A program made the position numbers and the translations under genes. Shown piece after piece: positions 1-64,000 of a stretch of DNA of 64,000 nucleotides (its first letter is position 1; each line of letters starts with the position of its first letter). The stretch comes from Ensifer sp. LC11. Lineage in GTDB: Bacteria; Pseudomonadota; Alphaproteobacteria; Rhizobiales; Rhizobiaceae. The stretch is taken from assembly GCF_001695835.1 (NCBI RefSeq), contig NZ_MBSO01000002.1, forward strand, positions 124,001-188,000, in the 5' to 3' direction. A model generated the notes under the pieces. It saw only the letters and a list, made by a program, of their open reading frames with translations, was not told the origin of the DNA and did not search any database.

Positions 1-1751
<1,751 letters not shown>

Positions 1752-1767
1752 TCGATCCTTCAAATGC

Positions 1768-1794
1768 AAAACGGCGCCCCTCCGGGCGCCGTTT
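1768..1794. terminator. bidirectional hairpin terminator between converging genes
   Basis: An 11-bp perfect stem, AAACGGCGCCC at 1769-1779 with GGGCGCCGTTT at 1784-1794, closes a 4-base loop. It sits between the chemoreceptor stop and the converging nucleoside hydrolase stop and has T-rich sequence on both sides, so it could serve both transcripts. Confidence 0.75.
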
Positions 1795-1813
1795 CGTTTG
1801 AGCGGGTGTTGGC

Positions 1814-2758
1814 TCAGATGCGCGCCAAACGCTCCGTCAGCAGGTCGAAGAAGCCTTGATCGTCGACGAAGCGCATGACCTTGGCGTTGTGCGGCCGGCC
1901 AGTGACCTGCCACCAGTCGACAACAGTCATGCCCGCCGTCAGCGGCGACTTGGTCTCGATTTCGACGTTGCAGTCGCGACCGGTGAAAAGCTCCGGGCGC
2001 AGGAGATAGGCAATGACGGTCGGGTCATGCAACGGACCGCCGTCGGTGCCGTACTTTTCGATGTCGAAACGTTCGAAGAATTCCAGCATCTCGGCCATGG
2101 CGATCGCCGGACGGCTGCCGATCTCGCGGATCTTCTGCACGCGCGCCTTGTGCGTGAGCACGCGATGGGTGACGTCGAGCGGCATCATCACGATCGGAAT
2201 GCCCGAGCGGAAAACGATGTCGGCGGCTTCCGGATCGACATAGACGTTGAACTCTGCAGCCGGCGTGATGTTGCCGCCCTCGAAGAAGCCGCCGCCCATC
2301 ATCACCAGCTCCCTGACCCTGGGGGCGATGTCAGGCGCCTTCTGAAGCGCGAGTGCGACGTTGGTGAGCGGTCCCAGCGTGCAGAGCGTTACCGTGCCCG
2401 GCGCCTCGTTGCGCAGCGTTTCGACGATGAAGTCGACTGCGTGCTGCTCCTCGAGCTTCATCGTCGGTTCTGCAAGCGTCGGACCGTCAAGGCCGGTCTT
2501 GCCGTGCACGTGCTCAGCGGTCACCAGCGGCCGGGCGATCGGCTTGTCGGCGCCCGCGAACACCCGGACTTTCGGCCGATCACAGAGCTCGCAAAGGATG
2601 CGGGCATTGCGGGCCGTCAGCGCCAGCGGCACGTTGCCGGCGACGGCGGTGATGCCGAGGAGGTCGATCTCTTCGGGGCTGCCGAAGGCGAGCATGATGG
2701 CGGCGGCATCGTCCTGCCCGGGATCGGTGTCTATGATTATCTTTCTCGGCGCGGGCAC
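1814..2758 (-). CDS. nucleoside hydrolase, IunH/RihA-like
   Basis: Cleaves the N-glycosidic bond of ribonucleosides to a base and ribose, for purine/pyrimidine salvage; cytoplasmic. The protein has 314 residues, normal for the family. The N-terminus carries the Ca2+/ribose-binding signature DTDPGQDDAAA at about residues 10-20, followed by further family motifs (MMGG, AEFNVYVDPEAA, and DPTVIAYLL near the C-terminus). The start at 2758 opens MPAPRKIIIDTDPG, the usual distance before the signature. The gene is transcribed alone, toward the chemoreceptor. Base preference (inosine-uridine versus pyrimidine) cannot be decided from motifs. Confidence 0.9.
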   Translation of the reverse strand: MPAPRKIIIDTDPGQDDAAAIMLAFGSPEEIDLLGITAVAGNVPLALTARNARILCELCDRPKVRVFAGADKPIARPLVTAEHVHGKTGLDGPTLAEPTMKLEEQHAVDFIVETLRNEAPGTVTLCTLGPLTNVALALQKAPDIAPRVRELVMMGGGFFEGGNITPAAEFNVYVDPEAADIVFRSGIPIVMMPLDVTHRVLTHKARVQKIREIGSRPAIAMAEMLEFFERFDIEKYGTDGGPLHDPTVIAYLLRPELFTGRDCNVEIETKSPLTAGMTVVDWWQVTGRPHNAKVMRFVDDQGFFDLLTERLARI

Positions 2759-2930
2759 TCTCTCGTCCTCCCTGGATCACGTTGGCTCGGGTCGATCCGA
2801 CCCAGACCAGGCGCGGTCGATACCTATGCAGCGGTGCGGGTGCGGGGGCCAACATCCTGGCGCTGTTTCGTCCCGTTCCCGGATTCTGCGAAAGCGGACT
2901 ATGATTTGCGTGCACGTCGGAGGCAAGCGG

Positions 2931-2959
2931 CTTGCACTCATTGCGCACAGCTACCATAT
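2931..2959 (+). promoter_or_regulatory. RpoH (sigma-32) type promoter of hsp20
   Basis: CTTGCA at 2931-2936 and CCATAT at 2954-2959 are separated by exactly 17 bases. This matches the alphaproteobacterial heat-shock promoter pattern CTTG-N17/18-CCATNT. Transcription would begin near 2966 and give a leader of about 57 bases. The location immediately upstream of a small heat-shock gene supports the call; a transcription start has not been measured. Confidence 0.6.
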
Positions 2960-2965
2960 TGCCAG

Positions 2966-3023
2966 AAGGATGCTGCAAGGCAGGTCCGAACAACAGTCGC
3001 TTGATCTCGCAAGGACTTGAGGA
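2966..3023 (+). promoter_or_regulatory. ROSE-like RNA thermometer in the hsp20 leader
   Basis: The last leader hairpin pairs AGTC (2995-2998) with GACT (3014-3017) and CTTG (3000-3003) with CAAG (3010-3013), leaving G2999 bulged and a 6-base loop. The ribosome-binding site AAGGA (3011-3015) is inside the stem. The sequence opposite it, TCGCT (2997-3001), fits the ROSE consensus UYGCU, whose bulged G faces AGGA in known rhizobial thermometers. The leader is shorter than classic ROSE elements; a small CTGC/GCAG hairpin precedes the final one. Confidence 0.65.
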
Positions 3024-3455
3024 ATGAGCCGAATTACGCCCTTTACGAGCCCGCTGCTGCTGGGTTTCGACACAATGGAAAAGACCCTTGAGCGCATCGC
3101 CAAGGGCAATGACGGATACCCGCCCTACAACATCGAGCGTGTTCGCGGCGATGCATCGACGGACGCACCGGAACGGCTGCGCATCACGCTTGCTGTCGCC
3201 GGCTTCTCCGAAGAGGACCTCGAAGTCACCACCGAAGAGAACCAGTTGGTCATCCGAGGCCGGCAGGTCGATAACGGCGACCGCGAGTATCTTCATCGTG
3301 GCATCGCGGCGCGCCAGTTCCAGCGCACCTTTGTTCTCGCCGATGGCATGAAGGTTCTCGGAGCAGAGCTTCGCAACGGCCTGCTTGCCGTTGACCTCGT
3401 TCGGCCCGAGCCGGTGCGTATGGTAAAGAAAATTAACATTTCAGTCCCAGAGTAG
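3024..3455 (+). CDS. small heat-shock protein, Hsp20/IbpA family
   Basis: ATP-independent holdase chaperone that binds unfolding proteins during heat stress; cytoplasmic oligomer. The protein has 143 residues. The alpha-crystallin domain spans about residues 35-130, with the beta-strand motifs RITLAVAGFSEEDLEV and ENQLVIRGRQ, and YLHRGIAARQFQRTFVL followed by GLLAVDLVRPEP. The short N-terminus (ITPFTSPLLLGFDTME) matches rhizobial class-A IbpA-like proteins. ATG at 3024 follows AAGGA by eight bases; that site lies in the thermometer hairpin. The gene is followed 47 bp later by a DUF1150 gene, a common rhizobial pairing. Confidence 0.95.
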   Translation: MSRITPFTSPLLLGFDTMEKTLERIAKGNDGYPPYNIERVRGDASTDAPERLRITLAVAGFSEEDLEVTTEENQLVIRGRQVDNGDREYLHRGIAARQFQRTFVLADGMKVLGAELRNGLLAVDLVRPEPVRMVKKINISVPE

Positions 3456-3502
3456 GATAACCGGCGGGATTTTCCCCTCACCGGCGACCACGGAGTATCA
3501 CC

Positions 3503-3760
3503 ATGGGATTGAAATCCATCAGCTCGTCACTGTCGAAAAACGACCTCGCGCATCTGGGCGAAGGCGAAATCGGCTACATCCGGAAAATGCGTTCGGAAGA
3601 AGTCTCGCGCTGCTTCCCGGAAGCACCCGAGATGGGACCGGGCATCGATCTCTGGGCCCTGTTTGGCGCCGACGGCACACCGATACTTCTGACCGACAAT
3701 CGCTCCAGCACCTTCTTCAAGGCGGCCGAAGACGACCTGCGCACGGTCACCCTGCATTGA
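3503..3760 (+). CDS. DUF1150 family protein
   Basis: An 85-residue protein of the DUF1150 family, which is common in Rhizobiales just downstream of hsp20 genes; its function is not established. It shows LGEGEIGYIRKMRSEE near residue 20 and LWALFGADGTPILLTDNRS near residues 50-68, with no membrane segment or signal peptide. The start at 3503 is preceded by ACGGAG at a good spacing. It lies 47 bp after hsp20 with no visible terminator between them, so heat-induced cotranscription is likely. It ends just before the repeat array at 3828. Confidence 0.85.
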   Translation: MGLKSISSSLSKNDLAHLGEGEIGYIRKMRSEEVSRCFPEAPEMGPGIDLWALFGADGTPILLTDNRSSTFFKAAEDDLRTVTLH

Positions 3761-3827
3761 AATGCGTCGCCGTCGCTGATGGCAACAATGGAATGCTGAA
3801 CTGATTCCGCCGCACTCTTGAACGACA

Positions 3828-4091
3828 CAATTCCGGACGGAAAACCGCTTCGCACCTTTCCTGGAATTGGCTTTGAAGGCGACGCAATTCCGGACGGAAA
3901 ACCGCTTCGCACCTTTCCTGGAATTGACTTTGGAGTGCCGCAATTCCGGACGGACGCTTCGCACTTTTCCTGGAATTGACTTTGAAGGCGACGCAATTCC
4001 GGACGGAAAACCGCTTCGCACTTTTCCTGGAATTGGCTTTGGAGTGCCGCAATTCCGGACGGAAAACCGCTTCGCACTTTTCCTGGAATTG
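3828..4091. repeat. five-copy tandem palindromic repeat array
   Basis: Five units of about 42 bp, each beginning CAATTCCGGACGG and ending CCTGGAATTG, lie at 3828-3869, 3885-3926, 3941-3978, 3994-4035 and 4050-4091. CAATTCC and GGAATTG at the unit ends are inverted repeats. Copy 3 lacks four bases (AAAC). The spacers alternate between two types, RCTTTGAAGGCGACG (after copies 1 and 3) and RCTTTGGAGTGCCG (after copies 2 and 4), so the array is a roughly 110-bp dimer repeated about twice. It fills the gap between the converging DUF1150 and trmB genes and ends 2 bp from the trmB stop. Confidence 0.9.
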
Positions 4092-4093
4092 CT

Positions 4094-4792
4094 TTAGACG
4101 CGGCGGAAGGTGAGATAGGCGGAACTCCGCCCTTCCCTGCGGGCCTTGGCCTCGTAGCGCGTGCTCGGCCAGCCCTCGTATGGCGTCAGCCAATCAGCCG
4201 CATTCTTGGCCGTCCATTCGAAGGCCGCGTGATCGCGACAATGCAACAGCGTCCAGTTGACATAGGTGTCGATATCCGAGGCGAAGCAGAACAGCCCGCC
4301 CGGCTTCAGCACGCGTGCGAAGCGATCGAGGTTTACCTTCGACACGAAGCGGCGCTTCCAATGTTTGCGCTTCGGCCAGGGGTCCGGATAGAGCAGGTCG
4401 ATCTGATCGACGGAGGCGGCCGGCAGCCAGTCGAGAACCTGGGTGGCATCGTCGTCGTAGAGGCGAATGTTGCTGACGCCGCGATCCTCGATGTGACCGA
4501 CGAGCTTGGCCATGGAATTGACGAAAGGTTCGACGCCGATGAAGCCCGTCGAGGGCGCCTCGGCCGCACGGTGGATCAGGTGCTCACCGCCACCGAAACC
4601 GATTTCGAGGCGAATGCGCTCCACGCCCTCGGGAAACATCGTCTTCAGATCGACGGGAGCCGCAGTCGAAAGATCGAGCTTCAGCGTCGGCAGCACGGTT
4701 TCCAGATGAGTCGCCTGTCGCTCGCGGAGCGGCTTGCCCTTGCGGCGGCCGAAGAAGGCCTCTGTAGCTCTGGCGCGGCGCGGTTCGGTCAT
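4094..4792 (-). CDS. trmB: tRNA (guanine-N7-)-methyltransferase
   Basis: Makes m7G46 in the variable loop of tRNAs using S-adenosylmethionine. The 232-residue protein has the SAM-binding motif [11 protein letters not shown], the region [11 protein letters not shown], and the family signature [17 protein letters not shown]. The start at 4792 ([17 protein letters not shown]) is preceded by AAGGGA; an in-frame ATG at 4843 would add 17 residues that look non-coding. It lies downstream of metK, which supplies its cofactor, in the same orientation. The 3' end abuts the palindromic array. Confidence 0.95.
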
Positions 4793-4853
4793 GTCGTTCG
4801 TCCCTTGGTCACGATGATTGAGATCGAGCCGATCCGAAATCAAAATGAACGAA

Positions 4854-4880
4854 GCGGACGCTCCTTGCCGGAGCGCCCGC
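4854..4880. terminator. hairpin between metK and trmB
   Basis: CGCTCC (4859-4864) pairs with GGAGCG (4870-4875), extended by GCGG (4854-4857) with CCGC (4877-4880) around single mismatched bases. It lies 73 bp after the metK stop on the minus strand. No clear T-run follows, so it may attenuate or stabilise the transcript rather than terminate it. Confidence 0.45.
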
Positions 4881-4952
4881 TCTGATTTTCGCAGCGCCTG
4901 ATAGCAGGCCGTTGCGTTATCTTCAATGCGCGTTGCCGCGCCAAAGGCAGCC

Positions 4953-6224
<1,272 letters not shown>

Positions 6225-6302
6225 GCGGGAAGTCCCCTCAATGAAGATAAAGCGCTGGCACGGTGTTAGTGGTTTTGCGACCGAAAAACAAGCGCACAAC
6301 GA

Positions 6303-6322
6303 CATAAATATATCTTTATATG
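6303..6322. promoter_or_regulatory. AT-rich imperfect palindrome upstream of metK
   Basis: A 20-bp AT-rich imperfect palindrome beginning CATAAATA and ending TTTATATG, in an otherwise GC-rich region between phrR and metK. It could be part of the metK promoter or an operator for the adjacent XRE-family regulator. No direct evidence for either. Confidence 0.3.
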
Positions 6323-6369
6323 AAGGTCTCGACCAATCATGTCGACGTGAGCGTGCAAAAGCACGCACG

Positions 6370-6395
6370 AAAAAAGCGGCACAAGTGGCCGCTTT
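6370..6395 (-). terminator. rho-independent terminator of phrR
   Basis: On the minus strand AAAGCGGC (complement of 6388-6395) pairs with GCCGCTTT (complement of 6373-6380) and is followed by a run of T. It lies 30 bp after the phrR stop and separates phrR from metK. Confidence 0.75.
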
Positions 6396-6425
6396 GTTTT
6401 CAAGTCCCGACGGGGAACGTTGGAA

Positions 6426-6845
6426 CTATTCGCTTTCTGCTTCCGCAGCGAGTGCCTTGACCAGGTCGACAAGCCGGCGGCGAACCTTCGGGTCGGTGAT
6501 CTTGACGAAAGCGCGGTTGAGTTGCAGCCCCTCGGAAGACGACAGGAAATCGACAACGTAGTTGGAGCTGGAGGCTTCTGCCGTGCCGGGCTGGCCGCCA
6601 CCACTATCGCCCGGGGCATCCTCGAAGAAGAAGGAAACCGGAACGTTCAGGATGCCTGAGATGTTCTGCAAGCGGCTGGCGCCGACGCGGTTGGTGCCCT
6701 TCTCGTACTTCTGGATCTGCTGAAAGGTGATCCCCAGGCTTTCACCGAGCTTCTCCTGGCTCATGCCAAGCATTGTGCGGCGAAGACGAATCCGACTTCC
6801 GACATGAATGTCGATCGGGTTCGGCTTCTTCTTGTTTTCGATCAT
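6426..6845 (-). CDS. phrR: XRE-family transcriptional regulator PhrR/PraR
   Basis: A helix-turn-helix repressor of 139 residues. The HTH spans about residues 14-68: VGSRIRLRRTMLGMSQEKLGESLGITFQQIQKYEKGTNRVGASRL. A C-terminal helix follows (VRRRLVDLVKALAAEAESE). Known relatives are PhrR of Sinorhizobium medicae, a low-pH-inducible gene next to actA, and PraR of Rhizobium and Azorhizobium, which affects biofilm and quorum sensing. The neighbour upstream is lnt, which is actA in S. medicae, so gene order supports the name. The start at 6845 (MIENKKKPNPIDIHVG) was chosen by family resemblance; an ATG at 6881 would add 12 residues. Confidence 0.85.
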   Translation of the reverse strand: MIENKKKPNPIDIHVGSRIRLRRTMLGMSQEKLGESLGITFQQIQKYEKGTNRVGASRLQNISGILNVPVSFFFEDAPGDSGGGQPGTAEASSSNYVVDFLSSSEGLQLNRAFVKITDPKVRRRLVDLVKALAAEAESE

Positions 6846-6989
6846 ATCTGCGTTCCCAAACACGCTGTTTCGTTGATCCATCGCCCAACATGAGAGCAAC
6901 GCTCGCCGAGGCGGCCGCCACGGCGAAAGACAAAGTCGCCACAACAAGGACGATGGTGCGGATCACTATGCAATTTTAGGGGTTTTAGG

Positions 6990-8585
6990 TCAATTCTTCC
7001 TAATATTAAAACCAGCACGCGAAAACACTGCAACCAGAAGGAGGAACAGTGCACCCAGCCAGAAAACTCGGCTTCGCATAGCGTCGTCCAAAGGCGTAGG
7101 CATCCTTCCCGGCAGAAGTGTGTCGACCACTCCCCTATAATTGTAGGACAATCCTACCATTAAAACCCCACGTGCATCAACAATTGCTGATATACCGCTG
7201 TTCGCTGCCCGGACAAGGGGGGTTCCGGTCTCGACGGCGCGCAATTGCGCCTGGTGGAAATGCTGGCGCGGGCCTGGGGTATCGCCGAACCAGGCGTCGT
7301 TGGTGATGTTGAGCAGAGCGTCCGCGCGACGCGCGTCGCCGTCGATCTCGTCCGGGAAGATCGCCTCGTAGCAAACAAGCGGATAGAGCGTCCTGCCGCC
7401 GGGTAACGGCAGCAGCGTGCGGCTCTTCGCCGCCGAAAAGCCACCCGGCATCGAGGCGGCGACCGAGCTCAGCCCCCAGGAGGAGAGCAGTTCCTCGAAA
7501 GGCAGATACTCGCCGAACGGCACCAGATGCACCTTGTCGGCAGCACCAACGATCTGGCCGCGGCCATCGATGACATAGATCGAGTTGTAGTAGCGTGGCG
7601 GCAGGCCCGTTCCCGCGTCCTCCGCCCGCACGGCGCCGGCAATCAGGATCTGGTCATCGTCGAGCACCTCGGCAATGCGGGCAAGCGCGTCCGGGTTATC
7701 GGTGAGGATGAACGGGATCGAGGTCTCGGGCCAGACGACGATGTCCGGCCGCTTACCTCCGTTGTCCGGAGCAGCGGTGGTCAGGGTCAGATGCTCCTCA
7801 AAGACCGCCGCGCGCTCGCGGTCGTCGATCTTCTTTGCCTGGTCGATCACCGGCTGGACAAGACGTATGGTCAGCGCCGGCTCGGCCGGCGCCGGCGCCG
7901 GCTGCGCCAGGCGGTAAAAGCCGAAGCCGATATGGGCGGTGAAGAGCACGAGCGCTACCGTCAGGCCGATCCGGCTCCCTCGGCCCGTCGCGATCAGTGC
8001 GGGAGCCGCAAAGACGAAGACGGCCAGCATATTGATGGTCGAAAGGCTCACGACGCTCGCCGATTGCATCATCAGTGGCATCGGCATCGCCGCGTAGCCG
8101 ATGGCATTCCACGGAAAACCGGTGAACAGGAAACTGCGCAGCCACTCGCAGAGGCCAAATGCCAAAGCGAGCGCCGCGATCCGCCCCACTCCGTCGGACC
8201 AGAGCGCGCGGGCGATCAGCGTCGCCAAGGCATAGAACAGCGCCAGGAAGGCCGGGAGGCCGACGACGGCAAGCGGCAGCGCCCAGGCAAATTCGTCCGC
8301 TTCAACGAGAAGCGCATTGCCGAGCCACCAGAGGCCACCAAGAAAGTAGCCGAAGCCGAACAACCAGCCGACCGCCGCTGCCGGCCACAGCCGTCTGACG
8401 ACACCGCCATCCGGATTGCCGGTGGCGCCATCGAGCAACCAGACCAGAATGGGGAAGGAAATAAACGCGAAAGCGAAGATGCCGAAGGGCGGTTGTGCCA
8501 GAACGGCGAGGAGCCCTGCGAGGAACGCGAGCAATGCCCGGGGGAACCCGGAGAGAAGCATCACCCTGCCAGCCAGTCTTACCAT
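6990..8585 (-). CDS. lnt: apolipoprotein N-acyltransferase
   Basis: Adds the third acyl chain to the N-terminal cysteine of lipoproteins, in the inner membrane. The 531-residue protein has about six N-terminal membrane segments (for example ALLAFLAGLLAVLAQPPFGI) and then a nitrilase-type catalytic domain. Visible catalytic regions are the Glu region VVWPETSIPF, the Lys region around KVHLVPFGEYLPFE, and the Cys in LVCYEAIFPDE. The final segment VFWLGALFLLLVAVFSRAGF is a membrane anchor. The start at 8585 (MVRLAGRVMLLSG) is chosen because upstream in-frame sequence has no membrane character. In S. medicae this gene (actA) is needed for acid tolerance. Confidence 0.95.
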   Translation of the reverse strand: MVRLAGRVMLLSGFPRALLAFLAGLLAVLAQPPFGIFAFAFISFPILVWLLDGATGNPDGGVVRRLWPAAAVGWLFGFGYFLGGLWWLGNALLVEADEFAWALPLAVVGLPAFLALFYALATLIARALWSDGVGRIAALALAFGLCEWLRSFLFTGFPWNAIGYAAMPMPLMMQSASVVSLSTINMLAVFVFAAPALIATGRGSRIGLTVALVLFTAHIGFGFYRLAQPAPAPAEPALTIRLVQPVIDQAKKIDDRERAAVFEEHLTLTTAAPDNGGKRPDIVVWPETSIPFILTDNPDALARIAEVLDDDQILIAGAVRAEDAGTGLPPRYYNSIYVIDGRGQIVGAADKVHLVPFGEYLPFEELLSSWGLSSVAASMPGGFSAAKSRTLLPLPGGRTLYPLVCYEAIFPDEIDGDARRADALLNITNDAWFGDTPGPRQHFHQAQLRAVETGTPLVRAANSGISAIVDARGVLMVGLSYNYRGVVDTLLPGRMPTPLDDAMRSRVFWLGALFLLLVAVFSRAGFNIRKN

Positions 8586-8808
8586 GCAGCCTCCAGTCGA
8601 TCCCGGCCGCCAGCCACGGCGCGGGAGCGAAACAACAACCGAATCAATCGGAGCCAGTCTTCCAAAAAACCGGCAGCTTGTCCCCTTCAGGGGGGGTCGA
8701 ATCGGATGCGGAAGGCATGTCCTGCGGCCGAGGTCGCAATGCGCTCCGGGAAACTCACGGAGCTCTTTCGGACCGGAAGACGTCAAGCGGATGGGCGGGA
8801 GATATCTG

Positions 8809-8834
8809 CCCCGCGCCTGTGGAGACGCGCGGGG
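8809..8834. other. 8-bp GC hairpin in the lnt leader region
   Basis: CCCCGCGC (8809-8816) pairs perfectly with GCGCGGGG (8827-8834) over a 10-base loop, just after the stop of the CBS-domain gene. No T-run follows on the minus strand. The 8586-8842 gap otherwise shows no gene. Confidence 0.4.
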
Positions 8835-8842
8835 ACCGGCGG

Positions 8843-10012
8843 TTACTGTTCGTCGGTGATCGCTTCGGTAGGCGCGGCACCATTGGCACGACTGACGGGG
8901 ATCATCTCCGGAGCGGCTTCGCCTTCGGGCCGCAGCATGCGACGACGCGCCGGCGGGCGTTTGCGCATGATGCGAACACGCTTCACCCGCCGTGGGTCGG
9001 CATCGAGGATCTGAAATTCGAAACCGGGAATCGCCTGAACAACCTCACCGCGCACTGGAATTCGGCCGAGTGAGGCGAAGATCAGACCGCCGAGCGTATC
9101 AACATCCTCGAGTTGCTCGCGCACGTCGAAATCGGGGCCGATCGCAGCGGCAATCTCCTCCAGCTCGACACGTGCGTCGGCAACGAAAACATCGTCCGAG
9201 GTGCGCGCGAACATCACTTCGTCGTCGTCGTGCTCGTCCTCGATATCACCGACAACCATTTCGACGATGTCTTCAAGCGAAACGAGACCATCGGTACCGC
9301 CATATTCGTCAATGACCAGCGCCATCTGAATACGGGCGGCCTGCATGCGTTGCATCAGGTCCGAGGCCAGCATCGACGGCGGCACGAAGAGGAGCTGGCG
9401 GACGATGCCCGCCTCTTCCAGCGACTTGCCAAGATCGATGCGGGAGAGATCGAAGCTTGCCTTGGGGGACCGAGGCGTCTTCTCGGCCTTGTCGCCCACC
9501 GTCGTTGCGGCCGCCTGCGCCTTGCCGCTGCGGCGGCGATTGCGCGCCTGCTTGGTGACGTAGGAGAGCAGGTCACGGATGTGCACCATGCCGCGGGGAT
9601 CGTCGAGACCGTCGCTGTAGACCGGCATGCGCGAGCGGCCGGACTCCTCGAAGATCACCATCAGCTCACCGATGGTGATGTTCTGGTCAACCGCCTCGAT
9701 ATCGGCACGCGGCACCATGACGTCTTCCACCCTGATCTCGCGGAAGCGCAGTATGTTGTTGAGCATCGCCCGCTCGCCGGGCGAGAAGGCCGCGTTGCTA
9801 TCGGCGTCGGTCTGGAGCGCGTCGGCAAGATCCTCGCGCAAGCTCGAAGGGCTTGCACCGCGCAACAGGCGCGCGGCCCGGCTCCAAAAGGATGAAGTGG
9901 ATCTGGTGCCCTCGTTTCGAGTGGCGGTGCTACTACTGCCCGCCTCCGCCTCTCCGGAGGCCTCTGCCTCCTCGGTCGCCAGCGCGGCGGGCTGTGTTTT
10001 AAAGTCGCTCAT
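8843..10012 (-). CDS. CBS-domain hemolysin/CorC-family protein
   Basis: Cytoplasmic 389-residue protein with a tandem CBS pair (about residues 95-255, including VEDVMVPRADIEAV and VIDEYGGTDGLVSLEDIVEMVVGDIEDEHD) and a C-terminal CorC_HlyC domain (about 265-350, VRVELEEIAAAIGPDFD to GEVVQAIPGFEFQILDADPRRVKRVRI). It lacks the membrane DUF21 domain, as in E. coli YbeX/CorC, which is linked to Mg2+/Co2+ efflux and ribosome maturation. Its place directly after ybeY and before lnt mirrors the ybeZ-ybeY-ybeX-lnt order of enterobacteria. A serine/alanine-rich N-terminus (about 60 residues) looks disordered. Confidence 0.9.
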   Translation of the reverse strand: MSDFKTQPAALATEEAEASGEAEAGSSSTATRNEGTRSTSSFWSRAARLLRGASPSSLREDLADALQTDADSNAAFSPGERAMLNNILRFREIRVEDVMVPRADIEAVDQNITIGELMVIFEESGRSRMPVYSDGLDDPRGMVHIRDLLSYVTKQARNRRRSGKAQAAATTVGDKAEKTPRSPKASFDLSRIDLGKSLEEAGIVRQLLFVPPSMLASDLMQRMQAARIQMALVIDEYGGTDGLVSLEDIVEMVVGDIEDEHDDDEVMFARTSDDVFVADARVELEEIAAAIGPDFDVREQLEDVDTLGGLIFASLGRIPVRGEVVQAIPGFEFQILDADPRRVKRVRIMRKRPPARRRMLRPEGEAAPEMIPVSRANGAAPTEAITDEQ

Positions 10013-10024
10013 TGGTCCAAACTG

Positions 10025-10531
10025 TTAATCCGGGGCACGATCCCCGTAGGGGTCAGATAAGCCAAGACGCGCCAAAATGCGAGTCTCCAGGCTTTCCATT
10101 CTTTCGGCTTCGTCGTCTTCCATATGATCATAGCCGAAAAGATGCAGGAATCCATGCACGAGAAGATGCGTCAGATGCGCATCGAAGGACTTGTCGAGTT
10201 CCACGGCTTCGCGCTCAAGCGTTTCGCGCGCAACGATGATGTCGCCGAGCATCGGTCCCGGCATCGCGCCCGGCGCCACCGGGAAAGCAGGAAAAGACAG
10301 CACGTTGGTCGGCTTGTCCTGGTTTCTCCACTCGGCATTGATCGCCCGCATGGAGGCGTCATCGGTAAAGACGAGGGAGAGTTCCGGAGGCGTCTTCGGC
10401 AGGGGCTGTCGCTCTTCAGCGACGAGAAATGCGGCCGCGGCTTCGAGCACCGGCGAGGAAAAGGCAAGCAACGCCTCTTCCTCCGGCCAATTGCCCTCTT
10501 CCACGCTGATCTGAATGTCCAATGCCGTCAT
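10025..10531 (-). CDS. ybeY: endoribonuclease YbeY
   Basis: Zinc-dependent endoribonuclease for 16S rRNA 3'-end maturation and 70S quality control; in S. meliloti the homologue (SmYbeY) also affects sRNA regulation. The 168-residue protein carries the metal-binding signature [15 protein letters not shown] (H-x3-H-x5-H) near residues 131-145 and the preceding core [10 protein letters not shown]. It lies 12 bp upstream of the CBS-domain gene and 18 bp downstream of phoH, so these form one operon. Start [16 protein letters not shown] at 10531. Confidence 0.95.
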
Positions 10532-10549
10532 GTTCGCTGCGACCGCCGA

Positions 10550-11605
10550 TCAGCGGTCGCCCTGCTCGCTTTCATCATGCACGGCCGTGTGGGACTCGTA
10601 TGCCCTGACGATGCGCGCAACCATCGGGTGACGGACGACGTCGACGTCCTTGAAGCGGATCACCGAGACGCCCTCGACCCCTCTCAGGATCTGCAGCGCC
10701 TCGACCAGCCCCGACTTGACGCCGCGCGGCAGGTCCACCTGACTAGGGTCGCCGGTCACGATCATCCGACCGTTTTCACCGAGGCGGGTCAGGAACATCT
10801 TCATCTGCATCGATGTGGTGTTCTGCGCCTCGTCGAGAATGACGGCAGCATTGGCAAGCGTGCGGCCGCGCATGAAGGCGAGCGGCGCGATTTCGATCAC
10901 GCCGGCGGTGATTGCACGCTCGACCTTGTCACCCGGCATCATGTCATAGAGCGCGTCGTAGAGCGGCCGGAGATAAGGGTCGACTTTCTCCTTCATGTCG
11001 CCAGGAAGGAAGCCCAGGCGCTCACCGGCCTCGACGGCGGGGCGCGACAGCACGATGCGATCGACGGCACCGCGCTCCAGAAGCTGTGCAGCATGCGCCA
11101 CAGCGAGATAGGTCTTGCCGGTACCGGCCGGGCCTACGCCGAAGACAAGCTCGGAACGCTCAAGCGCACGGATGTAGGCATCCTGCGTTGGCGTGCGCGC
11201 TACGATCGTCTTCTTGCGCGTCGAAATCTGCGCCATCGTCAATTTGGCTTTGCGCTCCATGGTTGGCAATTGTAGCTGATCGTCTGCAGCAACCGCCATA
11301 CGGATCGCGCCCTCGACATCCGAAGAATCGATGGAAGCGCCGCTCTGCAACCGCCCATAGAGATAATCGAGCGCACGGCGCGCCTGATTGGTGGCAACGA
11401 TGTCGCCGGAAATCGCGACAGAGTTGCCCCGCGGCCTGGCGTCGATTCGCAGGCGCTCTTCAAGAAGCTTCAAGTTCTGGTCGAACTGACCGAAGAGTTC
11501 GCTGGCGAACCGATTGTTCTCGAAGGTCAGCACGAAGTGATTGGCGTCTGTCGCAGAGGTTTTCGACTGGCGCGAGGATGAAGAAATCAGTTCGTGTCCG
11601 TTCAA
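10550..11605 (-). CDS. phoH: PhoH-family ATPase (YbeZ)
   Basis: Cytoplasmic P-loop ATPase, the usual partner of YbeY in ribosome/RNA metabolism. The 351-residue protein has Walker [16 protein letters not shown] near residue 160, the Walker B region [24 protein letters not shown], and [13 protein letters not shown], typical of the PhoH core. An N-terminal KH-like segment occupies roughly residues 20-110. The gene is 26 bp downstream of miaB and 18 bp upstream of ybeY, consistent with a miaB-phoH-ybeY operon. Confidence 0.93.
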
Positions 11606-11631
11606 GCGGTTCAGGCTCCTGTTCTCGGTCC

Positions 11632-13032
11632 TTACCCGATCATCTCGGCAAACAGGCTGTTCGGCCCGGCCTTGATGATTCGCACCTTGATAATGTCACC
11701 GATTTGCGATGCTTTTGCATCAACATTCACCGGCTGCAGCCACGGCGAACGCCCGACGAGCTGGCCGGGCATGCGTCCTTCCTTCTCCAGAAGCAGGTCG
11801 ATGTCGCGCCCGACGCAGGATTCGGCGAAGGCACGCTGCTGCGAAAACAGCAAAGCCTGCAATTTTTCCAAGCGCTTGGCTTTTACATCCTCGGGAACCT
11901 GATCGCCGAGCTCGGCGCCGGGCGTGCCCGGACGGGTCGAATATTTGAATGAAAATGCCTGTGCATAACCCACGGCCTCGACGAGGCGCATGGTGTCTTC
12001 GAAGTCCGCATCGGTCTCGCCGGGGAAGCCGACGATGAAATCGCCCGACAATGCGAGGTCCGGCTGGACGGCGCGGATGCGCGCAATCAGCGCCAGATAC
12101 TCGGCCGCCGTGTGCCTGCGGTTCATTGCCTTGAGGATACGGTCGGAGCCGGATTGCACTGGCAGGTGCAGGTAAGGCATCAGCTTGCCCATCGAGCGAT
12201 GCGCCTCAATCAGGCTATCGTCCATGTCGCGCGGATGGCTCGTGGTATAGCGCAGCCGGGCGAGACCCTCGATCTCACCGAGACGCTCGAGCAGGTCGCC
12301 TAGCCCCCATTCGCGGCCATCAGGCCCGACGCCGTGCCAGGCGTTGACGTTCTGACCGAGCAGGGTGATTTCCCGCACGCCGCCATCGACGAGCTTTTCG
12401 GCTTCCGAAACAATCTGGGCGACCGGGCGCGAGACTTCCGATCCACGGGTGTAGGGCACGACGCAGAAGGTGCAGAACTTGTCGCAGCCCTCTTGCACGG
12501 TGAGGAAAGCGGTGACGCCGCGGGCGCGGGTCTTCATCTTGTCGGGCGCCGGCAGGTGTTCAAACTTGTCCTCGACGGCATACTCCGTCTGTACGACCCG
12601 TTCGCCGCTGCGGGCGCGCTTCAGCGCTTCCGGAAGACGGTGATAGGTCGTCGGGCCAATAACGAGATCGACGGCCGGCGCGCGCCTGAGGATCTCGTCG
12701 CCTTCGGCCTGCGCAACGCAGCCGGCAACGCCGATCACCATTTCGCGGCCTTCCTTGGCCTTCGCCTTCTTAAGATCGCGCAGGCGGCCAAGCTCGGAAT
12801 AGACCTTCTCCGCCGCCTTTTCGCGAATATGACAGGTGTTGAGGAGCACGAAATCAGCATCCTCGAGCACATCGGTCGAGACATAGCCGTCGCGCGACAA
12901 GGCGTCCGACATGCGGTCGGAATCATAGACATTCATCTGGCAGCCATAGGTCTTGACGAAGACCTTGCGGGCCGGCGCGCGCTCGTCGCCCGGAGCGGGC
13001 GGTATCGACAGAAGGGCTGTTTCCTGGGTCAT
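11632..13032 (-). CDS. miaB: tRNA-2-methylthio-N6-dimethylallyladenosine synthase
   Basis: Radical-SAM methylthiotransferase that makes ms2i6A37 in tRNAs reading UNN codons. The 466-residue protein has three N-terminal cluster cysteines ([34 protein letters not shown]), the radical-SAM motif [16 protein letters not shown] (CxxxCxxC) near residue 172, and a C-terminal TRAM domain from about residue 395 ([18 protein letters not shown]). It has the normal length for MiaB. The neighbours are olsA upstream (72 bp) and phoH downstream (26 bp). Confidence 0.96.
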
Positions 13033-13104
13033 GGCGGGTTACTTAGTGCAAAGCGGCCCGAAATTGAAGCATTTTCGCTGAAGTCGCCCTTATCGCAAAG
13101 GGCG

Positions 13105-13896
13105 TCAGACCCGTCCGCGCAACCGGTCCGACAGCATGCTGCGGATGCGCTGCTCGATCTTGCGGCTCACTTCCTTGCGATTGGTGTGCCGGTCGTAGTC
13201 GACCGCCTCGCCAAAATCGACATCCACCTCGATGGCGCCTTCGCGCAGGATGCCGAGCAGGTGCGGAACAAGGCCGGTATCACCCGGCCAGGCGGCGATC
13301 GGCCGGTTGAAGCGGCCCATGGGCATGCCATGAATACCGGTATAGGAAATGGCGACCGGCTGCACATGCACAAGCCCGGTCGGCGAATGCGGAACCGCAG
13401 AGGCGGCGGCACCGAAGAGCGAGGTCTTGATCTCCAGCAGGCGATTGCCGTCCGAGGTCGTTCCCTCTGGAAAGAGCACGACGATCTCGCCTGCCGCCAT
13501 GCGCTCACCGATCTCGCTCACCTGCTTGCCGGTCGAGCGCTTCTGCTCGCGTTCGACGAAGATCGACGCCTGCAGCCGGGCAAGGACACCGAAAACCGGC
13601 CAGCCCTTCACCTCGGATTTGGCGACGAAGACGACATCGGCGACTGACGAGAGCACCAGGATGTCCTTCCAGGAGGCGTGATTGGCGCAGATGAGCAGTG
13701 GCCGACGGCGCTCGGTTTCACCGTGTACACGCACCTTGATGCCGAGCAGATAGCAGGCGAGCCTGTGCCAGTATCGGGGCAAGCGGCGGCGCAGTTTCAG
13801 GCCAAACCAGAGGCAGACGACCTGGATCGGCATCAGGACAAGCGAAACCAGCGCCAGAAGCGCTGCGAAGATCGCAATCCGTAGCCAATTGATCAT
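13105..13896 (-). CDS. olsA: 1-acylglycerol-3-phosphate/lyso-ornithine-lipid O-acyltransferase (OlsA-like)
   Basis: PlsC-superfamily acyltransferase of 263 residues with an N-terminal membrane segment (IAIFAALLALVSLVLMPIQVVCLW). The HX4D active-site motif is seen as NHASWKD near residue 73; FPEGTTSDG follows near residue 144. In S. meliloti the homologue beside miaB is OlsA, which adds the second acyl chain to lyso-ornithine lipid made by OlsB; olsB is also in this window at 28283. A general PlsC role in phosphatidic acid synthesis cannot be excluded from motifs; the name rests on gene order and recall. Confidence 0.7.
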   Translation of the reverse strand: MINWLRIAIFAALLALVSLVLMPIQVVCLWFGLKLRRRLPRYWHRLACYLLGIKVRVHGETERRRPLLICANHASWKDILVLSSVADVVFVAKSEVKGWPVFGVLARLQASIFVEREQKRSTGKQVSEIGERMAAGEIVVLFPEGTTSDGNRLLEIKTSLFGAAASAVPHSPTGLVHVQPVAISYTGIHGMPMGRFNRPIAAWPGDTGLVPHLLGILREGAIEVDVDFGEAVDYDRHTNRKEVSRKIEQRIRSMLSDRLRGRV

Positions 13897-13920
13897 CCGG
13901 GAAAAGAGTTCCTGCGCGCG

Positions 13921-13990
13921 ATTCTAGAAATTGGAGCGGGATGTGGGCGGAAAACCGCGTACACTTTTCCTCATCCCGTTCTAATCCGCG
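13921..13990. repeat. dispersed palindromic repeat unit
   Basis: Contains GAGCGGGATG and, inverted, CATCCCG, flanking a core GGGCGGAAAACCGC followed by ACACTTTTCCT. The core resembles that of the array at 3828 and of the units near 16481, 49300 and 50577. It occupies the olsA/rimI gap. Confidence 0.7.
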
Positions 13991-13997
13991 CTTGGGA

Positions 13998-14495
13998 CTA
14001 GCGAAGATCGAGCCGCATGACAAGCGCGGCGGTTCGCTGGCCGGCCTTGTCCTGATAATAGGCGCGGCGCTCGCCGACCTTGGCAAAGCCGAGCTTACGG
14101 TAGAGCCCGATGGCCGCCTGATTGGTCTCGTCCACTTCCAGGAAAAGCGCCTCCGAGCCCTTGACCAGCGCCTCGCGCATGGCCGCCTGCATCAGCCGCC
14201 AGCCAAGGCCGGAGCGGGCATAACGCGGATCGACACCGATCGTGAGGATCTCGGCCTCTCCGGCGACGGCGCGTGACAGGACGAAACCACCGAAGGCCGG
14301 GCGAAAGTTGCCATTCGTCTGCCTGGCAACGAAACCGAAGACCGTTTCCTGAACCAGGAGCGCGTGGATTTCGCCATCGGTCCAGGGGCTTGCAAAGCGC
14401 TGGCAGTGCAATGCCGCCGCCGCAAGCAGGTCCGCTTCCTCCAGCGGGAAAATGTCAAACTCGGTGCGGCGGGTGAAGTAGTCGGTGAAGCTCAT
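13998..14495 (-). CDS. rimI: ribosomal-protein-alanine N-acetyltransferase (RimI)
   Basis: GNAT enzyme that acetylates N-terminal alanine of ribosomal protein S18 in characterised bacteria. The 165-residue protein has the acetyl-CoA pyrophosphate-binding loop as RYARSGLGWRLMQAAM near residues 92-107, and the region FLEVDETNQAAIGLYRKLGFAKVGERRAYY, typical of RimI. It lies 6 bp downstream of tsaB, a classic tsaB-rimI pair that suggests cotranscription. A broader N-acetyltransferase specificity is possible. Confidence 0.88.
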   Translation of the reverse strand: MSFTDYFTRRTEFDIFPLEEADLLAAAALHCQRFASPWTDGEIHALLVQETVFGFVARQTNGNFRPAFGGFVLSRAVAGEAEILTIGVDPRYARSGLGWRLMQAAMREALVKGSEALFLEVDETNQAAIGLYRKLGFAKVGERRAYYQDKAGQRTAALVMRLDLR

Positions 14496-14501
14496 CTCGG
14501 T

Positions 14502-15161
14502 CTATGCTCGGGCGATCGCGAAGCCCGCCTGCGGCTTGGCATCGGGGCCTCTGAGGTATAGCGGCCGCGGCTTGGCCGAGGCTGGATCGGCGGCAGCGCC
14601 AAGCTGTGCAAGGGCGGCGACGTCAATGAGTTCAAAGGGGGTGGCCGGCATATCTGCAGCGACGAGATGTGCGCCGGAACCGCCGATGATGCCATCGAAC
14701 CCGGAAAAGCGATCCCGCGCGCTCTCGACCGACAGCGCCTCGGCATCACCGAGCGCGTTGCCGGTCGCATCGAAAGCCTGGACATAGACCTCGTCCCGCT
14801 TCGCGTCGATGGCGACAAGAGCTGCCTTGCCGGGTGCGGTCGCGCGCAGTCCTTCGGCCAGAACCGCAAGCGTCGTGACGCCGACCGCGGGCTTGCCAAG
14901 CGCCAACGCCAGACCGCGGGCGGTGGCCACACCGACCCGTATGCCGGTGAATGATCCGGGGCCAACGGTGACGGCGATGCGGTCGATATCACCGAGCGAG
15001 CGGCCGGCTGTCACCAGTGCTTCGTCGACGAACTCCATCAGCCGCTCGGCGTGTCCCTTGCCGAGATCGGCGCCGGAGCGCCCGAGCACGGCGCCCGCTT
15101 CGCTGTCATAGACGGCAGCGGAGCAGCCGGAACCGGACGTGTCGAGCGCAAGTACAATCAT
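14502..15161 (-). CDS. tsaB: tRNA threonylcarbamoyladenosine biosynthesis protein TsaB
   Basis: Scaffold partner of TsaD in the t6A37 tRNA-modification complex. The 219-residue protein has the ASKHA-fold start MIVLALDTSGSGCSAAV, and TVGPGSFTGIRVGVATARGLA near residues 66-86, diagnostic of TsaB/TsaD-like proteins. It is short, as TsaB is, and lacks the TsaD metal-binding histidines. The start at 15161 was chosen because family members begin right at this LALDTS motif; the longer reading frame upstream lacks family resemblance. Confidence 0.93.
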   Translation of the reverse strand: MIVLALDTSGSGCSAAVYDSEAGAVLGRSGADLGKGHAERLMEFVDEALVTAGRSLGDIDRIAVTVGPGSFTGIRVGVATARGLALALGKPAVGVTTLAVLAEGLRATAPGKAALVAIDAKRDEVYVQAFDATGNALGDAEALSVESARDRFSGFDGIIGGSGAHLVAADMPATPFELIDVAALAQLGAAADPASAKPRPLYLRGPDAKPQAGFAIARA

Positions 15162-15262
15162 TTCAACGCTGTGATCTTTTGAGACGCCACAAGCCGCAAA
15201 GCCGATCGGGCTTTGCGGTAAAATCGATACGCTAAACGTTACGCGCAGGCTACGGCGCGATA

Positions 15263-15829
15263 TCAGACGGCCTCGACCGCTTCCACCTCTGGAACGAAAT
15301 GGCGCAACAGATTCTGAACGCCATGCTTCAGCGTCGCCGTCGACGACGGGCAACCGGAGCAGGCACCCTTCATGTTGAGGAACACGGTGCCATCCTTGAA
15401 GCCGCGGAAGGTGATATCGCCACCGTCCTGGGCAACGGCCGGGCGCACACGCGTTTCCAGGAGTTCCTTGATGGTGGCGACAATGGTCTCGTCACCCTCG
15501 TCGAAGAACTCGCCTTCCTCGTCAATCTGCTCGGCGCGACCGCTGCCGGCCACGATCGGCTGGCCCGACATGAAATGCTCCATGATCGAACCGAGGATCG
15601 CCGGCTTCAGGTGCTGCCATTCCTGGTCTTCCTTGGTGACGGTGATGAAATCGTAACCGAAATAGACACCGGTGACGCCCGGGATCGAAAACAGCCGTGC
15701 CGCGAGCGGCGAGCCGGCGCGTGCCTCTTCCTCGTCACGGAACTCGGCCGTGCCGTTTTCCAGGACAACCTTGCCCGGCAAAAACTTCAGCGTGGCCGGA
15801 TTCGGCGTGGCTTCGGTCTGAATGAACAT
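15263..15829 (-). CDS. NifU-family iron-sulfur scaffold/carrier (Nfu)
   Basis: Carries Fe-S clusters to target proteins. The 188-residue protein has an N-terminal Nfu_N domain (MFIQTEATPNPATLKFLPG) and a C-terminal NifU-like domain with the cluster-binding CSGCPSS motif (CxxC) near residue 148. It is of the mitochondrial NFU1 type common in alphaproteobacteria, not the nif-specific NifU. The start at 15829 follows the conserved N-terminal motif; an upstream ATG would add 18 residues. It is 101 bp upstream of tsaB in the same direction. Confidence 0.93.
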   Translation of the reverse strand: MFIQTEATPNPATLKFLPGKVVLENGTAEFRDEEEARAGSPLAARLFSIPGVTGVYFGYDFITVTKEDQEWQHLKPAILGSIMEHFMSGQPIVAGSGRAEQIDEEGEFFDEGDETIVATIKELLETRVRPAVAQDGGDITFRGFKDGTVFLNMKGACSGCPSSTATLKHGVQNLLRHFVPEVEAVEAV

Positions 15830-15934
15830 GTCAGTCTCCGTTTCGCCGGAGCGGCATTCGCCCAGCTCTTTAGAATAATTCAAAAGAATATAGGGGCATG
15901 GCCCTCTGGTCGCAAGAGTACATACCGACGCAGG

Positions 15935-16426
15935 TCAACTGAGCGCGTCGATCTCCTCGTCCGTCAAGGCATCGGGGATGACCGTGACGGGGATAGGAAA
16001 GGCCGCGGCCTTGCCCGCAATCGAAGACACCAGGGGGCCGGGGCCCTCCTTGGCTGATCCGGCGGCCAGCACCAGAATGGCAATGTCACGATCCTCCTCG
16101 ATCGCCGCATGGATCTGCTCCGTCGCGGTCCCCTCGCGGATGACGATCTCGGGCTCGATGCCGATCCGCTCGCGGACCGACTGGGCCACCTTGGCAAGCG
16201 TCGCCTCAGCCTCCTCGCGCGCTTCCGCACGCATGATTTCCTCGACACCCAGCCATTGCTGGAAGTCGCCGTCGGCGATCACATAGAGCAGGACGAGACC
16301 GCCATTCGAATTCTTGGCGCGCATGCCTGCATAGTGGACGGCGCGCCCGCATTCCGGGGTATCGTCAATCACCGCCATGAATTTGCGACGGTGACCTTCA
16401 AGTCGAGAGAGTCGGGTAGAGACCAT
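15935..16426 (-). CDS. universal stress protein family (UspA-like)
   Basis: A 163-residue cytoplasmic protein with the Usp fold: RRKFMAVIDDTPECGRAVHYAG at the start, a central helix region rich in Ala/Glu, and ILVLAAGSAKEGPGPLVSSIAGKAAAFPIPVTVIPD at the C-terminus. The ATP-binding signature G-2x-G-9x-G(S/T) is only approximate (GSAKEGPGPLVSSIAG). The start at 16426 (MVSTRLSRLEGHRRKF) is preferred; a longer in-frame start exists at 16492 inside the palindromic repeat and is unlikely. Confidence 0.85.
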   Translation of the reverse strand: MVSTRLSRLEGHRRKFMAVIDDTPECGRAVHYAGMRAKNSNGGLVLLYVIADGDFQQWLGVEEIMRAEAREEAEATLAKVAQSVRERIGIEPEIVIREGTATEQIHAAIEEDRDIAILVLAAGSAKEGPGPLVSSIAGKAAAFPIPVTVIPDALTDEEIDALS

Positions 16427-16480
16427 AGGGTGAACAATACATCCAGGGCGGGCCGCCGCAAGGTCTGATTTTTGCGTTTC

Positions 16481-16530
16481 GGAGCGGGACACGGAAAAGT
16501 GCCCGACGTTTTCCGCCCGTATCCCCTCCG
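16481..16530. repeat. dispersed palindromic repeat unit
   Basis: GGAGCGGGA at the left and TCCCCTCC at the right are inverted, with GGAAAAGTG and TTTTCCGCCCG between them. Same family as the units at 13921 and 49300. It lies between the universal stress gene and trpS. Confidence 0.65.
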
Positions 16531-16551
16531 ACCTCGATTATCGAAGTGAAT

Positions 16552-16575
16552 CTGGGTCTGGGGGACCAGACCCAG
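16552..16575. terminator. 10-bp hairpin after trpS
   Basis: CTGGGTCTGG (16552-16561) pairs perfectly with CCAGACCCAG (16566-16575) over a 4-base loop, 8 bp beyond the trpS stop. No T-run follows on the minus strand, so the terminator call is moderate. Confidence 0.55.
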
Positions 16576-16583
16576 CCATTTTC

Positions 16584-17648
16584 TTACTGCAGGAAGCCAA
16601 TGATCTCGCGAACTTCGCGCATCGTCTTTTCCGCCCTCGCCCGCGCCCGCTCGCCGCCGTCGCGCAGGATCGCATCGATATGGGCAGTATCGCCCATCAG
16701 GCGGCGCATCTCGCCGGTGATCGGCGAGAGAACCTCGACAGCCAGATCCACGAGCGCCGGCTTGAACACCGAGAACTGCTGCCCGCCGAATTCGGCGAGC
16801 ACCTGTTCCTTGGTCTTGTCCGACAGTGCCGCATAGATGCCCACGAGGTTTTCCGCTTCCGGGCGACCCTTGAGGCCATCGAGCTCGCTCGGCAACGCGT
16901 CCGGGTCGGTCTTGGCCTTGCGGATCTTCTTCGAGATCGTTTCGGCATCGTCCATCAGGTTGACACGCGAAAGGTCGGACGGATCCGACTTCGACATCTT
17001 CTTGGTGCCGTCCCGGAGCGACATGACGCGCGGCGTAGCACCACCGATCAGCGGCTCGACCGGCGGGAAGTAGGCGTGGATGGGCTCTTCGCCGACGACC
17101 ATGTCGACGCCATAGCCGGCGCTGCGGATATGTTCCATGAAGTCGATGTTGAACTTCTGGGCGATATCGCGCGTCAGCTCGAGGTGCTGCTTCTGGTCGT
17201 CGCCGACCGGAACATGGGTGGCGCGATAGACGAGGATGTCAGCCGCCATCAGGCTCGGATAGGCGAGCAGGCCAAGCGAGGCGTTCTCGCGGTCCTTTCC
17301 GGCTTTGTCCTTGAACTGCGTCATGCGGTTCATCCAGCCGATACGGGCGACGCAGTTGAAGATCCAGGCGAGTTCGGCATGCTGCGGCACGGCCGACTGA
17401 TTGAAGACGATATGTTTCTTCGGATCGATGCCCGAAGCGATGAAGGCGGCGGCGATCGAGCGGATCTGCCCCTTCAGGTCCTCGTGCACGAGCTGGGCGG
17501 TGATCGAGTGCAGGTCGACGACGCAGTAGATGCAGTCGTTGTTTTGCTGCAGCGCCACGAACTTGCGGATCGCGCCGAGATAGTTGCCGAGGTGGAGGTT
17601 GCCCGTCGGCTGAACGCCGGAGAATACGAGCGGCTTGAATTCGTTCAT
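16584..17648 (-). CDS. trpS: tryptophanyl-tRNA synthetase
   Basis: Class I aminoacyl-tRNA synthetase charging tRNA-Trp. The 354-residue protein has the HIGH-type motif [13 protein letters not shown] near residue 16 and the KMSKS motif as [10 protein letters not shown] near residue 217. [15 protein letters not shown] at the N-terminus and [24 protein letters not shown] are typical. Length is normal. It is transcribed downstream of murJ and the VOC gene with a roughly 110-bp gap. Confidence 0.97.
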
Positions 17649-17761
17649 GTCGTCCTCAATAGGCTGGTGGAGGGCCCCAGGGCTTTTTGTCGCCCATGTT
17701 GCTAACGGCTTGGCTTATGCACGGGTGGCAGGGGGCAATCAAGGGGTCGAGGACGGCGCGT

Positions 17762-18154
17762 TCATCCAGCCGGCTGCAACAGATCCCAATGGTTGCCGAA
17801 GGGATCGGTGAAGACTGCAACGGTGCCATAGGGCTCATGCCGAGGCGTTTCCAGAAAGACGACGCCTTCGGCAAGCATCGCGGCATGGTCGCGGGCGAAA
17901 TCGTCGGTGAAGAGGAAGAAGCCGACGCGGCCGCCGGTCTGGTTGCCGATCGCCGCCTGCTGACGCTCGCCGTCTGCCTTGGCAAGCAGAAGCGCGGTCT
18001 CGACCGCGCCTTTCGGGCGGACGACGACCCAGCGCTTGTTGTCGTCGAGGACGGTGTCCTCCACGAGATCGAAGCCGAGCTTGCCGCAATAGAAGGCGAT
18101 GCCGGCATCATAATCCGGCACGACCAGGGCAATGCGTGCGATCGTCTGGCGCAT
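17762..18154 (-). CDS. VOC-family (glyoxalase/bleomycin-resistance fold) protein
   Basis: A 130-residue protein with two beta-alpha-beta-beta-beta modules: RIALVVPDYDAGIAFYCGKLGFDLVED at the start and VAVFTDPFGNHWDLLQPAG at the end. A metal-binding Glu/His is visible at HEPYGTVAVF. The enzyme activity is not predictable. The ATG at 18154 shares one base with the murJ TGA (TGATG), so the two genes are translationally coupled. Confidence 0.85.
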   Translation of the reverse strand: MRQTIARIALVVPDYDAGIAFYCGKLGFDLVEDTVLDDNKRWVVVRPKGAVETALLLAKADGERQQAAIGNQTGGRVGFFLFTDDFARDHAAMLAEGVVFLETPRHEPYGTVAVFTDPFGNHWDLLQPAG

Positions 18155-19755
18155 CAGTCGGCCTCCGGCGCTGCTGCTGGGTCGGCCGGCGCCTTCGCCC
18201 CGCGTTTCATGTTGCGGCGGATCATGCCGAGGCTCGCGCCACCAAGCCCGAAGGCAAGCGCGAAATAGACCACCATGGCGACCGCGACCAGGCCGCACAG
18301 GGTGATCGCCCGCGTCAGCAATGACGCGGCAGACGAAAGCTCGAAGGCGAACCAATCGATGGCGAAGTACAGCGCCGCCGCCATGCCCGCCGCCGCGATG
18401 ACGAGACGGGGGATGCGGGTGAGCAACGGGATGTCCCTGCCCCAATGTCCGCGCCACACGAGCGTCGCGAAAAGCAAGACAGCGTTCACCCAGCCGGCGA
18501 CGATTTCGGCAGTGGCGATGCCGCTTGCGCCAAGCCGCGGAAACAAGGTGAGCGCCATGGACACGTTCACGACGACGGAAATCGCAGCGAAGATCATCGG
18601 CGTGCGGGTGTCCTCACGCGCGAAGAAGCCGGGAATAAAGGCCTTGATCAAGACGAAGGCCGGCAGGCCGAGACCGTAGATCGCCAGGATGTGGCCGACG
18701 ACGACGGTCGATTCCGGCGCGAACTTGCCGCGCTCAAAGAGCAGGCGAACGATCGGCTCCGACATGACGAGGAGTGCGGCGGCCGCCGGCAGCGTCAGGA
18801 ACAGCGTGAACTCGACCGAGCGGTTCTGCAGGTTCGACGCCTCGTTGACATTGCCGGAGCGCAGCGCCCGGGCAAGCTCGGGCAAGAGCACGGTCGCAAC
18901 CGCGATGCCGACGACGCCGAGCGGCAGCTGGTAGATGCGGTCGGCATAGACGAGCGACGACACAGCACCTTCCTGGGCGGAGGCGATGTTGGTGTTGATC
19001 AGGAGATTGATCTGGGTGATGCCGCCGGTGATCGCCGCCGGCAGGGCCAGCACCAGCAGGCGCCGGACATTGGCGGTCATCCTCGGACGGCGCAAGCCGA
19101 TCTTGATGCCGGCGTCGCGCACGGCGATCCAGACGATCGCAAGCTGCACCAGACCGGCAGCCATGACACCCCAGGAGAGCCCGTAACCGACCGCGATCGG
19201 ATCCTGGCCCGCATACCAGGCATAGCCGAGCACGCCGATGAGGATGAAATTGAGGAAGACCGGCGCGATTGCGGCGGCGAAATAACGGTGCAGCGAGTTC
19301 AGCATGCCCGCCATCATCGCCGCCAGCGACATGCAGGCCAGATAGGGGAACATGATCGCCGCAAAGACGATGGTGCTGCCAAGCTTCTCCGGATCGTCGG
19401 CAAAGCCGGGCGCAATCAGGTTGCTGACGATGAAGGGCATCGTCAGCTCCATCGCGATCGTCAGGAACAGAAGCACGGTGAAGAGGACGCCGAACACTTC
19501 TTCCGAGAAGCGCCGCGCGCCCTCCATGCCGTTCGCCTCGATCTCCTTGGCGAAGAGCGGCACAAAGGCGGAATTGAAGGCGCCTTCGGCAAACAGCCGT
19601 CGGAAGGTGTTCGGCAGGCGGAAGGCGGTGTTGAACGCATCGGCAACCGGACCGGTGCCAAGCGCTGCCGCCATAAAAGTTTCGCGGATGAAGCCGAACA
19701 GCCGGCTTCCAAGCGTCGCACCGCCGACGGTTGCAAATTTCTTGACCAGACTCAT
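18154..19755 (-). CDS. murJ: lipid II flippase MurJ
   Basis: Inner-membrane flippase that exports lipid-linked peptidoglycan precursor. The 533-residue protein has about 14 hydrophobic segments and begins [25 protein letters not shown], typical of MviN/MurJ, followed by [25 protein letters not shown]. The C-terminal tail is Lys/Ala/Pro-rich. The gene overlaps glnD by 4 bp (ATGA) and the VOC gene by 1 bp, making a glnD-murJ-VOC operon. Confidence 0.96.
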
Positions 19756-22643
19756 GTTTCGGCTTTTGTCGTTTTGTGAGCGGAGGAGACGCCCGGCGCC
19801 GGCGCGATGATGCCCGATGGCATGCGGTCGCGCGCCTCGTCACCCTCGCCGGCCATGGCGGCCTTGAGGCGGGCGGCGATGTTCATCTGACGGTTTTCGC
19901 TTGTCACCTTCTGACCGACGAGATCGGTGACGTAGAAGGTGTCGATCACTTTCTCGCCGAAGGTGGTGATATGCGCCGAGGCGATGTCGAGCGAAAGATC
20001 AGAAAGAACCGCGGTGATTTCGGAGAGCAGACCCGGACGGTCGAGGCCCTCGACCTCGATTACCGTGAACTTGTTCGACAGCGTGTTACTGATCGTCACT
20101 TCCGGCGTCACGGTGAAGGCCCTGGTGCGCTTCTTCACCTTTGTACGGCTGGCAATCACTTCCGGCAGGCGCTTGCGTCCGGCAAGCACATCCTCGATCA
20201 GCTTGCCGATGCTCGCTGCCCGGCGCATCTCGTCGTCATCGACGGCGAACTCGCGGTTGACGAGGATCGTATCCAGTGCGCGACCGTCCGAGGTGGTGAA
20301 GATCTGGGCGTCGACGATGTTGGCGCCGGCGGCCGCGCAGGCACCGGCGATCACGGTCAAGAGACGCGGGTGGTCGGGCGAAAGCACGGTGATTTCGGTG
20401 ATCGCGTGGAACTGGTGGCTGCGCACCATGGTCGCCAGCGCCTTGCCGGCGGCGTCCGCCTCGCGGATGAAGCGCGCGTGCCGCACCTGATCCTCAAGGG
20501 CCACGGTCAGCAGATAGGGCTGATAGTGCAGGCGCACATAGGCGTCCCGTTCCTCATCCCGCCAATCCGTCAGCGCCTCGCCGAGCATGGTTGCGGCATG
20601 CGCCGCGCGCTCCTTGCGCGACAGTTCCGAGAAACCGCCCGAGAGCAGCAGCTCCGTCTCGTAATAGAGCGTGCGCAGCAGCTGCCCCTTCCAGCCGTTC
20701 CAGACACCCGGGCCGACGGCGCGGATATCGCAGACGGTGAGCACCAGGAGCATCTTCAGCCGGTCGAGCGACTGTACCCGCTCGGCGAAGTCGACGATCG
20801 TCTTGCGGTCGTTGAGGTCGCGCGTCTGGGCGACCATCGACATCAGCAGATGTTCCTCGATCAGCCAGGCGACGAGCTCCGTCTGCTTCGGCGAAAGCCC
20901 GAAGCGTGGGCAGAGCTTGCGCGCCACCTTGGCGCCGGCCGTGGAATGGTTCTCCGGCCGGCCCTTGGCAATATCGTGCAACAGCACGGCGACATAGAGC
21001 GCCTCGCGCTCCTCGATCCCCGGCATCAGCTTGGCGACCAGCGGATGCGCCTCTTCCTCGATGCCGCCCTCGATGCGCGAGAGCACATCGACAGTGCGCA
21101 AGAGGTGCTCGTCGACGGTATAGTGATGATACATGTTGAACTGCATCATCGAGACGATCTTGCCGAAATCCGGGATGAAGCGGCCGAGCACGCCGGCCTC
21201 GTTCATCCGCCTGAGGATCAGCTCCGGCTTGCGGCGCGAGGTGAGGATCGACAGGAAGAGGCGGTTCGCCTCCTCGTTTTCGCGCAGCGCCGGTTTGATC
21301 AGGCTCAACGACCGCGTGACCTGACGCAGCGCCGCCGGGTGGAACTCGAGCCCGTTGATGTCGGCGATGTGGAAGAAGCGCAGCAGATTGACCGGATCGC
21401 GCTTGAAGACATCGGGGCTTGCAAGCGCGATGCGGCCGCCATCATCAACGAAATCGAGCGTGCCGGCGATCTTGCGGCTGCGATGGGTGAAACGGCCGAT
21501 GATCCCGGAAATACCGGGCGCATCCTTTGCCTGCTGGTCTTCAAGTGCGGCACAGAAGATGCGGGTGAGGTCACCGACGTCCTTCGCCACCAGGAAGAAG
21601 TGCTTCATGAAGCGTTCGACCGCGGAGAGACCGGGGTGATCGTGATAGCCGAGCGCCTCGGCAATCTCGCGCTGGATGTCGAAGGAGAGCCGTTCTTCCG
21701 CCTTGCCGGTGAGGAAATGCATGTGGCAACGCACGGCCCAGAGGAAATCCTCGGCTTTCTGGAAGAGCTGGTATTCCTGTCGCGACAGGACGCCGAGTTT
21801 GACGAGATCGGCCGTATCCTTCAGGCGGTAGAAATACTTGGCAATCCAGAACAGCGTGTGCAGGTCGCGAAGACCGCCCTTGCCTTCCTTGACGTTCGGC
21901 TCGACGAGGTAGCGCGTGTCGCCGGCCTTGCGGTGGCGCTCGTCGCGCTCGGCAAGCTTGGCGGCGATGAAATCCGGGCCGGTGTTGCGCACGATCTCGT
22001 GGTCGAACCGCGTTTCGAGTTCGGCGCACAACGTCTCGGAACCGCAGATGTAGCGTGTTTCGAGAATGGCCGTGCGGATCGTCATGTCGGCGCGCGACAG
22101 GCGAATGCACTCGTCGATCGTGCGGGTGGCATGGCCAACCTTGAAGCCCAGATCCCAGAGGATGTAGAGCATGAACTCGATCGCCGGCTCCGCCCAGACG
22201 GCCTTTTTGAGCGGCAACAGGAACAGAAGGTCGATATCCGAGCCCGGCGCCAGCGTGCCGCGTCCATAGCCGCCGACCGCCGTCACGGCGATGCGGGACG
22301 CCGGCGGCGCATTGGCCGCGTCGAAGATCTCGTTCAGCACGAAATCGTGCAGCACCGTGATCAGCTGATCCTGCAGCCAGGAAATGCGTTCGGCACAGAG
22401 AATGCCGGCACCGTCAGCGTTAAACAGTTCGCGCGCCTTGGCGCGACCGGCAACATTGGCCTGCTTGAAGGCGGCAAGCAGCGCCTGGCGCATCGGCTCG
22501 CGTTGCTCGGCATGGGCCGAGGCGATGAAGTCGCATTTTGCTCGGAGCGCTGCGACATCGAGGATTTCGGGAAAGAAAGTTTCGTGTCTGCCCATGAAGT
22601 GCCGAGGGGCGTCCTGTCCGACTGGTTGCGTGGTTCGCTGCAT
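19752..22643 (-). CDS. glnD: PII uridylyltransferase/uridylyl-removing enzyme
   Basis: Primary nitrogen sensor that uridylylates PII proteins (GlnB/GlnK) under N limitation and removes UMP when glutamine is high. The protein has about 963 residues. It shows a nucleotidyltransferase motif [19 protein letters not shown], an HD-domain motif [14 protein letters not shown], and two C-terminal ACT domains (starting near [19 protein letters not shown] and [20 protein letters not shown]). The ATG at 22643 follows CAGGAG at a good distance; starts at 22661 and 22595 (MGRHETFF) are possible. It lies downstream of mutS and overlaps murJ. Confidence 0.96.
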
Positions 22644-22799
22644 GAAGATGCGCTCCTGCATGCTCCCATCCGATCAAGGCCGAACCGGGACCGAGCAGCA
22701 TTTTCAATTTACTACCGGCTCAATGCCGCGCCCTTTCAAGGAGCGCGGCGCTGTATAGCCTTTTTCACCGACGCATGCACAGCAAAAACCGAATGCCCG

Positions 22800-25544
22800 C
22801 TACCGGGCGCTCAGTTCCTTTTTCAGGGCGTAGAGCGCATCGAGCGCCTCGCGCGGCGTCATGTCGTCGGGGTTGAGCGCCTTCAGCGCCTCGTCAACCC
22901 TGGAGTTTCCGGAAGGCTTGGCCTCTTCACGCCGGATCGCCACCTGGAACAACGGCAGATCATCGATCAACTGGCTTGCCGGGTTCTTGCGATCGGCGTC
23001 CTCGAGCTTGGCGAGCACGTCCTTGGCACGCGCCACCACGGAGGCCGGCAGGCCGGCCAGACGGGCGACCTGAATACCGTAGGATCGGTCGGCGGCACCC
23101 GGTCCCACCTCGTGCAGGAAGATCACGTCGCCGTGCCACTCCTTGACGCGCATCGTCGCGTTCGAGAGGCGTGCGAGCTTCTCCGAAAGCACCGTTAGCT
23201 CATGGAAGTGGGTGGCAAACAGGCCGCGGCAGCGGTTGGCCTCATGCAGATGCTCGACCGCCGCCCAGGCGATCGACAGACCGTCAAAGGTGGCGGTGCC
23301 GCGACCGATCTCGTCGAGGATCACCAGCGAGCGATCGGTCGCCTGATTGAGGATCGCCGCCGTCTCGACCATCTCGACCATGAAGGTCGAACGGCCGCGC
23401 GCCAGATCGTCGGAGGCGCCGACGCGAGAGAAGAGCCGGTCGACGATGCCGATATGGGCGCTGGCCGCCGGCACGAAGGTGCCCATCTGCGCCATGATCG
23501 CGATCAGGGCGTTCTGGCGCAGGAAGGTCGACTTACCACCCATGTTGGGACCGGTGAGCAGCCAGATCGCTCCACCCTCTTCATTCGCCGGCGGCGACAG
23601 ATCGCAGCCATTGGCGACGAAGGCATTGCTTGCCTGGCGCTTCAGCGCCTGCTCGACCACCGGATGGCGGCCGCCGTCGATGGCAAACATGCGCGAGCGG
23701 TCGACGACGGGGCGGGCATAGGCCTGCTCTTCGGCAAGCACCGCGAGGCCGACCGAGACGTCGATGGTCGCAAGCGCAAATGCGGCAGCCTTCAGTGCCT
23801 CGGCTGCCGACACGACCTCCGATGTCATCGCCTCGAAAGCTTCAAGCTCGATCGACAGGGCGCGGTCGGCGGCATTGGCGATCTTGCTTTCCAACTCGGC
23901 AAGCTCGGTCGTGGTGAAGCGCATCGCGTTGGCCATCGTCTGGCGATGGATGAAGCGGGCGCGACCGGCATCCGTGTCGGTCATTGAACCGGCATTGCCG
24001 GCGGTCACCTCGATGAAATAGCCAAGCACATTGTTGTGCTTGATCTTCAGCGACTTGATACCGGTCTCTTCGGAATACTGCAGCTGCAGCCCGGCGATCA
24101 CCCGGCGCGACTGGTCGCGCAACGCCCGCACTTCATCGAGTTCGGCATTGGCGCCTTCGCAGACGAACCCGCCATCCCGCTTTAAGAGCGGCAGTTCCTC
24201 GCCAAGGGTAGCGTCGAGCAGACCGAGCAGACCAGCTGGCAGCGCGTCGATCGCGGCCCGTGCATTCTTCAGTTCGTCCGAGAGCGTGCCGGCAGCCATC
24301 AGGCGCGAAATCGAGGCAGAGGCGTGCAGGCCGGCGCGGATAGCGCCGAGGTCGCGTGGGCCGCCGCGGCCGAGTGCCAGCCGCGACAGAGCGCGTGGCA
24401 TGTCCGGCGCACGCCTGAGCGCGTCGCGGAGATCGCCACTGAAGGAAGGTTGGTCCGCCAGGATCTCGATCGAATCCAGCCGCTGATTGATGCGATCCGG
24501 ATCAGTCAGCGGCGACATCAGCCGCTCGGCCAGAAGCCGGGCGCCGCCGCTGGTCACGGTGCGGTCGAGCGCCTTCAACAGCGTGCCTTCGCGGGCGCCG
24601 GAGAGCGTCTTGACCAGTTCGAGGTTGCCGCGGGTCGCCGGATCGATGAACAGCGTCGAGGCCGCACTTTCGCGCTCGGGCGTGCCGAGCGCCGGACGTT
24701 CGGCAAGCTGGGTCTTCTCGACATAGGAGATCGCCGCCGAGGCAGCCGCGAGTTCGGCGCGTGAAAACGTGCCGAAACCATCGAGCGTCTTGACGCCGAA
24801 ATAGCGGGCAATGCGCCCTTCGGCCGTGGCACTGTCGAAGAGCACCGCCGGCTGCGGCACCGCGACGCAGCCGAGCACATCGAAGACGGGCCGAAGGTCC
24901 GGGTCATGAAACACCGTATCGGCGAGGATCAGCTCGCGCGGCTCGACGCGCAGGATGTCGGCAAGCAACCGGCTCTCTGCGGTCTCGGCCAAACGGAAGA
25001 TGCCGGTCGAGATATCGATCCAGGCAAGCGCGTAAGCCGGTTCCGATCCGCTTTTGATCCGCGCCAGCGCCATCAGATAGTTGGTCTCGGACGGTGAAAG
25101 CAGCTTCTCTTCGGTGATCGTGCCCGGTGTTACCAGGCGCACGACGTCGCGGCGCACCACCGACTTGCTGCCGCGCTTCTTGGCTTCGGCCGGATCTTCC
25201 ACCTGCTCGCAGACGGCAACGCGGAAGCCGAGCCCGATCAGCTTCTGCAGGTAATCGTCGGCGGCATGCACCGGCACGCCGCACATCGGAATTTCCTGTC
25301 CCATGTGCTGGCCGCGCTTCGTCAGCGTTATACCAAGCGCGCGCGAGGCTTCGACAGCGTCCTGGAAGAACAGCTCGTAGAAATCGCCCATGCGATAGAA
25401 CAGCAGCGAATCCGGGTTGTTCGCCTTGATCTCGATAAACTGTTCCATCATCGGCGTCGCAGTGGAACGGCTTTCCTCGCTCGCCAGTTCGGCTGCAGAT
25501 AAAACCTCCCCTGCGCGGGTCGAATAGTCTGTCACGAAATTCAT
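22800..25544 (-). CDS. mutS: DNA mismatch repair protein MutS
   Basis: Recognises mismatches and recruits MutL. The 914-residue protein has an N-terminal mismatch-binding domain with the Phe-x-Glu region [14 protein letters not shown] near residue 50. The C-terminal ATPase has Walker [16 protein letters not shown] and Walker [20 protein letters not shown]. The N-terminus is about 30 residues longer than in E. coli. The gene is divergent from tme, with about 100 bp between the two starts. Confidence 0.97.
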
Positions 25545-25647
25545 GATTGTTCCGAAAAAAGAGATGGCACACTATCGCCAAGGAATTATAGACGACAACC
25601 ATAAAGAGGCGCGCCGCAAGGCTCGCCCACAGGAGGATAGAGGAAAC

Positions 25648-27933
25648 ATGCCGGCCACCGACAAGACCGATCGCACCATGACGAGCGTCACCGCGCAGGA
25701 AGCGCTCGATTTTCACTCGCAGGGTCGCCCCGGAAAGCTGGAGATTTCCCCCACCAAGGCGATGGCCACCCAGCGCGACCTGTCGCTTGCCTATTCGCCG
25801 GGTGTCGCGGTTCCAGTGAAGGCGATCGCCGAGGATCCCAACACTGCCTATGACTACACGACACGCGGCAACATGGTGGCCGTCATCTCGAACGGCACGG
25901 CGATCCTCGGCCTCGGCAACCTCGGCGCGCTTGCCTCAAAGCCGGTCATGGAAGGCAAGGCGGTGCTGTTCAAGCGCTTTGCCGACGTCGATTCGATCGA
26001 CCTCGAAGTCGATACCGAAAACGTCGACGAGTTCATCAACTGCGTGCGCTTCCTCGGCCCATCCTTCGGCGGCATCAACCTTGAAGACATCAAGGCGCCG
26101 GACTGTTTCATCATCGAGCAGAAGCTGCGCGAGGTCATGGACATCCCGGTGTTCCACGACGACCAGCACGGAACCGCGATCATCGCCGCCGCCGGCCTCA
26201 TCAATGCGCTGGCTTTGACCGGACGCGACTTCAAGACGACGAAGCTCGTCTGCAATGGCGCCGGTGCCGCAGCAATCGCCTGCATCGAACTCATCAAGTC
26301 CATGGGCTTCAACCCGGAAAACGTCATCCTCTGCGACACCAAGGGCGTGATCTTCGAAGGCCGCACCGAGGGCATGAACCAGTGGAAGTCGGCGCATGCG
26401 GTCAAGACCGACCGCCGCACGCTCGCCGAGGCGCTCGAAGGCGCCGATGTGGTCTTCGGCCTCTCGGCCAAAGGCGCGCTTTCGGAAGACATGGTACGCT
26501 CGATGGCGCCACGGCCGATCATCTTCGCCATGGCCAACCCCGATCCGGAAATCACGCCCGAGGAAGTCGCCCGCATCCGCGACGACGCGATCGTCGCCAC
26601 CGGCCGTTCGGACTATCCGAACCAGGTCAACAATGTGCTCGGCTTCCCCTACATCTTCCGCGGTGCGCTCGACGTGCGCGCGACCACCATCAACGACGAA
26701 ATGAAGATCGCCGCAGCCGAAGCGCTGGCGAGCCTTGCCAAGGAAGACGTTCCCGACGATGTCGCTGCCGCCTATCAGGGCAACCGGCCGCGCTTCGGCC
26801 CGCAATACATCATTCCGGTTCCCTTCGATCCGCGCCTGATCTCGTCGATCCCGATGGCCGTTGCCAAGGCGGCGATGGAAAGCGGCGTCGCCCGCAAGCC
26901 GATCACCGATCTCGAGGCCTATGGCCGCCAGCTTTCCGCCCGGCGCGACCCGATCGCCTCGACATTGCAGCGCATCTACGAGCGCGTCCGGCGCCAGCCG
27001 AAGCGCATCGTCTTTGCCGAAGGCGAAGAGGTGCAGGTCATGCGCTCGGCGATCGCCTATGCCAACCAGCAGCTCGGCACCGCGATCCTGCTCGGTCGCG
27101 AGGAGCGCATGCGCGAGACGGCGGAGCGAGAAGGCATTGACCTCGACCGGCCCGGCATCCAGATCGTCAATGCGCGCCTTTCCAAGCGCGTCAGCGCCTA
27201 CACCGACTATCTCTACGCCCGCCTGCAACGGAAGGGCTTCCTGTTCCGCGACGCCCAGCGCCTGATCAACAACGACCGCAACCACTTCGCCGCCTGCATG
27301 GTGGCGCTTGGCGATGCCGACGGCATGGTCACGGGCTTGACCCGCAACTATTCGACGGCGCTCGAGGACGTGCGCCGGTGCATCGATCCGAAGCCCGGCC
27401 ATCGTGTCATCGGCGTCTCGATCGCGCTTTGCCGTGGCCGCACGGTGCTCGTCGCCGATACGGCGGTGCACGACATGCCGACGGCCGAGGAACTGGCTGA
27501 TATCGCCGAAGAGGCCGCAGGCCTTGCCAAGCGCCTCGGCTACGTGCCGCGCGTGGCGATGCTTGCCTATTCCACCTTCGGCCATCCCTCGGGCGAACGT
27601 TCGGAGCGGGTGCGCGAAGCGGTCAACATCCTCGACAAGCGCCGCGTCGATTTCGAATACGACGGTGAAATGGCGGCCGACGTGGCGCTCAACGCCCGCG
27701 TCATGGAGCAGTATCCGTTCTGCCGCCTCTCCGGCACCGCCAACGTGCTGGTCATGCCGGCGTTCCACTCGGCATCGATCTCGACCAAGATGCTGCAGGA
27801 GCTTGGCGGCTCGACGGTCATCGGTCCCTTGCTCGTCGGCTTCGACAAATCGATCCAGATCGTCTCGATGTCAGCCAAGGATTCCGACATCGTCAACATG
27901 GCGGCGATCGCCGCCTATAATGCCGGCATGTAA
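25648..27933 (+). CDS. tme: malic enzyme with C-terminal phosphotransacetylase-like domain (Tme)
   Basis: Oxidatively decarboxylates malate to pyruvate. The 761-residue chimera has a malic enzyme part (about residues 15-430; SLAYSPGVAVPVKAIAEDP, VFHDDQHGTAIIAAAGLINAL, VCNGAGAAAIACIELIKSMG) and a phosphotransacetylase-like part (about 440-755; RIVFAEGEEVQVMRSAIAYA, STFGHPSGERSERVREAV). S. meliloti has two such enzymes, NAD-dependent Dme and NADP-dependent Tme; the location beside mutS-glnD fits Tme. ATG at 25648 follows AGGAGG. The stop codon lies inside a hairpin loop (see the hairpin at 27914). Confidence 0.92.
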   Translation: MPATDKTDRTMTSVTAQEALDFHSQGRPGKLEISPTKAMATQRDLSLAYSPGVAVPVKAIAEDPNTAYDYTTRGNMVAVISNGTAILGLGNLGALASKPVMEGKAVLFKRFADVDSIDLEVDTENVDEFINCVRFLGPSFGGINLEDIKAPDCFIIEQKLREVMDIPVFHDDQHGTAIIAAAGLINALALTGRDFKTTKLVCNGAGAAAIACIELIKSMGFNPENVILCDTKGVIFEGRTEGMNQWKSAHAVKTDRRTLAEALEGADVVFGLSAKGALSEDMVRSMAPRPIIFAMANPDPEITPEEVARIRDDAIVATGRSDYPNQVNNVLGFPYIFRGALDVRATTINDEMKIAAAEALASLAKEDVPDDVAAAYQGNRPRFGPQYIIPVPFDPRLISSIPMAVAKAAMESGVARKPITDLEAYGRQLSARRDPIASTLQRIYERVRRQPKRIVFAEGEEVQVMRSAIAYANQQLGTAILLGREERMRETAEREGIDLDRPGIQIVNARLSKRVSAYTDYLYARLQRKGFLFRDAQRLINNDRNHFAACMVALGDADGMVTGLTRNYSTALEDVRRCIDPKPGHRVIGVSIALCRGRTVLVADTAVHDMPTAEELADIAEEAAGLAKRLGYVPRVAMLAYSTFGHPSGERSERVREAVNILDKRRVDFEYDGEMAADVALNARVMEQYPFCRLSGTANVLVMPAFHSASISTKMLQELGGSTVIGPLLVGFDKSIQIVSMSAKDSDIVNMAAIAAYNAGM

Positions 27934-27948
27934 GGCCGGCATTATAGG
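27914..27948 (+). terminator. 14-bp perfect hairpin with the tme stop codon in its loop
   Basis: CCTATAATGCCGGC (27914-27927) pairs perfectly with GCCGGCATTATAGG (27935-27948). The 7-base loop ATGTAAG contains the tme stop codon TAA (27931-27933). No T-run follows, so it may protect the mRNA 3' end or affect translation termination rather than end transcription. Confidence 0.6.
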
Positions 27949-27950
27949 AC

Positions 27951-27981
27951 AGACGGCTGCACCATTCTGACGCAGCCGTCT
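27951..27981 (+). terminator. second hairpin downstream of tme
   Basis: AGACGGCTGC (27951-27960) pairs perfectly with GCAGCCGTCT (27972-27981) over an 11-base loop, directly after the stop-codon hairpin. It has no T-run. The two tandem stems together probably mark the 3' end of the tme transcript. Confidence 0.55.
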
Positions 27982-28039
27982 CCAAGCGGAGCACCGGGCG
28001 AGCCGGTCGGTAGCAATTCGAAACAACTTTAGCCAAGAA

Positions 28040-28070
28040 AAGCCCGCTTCCTTCAAAAGGAAGCGGGCTT
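28040..28070 (-). terminator. strong hairpin with T-run on the minus strand
   Basis: AAGCCCGCTTCCTT (28040-28053) pairs perfectly over 14 bp with AAGGAAGCGGGCTT (28057-28070), with a 3-base loop. On the minus strand it is followed by TTTTCTT, a rho-independent terminator pattern. It lies 213 bp beyond the olsB stop, so it ends either a long olsB 3' UTR or a separate small RNA. Confidence 0.7.
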
Positions 28071-28282
28071 AATAACAGGCAATGTGTGTATGTTTAAGGT
28101 AATGAAAGCAGGAGTCTTGGGAACCCTATACCTGTCGATCCCGGAAAGATCGGCAGTTTCTCCATTTATTTTCTCTATTCGTTCGTCATGAAATTAGAGA
28201 AGAACATGACAATACAAGTCTCTCTTTCGACACCGAAAGTCAAATCCATCATTAATATTTGGTTAACCTGAACGCGCTCCCG
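28071..28282. other. AT-rich gene-free stretch between tme and olsB
   Basis: About 210 bp, clearly more AT-rich than the flanking genes, without a convincing reading frame. It contains a hairpin of CTGTCGATC with GATCGGCAG (near 28132-28156, one G-T pair) followed on the plus strand by TTTCTCC and further T-rich sequence. It could hold a small RNA on either strand; no promoter is clear. Confidence 0.4.
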
Positions 28283-29173
28283 TCAGGAGACGGACGTCGC
28301 AAACCGTCCGGCATCGGCGCCGTAATAGTTCAGATAGCGGCCGGAAATATTGCTGATCGGCAGCACGATCAAAACATCTGTCGTGCGGAACGCGTGATCA
28401 ACCACGGCGCCATCACCGACCATCGCACCCAGGCGCATGTAGCCCTTGATCAGCGGCGGCAAAGCGGCGAGCGCCTTCTTGGCGTTGATCGCCTCGGCCG
28501 GCATCAGATCCATCGTCCGGTGCAGTTCGGGACGGGCACTGACGGCCCAGTCGTCGCGGGCGCGGATGTTGTGGTGCAGGAAGGAAAGCGCCAGCGCGTG
28601 CTCGGCCGGGACGACGCCCGGGAACGAACCACAGCCGAACATCGCGTCCATGCCGTACTTCAGCGCATAGGCCCAATTGCCCTGCCAAAGCAGTTCGACC
28701 GTGCGCTTCGTGCGGTATTCCGGCAAAACGCAGGAGCGACCGAGCTCCATGAAGCGCTTGGTCGGGTGGCGAGCGAGAAGCGCATCGATGGCAAATTCGG
28801 AAGCCGAATAGAAACCGCCGGAACGCTCGGCCACATCCTGGCGGAGCAGGCGATAGGTGCCGACGATCTGGTCTTCGGTATCGCCCTCGATCGCGGTGTC
28901 GAGGACGAGCAAGTGATCGCAGATCGCATCCCAGCTGTCGACGTCGCGTTTGCGACGATCGGCTTCGGCGCCGACTTGCGCCTTCATTTCCTCGACGAAA
29001 ACCTTGTAGCGCACGGCCTGGGCGGCATCGATCTCGGACGCGGTACGGGCAAGCCGCGTCTCAAGGTTCGCGATCCGGCCGAGTACGTCGGTCGCCGGAG
29101 CGGCAGCCTTCTTGCCGATGCAAGCCTGAGAAGTGTCAACCACGTTCGCCGAATCCAGTAGCTCGATGGCCAT
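28283..29173 (-). CDS. olsB: L-ornithine N(alpha)-acyltransferase (OlsB)
   Basis: Transfers a 3-hydroxyacyl chain from acyl carrier protein to ornithine, making lyso-ornithine lipid, a phosphate-free membrane lipid made under phosphate limitation. The protein has 296 residues. It shows the GNAT-like hemolysin/OlsB core: EIDAAQAVRYKVFVEEMKA near residue 45, VGTYRLLRQDVA, ELGRSCVLPEYRT and FGCGSFPGV. Its place next to tme matches S. meliloti, where this gene is olsB. The ATG at 29173 follows CGGGA by eight bases; an ATG at 29182 adds three residues. No Pho box was identified. Confidence 0.88.
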   Translation of the reverse strand: MAIELLDSANVVDTSQACIGKKAAAPATDVLGRIANLETRLARTASEIDAAQAVRYKVFVEEMKAQVGAEADRRKRDVDSWDAICDHLLVLDTAIEGDTEDQIVGTYRLLRQDVAERSGGFYSASEFAIDALLARHPTKRFMELGRSCVLPEYRTKRTVELLWQGNWAYALKYGMDAMFGCGSFPGVVPAEHALALSFLHHNIRARDDWAVSARPELHRTMDLMPAEAINAKKALAALPPLIKGYMRLGAMVGDGAVVDHAFRTTDVLIVLPISNISGRYLNYYGADAGRFATSVS

Positions 29174-29293
29174 CCGCGTCATCCCGAATCAAATCTGTCT
29201 GCCGGGCTTAGACCACGTTTCTGCAACAACATAGTGACATGAAAGCGGCGCACAACCCCCGCGGCCCGATCGATACCGTTACCATCACCCGAG

Positions 29294-31570
29294 TTAACGG
29301 CGGTGCAGCAGACGCGCGATCTCCGTGGTCAGCAGATGCGGCTCGACCGGCTTCGACAACACGGCATCGGCACCAGCCGCGATCAGCCGGTCGCGCATGT
29401 CCTCGCGCGTGTCGGAGGTCAGGACGATGACCGGCAGCCGCGCGAGCGACCGCGACGCTTCATCGGTGCGCAGATTGTGCAATACGGAAAGCCCGTCGCC
29501 TCCCGGCATGTTGAGATCGGTAACGAGAAGCTCCGGCATCGAGCGATCAGCGGACGGGCGCAGGGCGTCGGCGACGCCCGAGAAGTCGCCGACCAACTGC
29601 ACCGAATGCCCCGAACGCTGGAGCACGGTTCGAATGATCAGCGCGTTGACCAGATCGTCCTCGGCCAGCAGGATTCCACGGGCCTCCCTCTGCATGGGAG
29701 CCGTCGCCGGCTCCTCGCGCAGAACCGGCCTGTTGTCGTTGATCGCATCGCGTTTCTCGATGCCCTTCAGGCGACCGAGCAGCACCTCGACCAAGGATTT
29801 TTCGCGCAAGGGACGGATCAGCCAGGCTTCGTAGCCGTCCATCTGGTTGACCGGATGGCTGTTGCGTTCTTCCGGATTGATCAAATAGGTGCGCCGCACC
29901 TCCAGCCGCCCGATGGCCGGCTGCAGCGCCAGCAGTTGCTTGTACTGTTGCGCATGCCGGTGATCGACGATCACGTCGGTCAGCGGCGCACCGCTGGCGA
30001 GCACGTCCGCAAGAACATGCTGGGCTGCCGCCAGGGTCGTTGCGCGATGGCAGTGTCCACCAAGTGTTACGATCGTTGCGGCCAGCGCCGCTGAGGCCGG
30101 ACCGTCGGGCGCCATCACCAGCACGTGCGACCCGGCGAGGCAGGACTGGCGCTCCGGGGTGACGATGTCGACCTCTTCGAGAGGCAGGCGGATTTCGAAA
30201 CGGCTGCCTCGTCCCGGCGCGCTCGCAGCCGTGAGGCTGCCGCCACAGGCCTGCATGATCCGCCTGGAGATGGCAAGCCCGAGGCCGGTGCCCTTGGCGC
30301 GCTGCTCATCGTTTCCGGCCTGCTCGAACTCCTCGAAGATGCGCTTCAGATCCTCTGATGACATGCCCGGCCCGGTGTCGTCGATGCGGATCCGCACGCA
30401 GCCGTCGAGCGTATCGGCACTGACGAGGACGCCGCCGACTTCCGTGAACTTGACCGCGTTGCCGACCACGTTGAAAAGCACCTGGCGCAGGCGCGCCGCG
30501 TCGAAGGCCATGAGCGCGGGCACGTCGACGGAAACGGTGGCGGCGATTTCTATGCCTTTTTCGTGGGCGCGATTGGAGAGCATTTCAACGACGCTCTCGA
30601 TCACCCCGCGCGGATCCTGTCGGCTGGGGCGAAACTGGAACCGACCGGCCGAAAGCGACGAGAAGTCAATCAGATCCTCGACGAGCTGGACCAGTGCATG
30701 GCCGGATTGCTGCATGCCGGCGAGGTAGTTCTTCTGCTCGCTCGACATTCGTGTCTGGCCGAGCAGATGGCTCATGCCGAGAATGCCGGAAAGCGGCGTG
30801 CGGATCTCATGGCTGACGGTGGCAAGCAGCTGCGACTTCGCGCGGCTTGCCTCTTCGGCACGTCTGCGCGCTGCCTCGCGCTCCCGCGCTGCCCTCGCTT
30901 CCTCGGTCACGTCGCGCGCAATGCTGTGGCGCATGAGCTTGCCACTTGCGGGGTCGCGCGCGATCACGTCGTGCCAATCGAAAAGGCGGACGCTTTCGCC
31001 GGTGGCGATCCGCACGAGATAGTGGTTGGGCGCCGTCCTCGGCTCGAAGCTCAGGCCGAGCGCGGCGCAGGTCAGCCCACGGGCGTCCGACCGACCGCAC
31101 AGCCGATGGAAGACCGCATTGGCGTGAACGATCTTTCCGTCCATGCCGCGCATGATCGCAAGGTCGCCGAGCGCATCATGAATGGTCGAAAGCAGTGCCG
31201 AGGTTTCGGAGCGATGCCAGTCGCCGTCCCGGTCCGCCTCGCCGCCCCCTTCAGCGCCATCGAACGATCGGATGGCTTCGATGGTAAGCAGAAGCACGCC
31301 GACCGCGCCGGCTGCAGCAATCGCTGCGGCAAACAGGTGGAAGCCGGCATTCATCCCGATGACGAGAACAAGGCCGGAGGCGACCAGGCCGAGCAATGCG
31401 AAGGAGCCATGCTTCAGAGCGGAACGAGCACCACGGGCCGGGGCGTCCTGCGCGGGGGCCGACGGCGGCACGTCGAGCGGTGGCGTCGCCATCGGCGCGG
31501 CGCCCTGCGCCCGGGTCTCTCTCCCGAAACCGGATTCGATCCGCTCTATCAGTCGTGACGGTTCGCTCAT
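29294..31570 (-). CDS. hybrid sensor histidine kinase with two receiver domains
   Basis: Membrane-bound two-component kinase of 758 residues. Order: disordered N-terminus, two membrane segments (about residues 55-95), a PAS-like domain (about 125-220), a coiled linker, HisKA with SHEIRTPLSGILGMSHLL (His near 253), and HATPase_c (VGNAVKFTE, DTGPGM, GTGLGLAISRRIM). The first receiver-like domain (about 485-600) is degenerate and lacks the paired acidic residues of the phosphorylation pocket. The last receiver (about 635-755) is canonical: LLAEDDLVN, TDLNMPGGDG, VLTSD, SKPVEP. The partner and signal are unknown; no response regulator lies nearby. Confidence 0.93.
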   Translation of the reverse strand: MSEPSRLIERIESGFGRETRAQGAAPMATPPLDVPPSAPAQDAPARGARSALKHGSFALLGLVASGLVLVIGMNAGFHLFAAAIAAAGAVGVLLLTIEAIRSFDGAEGGGEADRDGDWHRSETSALLSTIHDALGDLAIMRGMDGKIVHANAVFHRLCGRSDARGLTCAALGLSFEPRTAPNHYLVRIATGESVRLFDWHDVIARDPASGKLMRHSIARDVTEEARAAREREAARRRAEEASRAKSQLLATVSHEIRTPLSGILGMSHLLGQTRMSSEQKNYLAGMQQSGHALVQLVEDLIDFSSLSAGRFQFRPSRQDPRGVIESVVEMLSNRAHEKGIEIAATVSVDVPALMAFDAARLRQVLFNVVGNAVKFTEVGGVLVSADTLDGCVRIRIDDTGPGMSSEDLKRIFEEFEQAGNDEQRAKGTGLGLAISRRIMQACGGSLTAASAPGRGSRFEIRLPLEEVDIVTPERQSCLAGSHVLVMAPDGPASAALAATIVTLGGHCHRATTLAAAQHVLADVLASGAPLTDVIVDHRHAQQYKQLLALQPAIGRLEVRRTYLINPEERNSHPVNQMDGYEAWLIRPLREKSLVEVLLGRLKGIEKRDAINDNRPVLREEPATAPMQREARGILLAEDDLVNALIIRTVLQRSGHSVQLVGDFSGVADALRPSADRSMPELLVTDLNMPGGDGLSVLHNLRTDEASRSLARLPVIVLTSDTREDMRDRLIAAGADAVLSKPVEPHLLTTEIARLLHRR

Positions 31571-31625
31571 ACGACCCGGCTAACACGACAGGCGTTCCGA
31601 ATGGCTTCAAGGCATCGGTAAAATC

Positions 31626-32117
31626 TTAGCGATCCGCCTTTTTCGCGTGCAGCAGCTCATCAAGAATGATCGCACCGGCACCGATGGTGATGAAAGTATC
31701 CGCCAGATTGAAGACGGCGAAGGACCACGTCTCGGTATAGAAAAGGATGTAATCGATGACGTAGCCGAAGAGCAGCCGGTCGACGAGGTTGCCGAGTGCG
31801 CCAGCGATGATCAGCGCATAACCGAAATGGGCGAAGAACCGGTCCTTCGGCGTACGCTTCCAGAGCCAGAGCACGAAGGCGCAGACGGTAAGCCGCATGC
31901 CGACGATGAACCAGCCCTCCATGCCCGACAGCATCGAGAAGGCGACGCCGAAGTTGTAGGTCCGGTAAAGCGCCAGCATCGGCACGACGTGGACTGCCTG
32001 ATTGAAGGGCAGGTAAAGCTCGACCAGGTACTTGATCACCTGGTCGGCAATGAGCGCGAGAAGGATGAAGACCGCGATCGGCAGCGGACGGGAAAACAGG
32101 ACCTGTTTCTCGCTCAT
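31626..32117 (-). CDS. lspA: lipoprotein signal peptidase
   Basis: Inner-membrane aspartyl protease that cleaves the signal peptide of diacylated prolipoproteins. The 163-residue protein has four membrane segments and two catalytic aspartate motifs, [16 protein letters not shown] and [13 protein letters not shown]. It overlaps the upstream RNA methyltransferase gene by 4 bp (ATGA). Its product acts just before Lnt, also encoded in this window. Confidence 0.96.
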
Positions 32118-32974
32118 GCGCGGGCATCCAGGCTCAGCAGGTGACGACGCGCCTCGAACAGCATGATGCCGGTTGCGATCGCAAGATTGAGCGAGTCAGC
32201 ACGGCCCGCCTGCGGGATTCGCGCCAATGCGCCAGCTTCGCGGGCCAGATCTTCCGGCAGTCCGGCCTGCTCGTTGCCCATTAGAATGACTACGGGCTTC
32301 GACTTGTAATCGATGGTGCGGTAGTCGACGGCGCCTGCAAGATGGGTCGCAACCACTTTCACGCCGGCGGATTTCTGCCAGCGGATAAAGTCCTCGGCGC
32401 TGGCACGCGCGACCGGCATCGCAAAGACCGACCCCATGGTGGCACGGACAGTTTCAAGCGAGAACGGGTCGGTGGTTTCGCCGACGAGGATGATGCCGGA
32501 AGCGCCGGCTGCATCGGCCGTGCGGATGATGGTGCCAAGATTGCCGGGGTCGCGCACCCGGTCGAGCGCCACATAGGTCTGACCGAGCTCCGGCCTCAAA
32601 TCCTTCAGCGACTGGTAGCGCTGCTCGAAGATGCCGACGACCATTTGCGGATTGTCGCGCCTGGTGATCGTCGACAGGACCTTTTCGCTGACCTCCAGCA
32701 CCAGGCCGCCCTTGGCGACGGTCTTGGCGGCCACCTGCTCGACATGCGGCTTGCCCTTGGCCGCCTTGGCATAGATCAGCGTCTTGATCTTCCAACCGAG
32801 ATCGAGCGCATCGATCACCAGCTTCAGACCCTCGGCCATGAAGGACCGCGTCTCGTCGCGGTGCTTCTTTTGTGCCAGCGCGCGGATGTCCTTGATGATC
32901 GGGTTGGTGAGGCTCGTGACCTCCTTCACCTGACCGACACGGCCTGCGCCGTGTTCGCTTCTGTCGTTGCTCAT
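32114..32974 (-). CDS. SpoU/TrmH-family RNA 2'-O-methyltransferase
   Basis: SPOUT-class methyltransferase for rRNA or tRNA ribose methylation. The 286-residue protein has an N-terminal substrate-binding domain and the three SpoU motifs: [31 protein letters not shown] and [20 protein letters not shown]. The ATG at 32974 overlaps the stop of the upstream methyltransferase gene by 4 bp; an upstream TTG would add four residues. The exact target nucleotide cannot be told. Confidence 0.92.
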
Positions 32975-34149
32975 TGCGGTACCCAACGGCTGAAAAGAGA
33001 GGTCGAAAGCGCCCTGCCCGGCTCGCGGCCGTCAAGCCCGCCTTCGCGGATGATGAGTTCGCCTGACTCCACCCGGCCACCGTGGCCGCGCATCGTCTCG
33101 CGCATCAGTTCATGGATTGAATAAAAGCTCGCCCGGATCGAATAGGCGGTCAGCACCAGGCCGCGCGCTTCCGGCGAGAGGATTTCGCGGCAGATGTCGA
33201 GCATCGCCGCCAGATGGTCGAAGAGCTGCCAGACTTCGCCATTCGGCCCGCGACCGAATTTCGGCGGGTCAGTGAGGATAATGTCGTAGCGGCTGCCGCG
33301 GCGCTCCTCGCGCTGGATGAACTTCATCGCGTCGTCGCAGATCCAGCGGATCGGCAGCTTCTCGGCACGCGCCAGGGCCTGGTTCTCGCGCGCCCAGCCG
33401 ATCGCCTTCTTCGAGGCATCGACATGAGTGACTTCGGCGCCAGCCTTGGCGGCGATCAGCGAGGCGACACCGGTATAGCCGAAGAGGTTCAGCACCTTGA
33501 GCGGCCGCTTGGCCGCCTGCACCTGATCCTTGACCCAGCTCCAGTGCGCGAGCTGTTCGGGGAAGACGCCGACGTGGCGGAACGAGGTGAAGCGGCCATG
33601 AAAATCGGTATCGAGAAGCTGCATCGGCCAGGTTTCGCCAAGCACGGCGCCGGGAAAGCGCCAGCGCCCCATGCCATCCTCGTCGGTATCGCCGGTGAAG
33701 ATCGCATCCGCGTTCTCCCAGACGCTGTCTGGCAGGCTGCGCGGCCAGAGTGCCTGCGCCTCAGGGCGTACGATGCGATAAGGGCCGTATTGCTCGAGCT
33801 TCTCGCCGGCGCCGCTGTCGATCAGATGGTAGCCCGAAGTGCCGGATGTCTCGAGAATGAGCGGCACGCGCTCGGCCGGCTTGTCTCCGGTGCGCCGCGC
33901 GATCACCCGCGCCGGTGCCTCTTGCACGGCTGGCTGCCTCACCGGTCTTTCGCGTGTCTCGGAGGCCGGCACAGCCGCCTGTCGCTCCTTGAAGCCGCCA
34001 CCCTTTGCCGGCGTCGGCCGCTTCTGTTCGTGGCGGCCGCCGCCACGCGCTTCGGCGCCGCGGCCCTTGGCCGTCGTCACGGAGGCATTCTTCGACCGCC
34101 GGTCCTTTTCCTTCACGCTGAGATCCCTGGGCTTTGTTGGAGCATGCAT
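32971..34149 (-). CDS. class I SAM-dependent rRNA methyltransferase, RlmI/RlmK-like
   Basis: A 392-residue protein. The first ~90 residues are basic and low complexity (Lys/Arg/Ala/Gly rich) and probably disordered. The C-terminal part has a Rossmann methyltransferase fold: VLNLFGYTGVASLIAAKAGAEVTHVDASKKAIGWARENQ and the catalytic-loop motif ILTDPPKFGRGPNGE. This matches the RlmI/RlmKL m5C/m7G methyltransferase group but lacks an obvious PUA domain. It starts the operon with the SpoU gene and lspA (4-bp overlaps). ATG at 34149 was chosen because upstream codons lack family resemblance. Confidence 0.85.
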   Translation of the reverse strand: MHAPTKPRDLSVKEKDRRSKNASVTTAKGRGAEARGGGRHEQKRPTPAKGGGFKERQAAVPASETRERPVRQPAVQEAPARVIARRTGDKPAERVPLILETSGTSGYHLIDSGAGEKLEQYGPYRIVRPEAQALWPRSLPDSVWENADAIFTGDTDEDGMGRWRFPGAVLGETWPMQLLDTDFHGRFTSFRHVGVFPEQLAHWSWVKDQVQAAKRPLKVLNLFGYTGVASLIAAKAGAEVTHVDASKKAIGWARENQALARAEKLPIRWICDDAMKFIQREERRGSRYDIILTDPPKFGRGPNGEVWQLFDHLAAMLDICREILSPEARGLVLTAYSIRASFYSIHELMRETMRGHGGRVESGELIIREGGLDGREPGRALSTSLFSRWVPQ

Positions 34150-34426
34150 CGCCTGCCCTGCGCAATATCGGGTACAAGCGGGCAGACACCATGAGGTTTG
34201 TCGCCGCAGCCTTGCTCGGGCCGCAGCTTCCATTGAGGTGCAAATAGCATCGCTGATGCTCTTGGCAAAGTCGTTTCCGTTTTGCGAAGATCGGAGTGGG
34301 AGAGCCCGTTGCAGATTTTCCTAAGGTGCAACCGCCATAGGGACAAAATTCTGCAGCAAGTCTAAAGTGTTACGTGACCTTTGCGCGTCGTTGCCGGCGC
34401 GCGGCGCGGTACGGGGAGGAAAGCGC

Positions 34427-34885
34427 ATGGACATGACCGGCGAAGAGCGAATTGCGGCAGGGCGCGACGCGGTATGGCGTGGCCTCAACGATCCGGAAAT
34501 CCTCAAGCGGTGCATCCCCGGCTGCCAATCGCTGGAGATGACGTCCCCGACCGAACTGGCGGCCGTGGTGAAGATCAAGATCGGCCCGGTGTCTGCCTCC
34601 TTCACCGGCAATGTCGTGCTTTCCAATCTCAACCCACCGGAGAGCTACACGATTTCGGGCGAAGGTAAGGGCGGGATCGCCGGCTTTGCCAAGGGTGGCG
34701 CCGACGTCGCCTTGACTGAGGACGGACCAGAAACCGTGCTGCGCTACGACGTCAAGGCAGAGATCGGCGGAAAGCTCGCCCAGCTCGGCTCGCGCCTGAT
34801 CGACTCGACCGCGAAGAAGCTTGCGCAGCAGTTCTTTTCTGACTTCGGCGCTGCCGTGGGTGGCACGGCGGAAGCATCAAGCTGA
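34427..34885 (+). CDS. CoxG/SRPBCC-family protein
   Basis: A 152-residue member of the carbon monoxide dehydrogenase subunit G-like START/SRPBCC superfamily. Motifs: MDMTGEERIAAGRDAVWRGLNDPEILKRCIPGCQSLE, PTELAAVVKIKIGPVSASFTG, and LIDSTAKKLAQQFFSDF. In CO-oxidisers CoxG helps anchor the dehydrogenase to the membrane, but no cox structural genes lie nearby, so the role here is open. ATG at 34427 follows GGGGAGGA. It is transcribed alone on the plus strand. Confidence 0.85.
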   Translation: MDMTGEERIAAGRDAVWRGLNDPEILKRCIPGCQSLEMTSPTELAAVVKIKIGPVSASFTGNVVLSNLNPPESYTISGEGKGGIAGFAKGGADVALTEDGPETVLRYDVKAEIGGKLAQLGSRLIDSTAKKLAQQFFSDFGAAVGGTAEASS

Positions 34886-34940
34886 GTGGTATTACGACTT
34901 GAGGCGATGCTAACCTCAGCCCATCGGCAAAAAACCGACG

Positions 34941-35285
34941 TCAGTTCTGTGGTGCGGCCAGAGTGGCCTGGGTCGCGAGCTTTTCGGCCTGGCTGCGGTG
35001 CTTCTCCGCCTCGCGGTGCCATTTCAGCGCTTCGCTCGCCTCGGTGCGGGCGCGACGCCGGTATTTGCCCTGGCTGAACCACGTCGCAGCTGCACCGAGG
35101 ATCAGGCCGACGATGACGGCAAGAAACAGGAACACGAAGAACGGCGCGCTGACGGAAAGCACGCTGTCCTCGGGTCGGAACGGGTTCAGTGCCAGCGTCA
35201 CGCTCTGGCGGTTGGCGACGCTCAGAACAATCAAGATCACGCCGACCGGGACGAGAAAAACGATATTGATCAGTTTCTTGAACAT
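34941..35285 (-). CDS. LapA-domain (DUF1049) membrane protein
   Basis: A 114-residue protein with two membrane segments (INIVFLVPVGVILIVLSVANR and FFVFLFLAVIVGLILGAAATW) and a charged cytoplasmic tail predicted to be coiled coil (RRARTEASEALKWHREAEKHRSQAEKLATQ). This matches LapA-domain proteins, linked in E. coli to LPS-synthesis control. It lies 94 bp downstream of ihfB in the same direction, as in other rhizobia. Confidence 0.85.
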   Translation of the reverse strand: MFKKLINIVFLVPVGVILIVLSVANRQSVTLALNPFRPEDSVLSVSAPFFVFLFLAVIVGLILGAAATWFSQGKYRRRARTEASEALKWHREAEKHRSQAEKLATQATLAAPQN

Positions 35286-35379
35286 TCAATCGCTCCATCT
35301 TGGCGGCGGCCATAGGCCTTCCGGTGGCCTCAGGGGACAACGGGCGCCAATTGCGCCAAAATGCTGACGTCCGGGAAAA

Positions 35380-35682
35380 TCAGTCCTCGTCGTCGCCATT
35401 CATGCCGGGATTGAGGCGCTCGCGCAGTTCCTTGCCGGTCTTGAAGAACGGCACCCACTTTTCCTCGACGAAGACGGAATCGCCGGTGCGCGGGTTGCGC
35501 CCGGAACGCGACGGCCGGTTCTTGACGGAAAAGGCACCGAAACCGCGAAGCTCTACCCGGTTGCCTGCCGCGAGCGCGTCTGTGATCTCATCGAGAACCG
35601 CGTTGACGATATTTTCGACGTCGCGGTGGTAGAGATGCGGATTGCGAGCTGCAACAATCTGCACCAGTTCTGACTTGATCAC
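35380..35682 (-). CDS. ihfB: integration host factor subunit beta
   Basis: DNA-bending nucleoid protein, one half of the IHF heterodimer; IHF assists sigma-54-dependent activators, and rpoN is in this window. The 100-residue protein has the HU/IHF core [20 protein letters not shown] followed by the beta-arm with the DNA-intercalating proline RNPRTGDSV. Length and the short acidic tail (NGDDED) fit IhfB. It is 129 bp downstream of sppA. Confidence 0.93.
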
Positions 35683-35811
35683 TGTCGCCCCCTCAAATTC
35701 TTGTTTGTTTTGCTTTTTCGGTCTGCATTGTGATTACCGCAAGGCGCTGCACGGCATTTGCAAAATCACCGGCAGCGCTCGACGGCTCAGGCTGGGTATA
35801 TGTCGCCTTAC

Positions 35812-36771
35812 TCATTGGCCATCAACCTGCCAAACCGAAACAAGACCGTCAAGAAACAACTTGTCGCCCGCAATTTTTTCGAACCCGCTCATCGCCGGAA
35901 AAGCGTCATATCCCAACATCTTGATCCAGTTGGCAGCGACCGCACCGAGCCCAAAAGGCAGGGTCTTTCGCGGCGCCTCCCAATCGACGATCGGCAGGTC
36001 CTTCGAGACTTTTTTCTCCGCCAGGAAGGCGCGAATTTCGTCCTCACCGCCGAGCGTGTCGACGAGCTTGGCCTTCAACGCCTGGCGGCCGGTAAAAATG
36101 CGCCCGTCGGCGAGCAGCAGCGCATCGGGACGCGGCAGCTTGCGGCGTTCGGCAACCAGATCGACGAACCAGGCATAGCTGTCGTCGATCATCGACTGGA
36201 TCATCGCCTTGGCCTCATCGCTCGCAGGATGGAAGGGCGACGGCTCTGCCTTCAGCGGGCGCGACTTGACCGATTCCAGCGATACGCCGAGCTTGTCCAT
36301 CAGGTCCTTGATCTGCGGATACTGGAAGATGACGCCGATTGAGCCGGTAATCGAGCTTTCGCCGGCAACGATCGTGTCACCGGCAAGCGCAATCATGTAT
36401 CCCGCCGAAGCGGCAAGCGTGCGGACATCGGAAACCACCGGCTTCTTGGCAGCAACCTTGCGGATCGCCTTGTAGAGAACTTCGCCGCCATAGGTCGTGC
36501 CGCCCGGCGACGAAATCGTCACGACCAGGGCCTTCACGGAATCATTGTCGGCAATCCTCTGCAGGCGCTCAAGAAGCTCACGGTCATCCTGGATCAGGCC
36601 GGTGATGGTGACGCGCGCCACCTGTTGGCGGCTGCGACCGACATTGTCGGCCACGCCGGACCAGGCAAAGATCGCAAATGCTGCCACAACGAGCAGGCCA
36701 GCCACCGCCCAGCGCCAGAAGCTCAATTTCCTGCGCAGGCTGCGGCGATCGGCGATGGCGAGTTCGTCCAT
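35812..36771 (-). CDS. sppA: signal peptide peptidase SppA (short type)
   Basis: Membrane-anchored Ser/Lys protease that degrades cleaved signal peptides. The 319-residue protein has one N-terminal membrane segment (about residues 18-38), the nucleophile region RTLAASAGYMIALAGD (Ser122), and a probable catalytic Lys174 in SVKSRPLKAEPSPF. It is half the size of E. coli SppA and resembles the Bacillus/SohB-like short form. It is divergent from lptC across a 262-bp gap. Confidence 0.93.
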   Translation of the reverse strand: MDELAIADRRSLRRKLSFWRWAVAGLLVVAAFAIFAWSGVADNVGRSRQQVARVTITGLIQDDRELLERLQRIADNDSVKALVVTISSPGGTTYGGEVLYKAIRKVAAKKPVVSDVRTLAASAGYMIALAGDTIVAGESSITGSIGVIFQYPQIKDLMDKLGVSLESVKSRPLKAEPSPFHPASDEAKAMIQSMIDDSYAWFVDLVAERRKLPRPDALLLADGRIFTGRQALKAKLVDTLGGEDEIRAFLAEKKVSKDLPIVDWEAPRKTLPFGLGAVAANWIKMLGYDAFPAMSGFEKIAGDKLFLDGLVSVWQVDGQ

Positions 36772-37033
36772 GTGGGTTTCTCCCGAATTGTTGGCGCAGC
36801 TTCTGTCAGTTTCCGCGGGAACGTGCTATCTGCGCGCGCAGAGGCATATTCCATAAACGCGCTTGGCCACGGTTGAAAGCCGCAGCTGGCGTTTTCGTGT
36901 TTCACCCGAGTTTTTTTGCGGCGCCATTGTGCGACCGCAAAAAGTATCCATATTTGCGACGACTTACACCATTGTATGTAAATGACCCTTTGCCGGGTCA
37001 GCGACCAAAGAAGCAGAACCGACAGGCCCTTCC

Positions 37034-37702
37034 ATGTTGAACCATGCGCCAGCCCCGGGCATCTTTGCCGATACGGGTGCGAGCTCCGCCGACGCCTATG
37101 CGCTCGCCGCGCGGCATTCCGCGCGCGTGCGTCGGCTGAAGGTCATCCTGCCCGTCGTAGCCGGAATTATCGCAATCGCCTTCGCGGCCGTGTCCTTTGT
37201 CAGGGCCTTCATGCCTGTTGACCTGCAACTCGAAACGGCGACGATCGAGAACGGCAAGATCGTCATGAAAAATCCGGCGATTTCCGGCCGCAACAAGCAG
37301 GGCATCAGCTATTCGATGAAGGCGCAGCGCGCGCTCCAGGATATTGCCAATCCGGATATCATTACGCTGCAGACGATCCATGCGGAAATGCCGATGAAGG
37401 ATTCGATGATCGCGACGGTCGACGCCACCAACGGCATCTATGACCGCGGCGCCAACACACTCGACATGAACGCCCCGTTCACCATTTCCGTGAATAATGG
37501 CATCAACGCCGACTTCCAGTCGGCCTATCTGGACATCAATGCCGGCGAGATGGAAACGAAACGCCCCGTTGCGATCAGCATGAAGGGCGGTTCGATCATT
37601 GCGCAGACGCTGCGAATGACGGATAAGGGACGTATTGTAATATTTGAGGGCATGGTGAGGGTGAACGTCGAGCCCGCCGCCATCCGCAAGAACGCGAAAT
37701 AG
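37034..37702 (+). CDS. lptC: LPS export protein LptC
   Basis: Bitopic inner-membrane protein that receives LPS from LptBFG and passes it to LptA. The 222-residue protein has an N-terminal cytoplasmic stretch, a membrane segment (LKVILPVVAGIIAIAFAAVSF) and a periplasmic beta-jellyroll with repeated short motifs. It is the first gene of the run lptC-lptA-lptB-rpoN. Sequence conservation is low in this family; the operon makes the call secure. Confidence 0.9.
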   Translation: MLNHAPAPGIFADTGASSADAYALAARHSARVRRLKVILPVVAGIIAIAFAAVSFVRAFMPVDLQLETATIENGKIVMKNPAISGRNKQGISYSMKAQRALQDIANPDIITLQTIHAEMPMKDSMIATVDATNGIYDRGANTLDMNAPFTISVNNGINADFQSAYLDINAGEMETKRPVAISMKGGSIIAQTLRMTDKGRIVIFEGMVRVNVEPAAIRKNAK

Positions 37703-37717
37703 AAACCGGTGCACTCC

Positions 37718-38278
37718 ATGTCGGTCACAACCGCCTCATTTTTCAAGATTTCCGCCAGCCTGGCCATTGCCGGCCTTGGCGCTTTGATCATTGCCTCCGG
37801 CGCCTCCGCGCAGGCCACGTCCAGCAAGATGAAGGGCCTTGAACTCTCCAACGACCAGCCGATCCAGATCGAGAGCGACAAGCTCGAGATCAAGGACCCG
37901 GAGAGCAAGGCGATCTTTACCGGCAACGTCAAGGTCGTGCAGGGCACAACGACGCTTCAGGCCGGCAACATGGTGGTCTACTACAAGTCCGGCGGCGGCT
38001 CGGTTTCGAGCGGCGACGCCGACATCGACCGCATCGAGGTCAGCAACAAGGTTTTCCTGAGTTCAGGCACGCAGCAGGCAACCGCCGACACCGGCTCCTT
38101 CGACATGACGAAGCAGGTCTTCGTGCTCAAGGGCGAAAAGGTCGTGCTGTCGGAAGGCAAGAACGTCTTCGTCGGCTGCCAGCTTAACGTCCAAATGGAA
38201 ACCGGAGAGGCTCAGCTCGACGCCTGCGGCGGCCGCGTGCAGATCCAGCTCGACCCGAAGTCCCGCAAGCAGAACTGA
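37718..38278 (+). CDS. lptA: LPS transport periplasmic protein LptA
   Basis: Periplasmic bridge protein carrying LPS to the outer membrane. The 186-residue protein has a signal peptide (SLAIAGLGALIIASGASAQA) and an OstA domain: PIQIESDKLEIKDPESKAIFTGNVKVVQGTTTL, then VLKGEKVVLSEGKNVFVGCQLNVQ. A GTG nine bases upstream (37709) is an alternative start. It lies 15 bp after lptC. Confidence 0.95.
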   Translation: MSVTTASFFKISASLAIAGLGALIIASGASAQATSSKMKGLELSNDQPIQIESDKLEIKDPESKAIFTGNVKVVQGTTTLQAGNMVVYYKSGGGSVSSGDADIDRIEVSNKVFLSSGTQQATADTGSFDMTKQVFVLKGEKVVLSEGKNVFVGCQLNVQMETGEAQLDACGGRVQIQLDPKSRKQN

Positions 38279-38290
38279 CGTAGACCGCTC

Positions 38291-39109
38291 GTGCAACTTC
38301 CCTTTCTCCACAAGCGCAAACGGGTCCGTAAGCCGTCGGCGACAGCCGCTGTCGCCTCCGGGCATGCAGTCGACAAGGCGCGCTATGACGGCACGCTGAT
38401 CGCCCGCGGCCTGACGAAGGCCTATCGCGAGCGCCGGGTCGTCAATGGTGTTTCGCTGGTGGTGCGCCGCGGTGAGGCCGTGGGCCTGCTCGGCCCGAAC
38501 GGCGCCGGCAAGACCACATGCTTCTACATGATCACCGGCCTTGTCCCGGTCGACGAAGGCTCGATCGAGATCAATGGCAATGACGTCACGACCATGCCGA
38601 TGTACCGGCGCGCGCGCCTCGGCGTCGGCTACCTGCCGCAGGAAGCGTCGATCTTTCGCGGGCTAACGGTGGAGGAAAACATCCGCGCCGTGCTCGAGGT
38701 GCACGACAAGAACCTGGAGCGGCGCGAGAGCAAGCTCAACGATCTGCTCGGCGAATTCAACATCACGCACCTGCGCAAATCGCCGGCGATCGCGCTTTCC
38801 GGTGGCGAGCGGCGGCGCCTTGAAATCGCGCGCGCACTGGCGACCGATCCGACCTTCATGCTGCTCGACGAGCCCTTTGCCGGCGTCGACCCGATCTCGG
38901 TTGCCGATATCCAGGCGCTTGTCCGACATCTCACCTCGCGCGGCATCGGCGTGCTCATTACCGACCACAATGTCCGCGAGACACTTGGTCTGATCGACCG
39001 CGCCTATATCATCCATGCCGGCGAAGTGCTGACGCATGGTCGCGCCAACGACATCGTCACCAATCCTGACGTGCGCAGGCTCTATCTCGGCGACAATTTC
39101 AGCCTTTGA
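38291..39109 (+). CDS. lptB: LPS export ABC transporter ATPase LptB
   Basis: Cytoplasmic ATPase powering LPS extraction by LptFG. The 272-residue protein has Walker A GLLGPNGAGKTTCFYMITG, the signature ALSGGERRRLEIARAL, Walker B FMLLDEPFAGVDP and the switch histidine LITDHNVRETL. A GTG start at 38291 gives a basic 30-residue N-terminal extension relative to E. coli LptB; a start after this extension cannot be excluded. It lies 12 bp after lptA and 145 bp before rpoN, the conserved order. Confidence 0.95.
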   Translation: MQLPFLHKRKRVRKPSATAAVASGHAVDKARYDGTLIARGLTKAYRERRVVNGVSLVVRRGEAVGLLGPNGAGKTTCFYMITGLVPVDEGSIEINGNDVTTMPMYRRARLGVGYLPQEASIFRGLTVEENIRAVLEVHDKNLERRESKLNDLLGEFNITHLRKSPAIALSGGERRRLEIARALATDPTFMLLDEPFAGVDPISVADIQALVRHLTSRGIGVLITDHNVRETLGLIDRAYIIHAGEVLTHGRANDIVTNPDVRRLYLGDNFSL

Positions 39110-39254
39110 AGTTGCTGGCGCGGCGATTCCGGCCGCGACGCCGCTTGACCAAACCTTTCCGATAAGCAATTTTTGGGCCAAGTAATAAGAGGCCCGTCCG
39201 ACAACAGGAAAACAACGCGGGCCTGGAGAGATTTCTCGGGAGTTTCGCGTCAGC

Positions 39255-40802
39255 ATGGCACTGTCCGCCAGCCTACATCTGCGCCAGTCCCAGTCCCTGG
39301 TGATGACGCCGCAGCTCATGCAGTCGATCCAGCTGCTGCAGATGACGCATCTCGAACTCAATCAGTTCATCGCCCAGGAAGTCGAAAAGAACCCGCTGCT
39401 CGAGTTTCAGGCGAATGACGACCTGTCAGGCGCACCGGAGCGCCCGGACGGCCCGGACGCCCTCGCAGGGGATGAAGCTCCGGGCGGCGAGGCCGGCGGA
39501 CAGGTCGATCTCTACGACAGCGCCACCTCCCCTTCCGCAGAGCAGCTCGGCGAGCAGCTCGACGCCGATTTCGCCAATGTCTATCAGGACGATACCGCAC
39601 CGCAGCGCGCCGATGCGCCGGAGCTGCTCGGCCAATGGAAATCGATGCCCGGCGGCAGCGAAGGCGAGGACTACGATCTCGACGACTTCGTTGCCGGCCG
39701 CAAGAGCCTGCGCGACACGCTGCTGGAACAGCTTCCTTTCGCGCTCTCAGACACATCGGATCGGTTGATCGCCCAGCACCTCATCGACCAGCTCGACGAT
39801 GCCGGCTACATTCAGGCCGATATCGCGGAGATCGCCGATCGCCTGGGCGCGGCCCATGCTGACGTCGTGCGGGTTCTGCTCACGCTGCAGCAATTCGATC
39901 CGCCGGGCGTGTTCGCACGTTCGCTCGGCGAGTGCCTGGCCATCCAGTTGCGCGCCCGCGACCGGCTTGACCCGGCGATGGAGGCATTGGTCGCCAATCT
40001 CGAACTGCTGGCGCGGCGGGACTTTGCAAGCCTCAAGAAGATCTGCGGCGTCGACGAGGAAGACCTGATCGACATGCTGGCGGAAATCCGCAAGCTCGAT
40101 CCAAAGCCCGGCACGAGCTTTGAGACCAGCGTCAGTGAGGCGATCGTGCCCGATATCGTCGTGCGCGCAGCACCCGACGGATCCTGGATGGTCGAACTCA
40201 ATCCGGACGCCCTGCCCCGCGTACTGGTCAACCAGGATTACTTCGCGACCGTCTCGCGCGGTACGCAGAAGAACAGCGCCGACCAGGCCTTCCTCAACGA
40301 GTGCCTGCAGAACGCCAACTGGCTGACCCGCAGCCTCGATCAGCGTGCCAAGACGATCATGAAGGTCGCGACCGAGATCGTCCGCCAGCAGGACGCCTTT
40401 CTGGTGAACGGCATCGGCCATCTCAGGCCATTGAACCTGAAGACAGTCGCCGATGCGATCAAGATGCATGAATCGACCGTCAGCCGGGTGACCTCCAACA
40501 AGTACATGCTGACGCCGCGCGGGTTGTTCGAGCTCAAGTACTTTTTCACCGTCTCGATCGGCTCGGCCGAGGGTGGAGACAGCCATTCGGCAGAAGCCGT
40601 GCGCCATCGCATCCGCACGATGATCCAGGAAGAGAGCGCCGAGGCCGTGCTTTCCGACGACGACATCGTCGACAACCTCAAGCGGGCCGGTGTCGACATT
40701 GCCCGGCGCACCGTCGCCAAATACCGGGAGGCGATGAACCTCCCCTCCTCCGTGCAGCGGCGACGGGAGAAACGCGCGCTCGCCAAGGCTTCCGGCTTCT
40801 GA
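39255..40802 (+). CDS. rpoN: RNA polymerase sigma-54 factor
   Basis: Alternative sigma factor for nitrogen assimilation, nitrogen fixation and C4-dicarboxylate transport genes in rhizobia. The 515-residue protein has a Gln-rich activator-interacting region I (LRQSQSLVMTPQLMQSIQLLQ), an acidic region II, the HTH around HESTVSRVTSNKYM, and the C-terminal RpoN box ARRTVAKYREAMNLPSS. The start at 39255 opens directly into region I. It follows lptB and precedes hpf and ptsN, as is common in proteobacteria. Confidence 0.97.
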   Translation: MALSASLHLRQSQSLVMTPQLMQSIQLLQMTHLELNQFIAQEVEKNPLLEFQANDDLSGAPERPDGPDALAGDEAPGGEAGGQVDLYDSATSPSAEQLGEQLDADFANVYQDDTAPQRADAPELLGQWKSMPGGSEGEDYDLDDFVAGRKSLRDTLLEQLPFALSDTSDRLIAQHLIDQLDDAGYIQADIAEIADRLGAAHADVVRVLLTLQQFDPPGVFARSLGECLAIQLRARDRLDPAMEALVANLELLARRDFASLKKICGVDEEDLIDMLAEIRKLDPKPGTSFETSVSEAIVPDIVVRAAPDGSWMVELNPDALPRVLVNQDYFATVSRGTQKNSADQAFLNECLQNANWLTRSLDQRAKTIMKVATEIVRQQDAFLVNGIGHLRPLNLKTVADAIKMHESTVSRVTSNKYMLTPRGLFELKYFFTVSIGSAEGGDSHSAEAVRHRIRTMIQEESAEAVLSDDDIVDNLKRAGVDIARRTVAKYREAMNLPSSVQRRREKRALAKASGF

Positions 40803-41029
40803 CCGGCGCCAAACCTTAAGCCGCGTTAACTTTTTTGCGACCTTCGATTGACTCTCTCCGACACAGGCGATATGAGCCCGCCGCAATTGCCGGGGACATG
40901 CTCGCCCCGGAAGCATACCGGTGCGACCGGTGGCTGCGACAGAGGCGCCCCGCAAGTCTGAAAGGCTTGGATGACGGGACCGCTTGGAATAGACTGGCTG
41001 CGCAAATCACGAACGAGAGAGGAAACTCC

Positions 41030-41602
41030 ATGAGTGTGCGTGTATCCGGTAAACAAATGGAAATCGGCGATTCGTTCCGCGCCCGCATTGGCGAGCAGAT
41101 CGAGCAGGCCGTAACCAAATATTTCGACGGAGGATATTCAAGCCAGGTCACTGTGGAAAAGTCCGGGCCGCGCTTCAGCGCCGACTGCAAGCTTCATCTC
41201 GATACGGGCGTGGTTATGCAGGCGAACGGTCAGGCGAACGACCCCCAGGCTGCGTTTGACGCGGCGTCGGATCGCATCGAAAAGCGTCTGCGCCGCTACA
41301 AGCGGAAGCTGAAGGATCACCATAACGGCAACGGACAGAACGCTGCCGAGGTGGCTTACACAGTGATGGATTCGGTGCCCTTTGAGGACGACGAAGTTCC
41401 CGAGGATTATGCGCCGACCATCGTCGCCGAGAGTTCGAAACAATTGAGGACCATGTCTGTCGCAAGCGCCGTGATGGCGCTCGACATGACGGATGAGCCC
41501 GTCCTCATGTTCCGGACGCCCGGCAAGGCCGAACTGAATATCGTCTATAGGCGCAACGATGGAAATATTGGCTGGATTGACGCCGCCAATATCAAAGCAT
41601 GA
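41030..41602 (+). CDS. hpf: ribosome hibernation promoting factor, long form
   Basis: Binds the ribosome and promotes 100S dimers or inactive 70S in stationary phase. The 190-residue protein has the N-terminal S30AE domain (MSVRVSGKQMEIGDSFRARIGEQIEQAVTKYF) and the C-terminal long-HPF dimerisation domain (EPVLMFRTPGKAELNIVYRRNDGNIGWID). ATG at 41030 follows AGAGGA. It lies 227 bp after rpoN. The 3' end is followed by a 28-bp perfect palindrome. Confidence 0.95.
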   Translation: MSVRVSGKQMEIGDSFRARIGEQIEQAVTKYFDGGYSSQVTVEKSGPRFSADCKLHLDTGVVMQANGQANDPQAAFDAASDRIEKRLRRYKRKLKDHHNGNGQNAAEVAYTVMDSVPFEDDEVPEDYAPTIVAESSKQLRTMSVASAVMALDMTDEPVLMFRTPGKAELNIVYRRNDGNIGWIDAANIKA

Positions 41603-41611
41603 GCGGAAAAA

Positions 41612-41639
41612 GGGGGATGCCGGCGCGCCGGCATCCCCC
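41612..41639. terminator. 28-bp perfect palindrome after hpf
   Basis: GGGGGATGCCGGC followed by GC and GCCGGCATCCCCC forms an uninterrupted 28-bp palindrome 9 bp after the hpf stop. Five A precede it, so a T-run follows only on the minus strand, where no gene ends close by. On the plus strand it is probably a 3'-end or termination hairpin for hpf. Confidence 0.6.
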
Positions 41640-41707
41640 GCACGCTAATCAGCGGGCACGCCGGAAAATGTGACTTTTCTGTGCATGGAACCCGCCATGA
41701 CAAAGAT

Positions 41708-41756
41708 GGTTAGAGCCATTGCGACGCATTTATGATGATGTTGTCCGGCTCTAACC
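41708..41756 (+). promoter_or_regulatory. 10-bp inverted repeat upstream of ptsN
   Basis: GGTTAGAGCC (41708-41717) and GGCTCTAACC (41747-41756) are exact inverted repeats 29 bases apart, ending 19 bp before the ptsN start. They could form an mRNA stem just upstream of the ribosome-binding site or be paired protein-binding half-sites. Confidence 0.4.
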
Positions 41757-41775
41757 GGCGAACGAGGACAAAAGA

Positions 41776-42240
41776 ATGGCATTGGCAGGTCTGCTGCATC
41801 AAAATGCGATCATCCCGGCCATGAGGGCCAACTCGAAAAAACAGCTCCTTCAGGAATTGGCGGCAAAAGCATCTAAGATCACCGGGCTTCCCGAGCGTGA
41901 AATCTTCGACGTGATCCTGCAGCGGGAGCGCCTTGGCTCCACCGGTGTCGGCAATGGCATCGCCATTCCGCACGGCAAGCTCAACAATCTCCCCTCGATC
42001 ATCGGCATCTTCTCGCGTCTGGAAACGCCTGTCGATTTCGAGGCCCTCGATGATCAGCCGGTCGACCTCGTTTTCCTTCTGCTCGCTCCGGAGGGTGCTG
42101 GCGCCGATCATCTCAAGGCACTGTCGCGCATCGCCCGCGTTCTGCGCGATCACGACATGGTCGCCAAGATCCGCTCGAGCGATTCCGCCAGCGCGATCTA
42201 CACGCTGCTCGACGACGACGCGACCTCGCACGCAGCCTGA
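41776..42240 (+). CDS. ptsN: PTS IIA-like nitrogen-regulatory protein (EIIA-Ntr)
   Basis: Phosphate-accepting regulator of the nitrogen PTS that modulates potassium uptake, carbon storage and nitrogen metabolism. The 154-residue protein carries the phosphorylated histidine in VGNGIAIPHGKL (His66). ERLGSTGVGNGIAIPHG and LVFLLLAPEGAGADHLKALSRIAR are family signatures. It is the last gene of the rpoN-hpf-ptsN cluster. Alphaproteobacterial PTS-Ntr has no sugar transporter. Confidence 0.96.
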   Translation: MALAGLLHQNAIIPAMRANSKKQLLQELAAKASKITGLPEREIFDVILQRERLGSTGVGNGIAIPHGKLNNLPSIIGIFSRLETPVDFEALDDQPVDLVFLLLAPEGAGADHLKALSRIARVLRDHDMVAKIRSSDSASAIYTLLDDDATSHAA

Positions 42241-42292
42241 AGCTCTCAGCGGGCGCGTCCGATCGGGCGCGCGATGCCACCGGAACCTCTGG

Positions 42293-43105
42293 TCAGTAAA
42301 GCTGGCCACGGTTCAAATGATCGATGAAAATCCGGAACAGCGCGCCTTGGCCCGAAATCCCGAGCCGGCGATAGATGTTCTTGCGATGGATGCGCACCGT
42401 TCCCTCGGTAATGCGCATCACCTTGCCGATCGAGAGGTTGCTATGTCCCCTCAGGATCAACCGCACGATGTTGCGTTGCTGCTTGGTCAGCCGGTCTGAA
42501 CAAAGGCTCTCGAAGGCCGTCTCCATGGCATCATCGCCCGCTTCAGATGGCGGCGGTGCAATGGTCTGGCCCTGTTGCCGCCAGTTCGATCTGACCGCTT
42601 CGCGCACGATCGGCTCGTAAACGCGCAGTCGCGAGAGCTGCGCGTCGCTGAAAGGCTCGGCGCCGCGGCCGCGCATCAGCGAATAGGTGGCCTGCAGGCC
42701 GCCATCCAACGGGATGACGAAACCCACTTCCTCCACCAGAACGCCCGATTCCATCGACACGCAGGGATGCACCTCGGCAGAAGACGAGAAGTCGGACTGG
42801 AAGAAGCGGTCTGGCGCCAGCTCACGCATGCGCCAGAGCCCGGCCGGCTGGCCGGCGCAACAGGCAACGTAGAAGGGGTCGAGCAGATAGGCTCCGCCGA
42901 GATAGGCGGCAAGCGCGCTCGCCGAGACTTTGGCCGTATAACCGTCGTGCAGCACGATTGGCCTTGCGTCATAGGGATAGGCAAACGCGACCGAGAGGTC
43001 GAAGGTGGCGACCGATCGCAGCATCCGGTCGAGCGCCCGGCCGAAATCCTGCGTGCCAATCAGACCGATCATCGCTGAAATATCAGCGGATTCCCTCGCC
43101 AGCAT
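42293..43105 (-). CDS. LuxR-family transcriptional regulator
   Basis: About 270 residues with a C-terminal LuxR helix-turn-helix: LTKQQRNIVRLILRGHSNLSIGKVMRITEGTVRIHRKNIYRRLGI. The N-terminal ~190 residues (FGRALDRMLRSVATFDLSVAFAYP and following) do not match the acyl-homoserine-lactone-binding domain I would recognise, so the signal is unknown. The ATG at 43105 has GGGGGA upstream; an ATG at 43219 would add 38 residues. It is divergent from the SDR-oxidase pair and is its likely regulator. Confidence 0.8.
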   Translation of the reverse strand: MLARESADISAMIGLIGTQDFGRALDRMLRSVATFDLSVAFAYPYDARPIVLHDGYTAKVSASALAAYLGGAYLLDPFYVACCAGQPAGLWRMRELAPDRFFQSDFSSSAEVHPCVSMESGVLVEEVGFVIPLDGGLQATYSLMRGRGAEPFSDAQLSRLRVYEPIVREAVRSNWRQQGQTIAPPPSEAGDDAMETAFESLCSDRLTKQQRNIVRLILRGHSNLSIGKVMRITEGTVRIHRKNIYRRLGISGQGALFRIFIDHLNRGQLY

Positions 43106-43256
43106 TCCCTTATCGTCCCCCGACCCCGCGTATCCCCCATGGGATATCGACAGGCCCTGCTTCGTCAACAATAATTCCCTGGGAGAGAGAAACCGGTCTG
43201 TCGAGGAACGGATCGTCATTGGCGATCGCCACGACGGACACCCACGGGAGGACGCA

Positions 43257-44024
43257 ATGGCAGGCAGGCTTTCAGGCAAAGTGGCACTGATCAGCGGCGG
43301 TGCGGGTGGCTGTGGCCTTGCCGCATCCGAGCTGTTTGCGCGTGAAGGCGCCAAGGTCGGCATCGTCGACCTGCCGCGCAGAAAGGGTGAGGAGGTGGCA
43401 GCCGCAATCCGCGCCAAGGGCGGCGAAGCGATTTTTGCGCCCGCCGACGTCTCCGTCTCCACCGAGGTGACCACCGCCGTCAAGGCGGTCGAAGCGGCGT
43501 TCGGCGCCATCACCGTGCTTTTCAATCATGCCGGCATTCTCGCCGTCGGTCCCTTCCTCGAGGTCGAGGAAGAAGAGTGGGAGCGGCTGATGGCGGTCAA
43601 TGTGCGCAGCATGTTCCTGATGACCAAGGCGGTATTGCCGGGCATGCTTGCCGCCGGCGGCGGCAGCATCGTGTGCACCTCGTCGATCTCGGCCGTGGCG
43701 GCAACCCCCATGGAGGTGCTCTACGACACGACGAAGGGCGCCTGCCACATGTTCGCCCGCGCCATTGCCGTCGAGTTTCGTGACCGCGGCATTCGCTGCA
43801 ACGCCGTCTGCCCGGGCTTCATCGCCACCGACCATGGCAAGCGCGAACTGGTCGGCCTCAGCAAGTACGGGGTCGACGTCTCGGATGCGGCGATCGCCGC
43901 GCAGCAGGGCCGCATGTGCGATCCGAAGGAAGTGGCAAGCGCGGCCTTGTTTCTGGCGAGCGACGAGGCGAGCTTCGTCAACGGCACGCATCTGTTCGTC
44001 GACAATTGCTTTACGGCGGTTTGA
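43257..44024 (+). CDS. SDR-family NAD(P)-dependent oxidoreductase
   Basis: Short-chain dehydrogenase of 255 residues. Motifs: a cofactor-binding glycine motif, here SGGAGGCGLAASELFA, NHAG in FNHAGIL, catalytic Ser in CTSSISAVAATP, and the YxxxK pair YDTTK. ATG at 43257 follows GGGAGGA. It lies 11 bp upstream of an FAD-dependent oxidase gene, so the two probably act on the same sugar, alditol or lactone. The substrate is not predictable. Confidence 0.9.
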   Translation: MAGRLSGKVALISGGAGGCGLAASELFAREGAKVGIVDLPRRKGEEVAAAIRAKGGEAIFAPADVSVSTEVTTAVKAVEAAFGAITVLFNHAGILAVGPFLEVEEEEWERLMAVNVRSMFLMTKAVLPGMLAAGGGSIVCTSSISAVAATPMEVLYDTTKGACHMFARAIAVEFRDRGIRCNAVCPGFIATDHGKRELVGLSKYGVDVSDAAIAAQQGRMCDPKEVASAALFLASDEASFVNGTHLFVDNCFTAV

Positions 44025-44035
44025 GGGAGGGGAAA

Positions 44036-45271
44036 ATGCTTCAGGCAGGTGGCCACTGGCGCAACTGGGTCGGAAATCAATCATGCATCGTGCGCAATCG
44101 CGGCGCGCCCGAAAGCGAGGCTGCCCTTTCCGAGATGGTGCGCGAAGCGACGTCTCAGGGACTAAACGTGCGTTGTGCCGGCTCCGGCCATTCGTTCACG
44201 CCAGTCGCGCTGACGAGCGGGCTGCATCTGACGCTTTCCAGCATGCAGGGCGTCGTCAACATCGACCAAACACGCAAACGCGTCGCCGTCAAGGCCGGCG
44301 CCACCATCAACCAGCTCGGCAAGGTGTTGAAATCCAGTGGGCTGTCACTGATCAACCAGGGCGACATTGACAGCCAGGCGCTCGCAGGCGCGCTGACGAC
44401 CGGCACGCATGGGACCGGGGCCAAGCTCGGAAACATGGCCTCCCAGATCGTCGGCATGCGCCTGGTTCAGCCGGATGGCAGCATCCTCGTCGTTGATGAG
44501 ACGACACCCGACCTGCTGGAGGCGGCGCGAGTGTCGATCGGCATGCTCGGCGTGATCTCGGAGATCACATTGCAGGCAATGGACAGCTACAACCTGCATG
44601 AAAGGCTCTGGCGCTGCACCTTCGACGAGATGATCGAGCAGCACGACGACCTCGCCGCCAAGCACCGGCATTTCGGTTTCTTCTGGTGCCCGATCCCTGA
44701 GAGCCGGCACTGCTACTGCCTGCCGGACACGGCCTCGGTCTCGACCACCGACCGGACGTCGGACGTCTGCGAAATGAAGGTGATCGACATTACTGACGCA
44801 CCGCCGATGGAGCACGGTTTCGAGAAGATCGCCTATTCCTCCGAGATCTACCCGATCGAATATGTTCCGAACTTCCACGAGCTCGAATATGCGGTGCCCG
44901 TCGCCCACGGCAAGGAGGCGGTGAAGGCGGTGCGCAAGCTGATGCTGGAAAAGCATCCGACCTGCATCTACCCGATCGAATACCGCTTCACCGCCGGCGA
45001 CACCGGCTGGATCAGCCCCTTCTACGAGCAGGATTCAATCACGCTCTCGGTTTCGGGCGAGCCTGGCACTGATTATTGGGAGTACCTGAAAGACGTCGAT
45101 ACGATCCTGCGCCAATACGGATCGCGGCCGCACTGGGGCAAGCTGCACTTCCTGGGCGCCGAGGACGTCACGGCACTCTATCCGCGTGCCGCCGACTTCC
45201 GAGCGCTTCGGGCAAAGGTCGATCCGGAAGGGCGCTTCCTCAACGATCACCTGCGCCAGCTCTTCGGGTAG
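44036..45271 (+). CDS. FAD-binding sugar-lactone/alditol oxidase (D-arabinono-1,4-lactone oxidase family)
   Basis: A 411-residue flavoenzyme. The N-terminal PCMH FAD-binding domain has RCAGSGHSFTPVA, whose histidine is the covalent flavin site in alditol and aldonolactone oxidases, and GALTTGTHGTGAKLG. The C-terminal ALO domain ends in HWGKLHFLGAEDVTALYPRAADF and VDPEGRFLNDHLRQLFG. Likely substrates are aldonolactones or polyols. ATG at 44036 follows GGGAGGGG, 11 bp after the SDR gene; a terminator follows at 45295. Confidence 0.88.
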   Translation: MLQAGGHWRNWVGNQSCIVRNRGAPESEAALSEMVREATSQGLNVRCAGSGHSFTPVALTSGLHLTLSSMQGVVNIDQTRKRVAVKAGATINQLGKVLKSSGLSLINQGDIDSQALAGALTTGTHGTGAKLGNMASQIVGMRLVQPDGSILVVDETTPDLLEAARVSIGMLGVISEITLQAMDSYNLHERLWRCTFDEMIEQHDDLAAKHRHFGFFWCPIPESRHCYCLPDTASVSTTDRTSDVCEMKVIDITDAPPMEHGFEKIAYSSEIYPIEYVPNFHELEYAVPVAHGKEAVKAVRKLMLEKHPTCIYPIEYRFTAGDTGWISPFYEQDSITLSVSGEPGTDYWEYLKDVDTILRQYGSRPHWGKLHFLGAEDVTALYPRAADFRALRAKVDPEGRFLNDHLRQLFG

Positions 45272-45294
45272 CGAACGCAGCACCCGCACCAAAG

Positions 45295-45331
45295 AAAAAC
45301 GCCGCGCGAGGTTTGTTCGCGCGGCGTTTTT
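45295..45331. terminator. bidirectional rho-independent terminator
   Basis: AAAAACGCCGCGCGA (45295-45309) pairs perfectly over 15 bp with TCGCGCGGCGTTTTT (45317-45331) around a 7-base loop. It lies between the converging oxidase and grpE genes, with T-runs in both directions. Confidence 0.9.
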
Positions 45332-45347
45332 CATTTGTCTTTTGCGA

Positions 45348-45965
45348 TCAGGCGACCGGCGCGTCGCCGTTCTCGGCAGCCACGACCTTCGGGCCGCCCT
45401 TGGAAACGCCGACCATGGCCGGGCGCAGCACGCGGTCGCCGATCACGTAGCCGGCCTGGACGACCTGAAGCACCGTGTTGTTCGGAACCTCTGCGTTCGG
45501 GATCTCGAACATCGCCTGGTGGAAGTTCGGGTCGAACTTCTGTCCTTCCGGCTCGAGCTTCTTGACGCCGTGGCGCTCGAGCGCCGAGAGCATCGCACGC
45601 TCGGTCATCTCCACGCCTTCGATCAGCGCATTGAGGCCGGTTTCGCCGGCTTCCTTGGCTTCCGCCGGAATAGCGTCGAGTGCGCGGCGCAGATTGTCCG
45701 AAACAGCGAGCATGTCGCGGGCAAAGCCGGCGACGGAATAGGACTTGGCATCCTTCACGTCGCGCTCCGTGCGGCGGCGCAGGTTGTCCATCTCGGCCGC
45801 AAGCCGAAGGTATTTGTCGCGCAGCTCGTTGTTTTCCGCCTTGGCGAGCTCCAGCGGATCGGGCGCGGCAGGCGCCGCGGCTTCAGCGGCGTCGGCAACC
45901 TCCGGCGCGGCATGGTTTGCCTCGTCGGCGGCCTCGGGTCCGTGCTTGTTCGTTTCGTCGGTCAT
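45348..45965 (-). CDS. grpE: GrpE nucleotide exchange factor
   Basis: Exchange factor of DnaK. The 205-residue protein has an acidic, alanine-rich N-terminus, a long coiled coil ([36 protein letters not shown]) and the C-terminal beta domain with [19 protein letters not shown]. It is downstream of hrcA in the same direction, the conserved heat-shock pair, across a 197-bp gap holding a degenerate RIME1 half. Confidence 0.96.
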
Positions 45966-46108
45966 GACGTTCTCCGCAGTTCGTCTGTGTCGTCCTTCAT
46001 TTCTACGAGCCGCAAGCCTTTGCTTGCGTCTCAGCGAAATGCCCAGTGACTGGATTTGCAGCCGATATCGAGGTTTGGGGCCGAAAAATCAAGGGTTCAA
46101 TCGCGTTC

Positions 46109-46152
46109 CTGCAGCGCCGCGCGTCTTATTGGACACGCAAAGGCCGCTCTGG
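46109..46152. repeat. degenerate left half of a RIME1 element
   Basis: CTGCAGCGCCGCGCGTC (from 46109) with the weaker inverted partner GGCCGCTCTGG resembles the left palindrome of the complete RIME1 copy at 47369. The right palindrome is absent. It lies between hrcA and grpE. Confidence 0.6.
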
Positions 46153-46162
46153 CGCCTTGATT

Positions 46163-47242
46163 TCAACGCGAAAGCCGCGACATCAGTTGCGCGGTGTAGT
46201 CCACCATCGGCACGATACGCGAGTAGTTGAGCCGTGTCGGACCGATGACGCCGACCGCGCCGACGATGCGGTCCTCGCCGTCACGATAGGGCGCGACGAT
46301 CAGGGAAGAGCCGGAAAGCGAGAACAGCTTGTTTTCCGAGCCGATAAAGATCCGCACCCCCGGCCCGCTTTCGGCAAGATCGAGCAGCTCGATCATGCTG
46401 TCCTTCTTCTCGAGGTCGTCGAAGAGCATGCGCAGCCGGTCGATGTCCTCGGCGCCCTCGAGCCCTTCGAGCAGATTGGCGCGGCCACGCACGATCAGTC
46501 GCGCCGGTTTCTCATCGCCCTCGTTGCCCGACCAGATGGCGAGACCACGTTCGACGAGGTCCTGCGACAGGGCGTCAAGCTCGCCGCGCACCGTCAGCTT
46601 CACTTTTTCGAGCTGTGCGCGCACCTCGGCGATCGTCTGTCCGGCAAGATGCGCGTTGAGGAAGTTGGCGGCTTCGGTGAGCTGAGAGCTGGTGACGCCC
46701 GCCGGCAGCTCGATGATGCGGTTTTCCACCTGATCATGCTCGCCGACGAGAACCGCAAGCGCTTTGGTCGGGGCAAGTCGGATGAATTCCACGTGCTTCA
46801 GCACGGGATCGGCCTTGGCCGTGATGACGAGGCCTGCGCCGCGCGACATGCCCGACAGCATCTGGCTCGCTTCGGTGAGCAACGCGTCCACCGGCTGGGT
46901 ATGGTCATCGCGCCGCACGTGGCGGTCGATGGAAGCACGGTCCTCGGCCGAGAGGTTGCCGACCTGCATGAAGGCGTCGACGAAGAAGCGCAGGCCCGTC
47001 TGGGTGGGCAGCCGTCCGGCGCTGACATGCGGCGAATAGATGAGACCGAGATCCTCAAGATCGCTCATCACGTTGCGCACGGAGGCGGGAGAAAGCGACA
47101 TCGGCAGCAGCCGCGACAGATTGCGCGAGCCGAGCGGCTCGCCGCTCGTCAGATAGGTTTCCACGATGCGGCGGAAGATTTCGCCCGAGCGCTCGTCCAG
47201 TGCCGCGGCGATTTCCTTTGCTCCGGGATTGCGCAGTACCAT
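46163..47242 (-). CDS. hrcA: heat-inducible transcription repressor HrcA
   Basis: Represses groESL-type heat-shock genes through CIRCE operators. The 359-residue protein begins with a winged-helix domain ([66 protein letters not shown]). A GAF-like dimerisation region follows, ending [36 protein letters not shown] at 47242 is preceded by TGGAG. I found no CIRCE palindrome upstream of it or of grpE. Confidence 0.96.
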
Positions 47243-47368
47243 GTCACTCCACATTTGCAGGCACATCCTGCCGTGCCGGGAATATAGTGTCCCCGCCGCC
47301 CGATGGCAAAAGGGAAAAAACGGCCGGCTGCCCGGCTATCCACCGGTTCCCTTTACCTCTGCCATGCT

Positions 47369-47474
47369 CTACAGCGCCGCGCGTCGCTAGACGCGCTCAA
47401 GGTCGCTGTAGCGCTTCAAACCGCTGCATAATTTTGTCCCTAAATCGATTTCGATTTAGGGAATTATGCAGTAG
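47369..47474. repeat. RIME1 intergenic mosaic element
   Basis: A 106-bp element of two adjacent palindromes. Left: CTACAGCG (47369-47376) with CGCTGTAG (47404-47411), plus inner GCGTC/GACGC. Right: CTGCATAATT (47424-47433) with AATTATGCAG (47462-47471), plus inner CCCTAAATCG/CGATTTAGGG. This is the layout and length of the Rhizobium-specific intergenic mosaic element RIME1. It occupies the hrcA/rph divergent gap and ends 30 bp before the rph start. Confidence 0.85.
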
Positions 47475-47504
47475 AAGGCTCTGCAGATACGATAGGAGTT
47501 GACG

Positions 47505-48224
47505 ATGCGGCCATCCGGCAGAAAAACCGACCAAATGCGCAAGGTTTCCTTCGAGCGCAATTTTTCCAAGCACGCGGAAGGCTCCTGTCTGGTCCGGTTC
47601 GGCGACACGCACGTGCTGTGCACCGCCAGCCTGGAAGAAAAGGTTCCGGCCTGGCTGCGCAATGGCGGCAAGGGCTGGGTGACCGCCGAGTATGGCATGC
47701 TGCCGCGCGCCACCGGCGAACGCATGAGGCGTGAGGCCGCCAACGGCAAGCAGAGCGGCCGCACCCAGGAGATCCAGCGCCTGATCGGCCGGTCGCTGCG
47801 CGCCGTCGTCGATCTGCCGGCGCTCGGCGAGCGCCAGATCTCGATCGACTGCGACGTCATCCAGGCCGATGGCGGCACCCGCACGGCCTCGATCACCGGT
47901 GCCTGGGTCGCGCTTTACGACTGCCTGAAGTGGATGGAAGCCCGCAACATGGTCAAGGTCGAGAAGGTCCTGAAGGATCATGTCGCGGCCATCTCCTGCG
48001 GCATCTTCGCCAACCAGTCGGTGATCGATCTCGATTACCTCGAGGATTCCGCTGCCGAGACCGATGCCAATTTCGTCATGACCGGCACGGGCGGCATCGT
48101 CGAGATTCAGGGCACGGCCGAAGGCAAGCCGTTCTCGGAGGAAGAATTCGCAAGCCTGATGGGTCTCGCAAAGAACGGCATTGCCGAACTGGTCGCGCTG
48201 CAGAAGCAGGCGATCGCCGGCTGA
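47505..48224 (+). CDS. rph: ribonuclease PH
   Basis: Phosphorolytic 3'-5' exoribonuclease for tRNA 3' trimming. The 239-residue protein begins [20 protein letters not shown], with [37 protein letters not shown] and [19 protein letters not shown]. Length is typical. ATG at 47505 follows TAGGAG. It heads the run rph-VOC-rdgB-hemW on the plus strand. Confidence 0.97.
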
Positions 48225-48239
48225 CGAAAGGACCTTAAG

Positions 48240-48635
48240 ATGGCCCCGGCGCTGGAAGGCATTCTCGAGACCGCACTATATGCGGACGATCTCGACGCCG
48301 CCGAGGCCTTCTATGGTGGCATTCTTGGACTGCAAAAGATTACGCGTGCCGGCAACCGCCATGTGTTCTTCCGCTGCGGGCCTGGCGTGCTCTTGATCTT
48401 CAATCCGGCCGAGACGCTGAAGCCGCCGATCCCGCACGGCACGACCGGCCAGGGCCACATGTGTTTCCGCGTTTCCGCCGAGGCGCTGGACGCCTGGAAG
48501 GCGAAGCTGGAAGCGACGGGCATCGCGATCGAAGCAGACACGCGCTGGCCGAACGGGGCGCGGTCGTTCTATTTCCGCGATCCCGCCGGCAACAGCCTCG
48601 AATGTGCGGAACCGGGCCTCTGGTCCATCGAATGA
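48240..48635 (+). CDS. VOC-family (glyoxalase fold) protein
   Basis: A 131-residue protein with [24 protein letters not shown] at the N-terminus and [21 protein letters not shown] at the C-terminus. Potential metal ligands are a His in GQGHMCF and a Glu in SLECAE. It could be a small dioxygenase, a glyoxalase-like enzyme or a resistance protein; the function is not predictable. It lies 15 bp after rph and its stop is close to the rdgB start. Confidence 0.87.
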
Positions 48636-48652
48636 ACACGAAACGAGACACC

Positions 48653-49297
48653 ATGCGCAAACTAGACAACAAGACGCTGATCGTCGCCAGCCACAATGCC
48701 GGCAAGATCCGCGAAATTCGCGATCTCATCGGCCCGCTCGGTTTCGAGGCGAAATCGGCGGCGGACCTCAACTTCATCGAGCCCGATGAAACCGGCACCA
48801 CCTTTGAGGAGAACGCGACGATCAAGGCGCTCGCCTCGGCCAAGGCTTCGGGGCTGCCGGCGCTTTCGGACGATTCCGGTCTTGCGATCGATGCGCTCGG
48901 CGGCGCGCCGGGTGTCTACACCGCCAATTGGGCGGAGCGCGAGGATGGCAGCCGCGACTTCGCCATGGCCATGGAGAAGGTCGAGAAGGCTCTGCAGGAC
49001 AAGGGTGCGACCACGCCGGTCGAGCGTAGCGCACGCTTCGTCTCGGTGCTCTGCCTTGCCTGGCCGGACGGCCATGTCGAGCTCTTCCGCGGCGAGGTCG
49101 AAGGCTTCGTCGTCTGGCCGCCGCGTGGCAGCCAGGGCTTCGGCTATGATCCGGTGTTCCAGCCGAAAGGCTACGACACCACCTTCGGCGAAATGAGCGC
49201 CGACGAGAAACACGGCTGGAAGCCGGGTGACGCGGAGGCCCTGTCGCACCGCGCCCGCGCCTTCAAGATTTTTGCCGAGACCTGCCTCGGAGCGTGA
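48653..49297 (+). CDS. rdgB: dITP/XTP pyrophosphatase
   Basis: House-cleaning enzyme that hydrolyses ITP, XTP and dITP to keep deaminated purines out of DNA and RNA. The 214-residue protein has the substrate-binding [52 protein letters not shown], and [15 protein letters not shown]. The ATG at 48653 ([15 protein letters not shown]) fits homologues; an ATG at 48632 overlaps the preceding stop (ATGA) and would add seven residues. Confidence 0.96.
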
Positions 49298-49299
49298 TC

Positions 49300-49348
49300 G
49301 GAGCGGGATGAGGAAAAGTGTGTGCGGCTTTCCGCCCGCATCCGCTCC
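49300..49348. repeat. dispersed palindromic repeat unit
   Basis: GGAGCGG (49300-49306) and CCGCTCC (49342-49348) flank GATGAGGAAAAGTG and CTTTCCGCCCGCATC. Same family as the units at 13921 and 16481. It lies between rdgB and hemW. Confidence 0.7.
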
Positions 49349-49363
49349 CTATTAAAGGTGACC

Positions 49364-50563
49364 ATGAGAGACGCAACGATGCAGACGGCCACGCTATCGG
49401 CGATCGGTGATGGCATGGACCCCGGTTTCGGGGTCTATGTGCATTGGCCGTTCTGCGCAGCCAAGTGCCCCTATTGCGACTTCAACAGCCACGTGCGCCA
49501 CCAGCCGGTGGATCAGCCGCGCTTCGTTGCCGCCTTCCTCAAGGAAATGGAAGAAGTGCGCGAGCTCTCGGGACCGCGTACCGTCACCAGCATCTTCATG
49601 GGTGGCGGCACGCCGTCGCTCATGGAGCCGACAACGGTGGACGCGATCCTCTCCGGCATCGCCCGCCGTTGGCACGTTCCCGATGGCATCGAAATCACCA
49701 TGGAGGCCAACCCTTCGAGCGTCGAGGCGACCCGTTTCCACGGCTATCGCGCCGCCGGCGTCAACCGCGTCTCGCTCGGCGTCCAGGCGCTGAACGACCG
49801 CGACCTCAAATTCCTCGGGCGACTGCACAATGTCGAGGATGCGTTAAAGGCGATCCGGCTCGCGCGCGAGATCTTCCCGCGCATGTCCTTCGACCTGATC
49901 TATGCCCGCCCGAACCAGACGGTCGAGGACTGGGAGCGCGAGCTGAAGGAGGCCGTTTCCTACGCGGTCGACCACCTGTCGCTTTACCAACTGACGATCG
50001 AGGAAGGCACGCCATTCTTCGGCCTGCACAAGGCCGGCAAGCTGATCGTTCCCGACGGAGAGCAATCGGCCGTGCTCTATGAGGCGACGCAGGAGATTAC
50101 TTCATCGATCGGCATGCCGGCCTACGAAGTTTCGAACCACGCCCAACCGGGCGCCGAGAGCCGGCACAACCTCACCTATTGGCGCTATGGCGACTATGCC
50201 GGCATCGGTCCCGGCGCGCACGGCCGTCTCGGTGTCGGCGGCGGCAAGATTGCGACCTCGACAGAGCGCAAGCCCGAGGAATGGCTGCGCCTGGTCGAGA
50301 CCTACGGCCACGGCATGGTCGAGCGCGAGTCGCTGGATCTTGAGGCGCAGTCCGATGAATTGCTGCTGATGGGCCTGCGCCTCAAGGAAGGCGTCGATCT
50401 CGCCCGCTGGCAGACCCTCTCCGGCCGTGATCCGGACCCGGAACGCGAGCAGTTCCTGATCGACCACGGCTTCATAGAGCGGCTCGGCAACTCGCGCCTG
50501 CGCTGCACGCCGGCCGGTATGCTGATCCTCGACGCGGTGGTCGCCGATCTCGCCTGCCCTTAA
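49364..50563 (+). CDS. hemW: radical-SAM heme chaperone HemW
   Basis: A 399-residue HemN-like radical-SAM protein. It carries CAAKCPYCDFNSH (CxxxCxxC) in YVHWPFCAAKCPYCDFN, followed by MGGGTPSLME and the region ISLGVQALNDRDLKFLGRLHN-like (seen as VSLGVQALNDRDLKFLGR). Its linkage to rdgB is typical of hemW, which binds heme, rather than of the oxygen-independent coproporphyrinogen oxidase HemN. ATG at 49364 follows AAAGGTG; an ATG at 49379 is possible. Confidence 0.92.
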   Translation: MRDATMQTATLSAIGDGMDPGFGVYVHWPFCAAKCPYCDFNSHVRHQPVDQPRFVAAFLKEMEEVRELSGPRTVTSIFMGGGTPSLMEPTTVDAILSGIARRWHVPDGIEITMEANPSSVEATRFHGYRAAGVNRVSLGVQALNDRDLKFLGRLHNVEDALKAIRLAREIFPRMSFDLIYARPNQTVEDWERELKEAVSYAVDHLSLYQLTIEEGTPFFGLHKAGKLIVPDGEQSAVLYEATQEITSSIGMPAYEVSNHAQPGAESRHNLTYWRYGDYAGIGPGAHGRLGVGGGKIATSTERKPEEWLRLVETYGHGMVERESLDLEAQSDELLLMGLRLKEGVDLARWQTLSGRDPDPEREQFLIDHGFIERLGNSRLRCTPAGMLILDAVVADLACP

Positions 50564-50576
50564 GGCGGTAACGACG

Positions 50577-50617
50577 CAGTTCCGGACGAAACCGCGTCGC
50601 ACTTTTTCCTGAAGTTG
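50577..50617. repeat. single diverged copy of the CAATTCC-type palindrome
   Basis: Reads CAGTTCCGGACG, then an ACCGCGTCGCAC core, then CCTGAAGTTG. It is a diverged version of the 42-bp unit repeated five times at 3828-4091. It lies between the converging hemW and GST genes. Confidence 0.65.
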
Positions 50618-50646
50618 CTTCTGGTTGGCCTTCGCCGGCTACAGGC

Positions 50647-51261
50647 TCAATCGAACGTTTCGCCCGAGAGCGGGGTGGCAACCATGGAAGGACGCCGTTC
50701 GAACGCATCGAACCAGCGCGTCAACTGCGGCCGGTTGCGAAACGACGGCAGGTTGCGGAAGGCCATCCAGGAGAGCGTGGTCGCAAGCGCGATCTGGCCG
50801 ATATCGACATCCGCCTCCGGGCGGAACGTCTGCTCCAGCCAATCATAGGTCACCTCGATCTTCTCTTCGTAACCCTCGGCGAGCGCCGGATAACGCAGAT
50901 GTTCCGGCCGCCGCTCCCATTCCCAGCGAAGCCCGATGCCGGTCTGGGCAAGGACCTGGGCCACCGACTGCAACCGCAGCGCCCGCCAGCGCGGCTCGCC
51001 GTTTTCGGGGATGAGCTTGCGCCCCTGATGCAGGGTATCGAAGAAAGCGCAGATGACATCGCTGTCGAAGATCGGCTCCTGCCCCTCGCGCAGCAGCACT
51101 GGGACCTTGCCAAGCGGGTTCTCCGCATAGACTTCGTCGTTGCGCCGCGTCGGGCTGGTCTCGTGGTGGATGACCTTGACCCGGTCGGCGAGGCCGATCT
51201 CATGAGCAAAGACGAGCGCCTTGCGGGCGAAGGGGGAATGGGTCTGGTAGTAGAGGATCAT
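50647..51261 (-). CDS. glutathione S-transferase family protein
   Basis: A 204-residue protein with an N-terminal thioredoxin-like domain (MILYYQTHSPFARKALVFAHEIGL, NPLGKVPVLLREGQEPIFDSDVICAF) and a C-terminal helical domain. The SPFAR motif supplies the catalytic region. It probably conjugates or reduces using glutathione; substrate unknown. ATG at 51261 opens directly into the first beta strand. It is the last gene in the minus-strand run after DUF1801. Confidence 0.9.
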   Translation of the reverse strand: MILYYQTHSPFARKALVFAHEIGLADRVKVIHHETSPTRRNDEVYAENPLGKVPVLLREGQEPIFDSDVICAFFDTLHQGRKLIPENGEPRWRALRLQSVAQVLAQTGIGLRWEWERRPEHLRYPALAEGYEEKIEVTYDWLEQTFRPEADVDIGQIALATTLSWMAFRNLPSFRNRPQLTRWFDAFERRPSMVATPLSGETFD

Positions 51262-51374
51262 GTTTGCCTCGCGGGATTTGGCGTGAATTGCTGGTCCCGC
51301 GAAGAGATATTGCATTCAAGGCGATAAAGGCGCTCTGTTTTTCAGCCCCGCCTGCAAGTTTGTTTCGCGACGAC

Positions 51375-51740
51375 CTACTTTATCGGATCGCCTTTCAGGC
51401 GATTGAGTTCGATGCCCTTGGCAACGAGCCGGGCGACCTGCACATCGTCGACATCGTCGGTGCTCCGCAGGCGAATATAGGCCATGTCACCCTTGCCGCC
51501 GCCCTTTTCCAGGCGAGGATCGAGATCGACCATCTCGGCGCCACGCCAGAAGCCGAAGGTAACGTGATCCTTTGCGCCTTTGAGAAGGCAGACCGCACCA
51601 CCGGCTTCATAGATGGGATGCCCCCACTTGACGAGGTCGGTGAGCCCGCCTGCGGCAACGAGAGCTGCATGCAGCCGTTTTGCCACCTCGGCCGGGACAC
51701 CGGAAAGACCGGCAATGTAGTCGTTGACTGTCTTGGTCAT
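51375..51740 (-). CDS. DUF1801 family protein
   Basis: A 121-residue protein of the DUF1801 (YdhG-like) family. Motifs: VNDYIAGLSGVPAEVAKRLHAAL, LTDLVKWGHPIYEAGGAVCLLKGAKDHVTFGFWRGAEM and LRSTDDVDDVQVARLVAKGIEL. Its biochemical function is not established; some relatives are annotated as iron chaperones. It is 32 bp downstream of the DoxX gene; ATG at 51740 follows GGAAGA. Confidence 0.85.
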   Translation of the reverse strand: MTKTVNDYIAGLSGVPAEVAKRLHAALVAAGGLTDLVKWGHPIYEAGGAVCLLKGAKDHVTFGFWRGAEMVDLDPRLEKGGGKGDMAYIRLRSTDDVDDVQVARLVAKGIELNRLKGDPIK

Positions 51741-51772
51741 GGTCGTCTTCCGATCGTTTATTTGAGGACTTG

Positions 51773-52186
51773 TCAGTTCTTGAGCGGGATGAGGCTGCGC
51801 AGTCGCGGGTCTCTCAGCCACAGGCCGCCCCAGGCGATAACGCCGAGATAAAAGCCGAAGAGCAGGTGGGTGAAAAGTGGGCTTCCCGCCCGCAGATGCG
51901 TCGCCATGGCGCCGCCGAGATAGCCGGTGAGCAGAATGGCGCCAAGGATCGAAGTCCGCGGCATCACATAGAGCACTGTGCACAGCAGAGTGAGCACACC
52001 GAGCAGCCGCGCCAGCCCCTGGTCGGCGGGGTAACCGAGCGCCACCATCGTCTCAGTGACGACCTGAAGCGGCACGAGCTTGATGGACGCATCGAAGACC
52101 AGGAAGGCGACGAGTACACCGCTGAGGACGCGGCCGAGGATGACGGACTTTGCCGTCGGCGCAGGGATTGCAATGCTGGTGTTCAC
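51773..52186 (-). CDS. DoxX-family membrane protein
   Basis: A 137-residue protein with four membrane segments: ILGRVLSGVLVAFLVFDASIKL, LARLLGVLTLLCTVLYV, SILGAILLTGYLGGAMATHL and HLLFGFYLGVIAWGGLWLRD. GYLGGAMATHLRAGSPL is typical of DoxX-like proteins. GTG at 52186 follows AAGGAG at good spacing. It lies 77 bp downstream of the ECF sigma gene and may be part of its operon; the role is unknown. Confidence 0.83.
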   Translation of the reverse strand: MNTSIAIPAPTAKSVILGRVLSGVLVAFLVFDASIKLVPLQVVTETMVALGYPADQGLARLLGVLTLLCTVLYVMPRTSILGAILLTGYLGGAMATHLRAGSPLFTHLLFGFYLGVIAWGGLWLRDPRLRSLIPLKN

Positions 52187-52263
52187 TGGGGTTTCTCCTT
52201 GGATCTCGTTTTCAGTCCAAGGACGAAGCAAGACGACCGATGCCGACAGAGGCCTCCGCTTTT

Positions 52264-53538
52264 TTATCTTTTTTCCGCGCGGCCGCTTTCAGTCCCCACG
52301 TCTTCATCGAGCTTGTCGAGCTGCATGCGAATGTAGGCGCATTCGGCAGCGTTGGTCGCGAGCGCGATGGCATGATCGAAGGCGACGCGCGCCTCGCGAG
52401 CCTTGCCGAGCTGCTTCAAGAGGTGCCCGCTCAGGCCATGGAAATAGAAGTAACCCGACAGTTTTTCAGCCAGCGGCGCGATCAATGCGAGTGCGGCTTC
52501 CGGACCCTGGCGCTTCGAGACGGCGACGGCCCGGTTGAGCGTAATGACAGGCGAGGGCTGCAACCGCTCCAGCGCCTGATAGAGCAGATCGATCTGCGCC
52601 CAATCGGTCTCCTCGGGCCGCTCGGCGCGGGCATGCAGCGCGGCGATCGCCGCCTGGATCTGGTAGGCGCCGGGCTGGCGGTGGCGCATCGCCCTGTCGA
52701 TCAGGGCCAGCGCTTCGTCGATCAGCGGCCGGTTCCACAATCCGCGGTCCTGGTCTTCAAGCAGAATGACGGCTCCATCCGCGTCGAAGCGGGCCCGCGC
52801 CCGGGAATGCTGGATCATCATCAGCGCCGTCAGCCCCATGATCTCCGGCTCCGCCGGAAACAGCTGCAGCAGCAGACGCCCGAGCCGGATCGCCTCGCCG
52901 CAGAGATCGGCCGAGACGCTTTCCGGCCCGTTCATCGCCGAATAGCCCTCGTTGAAGACGAGGTAGACCATCGTCGCGACCGCAGCGAGCCGATCGGCGC
53001 GATCGGCGGCATCCGGCGTCTCGAAGGCAAGGCCAGCGGCCGCAACGCGAGACTTGGCGCGGGTGATGCGCTGCTCCATCGCCGCCTCGCTGACGAGGAA
53101 GGCCCTGGCGATCTGCTTGACCGACAGGCCCGAGACGATGCGCAGCGCCAGCGCGATCTGCTGCGTCGCGGGCAGGGCCGGATTGCTGCAGACGAACAGC
53201 AGCCGAAGAATGTCGTCGCGGTAGTGAGAACCGTCGAGCCGATCGGCGAGGCCGCTCTCCTGATCCTCGAGGTCGGAGAGAATTTCTTCCGGCGGCAGCG
53301 CCGTCTCGCGTGACTGGCGGCGGACCTTGTCGATACCGCTGTTGCGGCCGACAAAGATCAGCCAGGCCGCCGGATCACGCGGCGGACCGCTTTTCGGCCA
53401 GGTCTTCAGTGCCCGGATGCAAGCCTCCTGAAACGCTTCTTCGGCCGTATCGAGATTGCGGAAGTAGCGCAACAATGCACCCACTGCCTGCGGCCGTGCC
53501 GAAACGAGTGCGAGGTCTATCCAGGCGGTGTCTGTCAT
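52264..53538 (-). CDS. ECF RNA polymerase sigma factor, ECF42-like with C-terminal extension
   Basis: Alternative sigma factor of 424 residues. The sigma2 region is near residues 10-75 (LDTAEEAFQEACIRALKTW) and sigma4 near 115-165 (LRIVSGLSVKQIARAFLVSEAAMEQRITRAK). A ~250-residue helical C-terminal domain with TPR-like repeats follows (VFNEGYSAMNGPE, ALDEALALIDRAM). This build, plus an adjacent DGPF-domain gene, is diagnostic of the ECF42 group, which uses its extension instead of an anti-sigma factor. It overlaps the DGPF gene by 4 bp. Confidence 0.92.
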   Translation of the reverse strand: MTDTAWIDLALVSARPQAVGALLRYFRNLDTAEEAFQEACIRALKTWPKSGPPRDPAAWLIFVGRNSGIDKVRRQSRETALPPEEILSDLEDQESGLADRLDGSHYRDDILRLLFVCSNPALPATQQIALALRIVSGLSVKQIARAFLVSEAAMEQRITRAKSRVAAAGLAFETPDAADRADRLAAVATMVYLVFNEGYSAMNGPESVSADLCGEAIRLGRLLLQLFPAEPEIMGLTALMMIQHSRARARFDADGAVILLEDQDRGLWNRPLIDEALALIDRAMRHRQPGAYQIQAAIAALHARAERPEETDWAQIDLLYQALERLQPSPVITLNRAVAVSKRQGPEAALALIAPLAEKLSGYFYFHGLSGHLLKQLGKAREARVAFDHAIALATNAAECAYIRMQLDKLDEDVGTESGRAEKR

Positions 53539-53909
53539 GAAGCAAGCTCACTGGGTTTGTAGATGGTAAGGGGTCGGACTTCATAGGAGCCGGACGATGG
53601 GTTTGCTGTGCCAAGGTCGCGCGCGAATTCGAGCGCCTCATCCAGGGACACGCAGTCGATCACGAAAAAACCGAGCAACTGCTCCTTGGTTTCGGCGAAG
53701 GGGCCGTCGGTGATGATCGTCTCGGCATGGCTGTGCCTGAGCGTCGTTGCCGACGATGTCGGCATCAGCCGCGCGATCGGTCCAAGTTTGCCGGCTTCGG
53801 CATATTTGCGCTCGACCGCCGCCATGTCCCGCATCACCCTTTCGTCCTCCTCCTTGCTCCAGGTATTCGTGACATTTTCGTTGTTGTAGCAAAACACAGC
53901 GTAAAGCAT
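53535..53909 (-). CDS. YCII/DGPF-domain protein, partner of ECF42 sigma
   Basis: A 124-residue protein with a ferredoxin-like fold. It contains TDGPFAETKEQLLGFFVID (DGPF at residues 68-71), the name-giving motif of proteins co-encoded with ECF42 sigma factors. The gene precedes and overlaps the sigma gene, so they are cotranscribed. DGPF genes are known members of the ECF42 regulons; their enzymatic function is unknown. It contains a catalytic-type His/Asp pair as in other YCII proteins. Confidence 0.9.
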   Translation of the reverse strand: MLYAVFCYNNENVTNTWSKEEDERVMRDMAAVERKYAEAGKLGPIARLMPTSSATTLRHSHAETIITDGPFAETKEQLLGFFVIDCVSLDEALEFARDLGTANPSSGSYEVRPLTIYKPSELAS

Positions 53910-53969
53910 CGGAACTCCTGCTCCTCATTCAAAGACGGTGGCGGCAAGCAATAGCCGACAACCCCGGTG

Positions 53970-54007
53970 AAAAAAACAGGGCCGGTGGTGCTTTCGCCCA
54001 CCGGCCC
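53970..54007 (-). terminator. rho-independent terminator of the EamA gene
   Basis: GGGCCGGTGG (53979-53988) pairs perfectly with CCACCGGCCC (53998-54007). On the minus strand the stem is followed by TGTTTTTTTC. It lies 23 bp beyond the EamA stop. Confidence 0.88.
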
Positions 54008-54030
54008 GCAATACGTGCAACAAGGAACGC

Positions 54031-54990
54031 TCAGACGTTCTCGCGGCACTCTAAGGTGGGGTCGACGGCCGGCCGAGAAAAGAGACGCAGAAGCCGTCCG
54101 TCGATCGCCGCGAGCCCGGCGGCAATCAAGGTCATGCCGATGAAATGCTTGGGCTCCAGCGTTTCGCCAAGGAACATCGCGCCGAGCAGAATGGCGCTGA
54201 CCGGGATGAGGAAGGTCACCAGCATCAGGTTGGTGACGCCCGCCGTTTCGAGGATGCGGAAGAACAGGACATAGGCGAGCGCCGTCGAGATCAGGGCGAT
54301 GCCGACGATCGCCGCCCAGACGTCGAGGCCGGGCATCGGCAGCGACCAGGGGTGATCGACGAGCAGCGACAGCGGCACCAGCATGATGCTGGATGCAGAA
54401 ACCTGGCCGGTCGCCGTCACGATCGGCGCCACGCCCATGCGCTTGAAGCGGCGGGCAAAGACGCCGGCGAGCGCATAGGAGAGCGCCGCACCGAGAACGG
54501 CAAGCTGGGCAAGGAGGTTCGAGCCGAGGCCGCCAAGCGCTGCCGGCCCGATCATCATGGCGACGCCGAGGAAGCCGACGGCGACGCCGGCGAAGCGGTT
54601 GACCGTCAGCTTCTCGTCATCGGTCAAAAGATGCGCCACGATCACGCCGAAGAGCGGCGTGGTGGCGTTGAGGATCGAGGCAAGGCCGCTTGCGATATGC
54701 GTCTGCCCCCAGACAATCAGCGAGAAGGGGATCAGGTTGTTGAGCAGACCCATACCGAAGAAGGCCAGCCAGACGCGACGGTCCCGCGGCATCGACAATC
54801 CCATCACACGCACGATGACGAGCAGCGCGATCGCCGCGAGGCTGACCCTGAGCGCCACGATGGTGACAGGCGGCAGCGCCTTGACGGCGACACCGATGAA
54901 AAAGAAGGAGCCGCCCCACAGCAGGGACAGAAGGATCAACATACCCCATTCGCGGGCTCCCATAACCTTGGCTTGAAGCGGTTGTACCAT
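54031..54990 (-). CDS. EamA/DMT-family transporter
   Basis: A 319-residue integral membrane protein with ten predicted segments in two EamA repeats (WGMLILLSLLWGGSFFFIGVAVKALPP; LAQLAVLGAALSYALAGVFARRFKRMG). Members export amino acids and other small metabolites. It is divergent from a LysR gene with a 135-bp shared promoter region, the usual regulator-exporter pair. The C-terminal tail is short. An ATG at 54963 is an alternative start. Confidence 0.9.
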   Translation of the reverse strand: MVQPLQAKVMGAREWGMLILLSLLWGGSFFFIGVAVKALPPVTIVALRVSLAAIALLVIVRVMGLSMPRDRRVWLAFFGMGLLNNLIPFSLIVWGQTHIASGLASILNATTPLFGVIVAHLLTDDEKLTVNRFAGVAVGFLGVAMMIGPAALGGLGSNLLAQLAVLGAALSYALAGVFARRFKRMGVAPIVTATGQVSASSIMLVPLSLLVDHPWSLPMPGLDVWAAIVGIALISTALAYVLFFRILETAGVTNLMLVTFLIPVSAILLGAMFLGETLEPKHFIGMTLIAAGLAAIDGRLLRLFSRPAVDPTLECRENV

Positions 54991-55018
54991 CGCAGAAACC
55001 CCAATTGCGTTTGTCAGA

Positions 55019-55130
55019 CTAAATCATGACATTGTTGACTACCGTGAATTTTTGCCATTATTCTCAGGGTATCAGGTCATTAACAAACGATCATTTCTCG
55101 ATGTATGATTGAGTTTAGCTAAATCATGGC
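55019..55130. promoter_or_regulatory. divergent LysR/EamA promoter region with direct repeats
   Basis: CTAAATCATGAC at 55019-55030 recurs as CTAAATCATGGC at 55119-55130, one copy near each divergent start. The second copy overlaps the palindrome TTTAGCTAAA (55114-55123). The stretch is AT-rich. These are candidate LysR binding sites. Confidence 0.4.
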
Positions 55131-56070
55131 AACATTCCTTCCCTCCCTCGCCTCGCTTCGCGCCTTCGAAGCGACGGCGCGCCACTTAAGCGTGACCAAG
55201 GCGGCGCACGAGCTCAGCGTCACGCCGGGGGCCGTCAGCCTGCAAGTGCGGGAGCTGGAGCAGACGTTGGGCGTAACGCTTTTCGAGCGCCGCCCGAGGC
55301 AACTCGTATTGACCGAGGATGGCAGCAGCTATTTCTGGACGCTCCGGCGCGCGTTCCGCATGATGCGGGAGGCGACCGAGGAGCTGACGGCGCGCAAGCG
55401 TGCGCCGGTGCTGACGGTGAGTTGCACGCCGACCTTCGCCGCCCAATGGCTGGTGCCACGGATCGGCGCCTTCGAGCAGCAGGTGCCTGGAATCGATGTC
55501 CGCATCAGCACCACGAACCGACTGACGGATTTTGAGAATGACGGTGTCGACGTCGCCATCAGGCACGGGCTGGGGCGCTATGACGGCCTTGTCAGCGAGC
55601 GCCTGATCGATGACGACCCGGTGCCGGTCCTCCATCCGGCGCTCAAGCAGAAACGCCCGCTCGACACACCAGCCGACCTCGCCGCGCATGTGCTGCTGCA
55701 CGACGTCCACCGCCAGGACTGGCGATTGTGGCTCGACGCGGCAGGGGCCGACCACGTCGACCCCGGGCGAGGACCGGTGTTCGTCAACAGCAATGGTGCC
55801 ATCGAAGCGGCGAAAGCGGGTGATGGCGTCGCGCTGGTGCGCTTATCGCTGGTGATGCGGGAGCTTGCCGAAGGCGTCCTGGTCGCCCCCTTCCCGGAGG
55901 GTGTGATGACCGGCCTTGCCTATCATCTGGTCTATCCGCCGGCTGCCCTCGACCGGCCGCCGGTCGCTGCCTTCCGTGCCTGGATCATCGGGGAGGCTCG
56001 CGCAGAACAGATCAGCGAACACCTGGCAGTCAAGACCCCCAAGAAACCGACGCTGAAAGCAGTCCAATAA
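55126..56070 (+). CDS. LysR-family transcriptional regulator, GcvA-like
   Basis: A 314-residue regulator. The N-terminal winged HTH is LASLRAFEATARHLSVTKAAHELSVTPGAVSLQVRELEQTLGVTLFERRPRQLVLTEDG; a type-2 periplasmic-binding-like effector domain follows from about residue 90 (LTVSCTPTFAAQWLVPRIGAFEQQ). The proline-rich MATFLPSLASLRAFEA start and the domain pattern resemble GcvA/AmpR-type members. It probably regulates the divergent EamA gene. The effector is unknown. Confidence 0.93.
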   Translation: MATFLPSLASLRAFEATARHLSVTKAAHELSVTPGAVSLQVRELEQTLGVTLFERRPRQLVLTEDGSSYFWTLRRAFRMMREATEELTARKRAPVLTVSCTPTFAAQWLVPRIGAFEQQVPGIDVRISTTNRLTDFENDGVDVAIRHGLGRYDGLVSERLIDDDPVPVLHPALKQKRPLDTPADLAAHVLLHDVHRQDWRLWLDAAGADHVDPGRGPVFVNSNGAIEAAKAGDGVALVRLSLVMRELAEGVLVAPFPEGVMTGLAYHLVYPPAALDRPPVAAFRAWIIGEARAEQISEHLAVKTPKKPTLKAVQ

Positions 56071-56073
56071 ACG

Positions 56074-56099
56074 AAAAGGCCCGGAAAACCGGGCCTTTT
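56074..56099. terminator. bidirectional terminator between LysR and dnaA
   Basis: AAAAGGCCCGG (56074-56084) pairs perfectly with CCGGGCCTTTT (56089-56099) around an AAAA loop. It lies between two converging stops and has T-runs on both strands. Confidence 0.92.
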
Positions 56100-56120
56100 G
56101 TTTGAAGCAGTCAGCCTCGA

Positions 56121-57665
56121 CTACTCGTTGATCAGGCGCTTCAGCAGCTCGATCTCGTGGCTGAGCTTGGTGTCGCCGGTGATCAGCTCCTCGATCTTGC
56201 GCACGGCATGCAACACCGTCGTGTGGTCACGTCCACCGAAGCGGCGGCCGATTTCCGGGAAGGACCGCGGCGTCAGCGTCTTCGACAGATACATGGCGAT
56301 CTGGCGCGGCTTGACGATGACACGGGTGCGACGGTTGGAGACGAGCTCCTGGCGCGAGACGTTGTAGTGCTTGGCAACGACGCGCTGGATATCCTCAATC
56401 CGGACGCGGCGTGGCTCGCCGGCATTGACGAGGTGGCCGAGCAGTTCATCGACGCGTTCGATCGACAGCTGCGGCTCGAAGGAGCGGCGGAACAGGAGTT
56501 GGTTGAACGCACCCTCCAGTTCGCGGCCGCTCGCCGTCACATTGCGGGCGACATGGCTCAGGATATCGCCGGGAATGTCGAGCGATCCATCGTCCTGGCG
56601 GGCCACGTCCAGCCGGCGCTTCAGCATTTCGAGGCGCATGTCGTAGTCCGGGCCGTCCATCTCGATGGCGACACCGCCCTGAAGGCGCGAACGAACCCGG
56701 CTGTCGAGCGATTCCAGCTCCCAAGGCGCCCGGTCGGCGGCAACGACGACTTGCTTGGCGGAATCGAGCAGCATGTTCAAGAGATGGCAGAACTCGTGCT
56801 GGATCGACTTGCCCTGCAGGAACTGCATGTCGTCGATGATCAGGAGGTCGATGTTGCGCAGCGACTCCTTCAACGACAGCGCGTCATTGTCGCGGATCGC
56901 CGTTGCGAAACGCCACATGAAGTATTCGGCCGTCAGATAGACGACGCGCGGCGCACGGGCGCTTTGCAGCGCCTGGATGGCAATCGCCTGCAAGAGGTGC
57001 GTCTTGCCGAGACCGACACTCGAATGAATGAAAAGCGGGTTGAAGCGCACGGCGCCAGCACCGGCTTCGGCGATCGTGCGGGCAGCAGCAAGCGCTACGC
57101 GGTTCGAAGAGCCTTCGACGAAGCTCTCGAAATTATAGCGCTGGTCGAGCGGCGAGCCGAAGAGCGGCGCCTGCGTCGGCCTTTGAACGCTTGCGACCGC
57201 TGCTGCGGCGACAGTTGCCACCGGTTGAGCGGTAGCCGGACGGCGTGCCGGCTGAGCCGGAGCCGCTTCGGCCGCCTGCGGCAGCGCTTCTTCCTGAACC
57301 GCCGGCCTTGCGCCACGGGTCGCAGTGCGCACCAGGATCTCGACCTTCAAAATCTCGCCGTCTTCCTTCTGGAAGATCGAGGTGATGAGATCGAGATAAC
57401 GGTTGTTGATCCAGGATTTCAGGAACGTGGTCGGCACCGACAGGCGCACGACGCTCTTTGATACGGAGTGGAGCTTCAGACGCCCAAACCAGCTTGCGAA
57501 GACATCCGGACCGACTTGAGCTTTGAGACGCGCACTTACCCGCTCGAACAGTGCGTCGTGCCTCATGTCGATTTTTTCCCCCGCCGCCTGAGATAGATTG
57601 CTTCCGGCCTGGAATGCGTCTCCTTCTTTCTGAAGTGCGCCCGCCGTCACCAAATTCATCTGCAT
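56121..57665 (-). CDS. dnaA: chromosomal replication initiator protein DnaA
   Basis: AAA+ initiator that opens oriC. The 514-residue protein has domain I ([31 protein letters not shown]), a Pro/Ala-rich domain II, AAA+ domain III with Walker [16 protein letters not shown] and Walker [15 protein letters not shown], and DNA-binding domain IV with the box-binding stretch [20 protein letters not shown] at 57665 follows GGAAGG by seven bases; an ATG at 57566 would give the shorter form seen in some species. In rhizobia dnaA is not beside oriC, and no DnaA-box cluster was seen here. Confidence 0.97.
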
Positions 57666-58553
57666 TTTGCCGCCTTCCAATTCATGTTCAGATGCCGTCA
57701 TCGCTGCCGGCCTCATCTCTTATGTCCGTCGCCCGCGGCGCCTCAAAAGGCCATGCCGCTGTCGCCGAACGTCACAGTCGCAGACGACGCCGGGCTCCTC
57801 ATCTCCCGCCTCGCTACGCGCTACGCGCATCCGCTTGCCCATTTGGGCCGGCGGATGTCCCCTCGCGCCTCTTGTCAACAATCCTCCGGTGCGCTCCCGC
57901 ACCGTCCCGGATCCTCCTCCTCGTCAACAGCTCTCCGCACCCTCGTACGAAGCGGCGAGCCGCGCATTGGGCCTTAGGTCTCGCGCCAGGCGCCGCTTGC
58001 ACCCGTCGTCAAGACCCAAGCGCCGCGCCACAATCAAAAGACGAAAGTTCCTCGTCCGGAGTGGAACGAACCATCCGGTTTTTTACCTTCAACTTGTCTG
58101 ATTGAACGACGCGGAGCCGCCCTGATACAAAAGACAGAAACATCGAAACCATTTCTTCGAAATGGCCTCTTTTGCTTCCTTTACAGATGTGGTCCGTGTC
58201 CCCTGTGGAGGGCATTTAGGCAGGATCGTTGGGCAAGATCAATCGCGATTTTTACGCAACCTTAAGCGCTGGCCGTTGACTCTCCCGCTGCCATTTGCTT
58301 GCCGCATTCCGAGTCCGTCAAGAATCGCTGTTGAATCAAGGGTTTTGATTTTTCGCCCTTTGCTTAGCTGGCGAAAAAGAAAAAAAATAAAAAATCGCTT
58401 GACTCATAATGGGCCCAACGGCCCCCCAGCCAGAGACATCCTTCTGATAAGGACCTCGCACAAGCCATTGAAAACGCTAGATAAATTTTGTCATCGCCGT
58501 GACATATGCAAAGACTGCCAGATTAACCATCGCGATGACAGAAGTATGAATCC
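57666..58553 (-). other. gene-free region upstream of dnaA (about 890 bp)
   Basis: No convincing reading frame or RNA gene was recognised. The part near dnaA (57670-58070) is GC-rich with many CCTC/CTCC tracts. The middle has the hairpin CCATTTC-TTC-GAAATGG (58149-58165). The distal part (58370-58410) is A-rich. On the minus strand TTGATC followed 18 bases later by TAAATG (about 58215-58245) is a possible promoter, which would make a dnaA leader of more than 500 bases. The rpsT terminator closes the region. Confidence 0.5.
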
Positions 58554-58580
58554 GAAAAGCCCGGCGCAAGGGCCGGGCTC
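58554..58580 (-). terminator. rho-independent terminator of rpsT
   Basis: On the minus strand AGCCCGG (complement of 58573-58579) pairs with CCGGGCT (complement of 58558-58564), followed by TTTTC. It lies 28 bp beyond the rpsT stop. Confidence 0.8.
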
Positions 58581-58607
58581 TCGATCAACAGATTTTTCTT
58601 AGCCGGA

Positions 58608-58874
58608 TTAGGCCGAAAGCGACTTCACACGCTGTGCGAGACGCGAAACCTTGCGCGATGCAGTGTTGGCGTGCAGGACGCCCTTGGTGGCGGCGCGCAT
58701 CAGCTCGGGCTGAGCTGCCTTGAGTGCTGCGGCTGCAACTGCCTGGTCGCCGGTAGCGATCGCTTCTTCGACCTTGCGGATGAAGTTACGGACGCGCGAA
58801 CGACGGGCCTTGTTCACTGCGGTGCGGCGTGCGATCTTGCGGGTCGCCTTTTTCGCCGAAGTTGTATTGGCCAT
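58608..58874 (-). CDS. rpsT: 30S ribosomal protein S20
   Basis: Binds 16S rRNA in the 30S body. The 88-residue basic helical protein begins [39 protein letters not shown] and ends [23 protein letters not shown], both typical of S20. ATG at 58874 follows GAGAGGCACC. The rpsT-dnaA adjacency is a known alphaproteobacterial arrangement. Confidence 0.97.
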
Positions 58875-59064
58875 TGGTGCCTCTCTTCGAAAACTGACAT
58901 GAACTCCGCCCTCGCCGTGCCGGGTCACTGCGACCTGTCATCAAAGCAATTCGGGAGTATTTCCGGAAAGCCCAGATTGGCGTTCCAAACTGAGGGCGGC
59001 GTATAGCGGGAAACGGCCGCCCCGTCAACGCGCAATTTCCAGAATCTGCGCGTCCTCGTCCAGC

Positions 59065-59838
59065 CTAGCGATGTTTGAACTCCGGCTTTCGCTTGGCGAC
59101 GAAGGCCGCCATGCCTTCCTTCTGGTCCTCGGTCGCAAACAGCGAATGGAAAAGCCGCCGCTCGAAACGAAGTCCCTCGGCGAGCGTCACCTCGAGCGAG
59201 CGGCTAACGGCCTCCTTCGCCATCATCACCGCCGGCAGCGAGAAGGAGGCGATCTTCTCGGCCGCAGCCAGCGCTTCCTCCATCAATTTATCCGCGGCCA
59301 CTACACGCGAAACGAGTCCTGCGCGTTCGGCCTCCGCCGCATCCATCATGCGGCCGGTCAGGACCATATCCATCGCTTTCGACTTGCCGACCGCACGCGT
59401 CAGGCGCTGGGAGCCGCCCATGCCGGGGATGACGCCGAGGGTGATTTCCGGCTGGCCGAATTTCGCCGTCTCGGATGCGATGATGAAGTCGCACATCATC
59501 GCCAGTTCGCAGCCGCCGCCGAGCGCATAGCCGGAGACGGCAGCGATCACGGGCTTGCGGGCTCCAGCCACCTGGTCCCAGCCGCCGATGAATTCACCGA
59601 GATAGCTGTCGACGAAATCGAGCGACTGCATTTCCTTGATGTCGGCGCCGGCGGCGAAGGCCTTCTCCGAGCCGGTGACGACGACGGCGCCGATCTCCTT
59701 GTCGGCATCAAAGGCCTTCAGCACCGCGGCAAGCTCGCGCATGACGGTCGAATTCAGCGCATTCAGCGCCTGTGGGCGATTGAGCGTCACGAGGCCGACG
59801 CGGCCGCGCGTTTCGACCAGCAGCGTTTCGTAGGTCAT
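59065..59838 (-). CDS. enoyl-CoA hydratase/isomerase family protein
   Basis: A 257-residue crotonase, probably hydrating 2-enoyl-CoA in beta-oxidation. Motifs: [35 protein letters not shown] (oxyanion hole), [18 protein letters not shown] and [25 protein letters not shown], with the two acidic catalytic positions present. It is close to FadB1/short-chain enoyl-CoA hydratases of rhizobia. It lies 51 bp downstream of mutM on the same strand. Confidence 0.93.
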
Positions 59839-59889
59839 TCCAGTCTCCTCCGGTTCATCTCAAGCGCCCGGCCGTGGACGGCGAGGCGT

Positions 59890-60780
59890 TCATTTCTGGC
59901 AATGCGGGCAATAGAAGGTCGACCGGCCCGCCTGCACGATGCGAGCGACCGTACCGTCGCAGCCCGGCGTGCGGCAAGCCTCTCCTTCACGATCGTAGAC
60001 CGAGAAGGAGTGCTGGAAATAACCGAGCGAGCCGTCGGCCTGGATATGATCCTTCAGCGACGAGCCGCCGGCGGCAATGGCGTCTGCGATGACCTCGCGG
60101 ATCGCGTCCGTCAGTCGCACCAAGCCATCTTTCGGCTTGCCGCCCTTATCGACGAGTTCTCCCGCGGGTTTTACCGGCGAAAGGCTTGAACGCCACAACG
60201 CTTCGCAGACATAGATATTGCCAAGGCCCGCAATGTTCTTCTGGTCGAGCAGGGCCGCCTTCAGCGGCTGCGCCTTGCCGGAAAAGCGCGCCGCCAGATA
60301 GGCTGCGTCGAGCGCGTTGCCGGTCGGCTCCTCTCCGAGCGCGCGAAAATAGGCGTGGCTCGCCACCGTGTCGCGGCGGGCAAGGTCCATGAAGCCGAAG
60401 CGGCGCGGGTCGTTGTAGATCACCCGCACGGGGCCGGAGGCACCGTCGAGGTGAAAGATGACGTGATCGTGCTTCTCGTCCTTGCCGCGCGGATGATGAA
60501 ATTCGCCCGGCGTTGCCGCAGCCGGACCCGCCTCGATGCGGAAGGAACCGGACATGCCGAGGTGGGCGATGATCACGTCGCCGGCCTCCAGGTCGATCAT
60601 CAGATATTTGGCGCGGCGTGACAGGGAGACGATGCGCTGGCCGGAAACGGTCGTGGCGAATTTTTCCGGAAACGGAAAGCGCAAGTCTGGACGGCGCAAC
60701 TCCGCATTGACGATCAACGCGCCCTCCATGGTCGGCGCCAGGCCGCGTTTCACGGTTTCCACCTCCGGCAACTCCGGCAT
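59890..60780 (-). CDS. mutM: formamidopyrimidine-DNA glycosylase
   Basis: Removes 8-oxoguanine and formamidopyrimidine and nicks the abasic site. The 296-residue protein starts [14 protein letters not shown]; the N-terminal proline is the nucleophile, so the ATG at 60780 rather than the ATG one codon upstream is the correct start. Also visible are the H2TH region [18 protein letters not shown] and the C-terminal zinc finger with four cysteines ([21 protein letters not shown]). It is divergent from ubiE. Confidence 0.97.
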
Positions 60781-60952
60781 CACTGCACTCCTTCAATCGC
60801 AGCCGACGGGTGCGGCTGATGGCATTTCCTTGGCGGCCTACTTATCCTATAGGGGTGCGCTATGCCGCAGGCGTCGCCCCGCCCACGAGATAGCGCGGGT
60901 CGGGCCTTTTCGCTATGGTGCCGGAAAAATTGGTTCAGGTGGAGTTCTTCGT

Positions 60953-61729
60953 ATGACGGATCAGCGCGTATCGGCCGATGGCGGCATGGAAACGTCCTTC
61001 GGTTTCCGCGACGTCGGCACGGGCGAGAAGCAGCCGCTCGTCAACGACGTGTTTCACAAGGTGGCCAAGCGCTACGACATCATGAACGACGTGATGTCGG
61101 CCGGCCTGCATCGCGCCTGGAAGGACGCGATGATCGCCGCCCTCAACCCGCCGCGGCGCGAGGACTACAAGGTGCTGGACGTGGCCGGCGGCACCGGCGA
61201 CATTGCCTTCCGCATCATCGAGGCGTCCGACCGCAAGGCGCATGCGACCGTGCTCGATATCAATGCCTCGATGCTCGCCGTCGGCGCCGAGCGCGCCGAA
61301 AAGAAGAAGCTTTCGGCCAATCTCGATTTCGTCGAGGCCAATGCCGAGGAGCTGCCCTTCGAGGCAAACTCCTTCGACGCCTATACGATCGCGTTCGGCA
61401 TCCGCAACGTGCCGCGCATCGACGTGGCGCTGAAGGAAGCACACCGGGTGCTGAAGCGCGGCGGCCGTCTTCTTGTGCTCGAATTCTCCGAAGTGGAAAT
61501 GCCGCTGCTCGACCGCTTCTATGACGCCTGGTCGTTCAACGCGATCCCGAAATTCGGCAAGCTGATCACCGGCGACGAGGCCCCCTACCAATATCTGGTG
61601 GAGTCTATTCGCAAGTTTCCGAACCAGCGCGACTTCGCAGCGATGATCAAGGAGGCCGGTTTCTCCCGCGTCTCCTTCACCAATTACACCGGCGGCATCG
61701 CGGCGCTGCATTCCGGCTGGAAAATCTGA
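60953..61729 (+). CDS. ubiE: bifunctional demethylmenaquinone/2-polyprenyl-6-methoxy-1,4-benzoquinol methylase UbiE
   Basis: C-methylation step of ubiquinone biosynthesis. The 258-residue protein has [25 protein letters not shown], the SAM motif [15 protein letters not shown], and [29 protein letters not shown] at 60953 follows GGAG. It is 5 bp upstream of ubiB, so both ubiquinone genes are cotranscribed. Confidence 0.97.
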
Positions 61730-61734
61730 TCCTG

Positions 61735-63309
61735 ATGAGCACGCCTGGAGCATATATCCGTCTCGCGCGGATCGGCTGGGTTCTCGTGCGCGAAGGTGTC
61801 GTCTCGGCGGTCCCTTCCGAGCATCTGCCGCCGTTTGCCCGCTTCGCCCAGAAGGTTGCAGGCCTCTTGGCGCGCCGCAAGGTGCCCGGTGAAGAGCGCA
61901 GCGACCGGCTGTCACGCGCCGTCGCCCGCCTCGGTCCGTCCTATGTGAAGATCGGGCAGTTCCTGGCGACGCGTCCCGACGTCGTCGGGGCGGAGTTTGC
62001 AGCCGACCTGTCGCTGTTGCAGGACAGCATGGCAACCTTCCCGGAGCGCGAGGCGAGGGCCGCGATTGAAGGGTCGCTCGGCCGGAAGGTTGACGATCTC
62101 TACGCCGAATTCTCCGAGCCGATGGCGGCCGCCTCGATCGCGCAGGTGCACCCGGCGATCGTTATGCGCGACGGCAAGCCGGAAAAGGTCGCCGTCAAGG
62201 TCATTCGCCCGGGCGTTCGCCAGCGCTTCGCTTCCGACATCGAGGCGATGTATCTTGTCAGCCATATGCAGGAGCGCTTCCTGCCCTATACGCGCCGGCT
62301 GAAGCCGGTCGAGGTCACCAAGACGCTGGAACAGACGACCAAGATCGAAATGGATCTTCGGCTGGAGGCGGCCGCCCTTTCCGAACTCGGCGAGAACACC
62401 AAGGACGATTCCGGCTTTCGCGTGCCGAAGGTCGACTGGGAACGGACCGGGCGCGACGTCGTCACCATGGAATGGATCGACGGCGTCAAGATGTCGAATA
62501 TCGAGGGGCTGAAGGCGGCAGGCCACGACCTCAACGAGCTCGGCGAAACGCTGATCCAGTCCTTCCTGCGCCACACGCTGCGCGACGGCTTCTTCCACGC
62601 CGACATGCACCAGGGCAATCTCTTCGTCGATGACGCCGGCCACATCGTCGCCGTCGACATGGGCATCGTCGGCCGTCTCGGCAAGAAGGAGCGGCGGTTC
62701 CTGGCCGAAATCCTGTTCGGCTTCATCACCCGTGACTATCAGCGCGTCGCCGACGTGCATTTCGAGGCGGGCTATGTGCCCTCGCATCACGACGCGGCGA
62801 GCTTTGCCCAGGCGATCCGCGCAATCGGCGAGCCGATCCACGGCCAGCCGGCGGAAACCATTTCGATGGCGAAGCTGCTGACCCTGCTCTTCGAAGTCAC
62901 CGAGCTCTTCGACATGCAGACGCGGCCCGAGCTCGTCATGCTGCAGAAGACCATGGTGGTGGTCGAGGGCGTGGCACGCACGCTCAATCCGCGTTTCAAC
63001 ATGTGGAAGGCCTCCGAGCCGGTCGTCGGCAAATGGATCCGCGACAATCTTGGACCGAAGCGGATCGTTGGCGATCTTCGCGATGGCCTGCATGCCGCGC
63101 TCAGGCTTGCCGAAGCGGCGCCCGAAATCGCCGCGCGCACGGAAAAGTTCTCGAGCGAGATCATGGCCATGAGCGAAAACGGCCTGCGTTTCGATGCAGA
63201 AACGGCCCACGCAATCGGTAAGGCGGAAGCCAGACACACACGCTCCGGCCGCGTCGCGCTCTGGCTGATCGCCGCCACGCTCGTCTATATCGCCTGGCAG
63301 GTGACCTGA
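61735..63309 (+). CDS. ubiB: ubiquinone biosynthesis atypical kinase/ATPase UbiB
   Basis: Membrane-associated ABC1/ADCK-family protein needed for ubiquinone synthesis. The 524-residue protein has the KxGQ motif in SYVKIGQFLATRPD near residue 72, an Ala-rich loop AAASIAQVH, and HADMHQGNLFV in the catalytic loop. A single C-terminal membrane segment (VALWLIAATLVYIAWQV) anchors it. Length is typical. A GC hairpin follows its stop. Confidence 0.96.
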   Translation: MSTPGAYIRLARIGWVLVREGVVSAVPSEHLPPFARFAQKVAGLLARRKVPGEERSDRLSRAVARLGPSYVKIGQFLATRPDVVGAEFAADLSLLQDSMATFPEREARAAIEGSLGRKVDDLYAEFSEPMAAASIAQVHPAIVMRDGKPEKVAVKVIRPGVRQRFASDIEAMYLVSHMQERFLPYTRRLKPVEVTKTLEQTTKIEMDLRLEAAALSELGENTKDDSGFRVPKVDWERTGRDVVTMEWIDGVKMSNIEGLKAAGHDLNELGETLIQSFLRHTLRDGFFHADMHQGNLFVDDAGHIVAVDMGIVGRLGKKERRFLAEILFGFITRDYQRVADVHFEAGYVPSHHDAASFAQAIRAIGEPIHGQPAETISMAKLLTLLFEVTELFDMQTRPELVMLQKTMVVVEGVARTLNPRFNMWKASEPVVGKWIRDNLGPKRIVGDLRDGLHAALRLAEAAPEIAARTEKFSSEIMAMSENGLRFDAETAHAIGKAEARHTRSGRVALWLIAATLVYIAWQVT

Positions 63310-63310
63310 T

Positions 63311-63340
63311 CCCGCCACGCGCCTTAACCGGCGCGGCGGG
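63311..63340 (+). terminator. GC-rich hairpin after ubiB
   Basis: CCCGCC (63311-63316) pairs with GGCGGG (63335-63340) and GCGCC (63319-63323) with GGCGC (63330-63334), with AC bulged and a TTAACC loop. It begins right after the ubiB stop. There is no long T-run, so it is a probable but not certain terminator. Confidence 0.55.
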
Positions 63341-63368
63341 CTTGCCTTTCCACCTTCGCTTGTTATCC
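63341..63368 (+). promoter_or_regulatory. possible promoter for the GNAT leader transcript
   Basis: CTTGCC (63341-63346) and TTATCC (63363-63368) with 16 bases between resemble a rhizobial housekeeping promoter (CTTGAC / CTATAT). Transcription would begin at about 63375, practically on the ATG of the 26-codon frame. The match is partial, so this is tentative. Confidence 0.35.
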
Positions 63369-63375
63369 TCATCGC

Positions 63376-63456
63376 ATGGACAATCGCTCGATTCTCGTGA
63401 TGGCTCTTTGCACGCATACCCCAGGGGTGTGCGGGAGACCTGTTGCGCTGATTTAA
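63376..63456 (+). CDS. candidate 26-residue leader peptide upstream of the GNAT gene
   Basis: ATG at 63376 to TAA at 63454-63456 encodes 26 residues beginning MDNRSILVMALCTH and ending VCGRPVALI. There is no clear ribosome-binding site; if transcription starts near 63375 the frame would be leaderless, as for the S. meliloti trp leader peptide. The frame crosses the hairpin at 63413-63433. The stop lies 16 bases before the next hairpin and 76 bases before the GNAT start, where ribosome position could set mRNA folding. A chance reading frame cannot be excluded. Confidence 0.4.
   Translation: MDNRSILVMALCTHTPGVCGRPVALI
63413..63433 (+). promoter_or_regulatory. leader hairpin A within the 26-codon frame
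   Basis: CGCATACCC (63413-63421) pairs with GGGTGTGCG (63425-63433), nine pairs including one G-T, with a 3-base loop CAG. A ribosome translating the small frame would melt it. Confidence 0.5.
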
Positions 63457-63471
63457 GCGAGCTGTCCCCCA

Positions 63472-63499
63472 CCAACCCTGCCGAGGCGAGCAGGGTTGG
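63472..63499 (+). promoter_or_regulatory. leader hairpin B
   Basis: CCAACCCTGC (63472-63481) pairs perfectly with GCAGGGTTGG (63490-63499) around an 8-base loop. It lies between the small frame and the ribosome-binding-site hairpin. Confidence 0.6.
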
Positions 63500-63504
63500 G
63501 TCCT

Positions 63505-63531
63505 GTTTCCTCGGAGCCAAAGAGAGGAAAC
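63505..63531 (+). promoter_or_regulatory. hairpin C sequestering the GNAT ribosome-binding site
   Basis: GTTTCCTC (63505-63512) pairs perfectly with GAGGAAAC (63524-63531) around an 11-base loop. The 3' arm contains AGGA, the ribosome-binding site of the gene starting at 63533. Translation would need this stem to open, so the leader is probably a translational switch. Confidence 0.6.
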
Positions 63532-63532
63532 A

Positions 63533-64000
63533 ATGACCAAGCCAAATGATCCCTCTGACATCAGCATCCGTGCAGCCCGCGTCATCGATTTCGAAGCGAT
63601 CGCAGCGCTGATGAGCCAGCCGGGCATCCGCTCGGGTACGCTGCGCCAGCCGTTCGCCACCCCGGAACAGACACGCAAGTGGTTGGAGAACCTCTCGGAC
63701 GACAGCACCGTCATCGTTGCCGAGCGCGCCGGTCGGATCCTCGGCATGGCCGGGCTGCACCGCAGCAAAGGGCGGCGCCACCATTCGGCCGCCCTCGGGA
63801 TCAGCGTCGACGACAACCACCGCGGCGAAGGCATCGGTAAGTCATTGCTTACCGCGCTGATCGATGCGGCCGACAACTGGCTCGGCATCAGCCGCATCGA
63901 ACTGACGGTGTTTACCGACAACGGGGCGGCAATCACGCTCTACCGCAAGGTGGGCTTCGAGATGGAGGGCACACACCGGGCCTATGCGCTGCGCAACGGC
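63533..64000 (+). CDS. GNAT-family N-acetyltransferase, 3' end outside window
   Basis: At least 156 residues; the frame is open at the window edge. The GNAT fold is evident: IRAARVIDFEAIAALMSQ at the N-terminus, the acetyl-CoA loop region DDNHRGEGIGKSLLTALIDAA near residues 95-115, and LTVFTDNGAAITLYRKVGFEMEGTHRAYALRNG. It resembles YhhY/amino-acid or antibiotic N-acetyltransferases; the substrate is unknown. ATG at 63533 follows GAGGAAAC, which is buried in hairpin C. From memory, ubiB in S. meliloti is followed by coaBC, so this gene may be an insertion relative to that order. Confidence 0.9.
   Translation, partial: MTKPNDPSDISIRAARVIDFEAIAALMSQPGIRSGTLRQPFATPEQTRKWLENLSDDSTVIVAERAGRILGMAGLHRSKGRRHHSAALGISVDDNHRGEGIGKSLLTALIDAADNWLGISRIELTVFTDNGAAITLYRKVGFEMEGTHRAYALRNG

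Follow-up and report, generated by a model that had tools for sequence, protein, structure and literature searches.

Organization of the locus

The window analyzed here is a stretch of 64,000 nucleotides from Ensifer sp. LC11 (genome G000, 6.2 Mb). Close to its 3' end, a ubiB gene is followed by a promoter-like sequence, a 26-codon open reading frame, two hairpins (B and C), and a gene for an acetyltransferase of the GNAT superfamily (Table 1). The first-pass annotation had read this arrangement as a leader-peptide translational attenuator of the ermC/cat type, and its description of the layout was verified on inspection: the small frame runs from ATG to TAA downstream of ubiB, both hairpins are perfect (with the 8 bp claimed for hairpin C lying inside a stem of 9 bp), and the GAGGA ribosome-binding site of the GNAT gene falls within the 3' arm of hairpin C. 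The –10-like hexamer stops 6 nt short of the leader ATG.

Table 1. Features of the leader–GNAT module, numbered from the first nucleotide of the window.
Feature	Position	Strand	Remarks
ubiB (upstream gene)	ends 63309		Named from a reading of the frame
Promoter-like sequence	63342–63369	+	–35 TTGCCT 63342–63347; –10 TATCCT 63364–63369; N16 spacer
Leader ORF, 26 codons	63376–63456	+	ATG...TAA; MDNRSILVMALCTHTPGVCGRPVALI; probably leaderless
5' end strand, GGACA	63378–63382	+	Forms P1 with post-stop UGUCC 63463–63467; fold and P5:Y covariation
Leader codons 13–15, T-H-T	63412–63420	+	Thr codons 63412–63414 and 63418–63420
Hairpin A, within leader ORF	63413–63433	+	A5 (strand 1) about 63413–63421; A3 (strand 2) about 63422–63433
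Post-stop strand Y, UGUCC	63463–63467	+	Pairs with RNA 5' end; fold, strand swap
Hairpin B (CCAACCCTGC/GCAGGGTTGG)	63472–63499	+	Perfect 10-bp stem; strand 3 63472–63481, loop 63482–63489, strand 4 63490–63499
B loop and 3' arm (CCGAGG-C-GAGCAGG)	63481–63494	+	Alternative partner of 63502–63514 (CCUGUUUCCUCGG)
Hairpin C, 9 bp	63504–63532	+	63504–63512 with 63524–63532; ribosome-binding site buried
Shine-Dalgarno GAGGA of GNAT gene	63524–63528	+	From the sequence
GNAT acetyltransferase, 175 aa	63533–64060	+	ATG at 63533; window holds 63533–64000 (156 aa)

Two separate perfect 8-bp hairpins within such a stretch arose in 3 of 2000 mononucleotide shuffles and in 4 of 399 tiles of the window. The predicted minimum free energy fold of the module RNA (–77.5 kcal/mol; z = –5.0) comprises hairpins A, B, and C together with P1, a helix between the 5' end and the post-stop strand, and none of 200 dinucleotide shuffles was equally stable. 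The Rfam collection yielded no match at the gathering thresholds in the window and none at E values up to 10 between 63300 and 63600, in agreement with the earlier statement that no known riboswitch family is recognizable here. On the minus strand, a 674-codon open frame (61912–63936) lies antisense to ubiB, the leader, and the GNAT gene and probably results from GC-rich codon usage.

Distribution of the module

The GNAT gene and its leader were found together in 16 of 16 genomes searched from the window's genus. Across the family, a covariance model matched 35 of 394 genomes at E ≤ 0.01, and 34 of these matches were found on inspection to precede a GNAT gene, including those in G152 and G322, for which a script reported no GNAT frame longer than 120 codons; the weakest match, in G217, was judged false. 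Nine of 297 genomes in an order-wide sample matched at E ≤ 0.1: five belong to the Rhizobiaceae, the window's family, three belong to another family of the order and carry the same leader–GNAT module, and one match is false. In a class-wide sample of 289 genomes, the single match was to G000 itself, with none outside the order. Each matching genome in the family, order, and class samples has one copy of the leader, at one place.

An exact pattern for hairpin B, searched in a named genome collection, retrieved 109 stretches, all of which were examined. The element is present in 108 of them, with titles naming Rhizobium, Sinorhizobium, Ensifer, Ferirhizobium, Rhizobiaceae, and Rhizobiales; the remaining one, L163 from a Clostridia MAG, matched by chance. 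Carriers include Rhizobium johnstonii 3841 (L113) and Sinorhizobium fredii USDA 205 (L189). A leader frame was found in 105 of the 109, and it is missing, apart from L163, where there is an insertion (L086) or a frame change (L151), or where the stretch begins inside the element (L177). The 105 include L180, in which the first half of the frame stems from a repeat-like insertion. Such an insertion takes the place of the 5' half of the leader in both L086 (Sinorhizobium sp. 8-89) and L180 (Ensifer sp. IC4062), with hairpins B and C and the GNAT gene kept; these loci show the leader lost or altered naturally. Downstream, a GNAT frame is present in 106 of the stretches and is cut at once by the end of the locus in two others (L118 and L167). 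It is shorter than 150 codons in 9 of 105 measured, five of which are truncated by the locus end, while frames of 113 (L114), 98 (L149), and 141 codons (L102 and L132) lie behind leaders and away from the locus end, and the genes in question are possibly altered or broken. The loop of hairpin C houses a palindromic repeat of some 100 nt in L018 and L087 (Ensifer adhaerens SD006), where both arms and the ribosome-binding site are retained. The MDNRS...LCTH type of leader peptide, to which that of the window belongs, occurs in this collection mostly in records called Ensifer.

A search with the GNAT protein in 111 genomes of the family returned 19 carriers at E 1e-20. Six of them give a clear covariance-model match, and four have diverged leaders that were read by eye (L203, L204, and L205, which match the model weakly, and L214, which does not match). 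No leader was recognized in the remaining nine: in L207, L211, L212, and L213 the GNAT gene sits close behind another gene, and nothing resembling a leader was recognized before it in L210 and L215–L218. The module lies downstream of ubiB, wherever the upstream side was read, in the window's genus and in the next, and in Rhizobium-type loci the leader and the GNAT gene occupy an unrelated place, divergent from a gene that reads as exonuclease-like. The leader thus accompanies the GNAT gene at different genomic sites, and the two go together. Both the leader frame and the stem that buries the ribosome-binding site are kept in relatives, so the lack of conservation named by the first-pass annotation as evidence against its proposal did not materialize.

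Coding signature and start of the leader

Of 124 loci tried, 111 were retained; five were missed by the pattern, and the others were dropped for want of a GNAT frame (L040, L118, and L146) or a leader frame (L151), or because the GNAT start lay more than 120 nt from hairpin B (L018, L087, L102, and L132). Among 87 unique leader frames, all begin with ATG, 86 have 24–27 codons, the three stop codons are used 33, 27, and 27 times, and the stop falls 18–25 nt upstream of the core of hairpin B, although the choice of frames by a window for their start and end around hairpin B partly determines their start codon, length, and stop position. Loci without a frame in that window, such as L151, drop out of the 87, and L082 entered from an internal ATG (19 codons), where a 26-codon frame with a GTG start fits better.

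The ratio of nonsynonymous to synonymous change, a crude pairwise measure, is low in frame for the N-terminal part of the peptide: 0.35 in the 26-residue class (against 0.90 and 0.84 in the shifted frames), 0.29 in the 25-residue class (1.21 and 1.15), and 0.54 in the 24-residue class (2.36 and 0.88). The signal is weak in the C-terminal half, where the in-frame ratios of these classes are 0.61, 0.50, and 0.75, compared with 0.50–1.20 for the shifted frames, and another frame is lower (0.50) in the 24-residue class. Judging by its evolution, the leader frame appears to be under purifying selection and translated. In 8 of the 16 species of the genus, an extra C in the loop of hairpin A (window positions 63419–63422; also L004, L005, and L007–L011) shifts the leader frame, so that the peptide ends in a different C-terminal sequence and the stop is reached a few nucleotides later, while the RNA is kept; the leader C-terminus is therefore unlikely to be the sensor. 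The last leader residue is Arg in 61 of 87 frames, and stalling at the stop codon was considered on this ground, but it is not preferred in view of the same frameshift.

A promoter-like sequence is conserved in place just before the leader ATG. Its score in 24 leaders averages 8.1, as against 5.7 for shuffled sequences with the same placing (Wilcoxon p = 3e-5); the –35-like hexamer contains TTGAC in 16 of the 24, and the –10-like hexamer lies 4–8 nt before the ATG. The scores of L077 and L082 are no better than those of their shuffles. This placement predicts an mRNA that is leaderless or nearly so, and it supports the first-pass suggestion of a transcription start near the leader ATG. Many leaders start with AUGAUC, and the region after the stop codon contains GAUCA; the palindromic GAUC could mediate pairing between two transcripts.

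Covariation of two mutually exclusive sets of helices

Pairing was assessed by strand swapping, in which two segments of one leader are compared, by duplex energy, with segments exchanged between leaders. With 24 representatives of less than 80% identity and 42 segment pairs (Bonferroni level.0012), six pairings head the list: B5:B3 (hairpin B; p =.0001), B4:C5 (an alternative pairing; p =.0001), P5:Y (5' end with the post-stop strand; p =.0002), A5:A3X (hairpin A; p =.0006), A3X:B5 (an alternative pairing; p =.0007), and C5:C3 (hairpin C), whose p =.0022 misses the Bonferroni level. The next pair, A3X:B4, follows at.0138, and support for X:Y is weak (.057). B3:C5 also reached.0001 but was set aside, as its segments overlap by 7 nt; the overlaps are 3 nt for A5/A3X and 5 nt for Y/B5. 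These p-values are only indicative because the sequences are related, and for L196, L203, L204, L205, and L214 the anchors were placed manually with reference to hairpin B, a choice that favors B5:B3. The same six pairs remain on top among 16 representatives of less than 72% identity (p of.0049 or lower). With nine representatives of less than 70% identity from an earlier set, four of the six stay below.05 (A3X:B5 at.017), and C5:C3 (.106) and B4:C5 (.108) are not significant.

Compensatory changes are also evident by eye. The B loop CCAAGG of L083 faces CCUUGG in C5, CCGAAG in L042 and L080 is matched by CUUCGG, CGAGG-AGGUAG in L079 by CUUACCU-CCUCG, and A3 GCCGG in L214 by B5 CCGGC; L082 likewise shows such changes in B4:C5. 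Within the main group, the sequences of the B loop and strands are highly conserved, while in L203, L204, and L214 the sequence of hairpin B is replaced and its pairing kept. Hairpins B and C, for which a check for compensatory change had been suggested, both covary across leaders. The pairings imply that the strands can be read as 1:2, 3:4, and 5:6, with the ribosome-binding site hidden, or as 2:3 and 4:5, with the site free, and on this comparative evidence the six covarying pairings are taken to be both states of an erm-like switch. The coding signature, the covarying hairpin over the ribosome-binding site, and the covarying erm-type alternative pairings bear out the attenuator layout first read from the window alone. 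That reading did not include hairpin A, P1, either alternative pairing, or the threonine codons described below, and hairpin B, seen there as an intervening hairpin, is itself half of the switch.

Threonine codons ahead of the switching strand

Thr is specified by 43 of the 101 in-frame codons in the interval 8–20 nt ahead of A3, with at least one in 23 of 24 divergent leaders, whereas in the two other frames ACN accounts for 4 of 111 and 3 of 100 triplets; by comparison, Thr accounts for 4.9% of GNAT residues. This interval was chosen after a first look at 8–19 nt, in which L008, L076, and L077 lack Thr; in the second only L077 does. A3 was anchored by a regular expression, which misplaces it in L079, L083, and L149. 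By codon position before A3, Thr occupies 34 of 72 codons at positions 3–5, 40 of 167 at 6–12, and 3 of 48 at 1–2, falling to 2 of 202 from A3 onward and 6 of 88 farther upstream. Held-out leaders, 23 of 28 being new sequences, repeat the pattern: 26 of the 28 contain Thr, and ACN forms 54 of 115 triplets in frame, compared with 6 of 137 and 5 of 112 in the other two frames. The two Thr-free ones are L172, whose peptide is identical to that of L008, and the repeat-altered L180.

Since a hairpin could hold the ACC of A5 in phase, the Thr signal beside A3 may be partly an RNA-level one. Thr occurs more often, however, at positions 4 and 5 (12 and 14 of 24 leaders) than at position 3 (8 of 24), and we read positions 4 and 5 as mostly outside A5. 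The toeprint lies 16–17 nt from the P-site codon according to PMC5118997, so a ribosome with a Thr codon in its A site would cover A5 and end at about A3.

The same RNA switch could also answer to a ribosome-targeting antibiotic that stalls ribosomes in a Thr context, as happens on erm and cat leaders, with the GNAT enzyme acetylating the drug, although we regard this as rather unlikely. Some ribosome inhibitors favor Ala, Ser, or Thr, and a Thr at the place of arrest would be compatible with these; the strand order with its covariation is erm-like, and the GNAT superfamily includes drug-modifying enzymes. Yet the preference for Thr is strong (43 Thr and 7 Ser among the 101 residues of the interval, with Ala outside the eight commonest), no conserved arrest motif was noticed around Thr, and several leaders carry tandem Thr codons that resemble regulatory codons. 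The anatomy of the element points to threonine codons rather than an antibiotic as the sensed signal.

The acetyltransferase

The 156 residues encoded in the window match Pfam Acetyltransf_1 (6e-20), and the nearest solved structure by sequence is that of PA1377 (2vi7; 3.2e-36). Against NCBIfam, the matches of the same 156 residues to PRK10140 and ArsN1a fall below cut-off, models for streptothricin, aminoglycoside, and phosphinothricin acetyltransferases score far below it, and a PADLOC search gave no match. Enzymes in this part of the GNAT superfamily acetylate amino acids and toxic analogues thereof. We tentatively entertain, at low confidence, a role in inducible detoxification, in which a poison of the threonine pathway would starve the cell of Thr-tRNA, the leader would stall ribosomes, and the enzyme would N-acetylate the poison. 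A threonine analogue or an inhibitor of threonine synthase is suggested as the poison; the aminophosphonate released from rhizocticin is an inhibitor of this kind according to PMC4302243, which suggests a candidate class of substrates.

A model for control of the GNAT gene

We favor, with some reservation, a model in which the module is a cis-acting translational attenuator, probably leaderless, that senses the charging of tRNA-Thr and controls the GNAT gene. Transcription would start at or beside the leader AUG, and by default P1 and hairpins A, B, and C would form, the last hiding the GNAT Shine-Dalgarno sequence (off). A ribosome awaiting charged tRNA-Thr at codons 13–15 would cover A5, block pairing of the 5' end, and leave A3 free to pair with B5; the B loop and 3' arm, once freed, would pair with C5, releasing C3 and with it the Shine-Dalgarno sequence, so that the GNAT protein could be made (on). 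The leader frame, the helices, both alternative helices, and the Thr codons with their placement are supported by comparative sequence; stalling, low charging of tRNA-Thr as its cause, switching of the RNA in cells, and the substrate of the enzyme are inferred.

Simple equilibrium switching was examined and set aside: when the RNA downstream of the ribosome was folded at each codon, nine leaders gave no consistent position-dependent opening. For the window species, opening of the Shine-Dalgarno sequence costs 9.3–11.9 kcal/mol at every ribosome position, and no opening is predicted. Averaged over 26 leaders, opening costs 8.0 kcal/mol in the free RNA; the figure is 7.2 when the 5' end and A5 are hidden, 7.8 when hairpin A is, 8.4 when everything up to the stop is, and 6.3 when B5 is. 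Hiding the 5' end and A5 lowers the cost by at least 3 kcal/mol in 5 of the 26 and raises it by at least 3 in two (L090 and L196), and the window species shows no lowering; hiding B5 lowers it by at least 3 kcal/mol in 11. Co-transcriptional folding may be relevant to opening.

Two further explanations seem improbable to us. If the element were a transcriptional attenuator, hairpin B or C would serve as the terminator, and in Rhizobium-type leaders the strong, GC-rich stem of hairpin B is indeed followed by some U (GCAGGGUUUUCGG); the window species, like several other groups, has no U-run after hairpin B, none is conserved, and hairpin C holds the ribosome-binding site and ends beside the start codon. 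Of similarly small probability is a metabolite riboswitch or a protein-bound leader in which the small frame would be incidental. This would account for the high conservation of the B loop and strands in the main group and for the retention of hairpins B and C and the GNAT gene in L086 and L180 despite replacement of the 5' part of the leader, but it sits poorly with the coding signature, the frame-specific enrichment of Thr, the pairing kept through replaced B sequences in L203, L204, and L214, and the absence of an Rfam match. Direct feeding of leader translation into the GNAT gene by frameshift or stop-codon overlap is hardly credible, for although a frame in the window (63342–63536) runs through to an ATGA overlap, the open frame varies by species, and in 17 of 115 loci every frame is interrupted.

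Should the threonine-sensing model be true, a regulatory RNA widely conserved in nitrogen-fixing and related soil bacteria, found neither in Rfam nor in the literature searched, would couple the supply of threonine-tRNA to a single acetyltransferase instead of to threonine synthesis. The function of an orphan GNAT enzyme would then become directly testable, by threonine starvation and then with threonine-pathway inhibitors as substrates. Its six-strand logic, with the helices of both states covarying, would make it a natural attenuator of unusual clarity.

Relation to known attenuators

In the thrL and trpL attenuators, regulatory codons for one amino acid precede the switching strand. The module shares this mark of tRNA-charging attenuators, its Thr codons being concentrated before the switching strand, but it would act on a ribosome-binding site rather than a terminator, and its target is an acetyltransferase rather than a biosynthetic operon. 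An attenuator of a thr biosynthetic operon was likewise considered and rejected, as the regulated gene encodes a GNAT enzyme and no U-run follows hairpin B or C in the window. In Bacillus subtilis, stalling on the rtpLP leader peptide by uncharged tRNA controls translation of the next gene, rtpA (anti-TRAP). The logic is the same as that proposed here, although the codons (Trp), the gene, and the RNA differ.

The macrolide-inducible attenuators of the ermC type, and those of cat, likewise have a small leader frame, chained alternative pairings, and a last hairpin that buries the ribosome-binding site. Each of these features has its counterpart in the module, namely the coding signature of 87 leader frames, a ribosome-binding site in a conserved hairpin, and an exclusive pairing that would free it. 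The ermC attenuator has four strands and controls an rRNA methylase, whereas here there are six strands and P1 before a GNAT gene, a probable leaderless start, and Thr codons as the likely signal. The ermC model is mentioned in PMC5118997.

A leaderless start, probable for the module, is described for trpL/peTrpL of Sinorhizobium meliloti in PMC10117765. A conserved leader uORF together with a conserved RNA region also precedes Corynebacterium ilvBNC (PMC10272879); unlike the module, it belongs to a biosynthetic operon and to another phylum. No report of this element was among the papers listed in our literature search. The term 'acetyltransferase' does not occur in the main text of the Ribo-seq study PMC10117765, nor do 'acetyltransferase' and 'GNAT' in PMC8632094 and PMC1273637. 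PMC10117765 also describes another Thr/Lys-rich Sinorhizobium leader, SEP5, upstream of an aspartate dehydrogenase gene.
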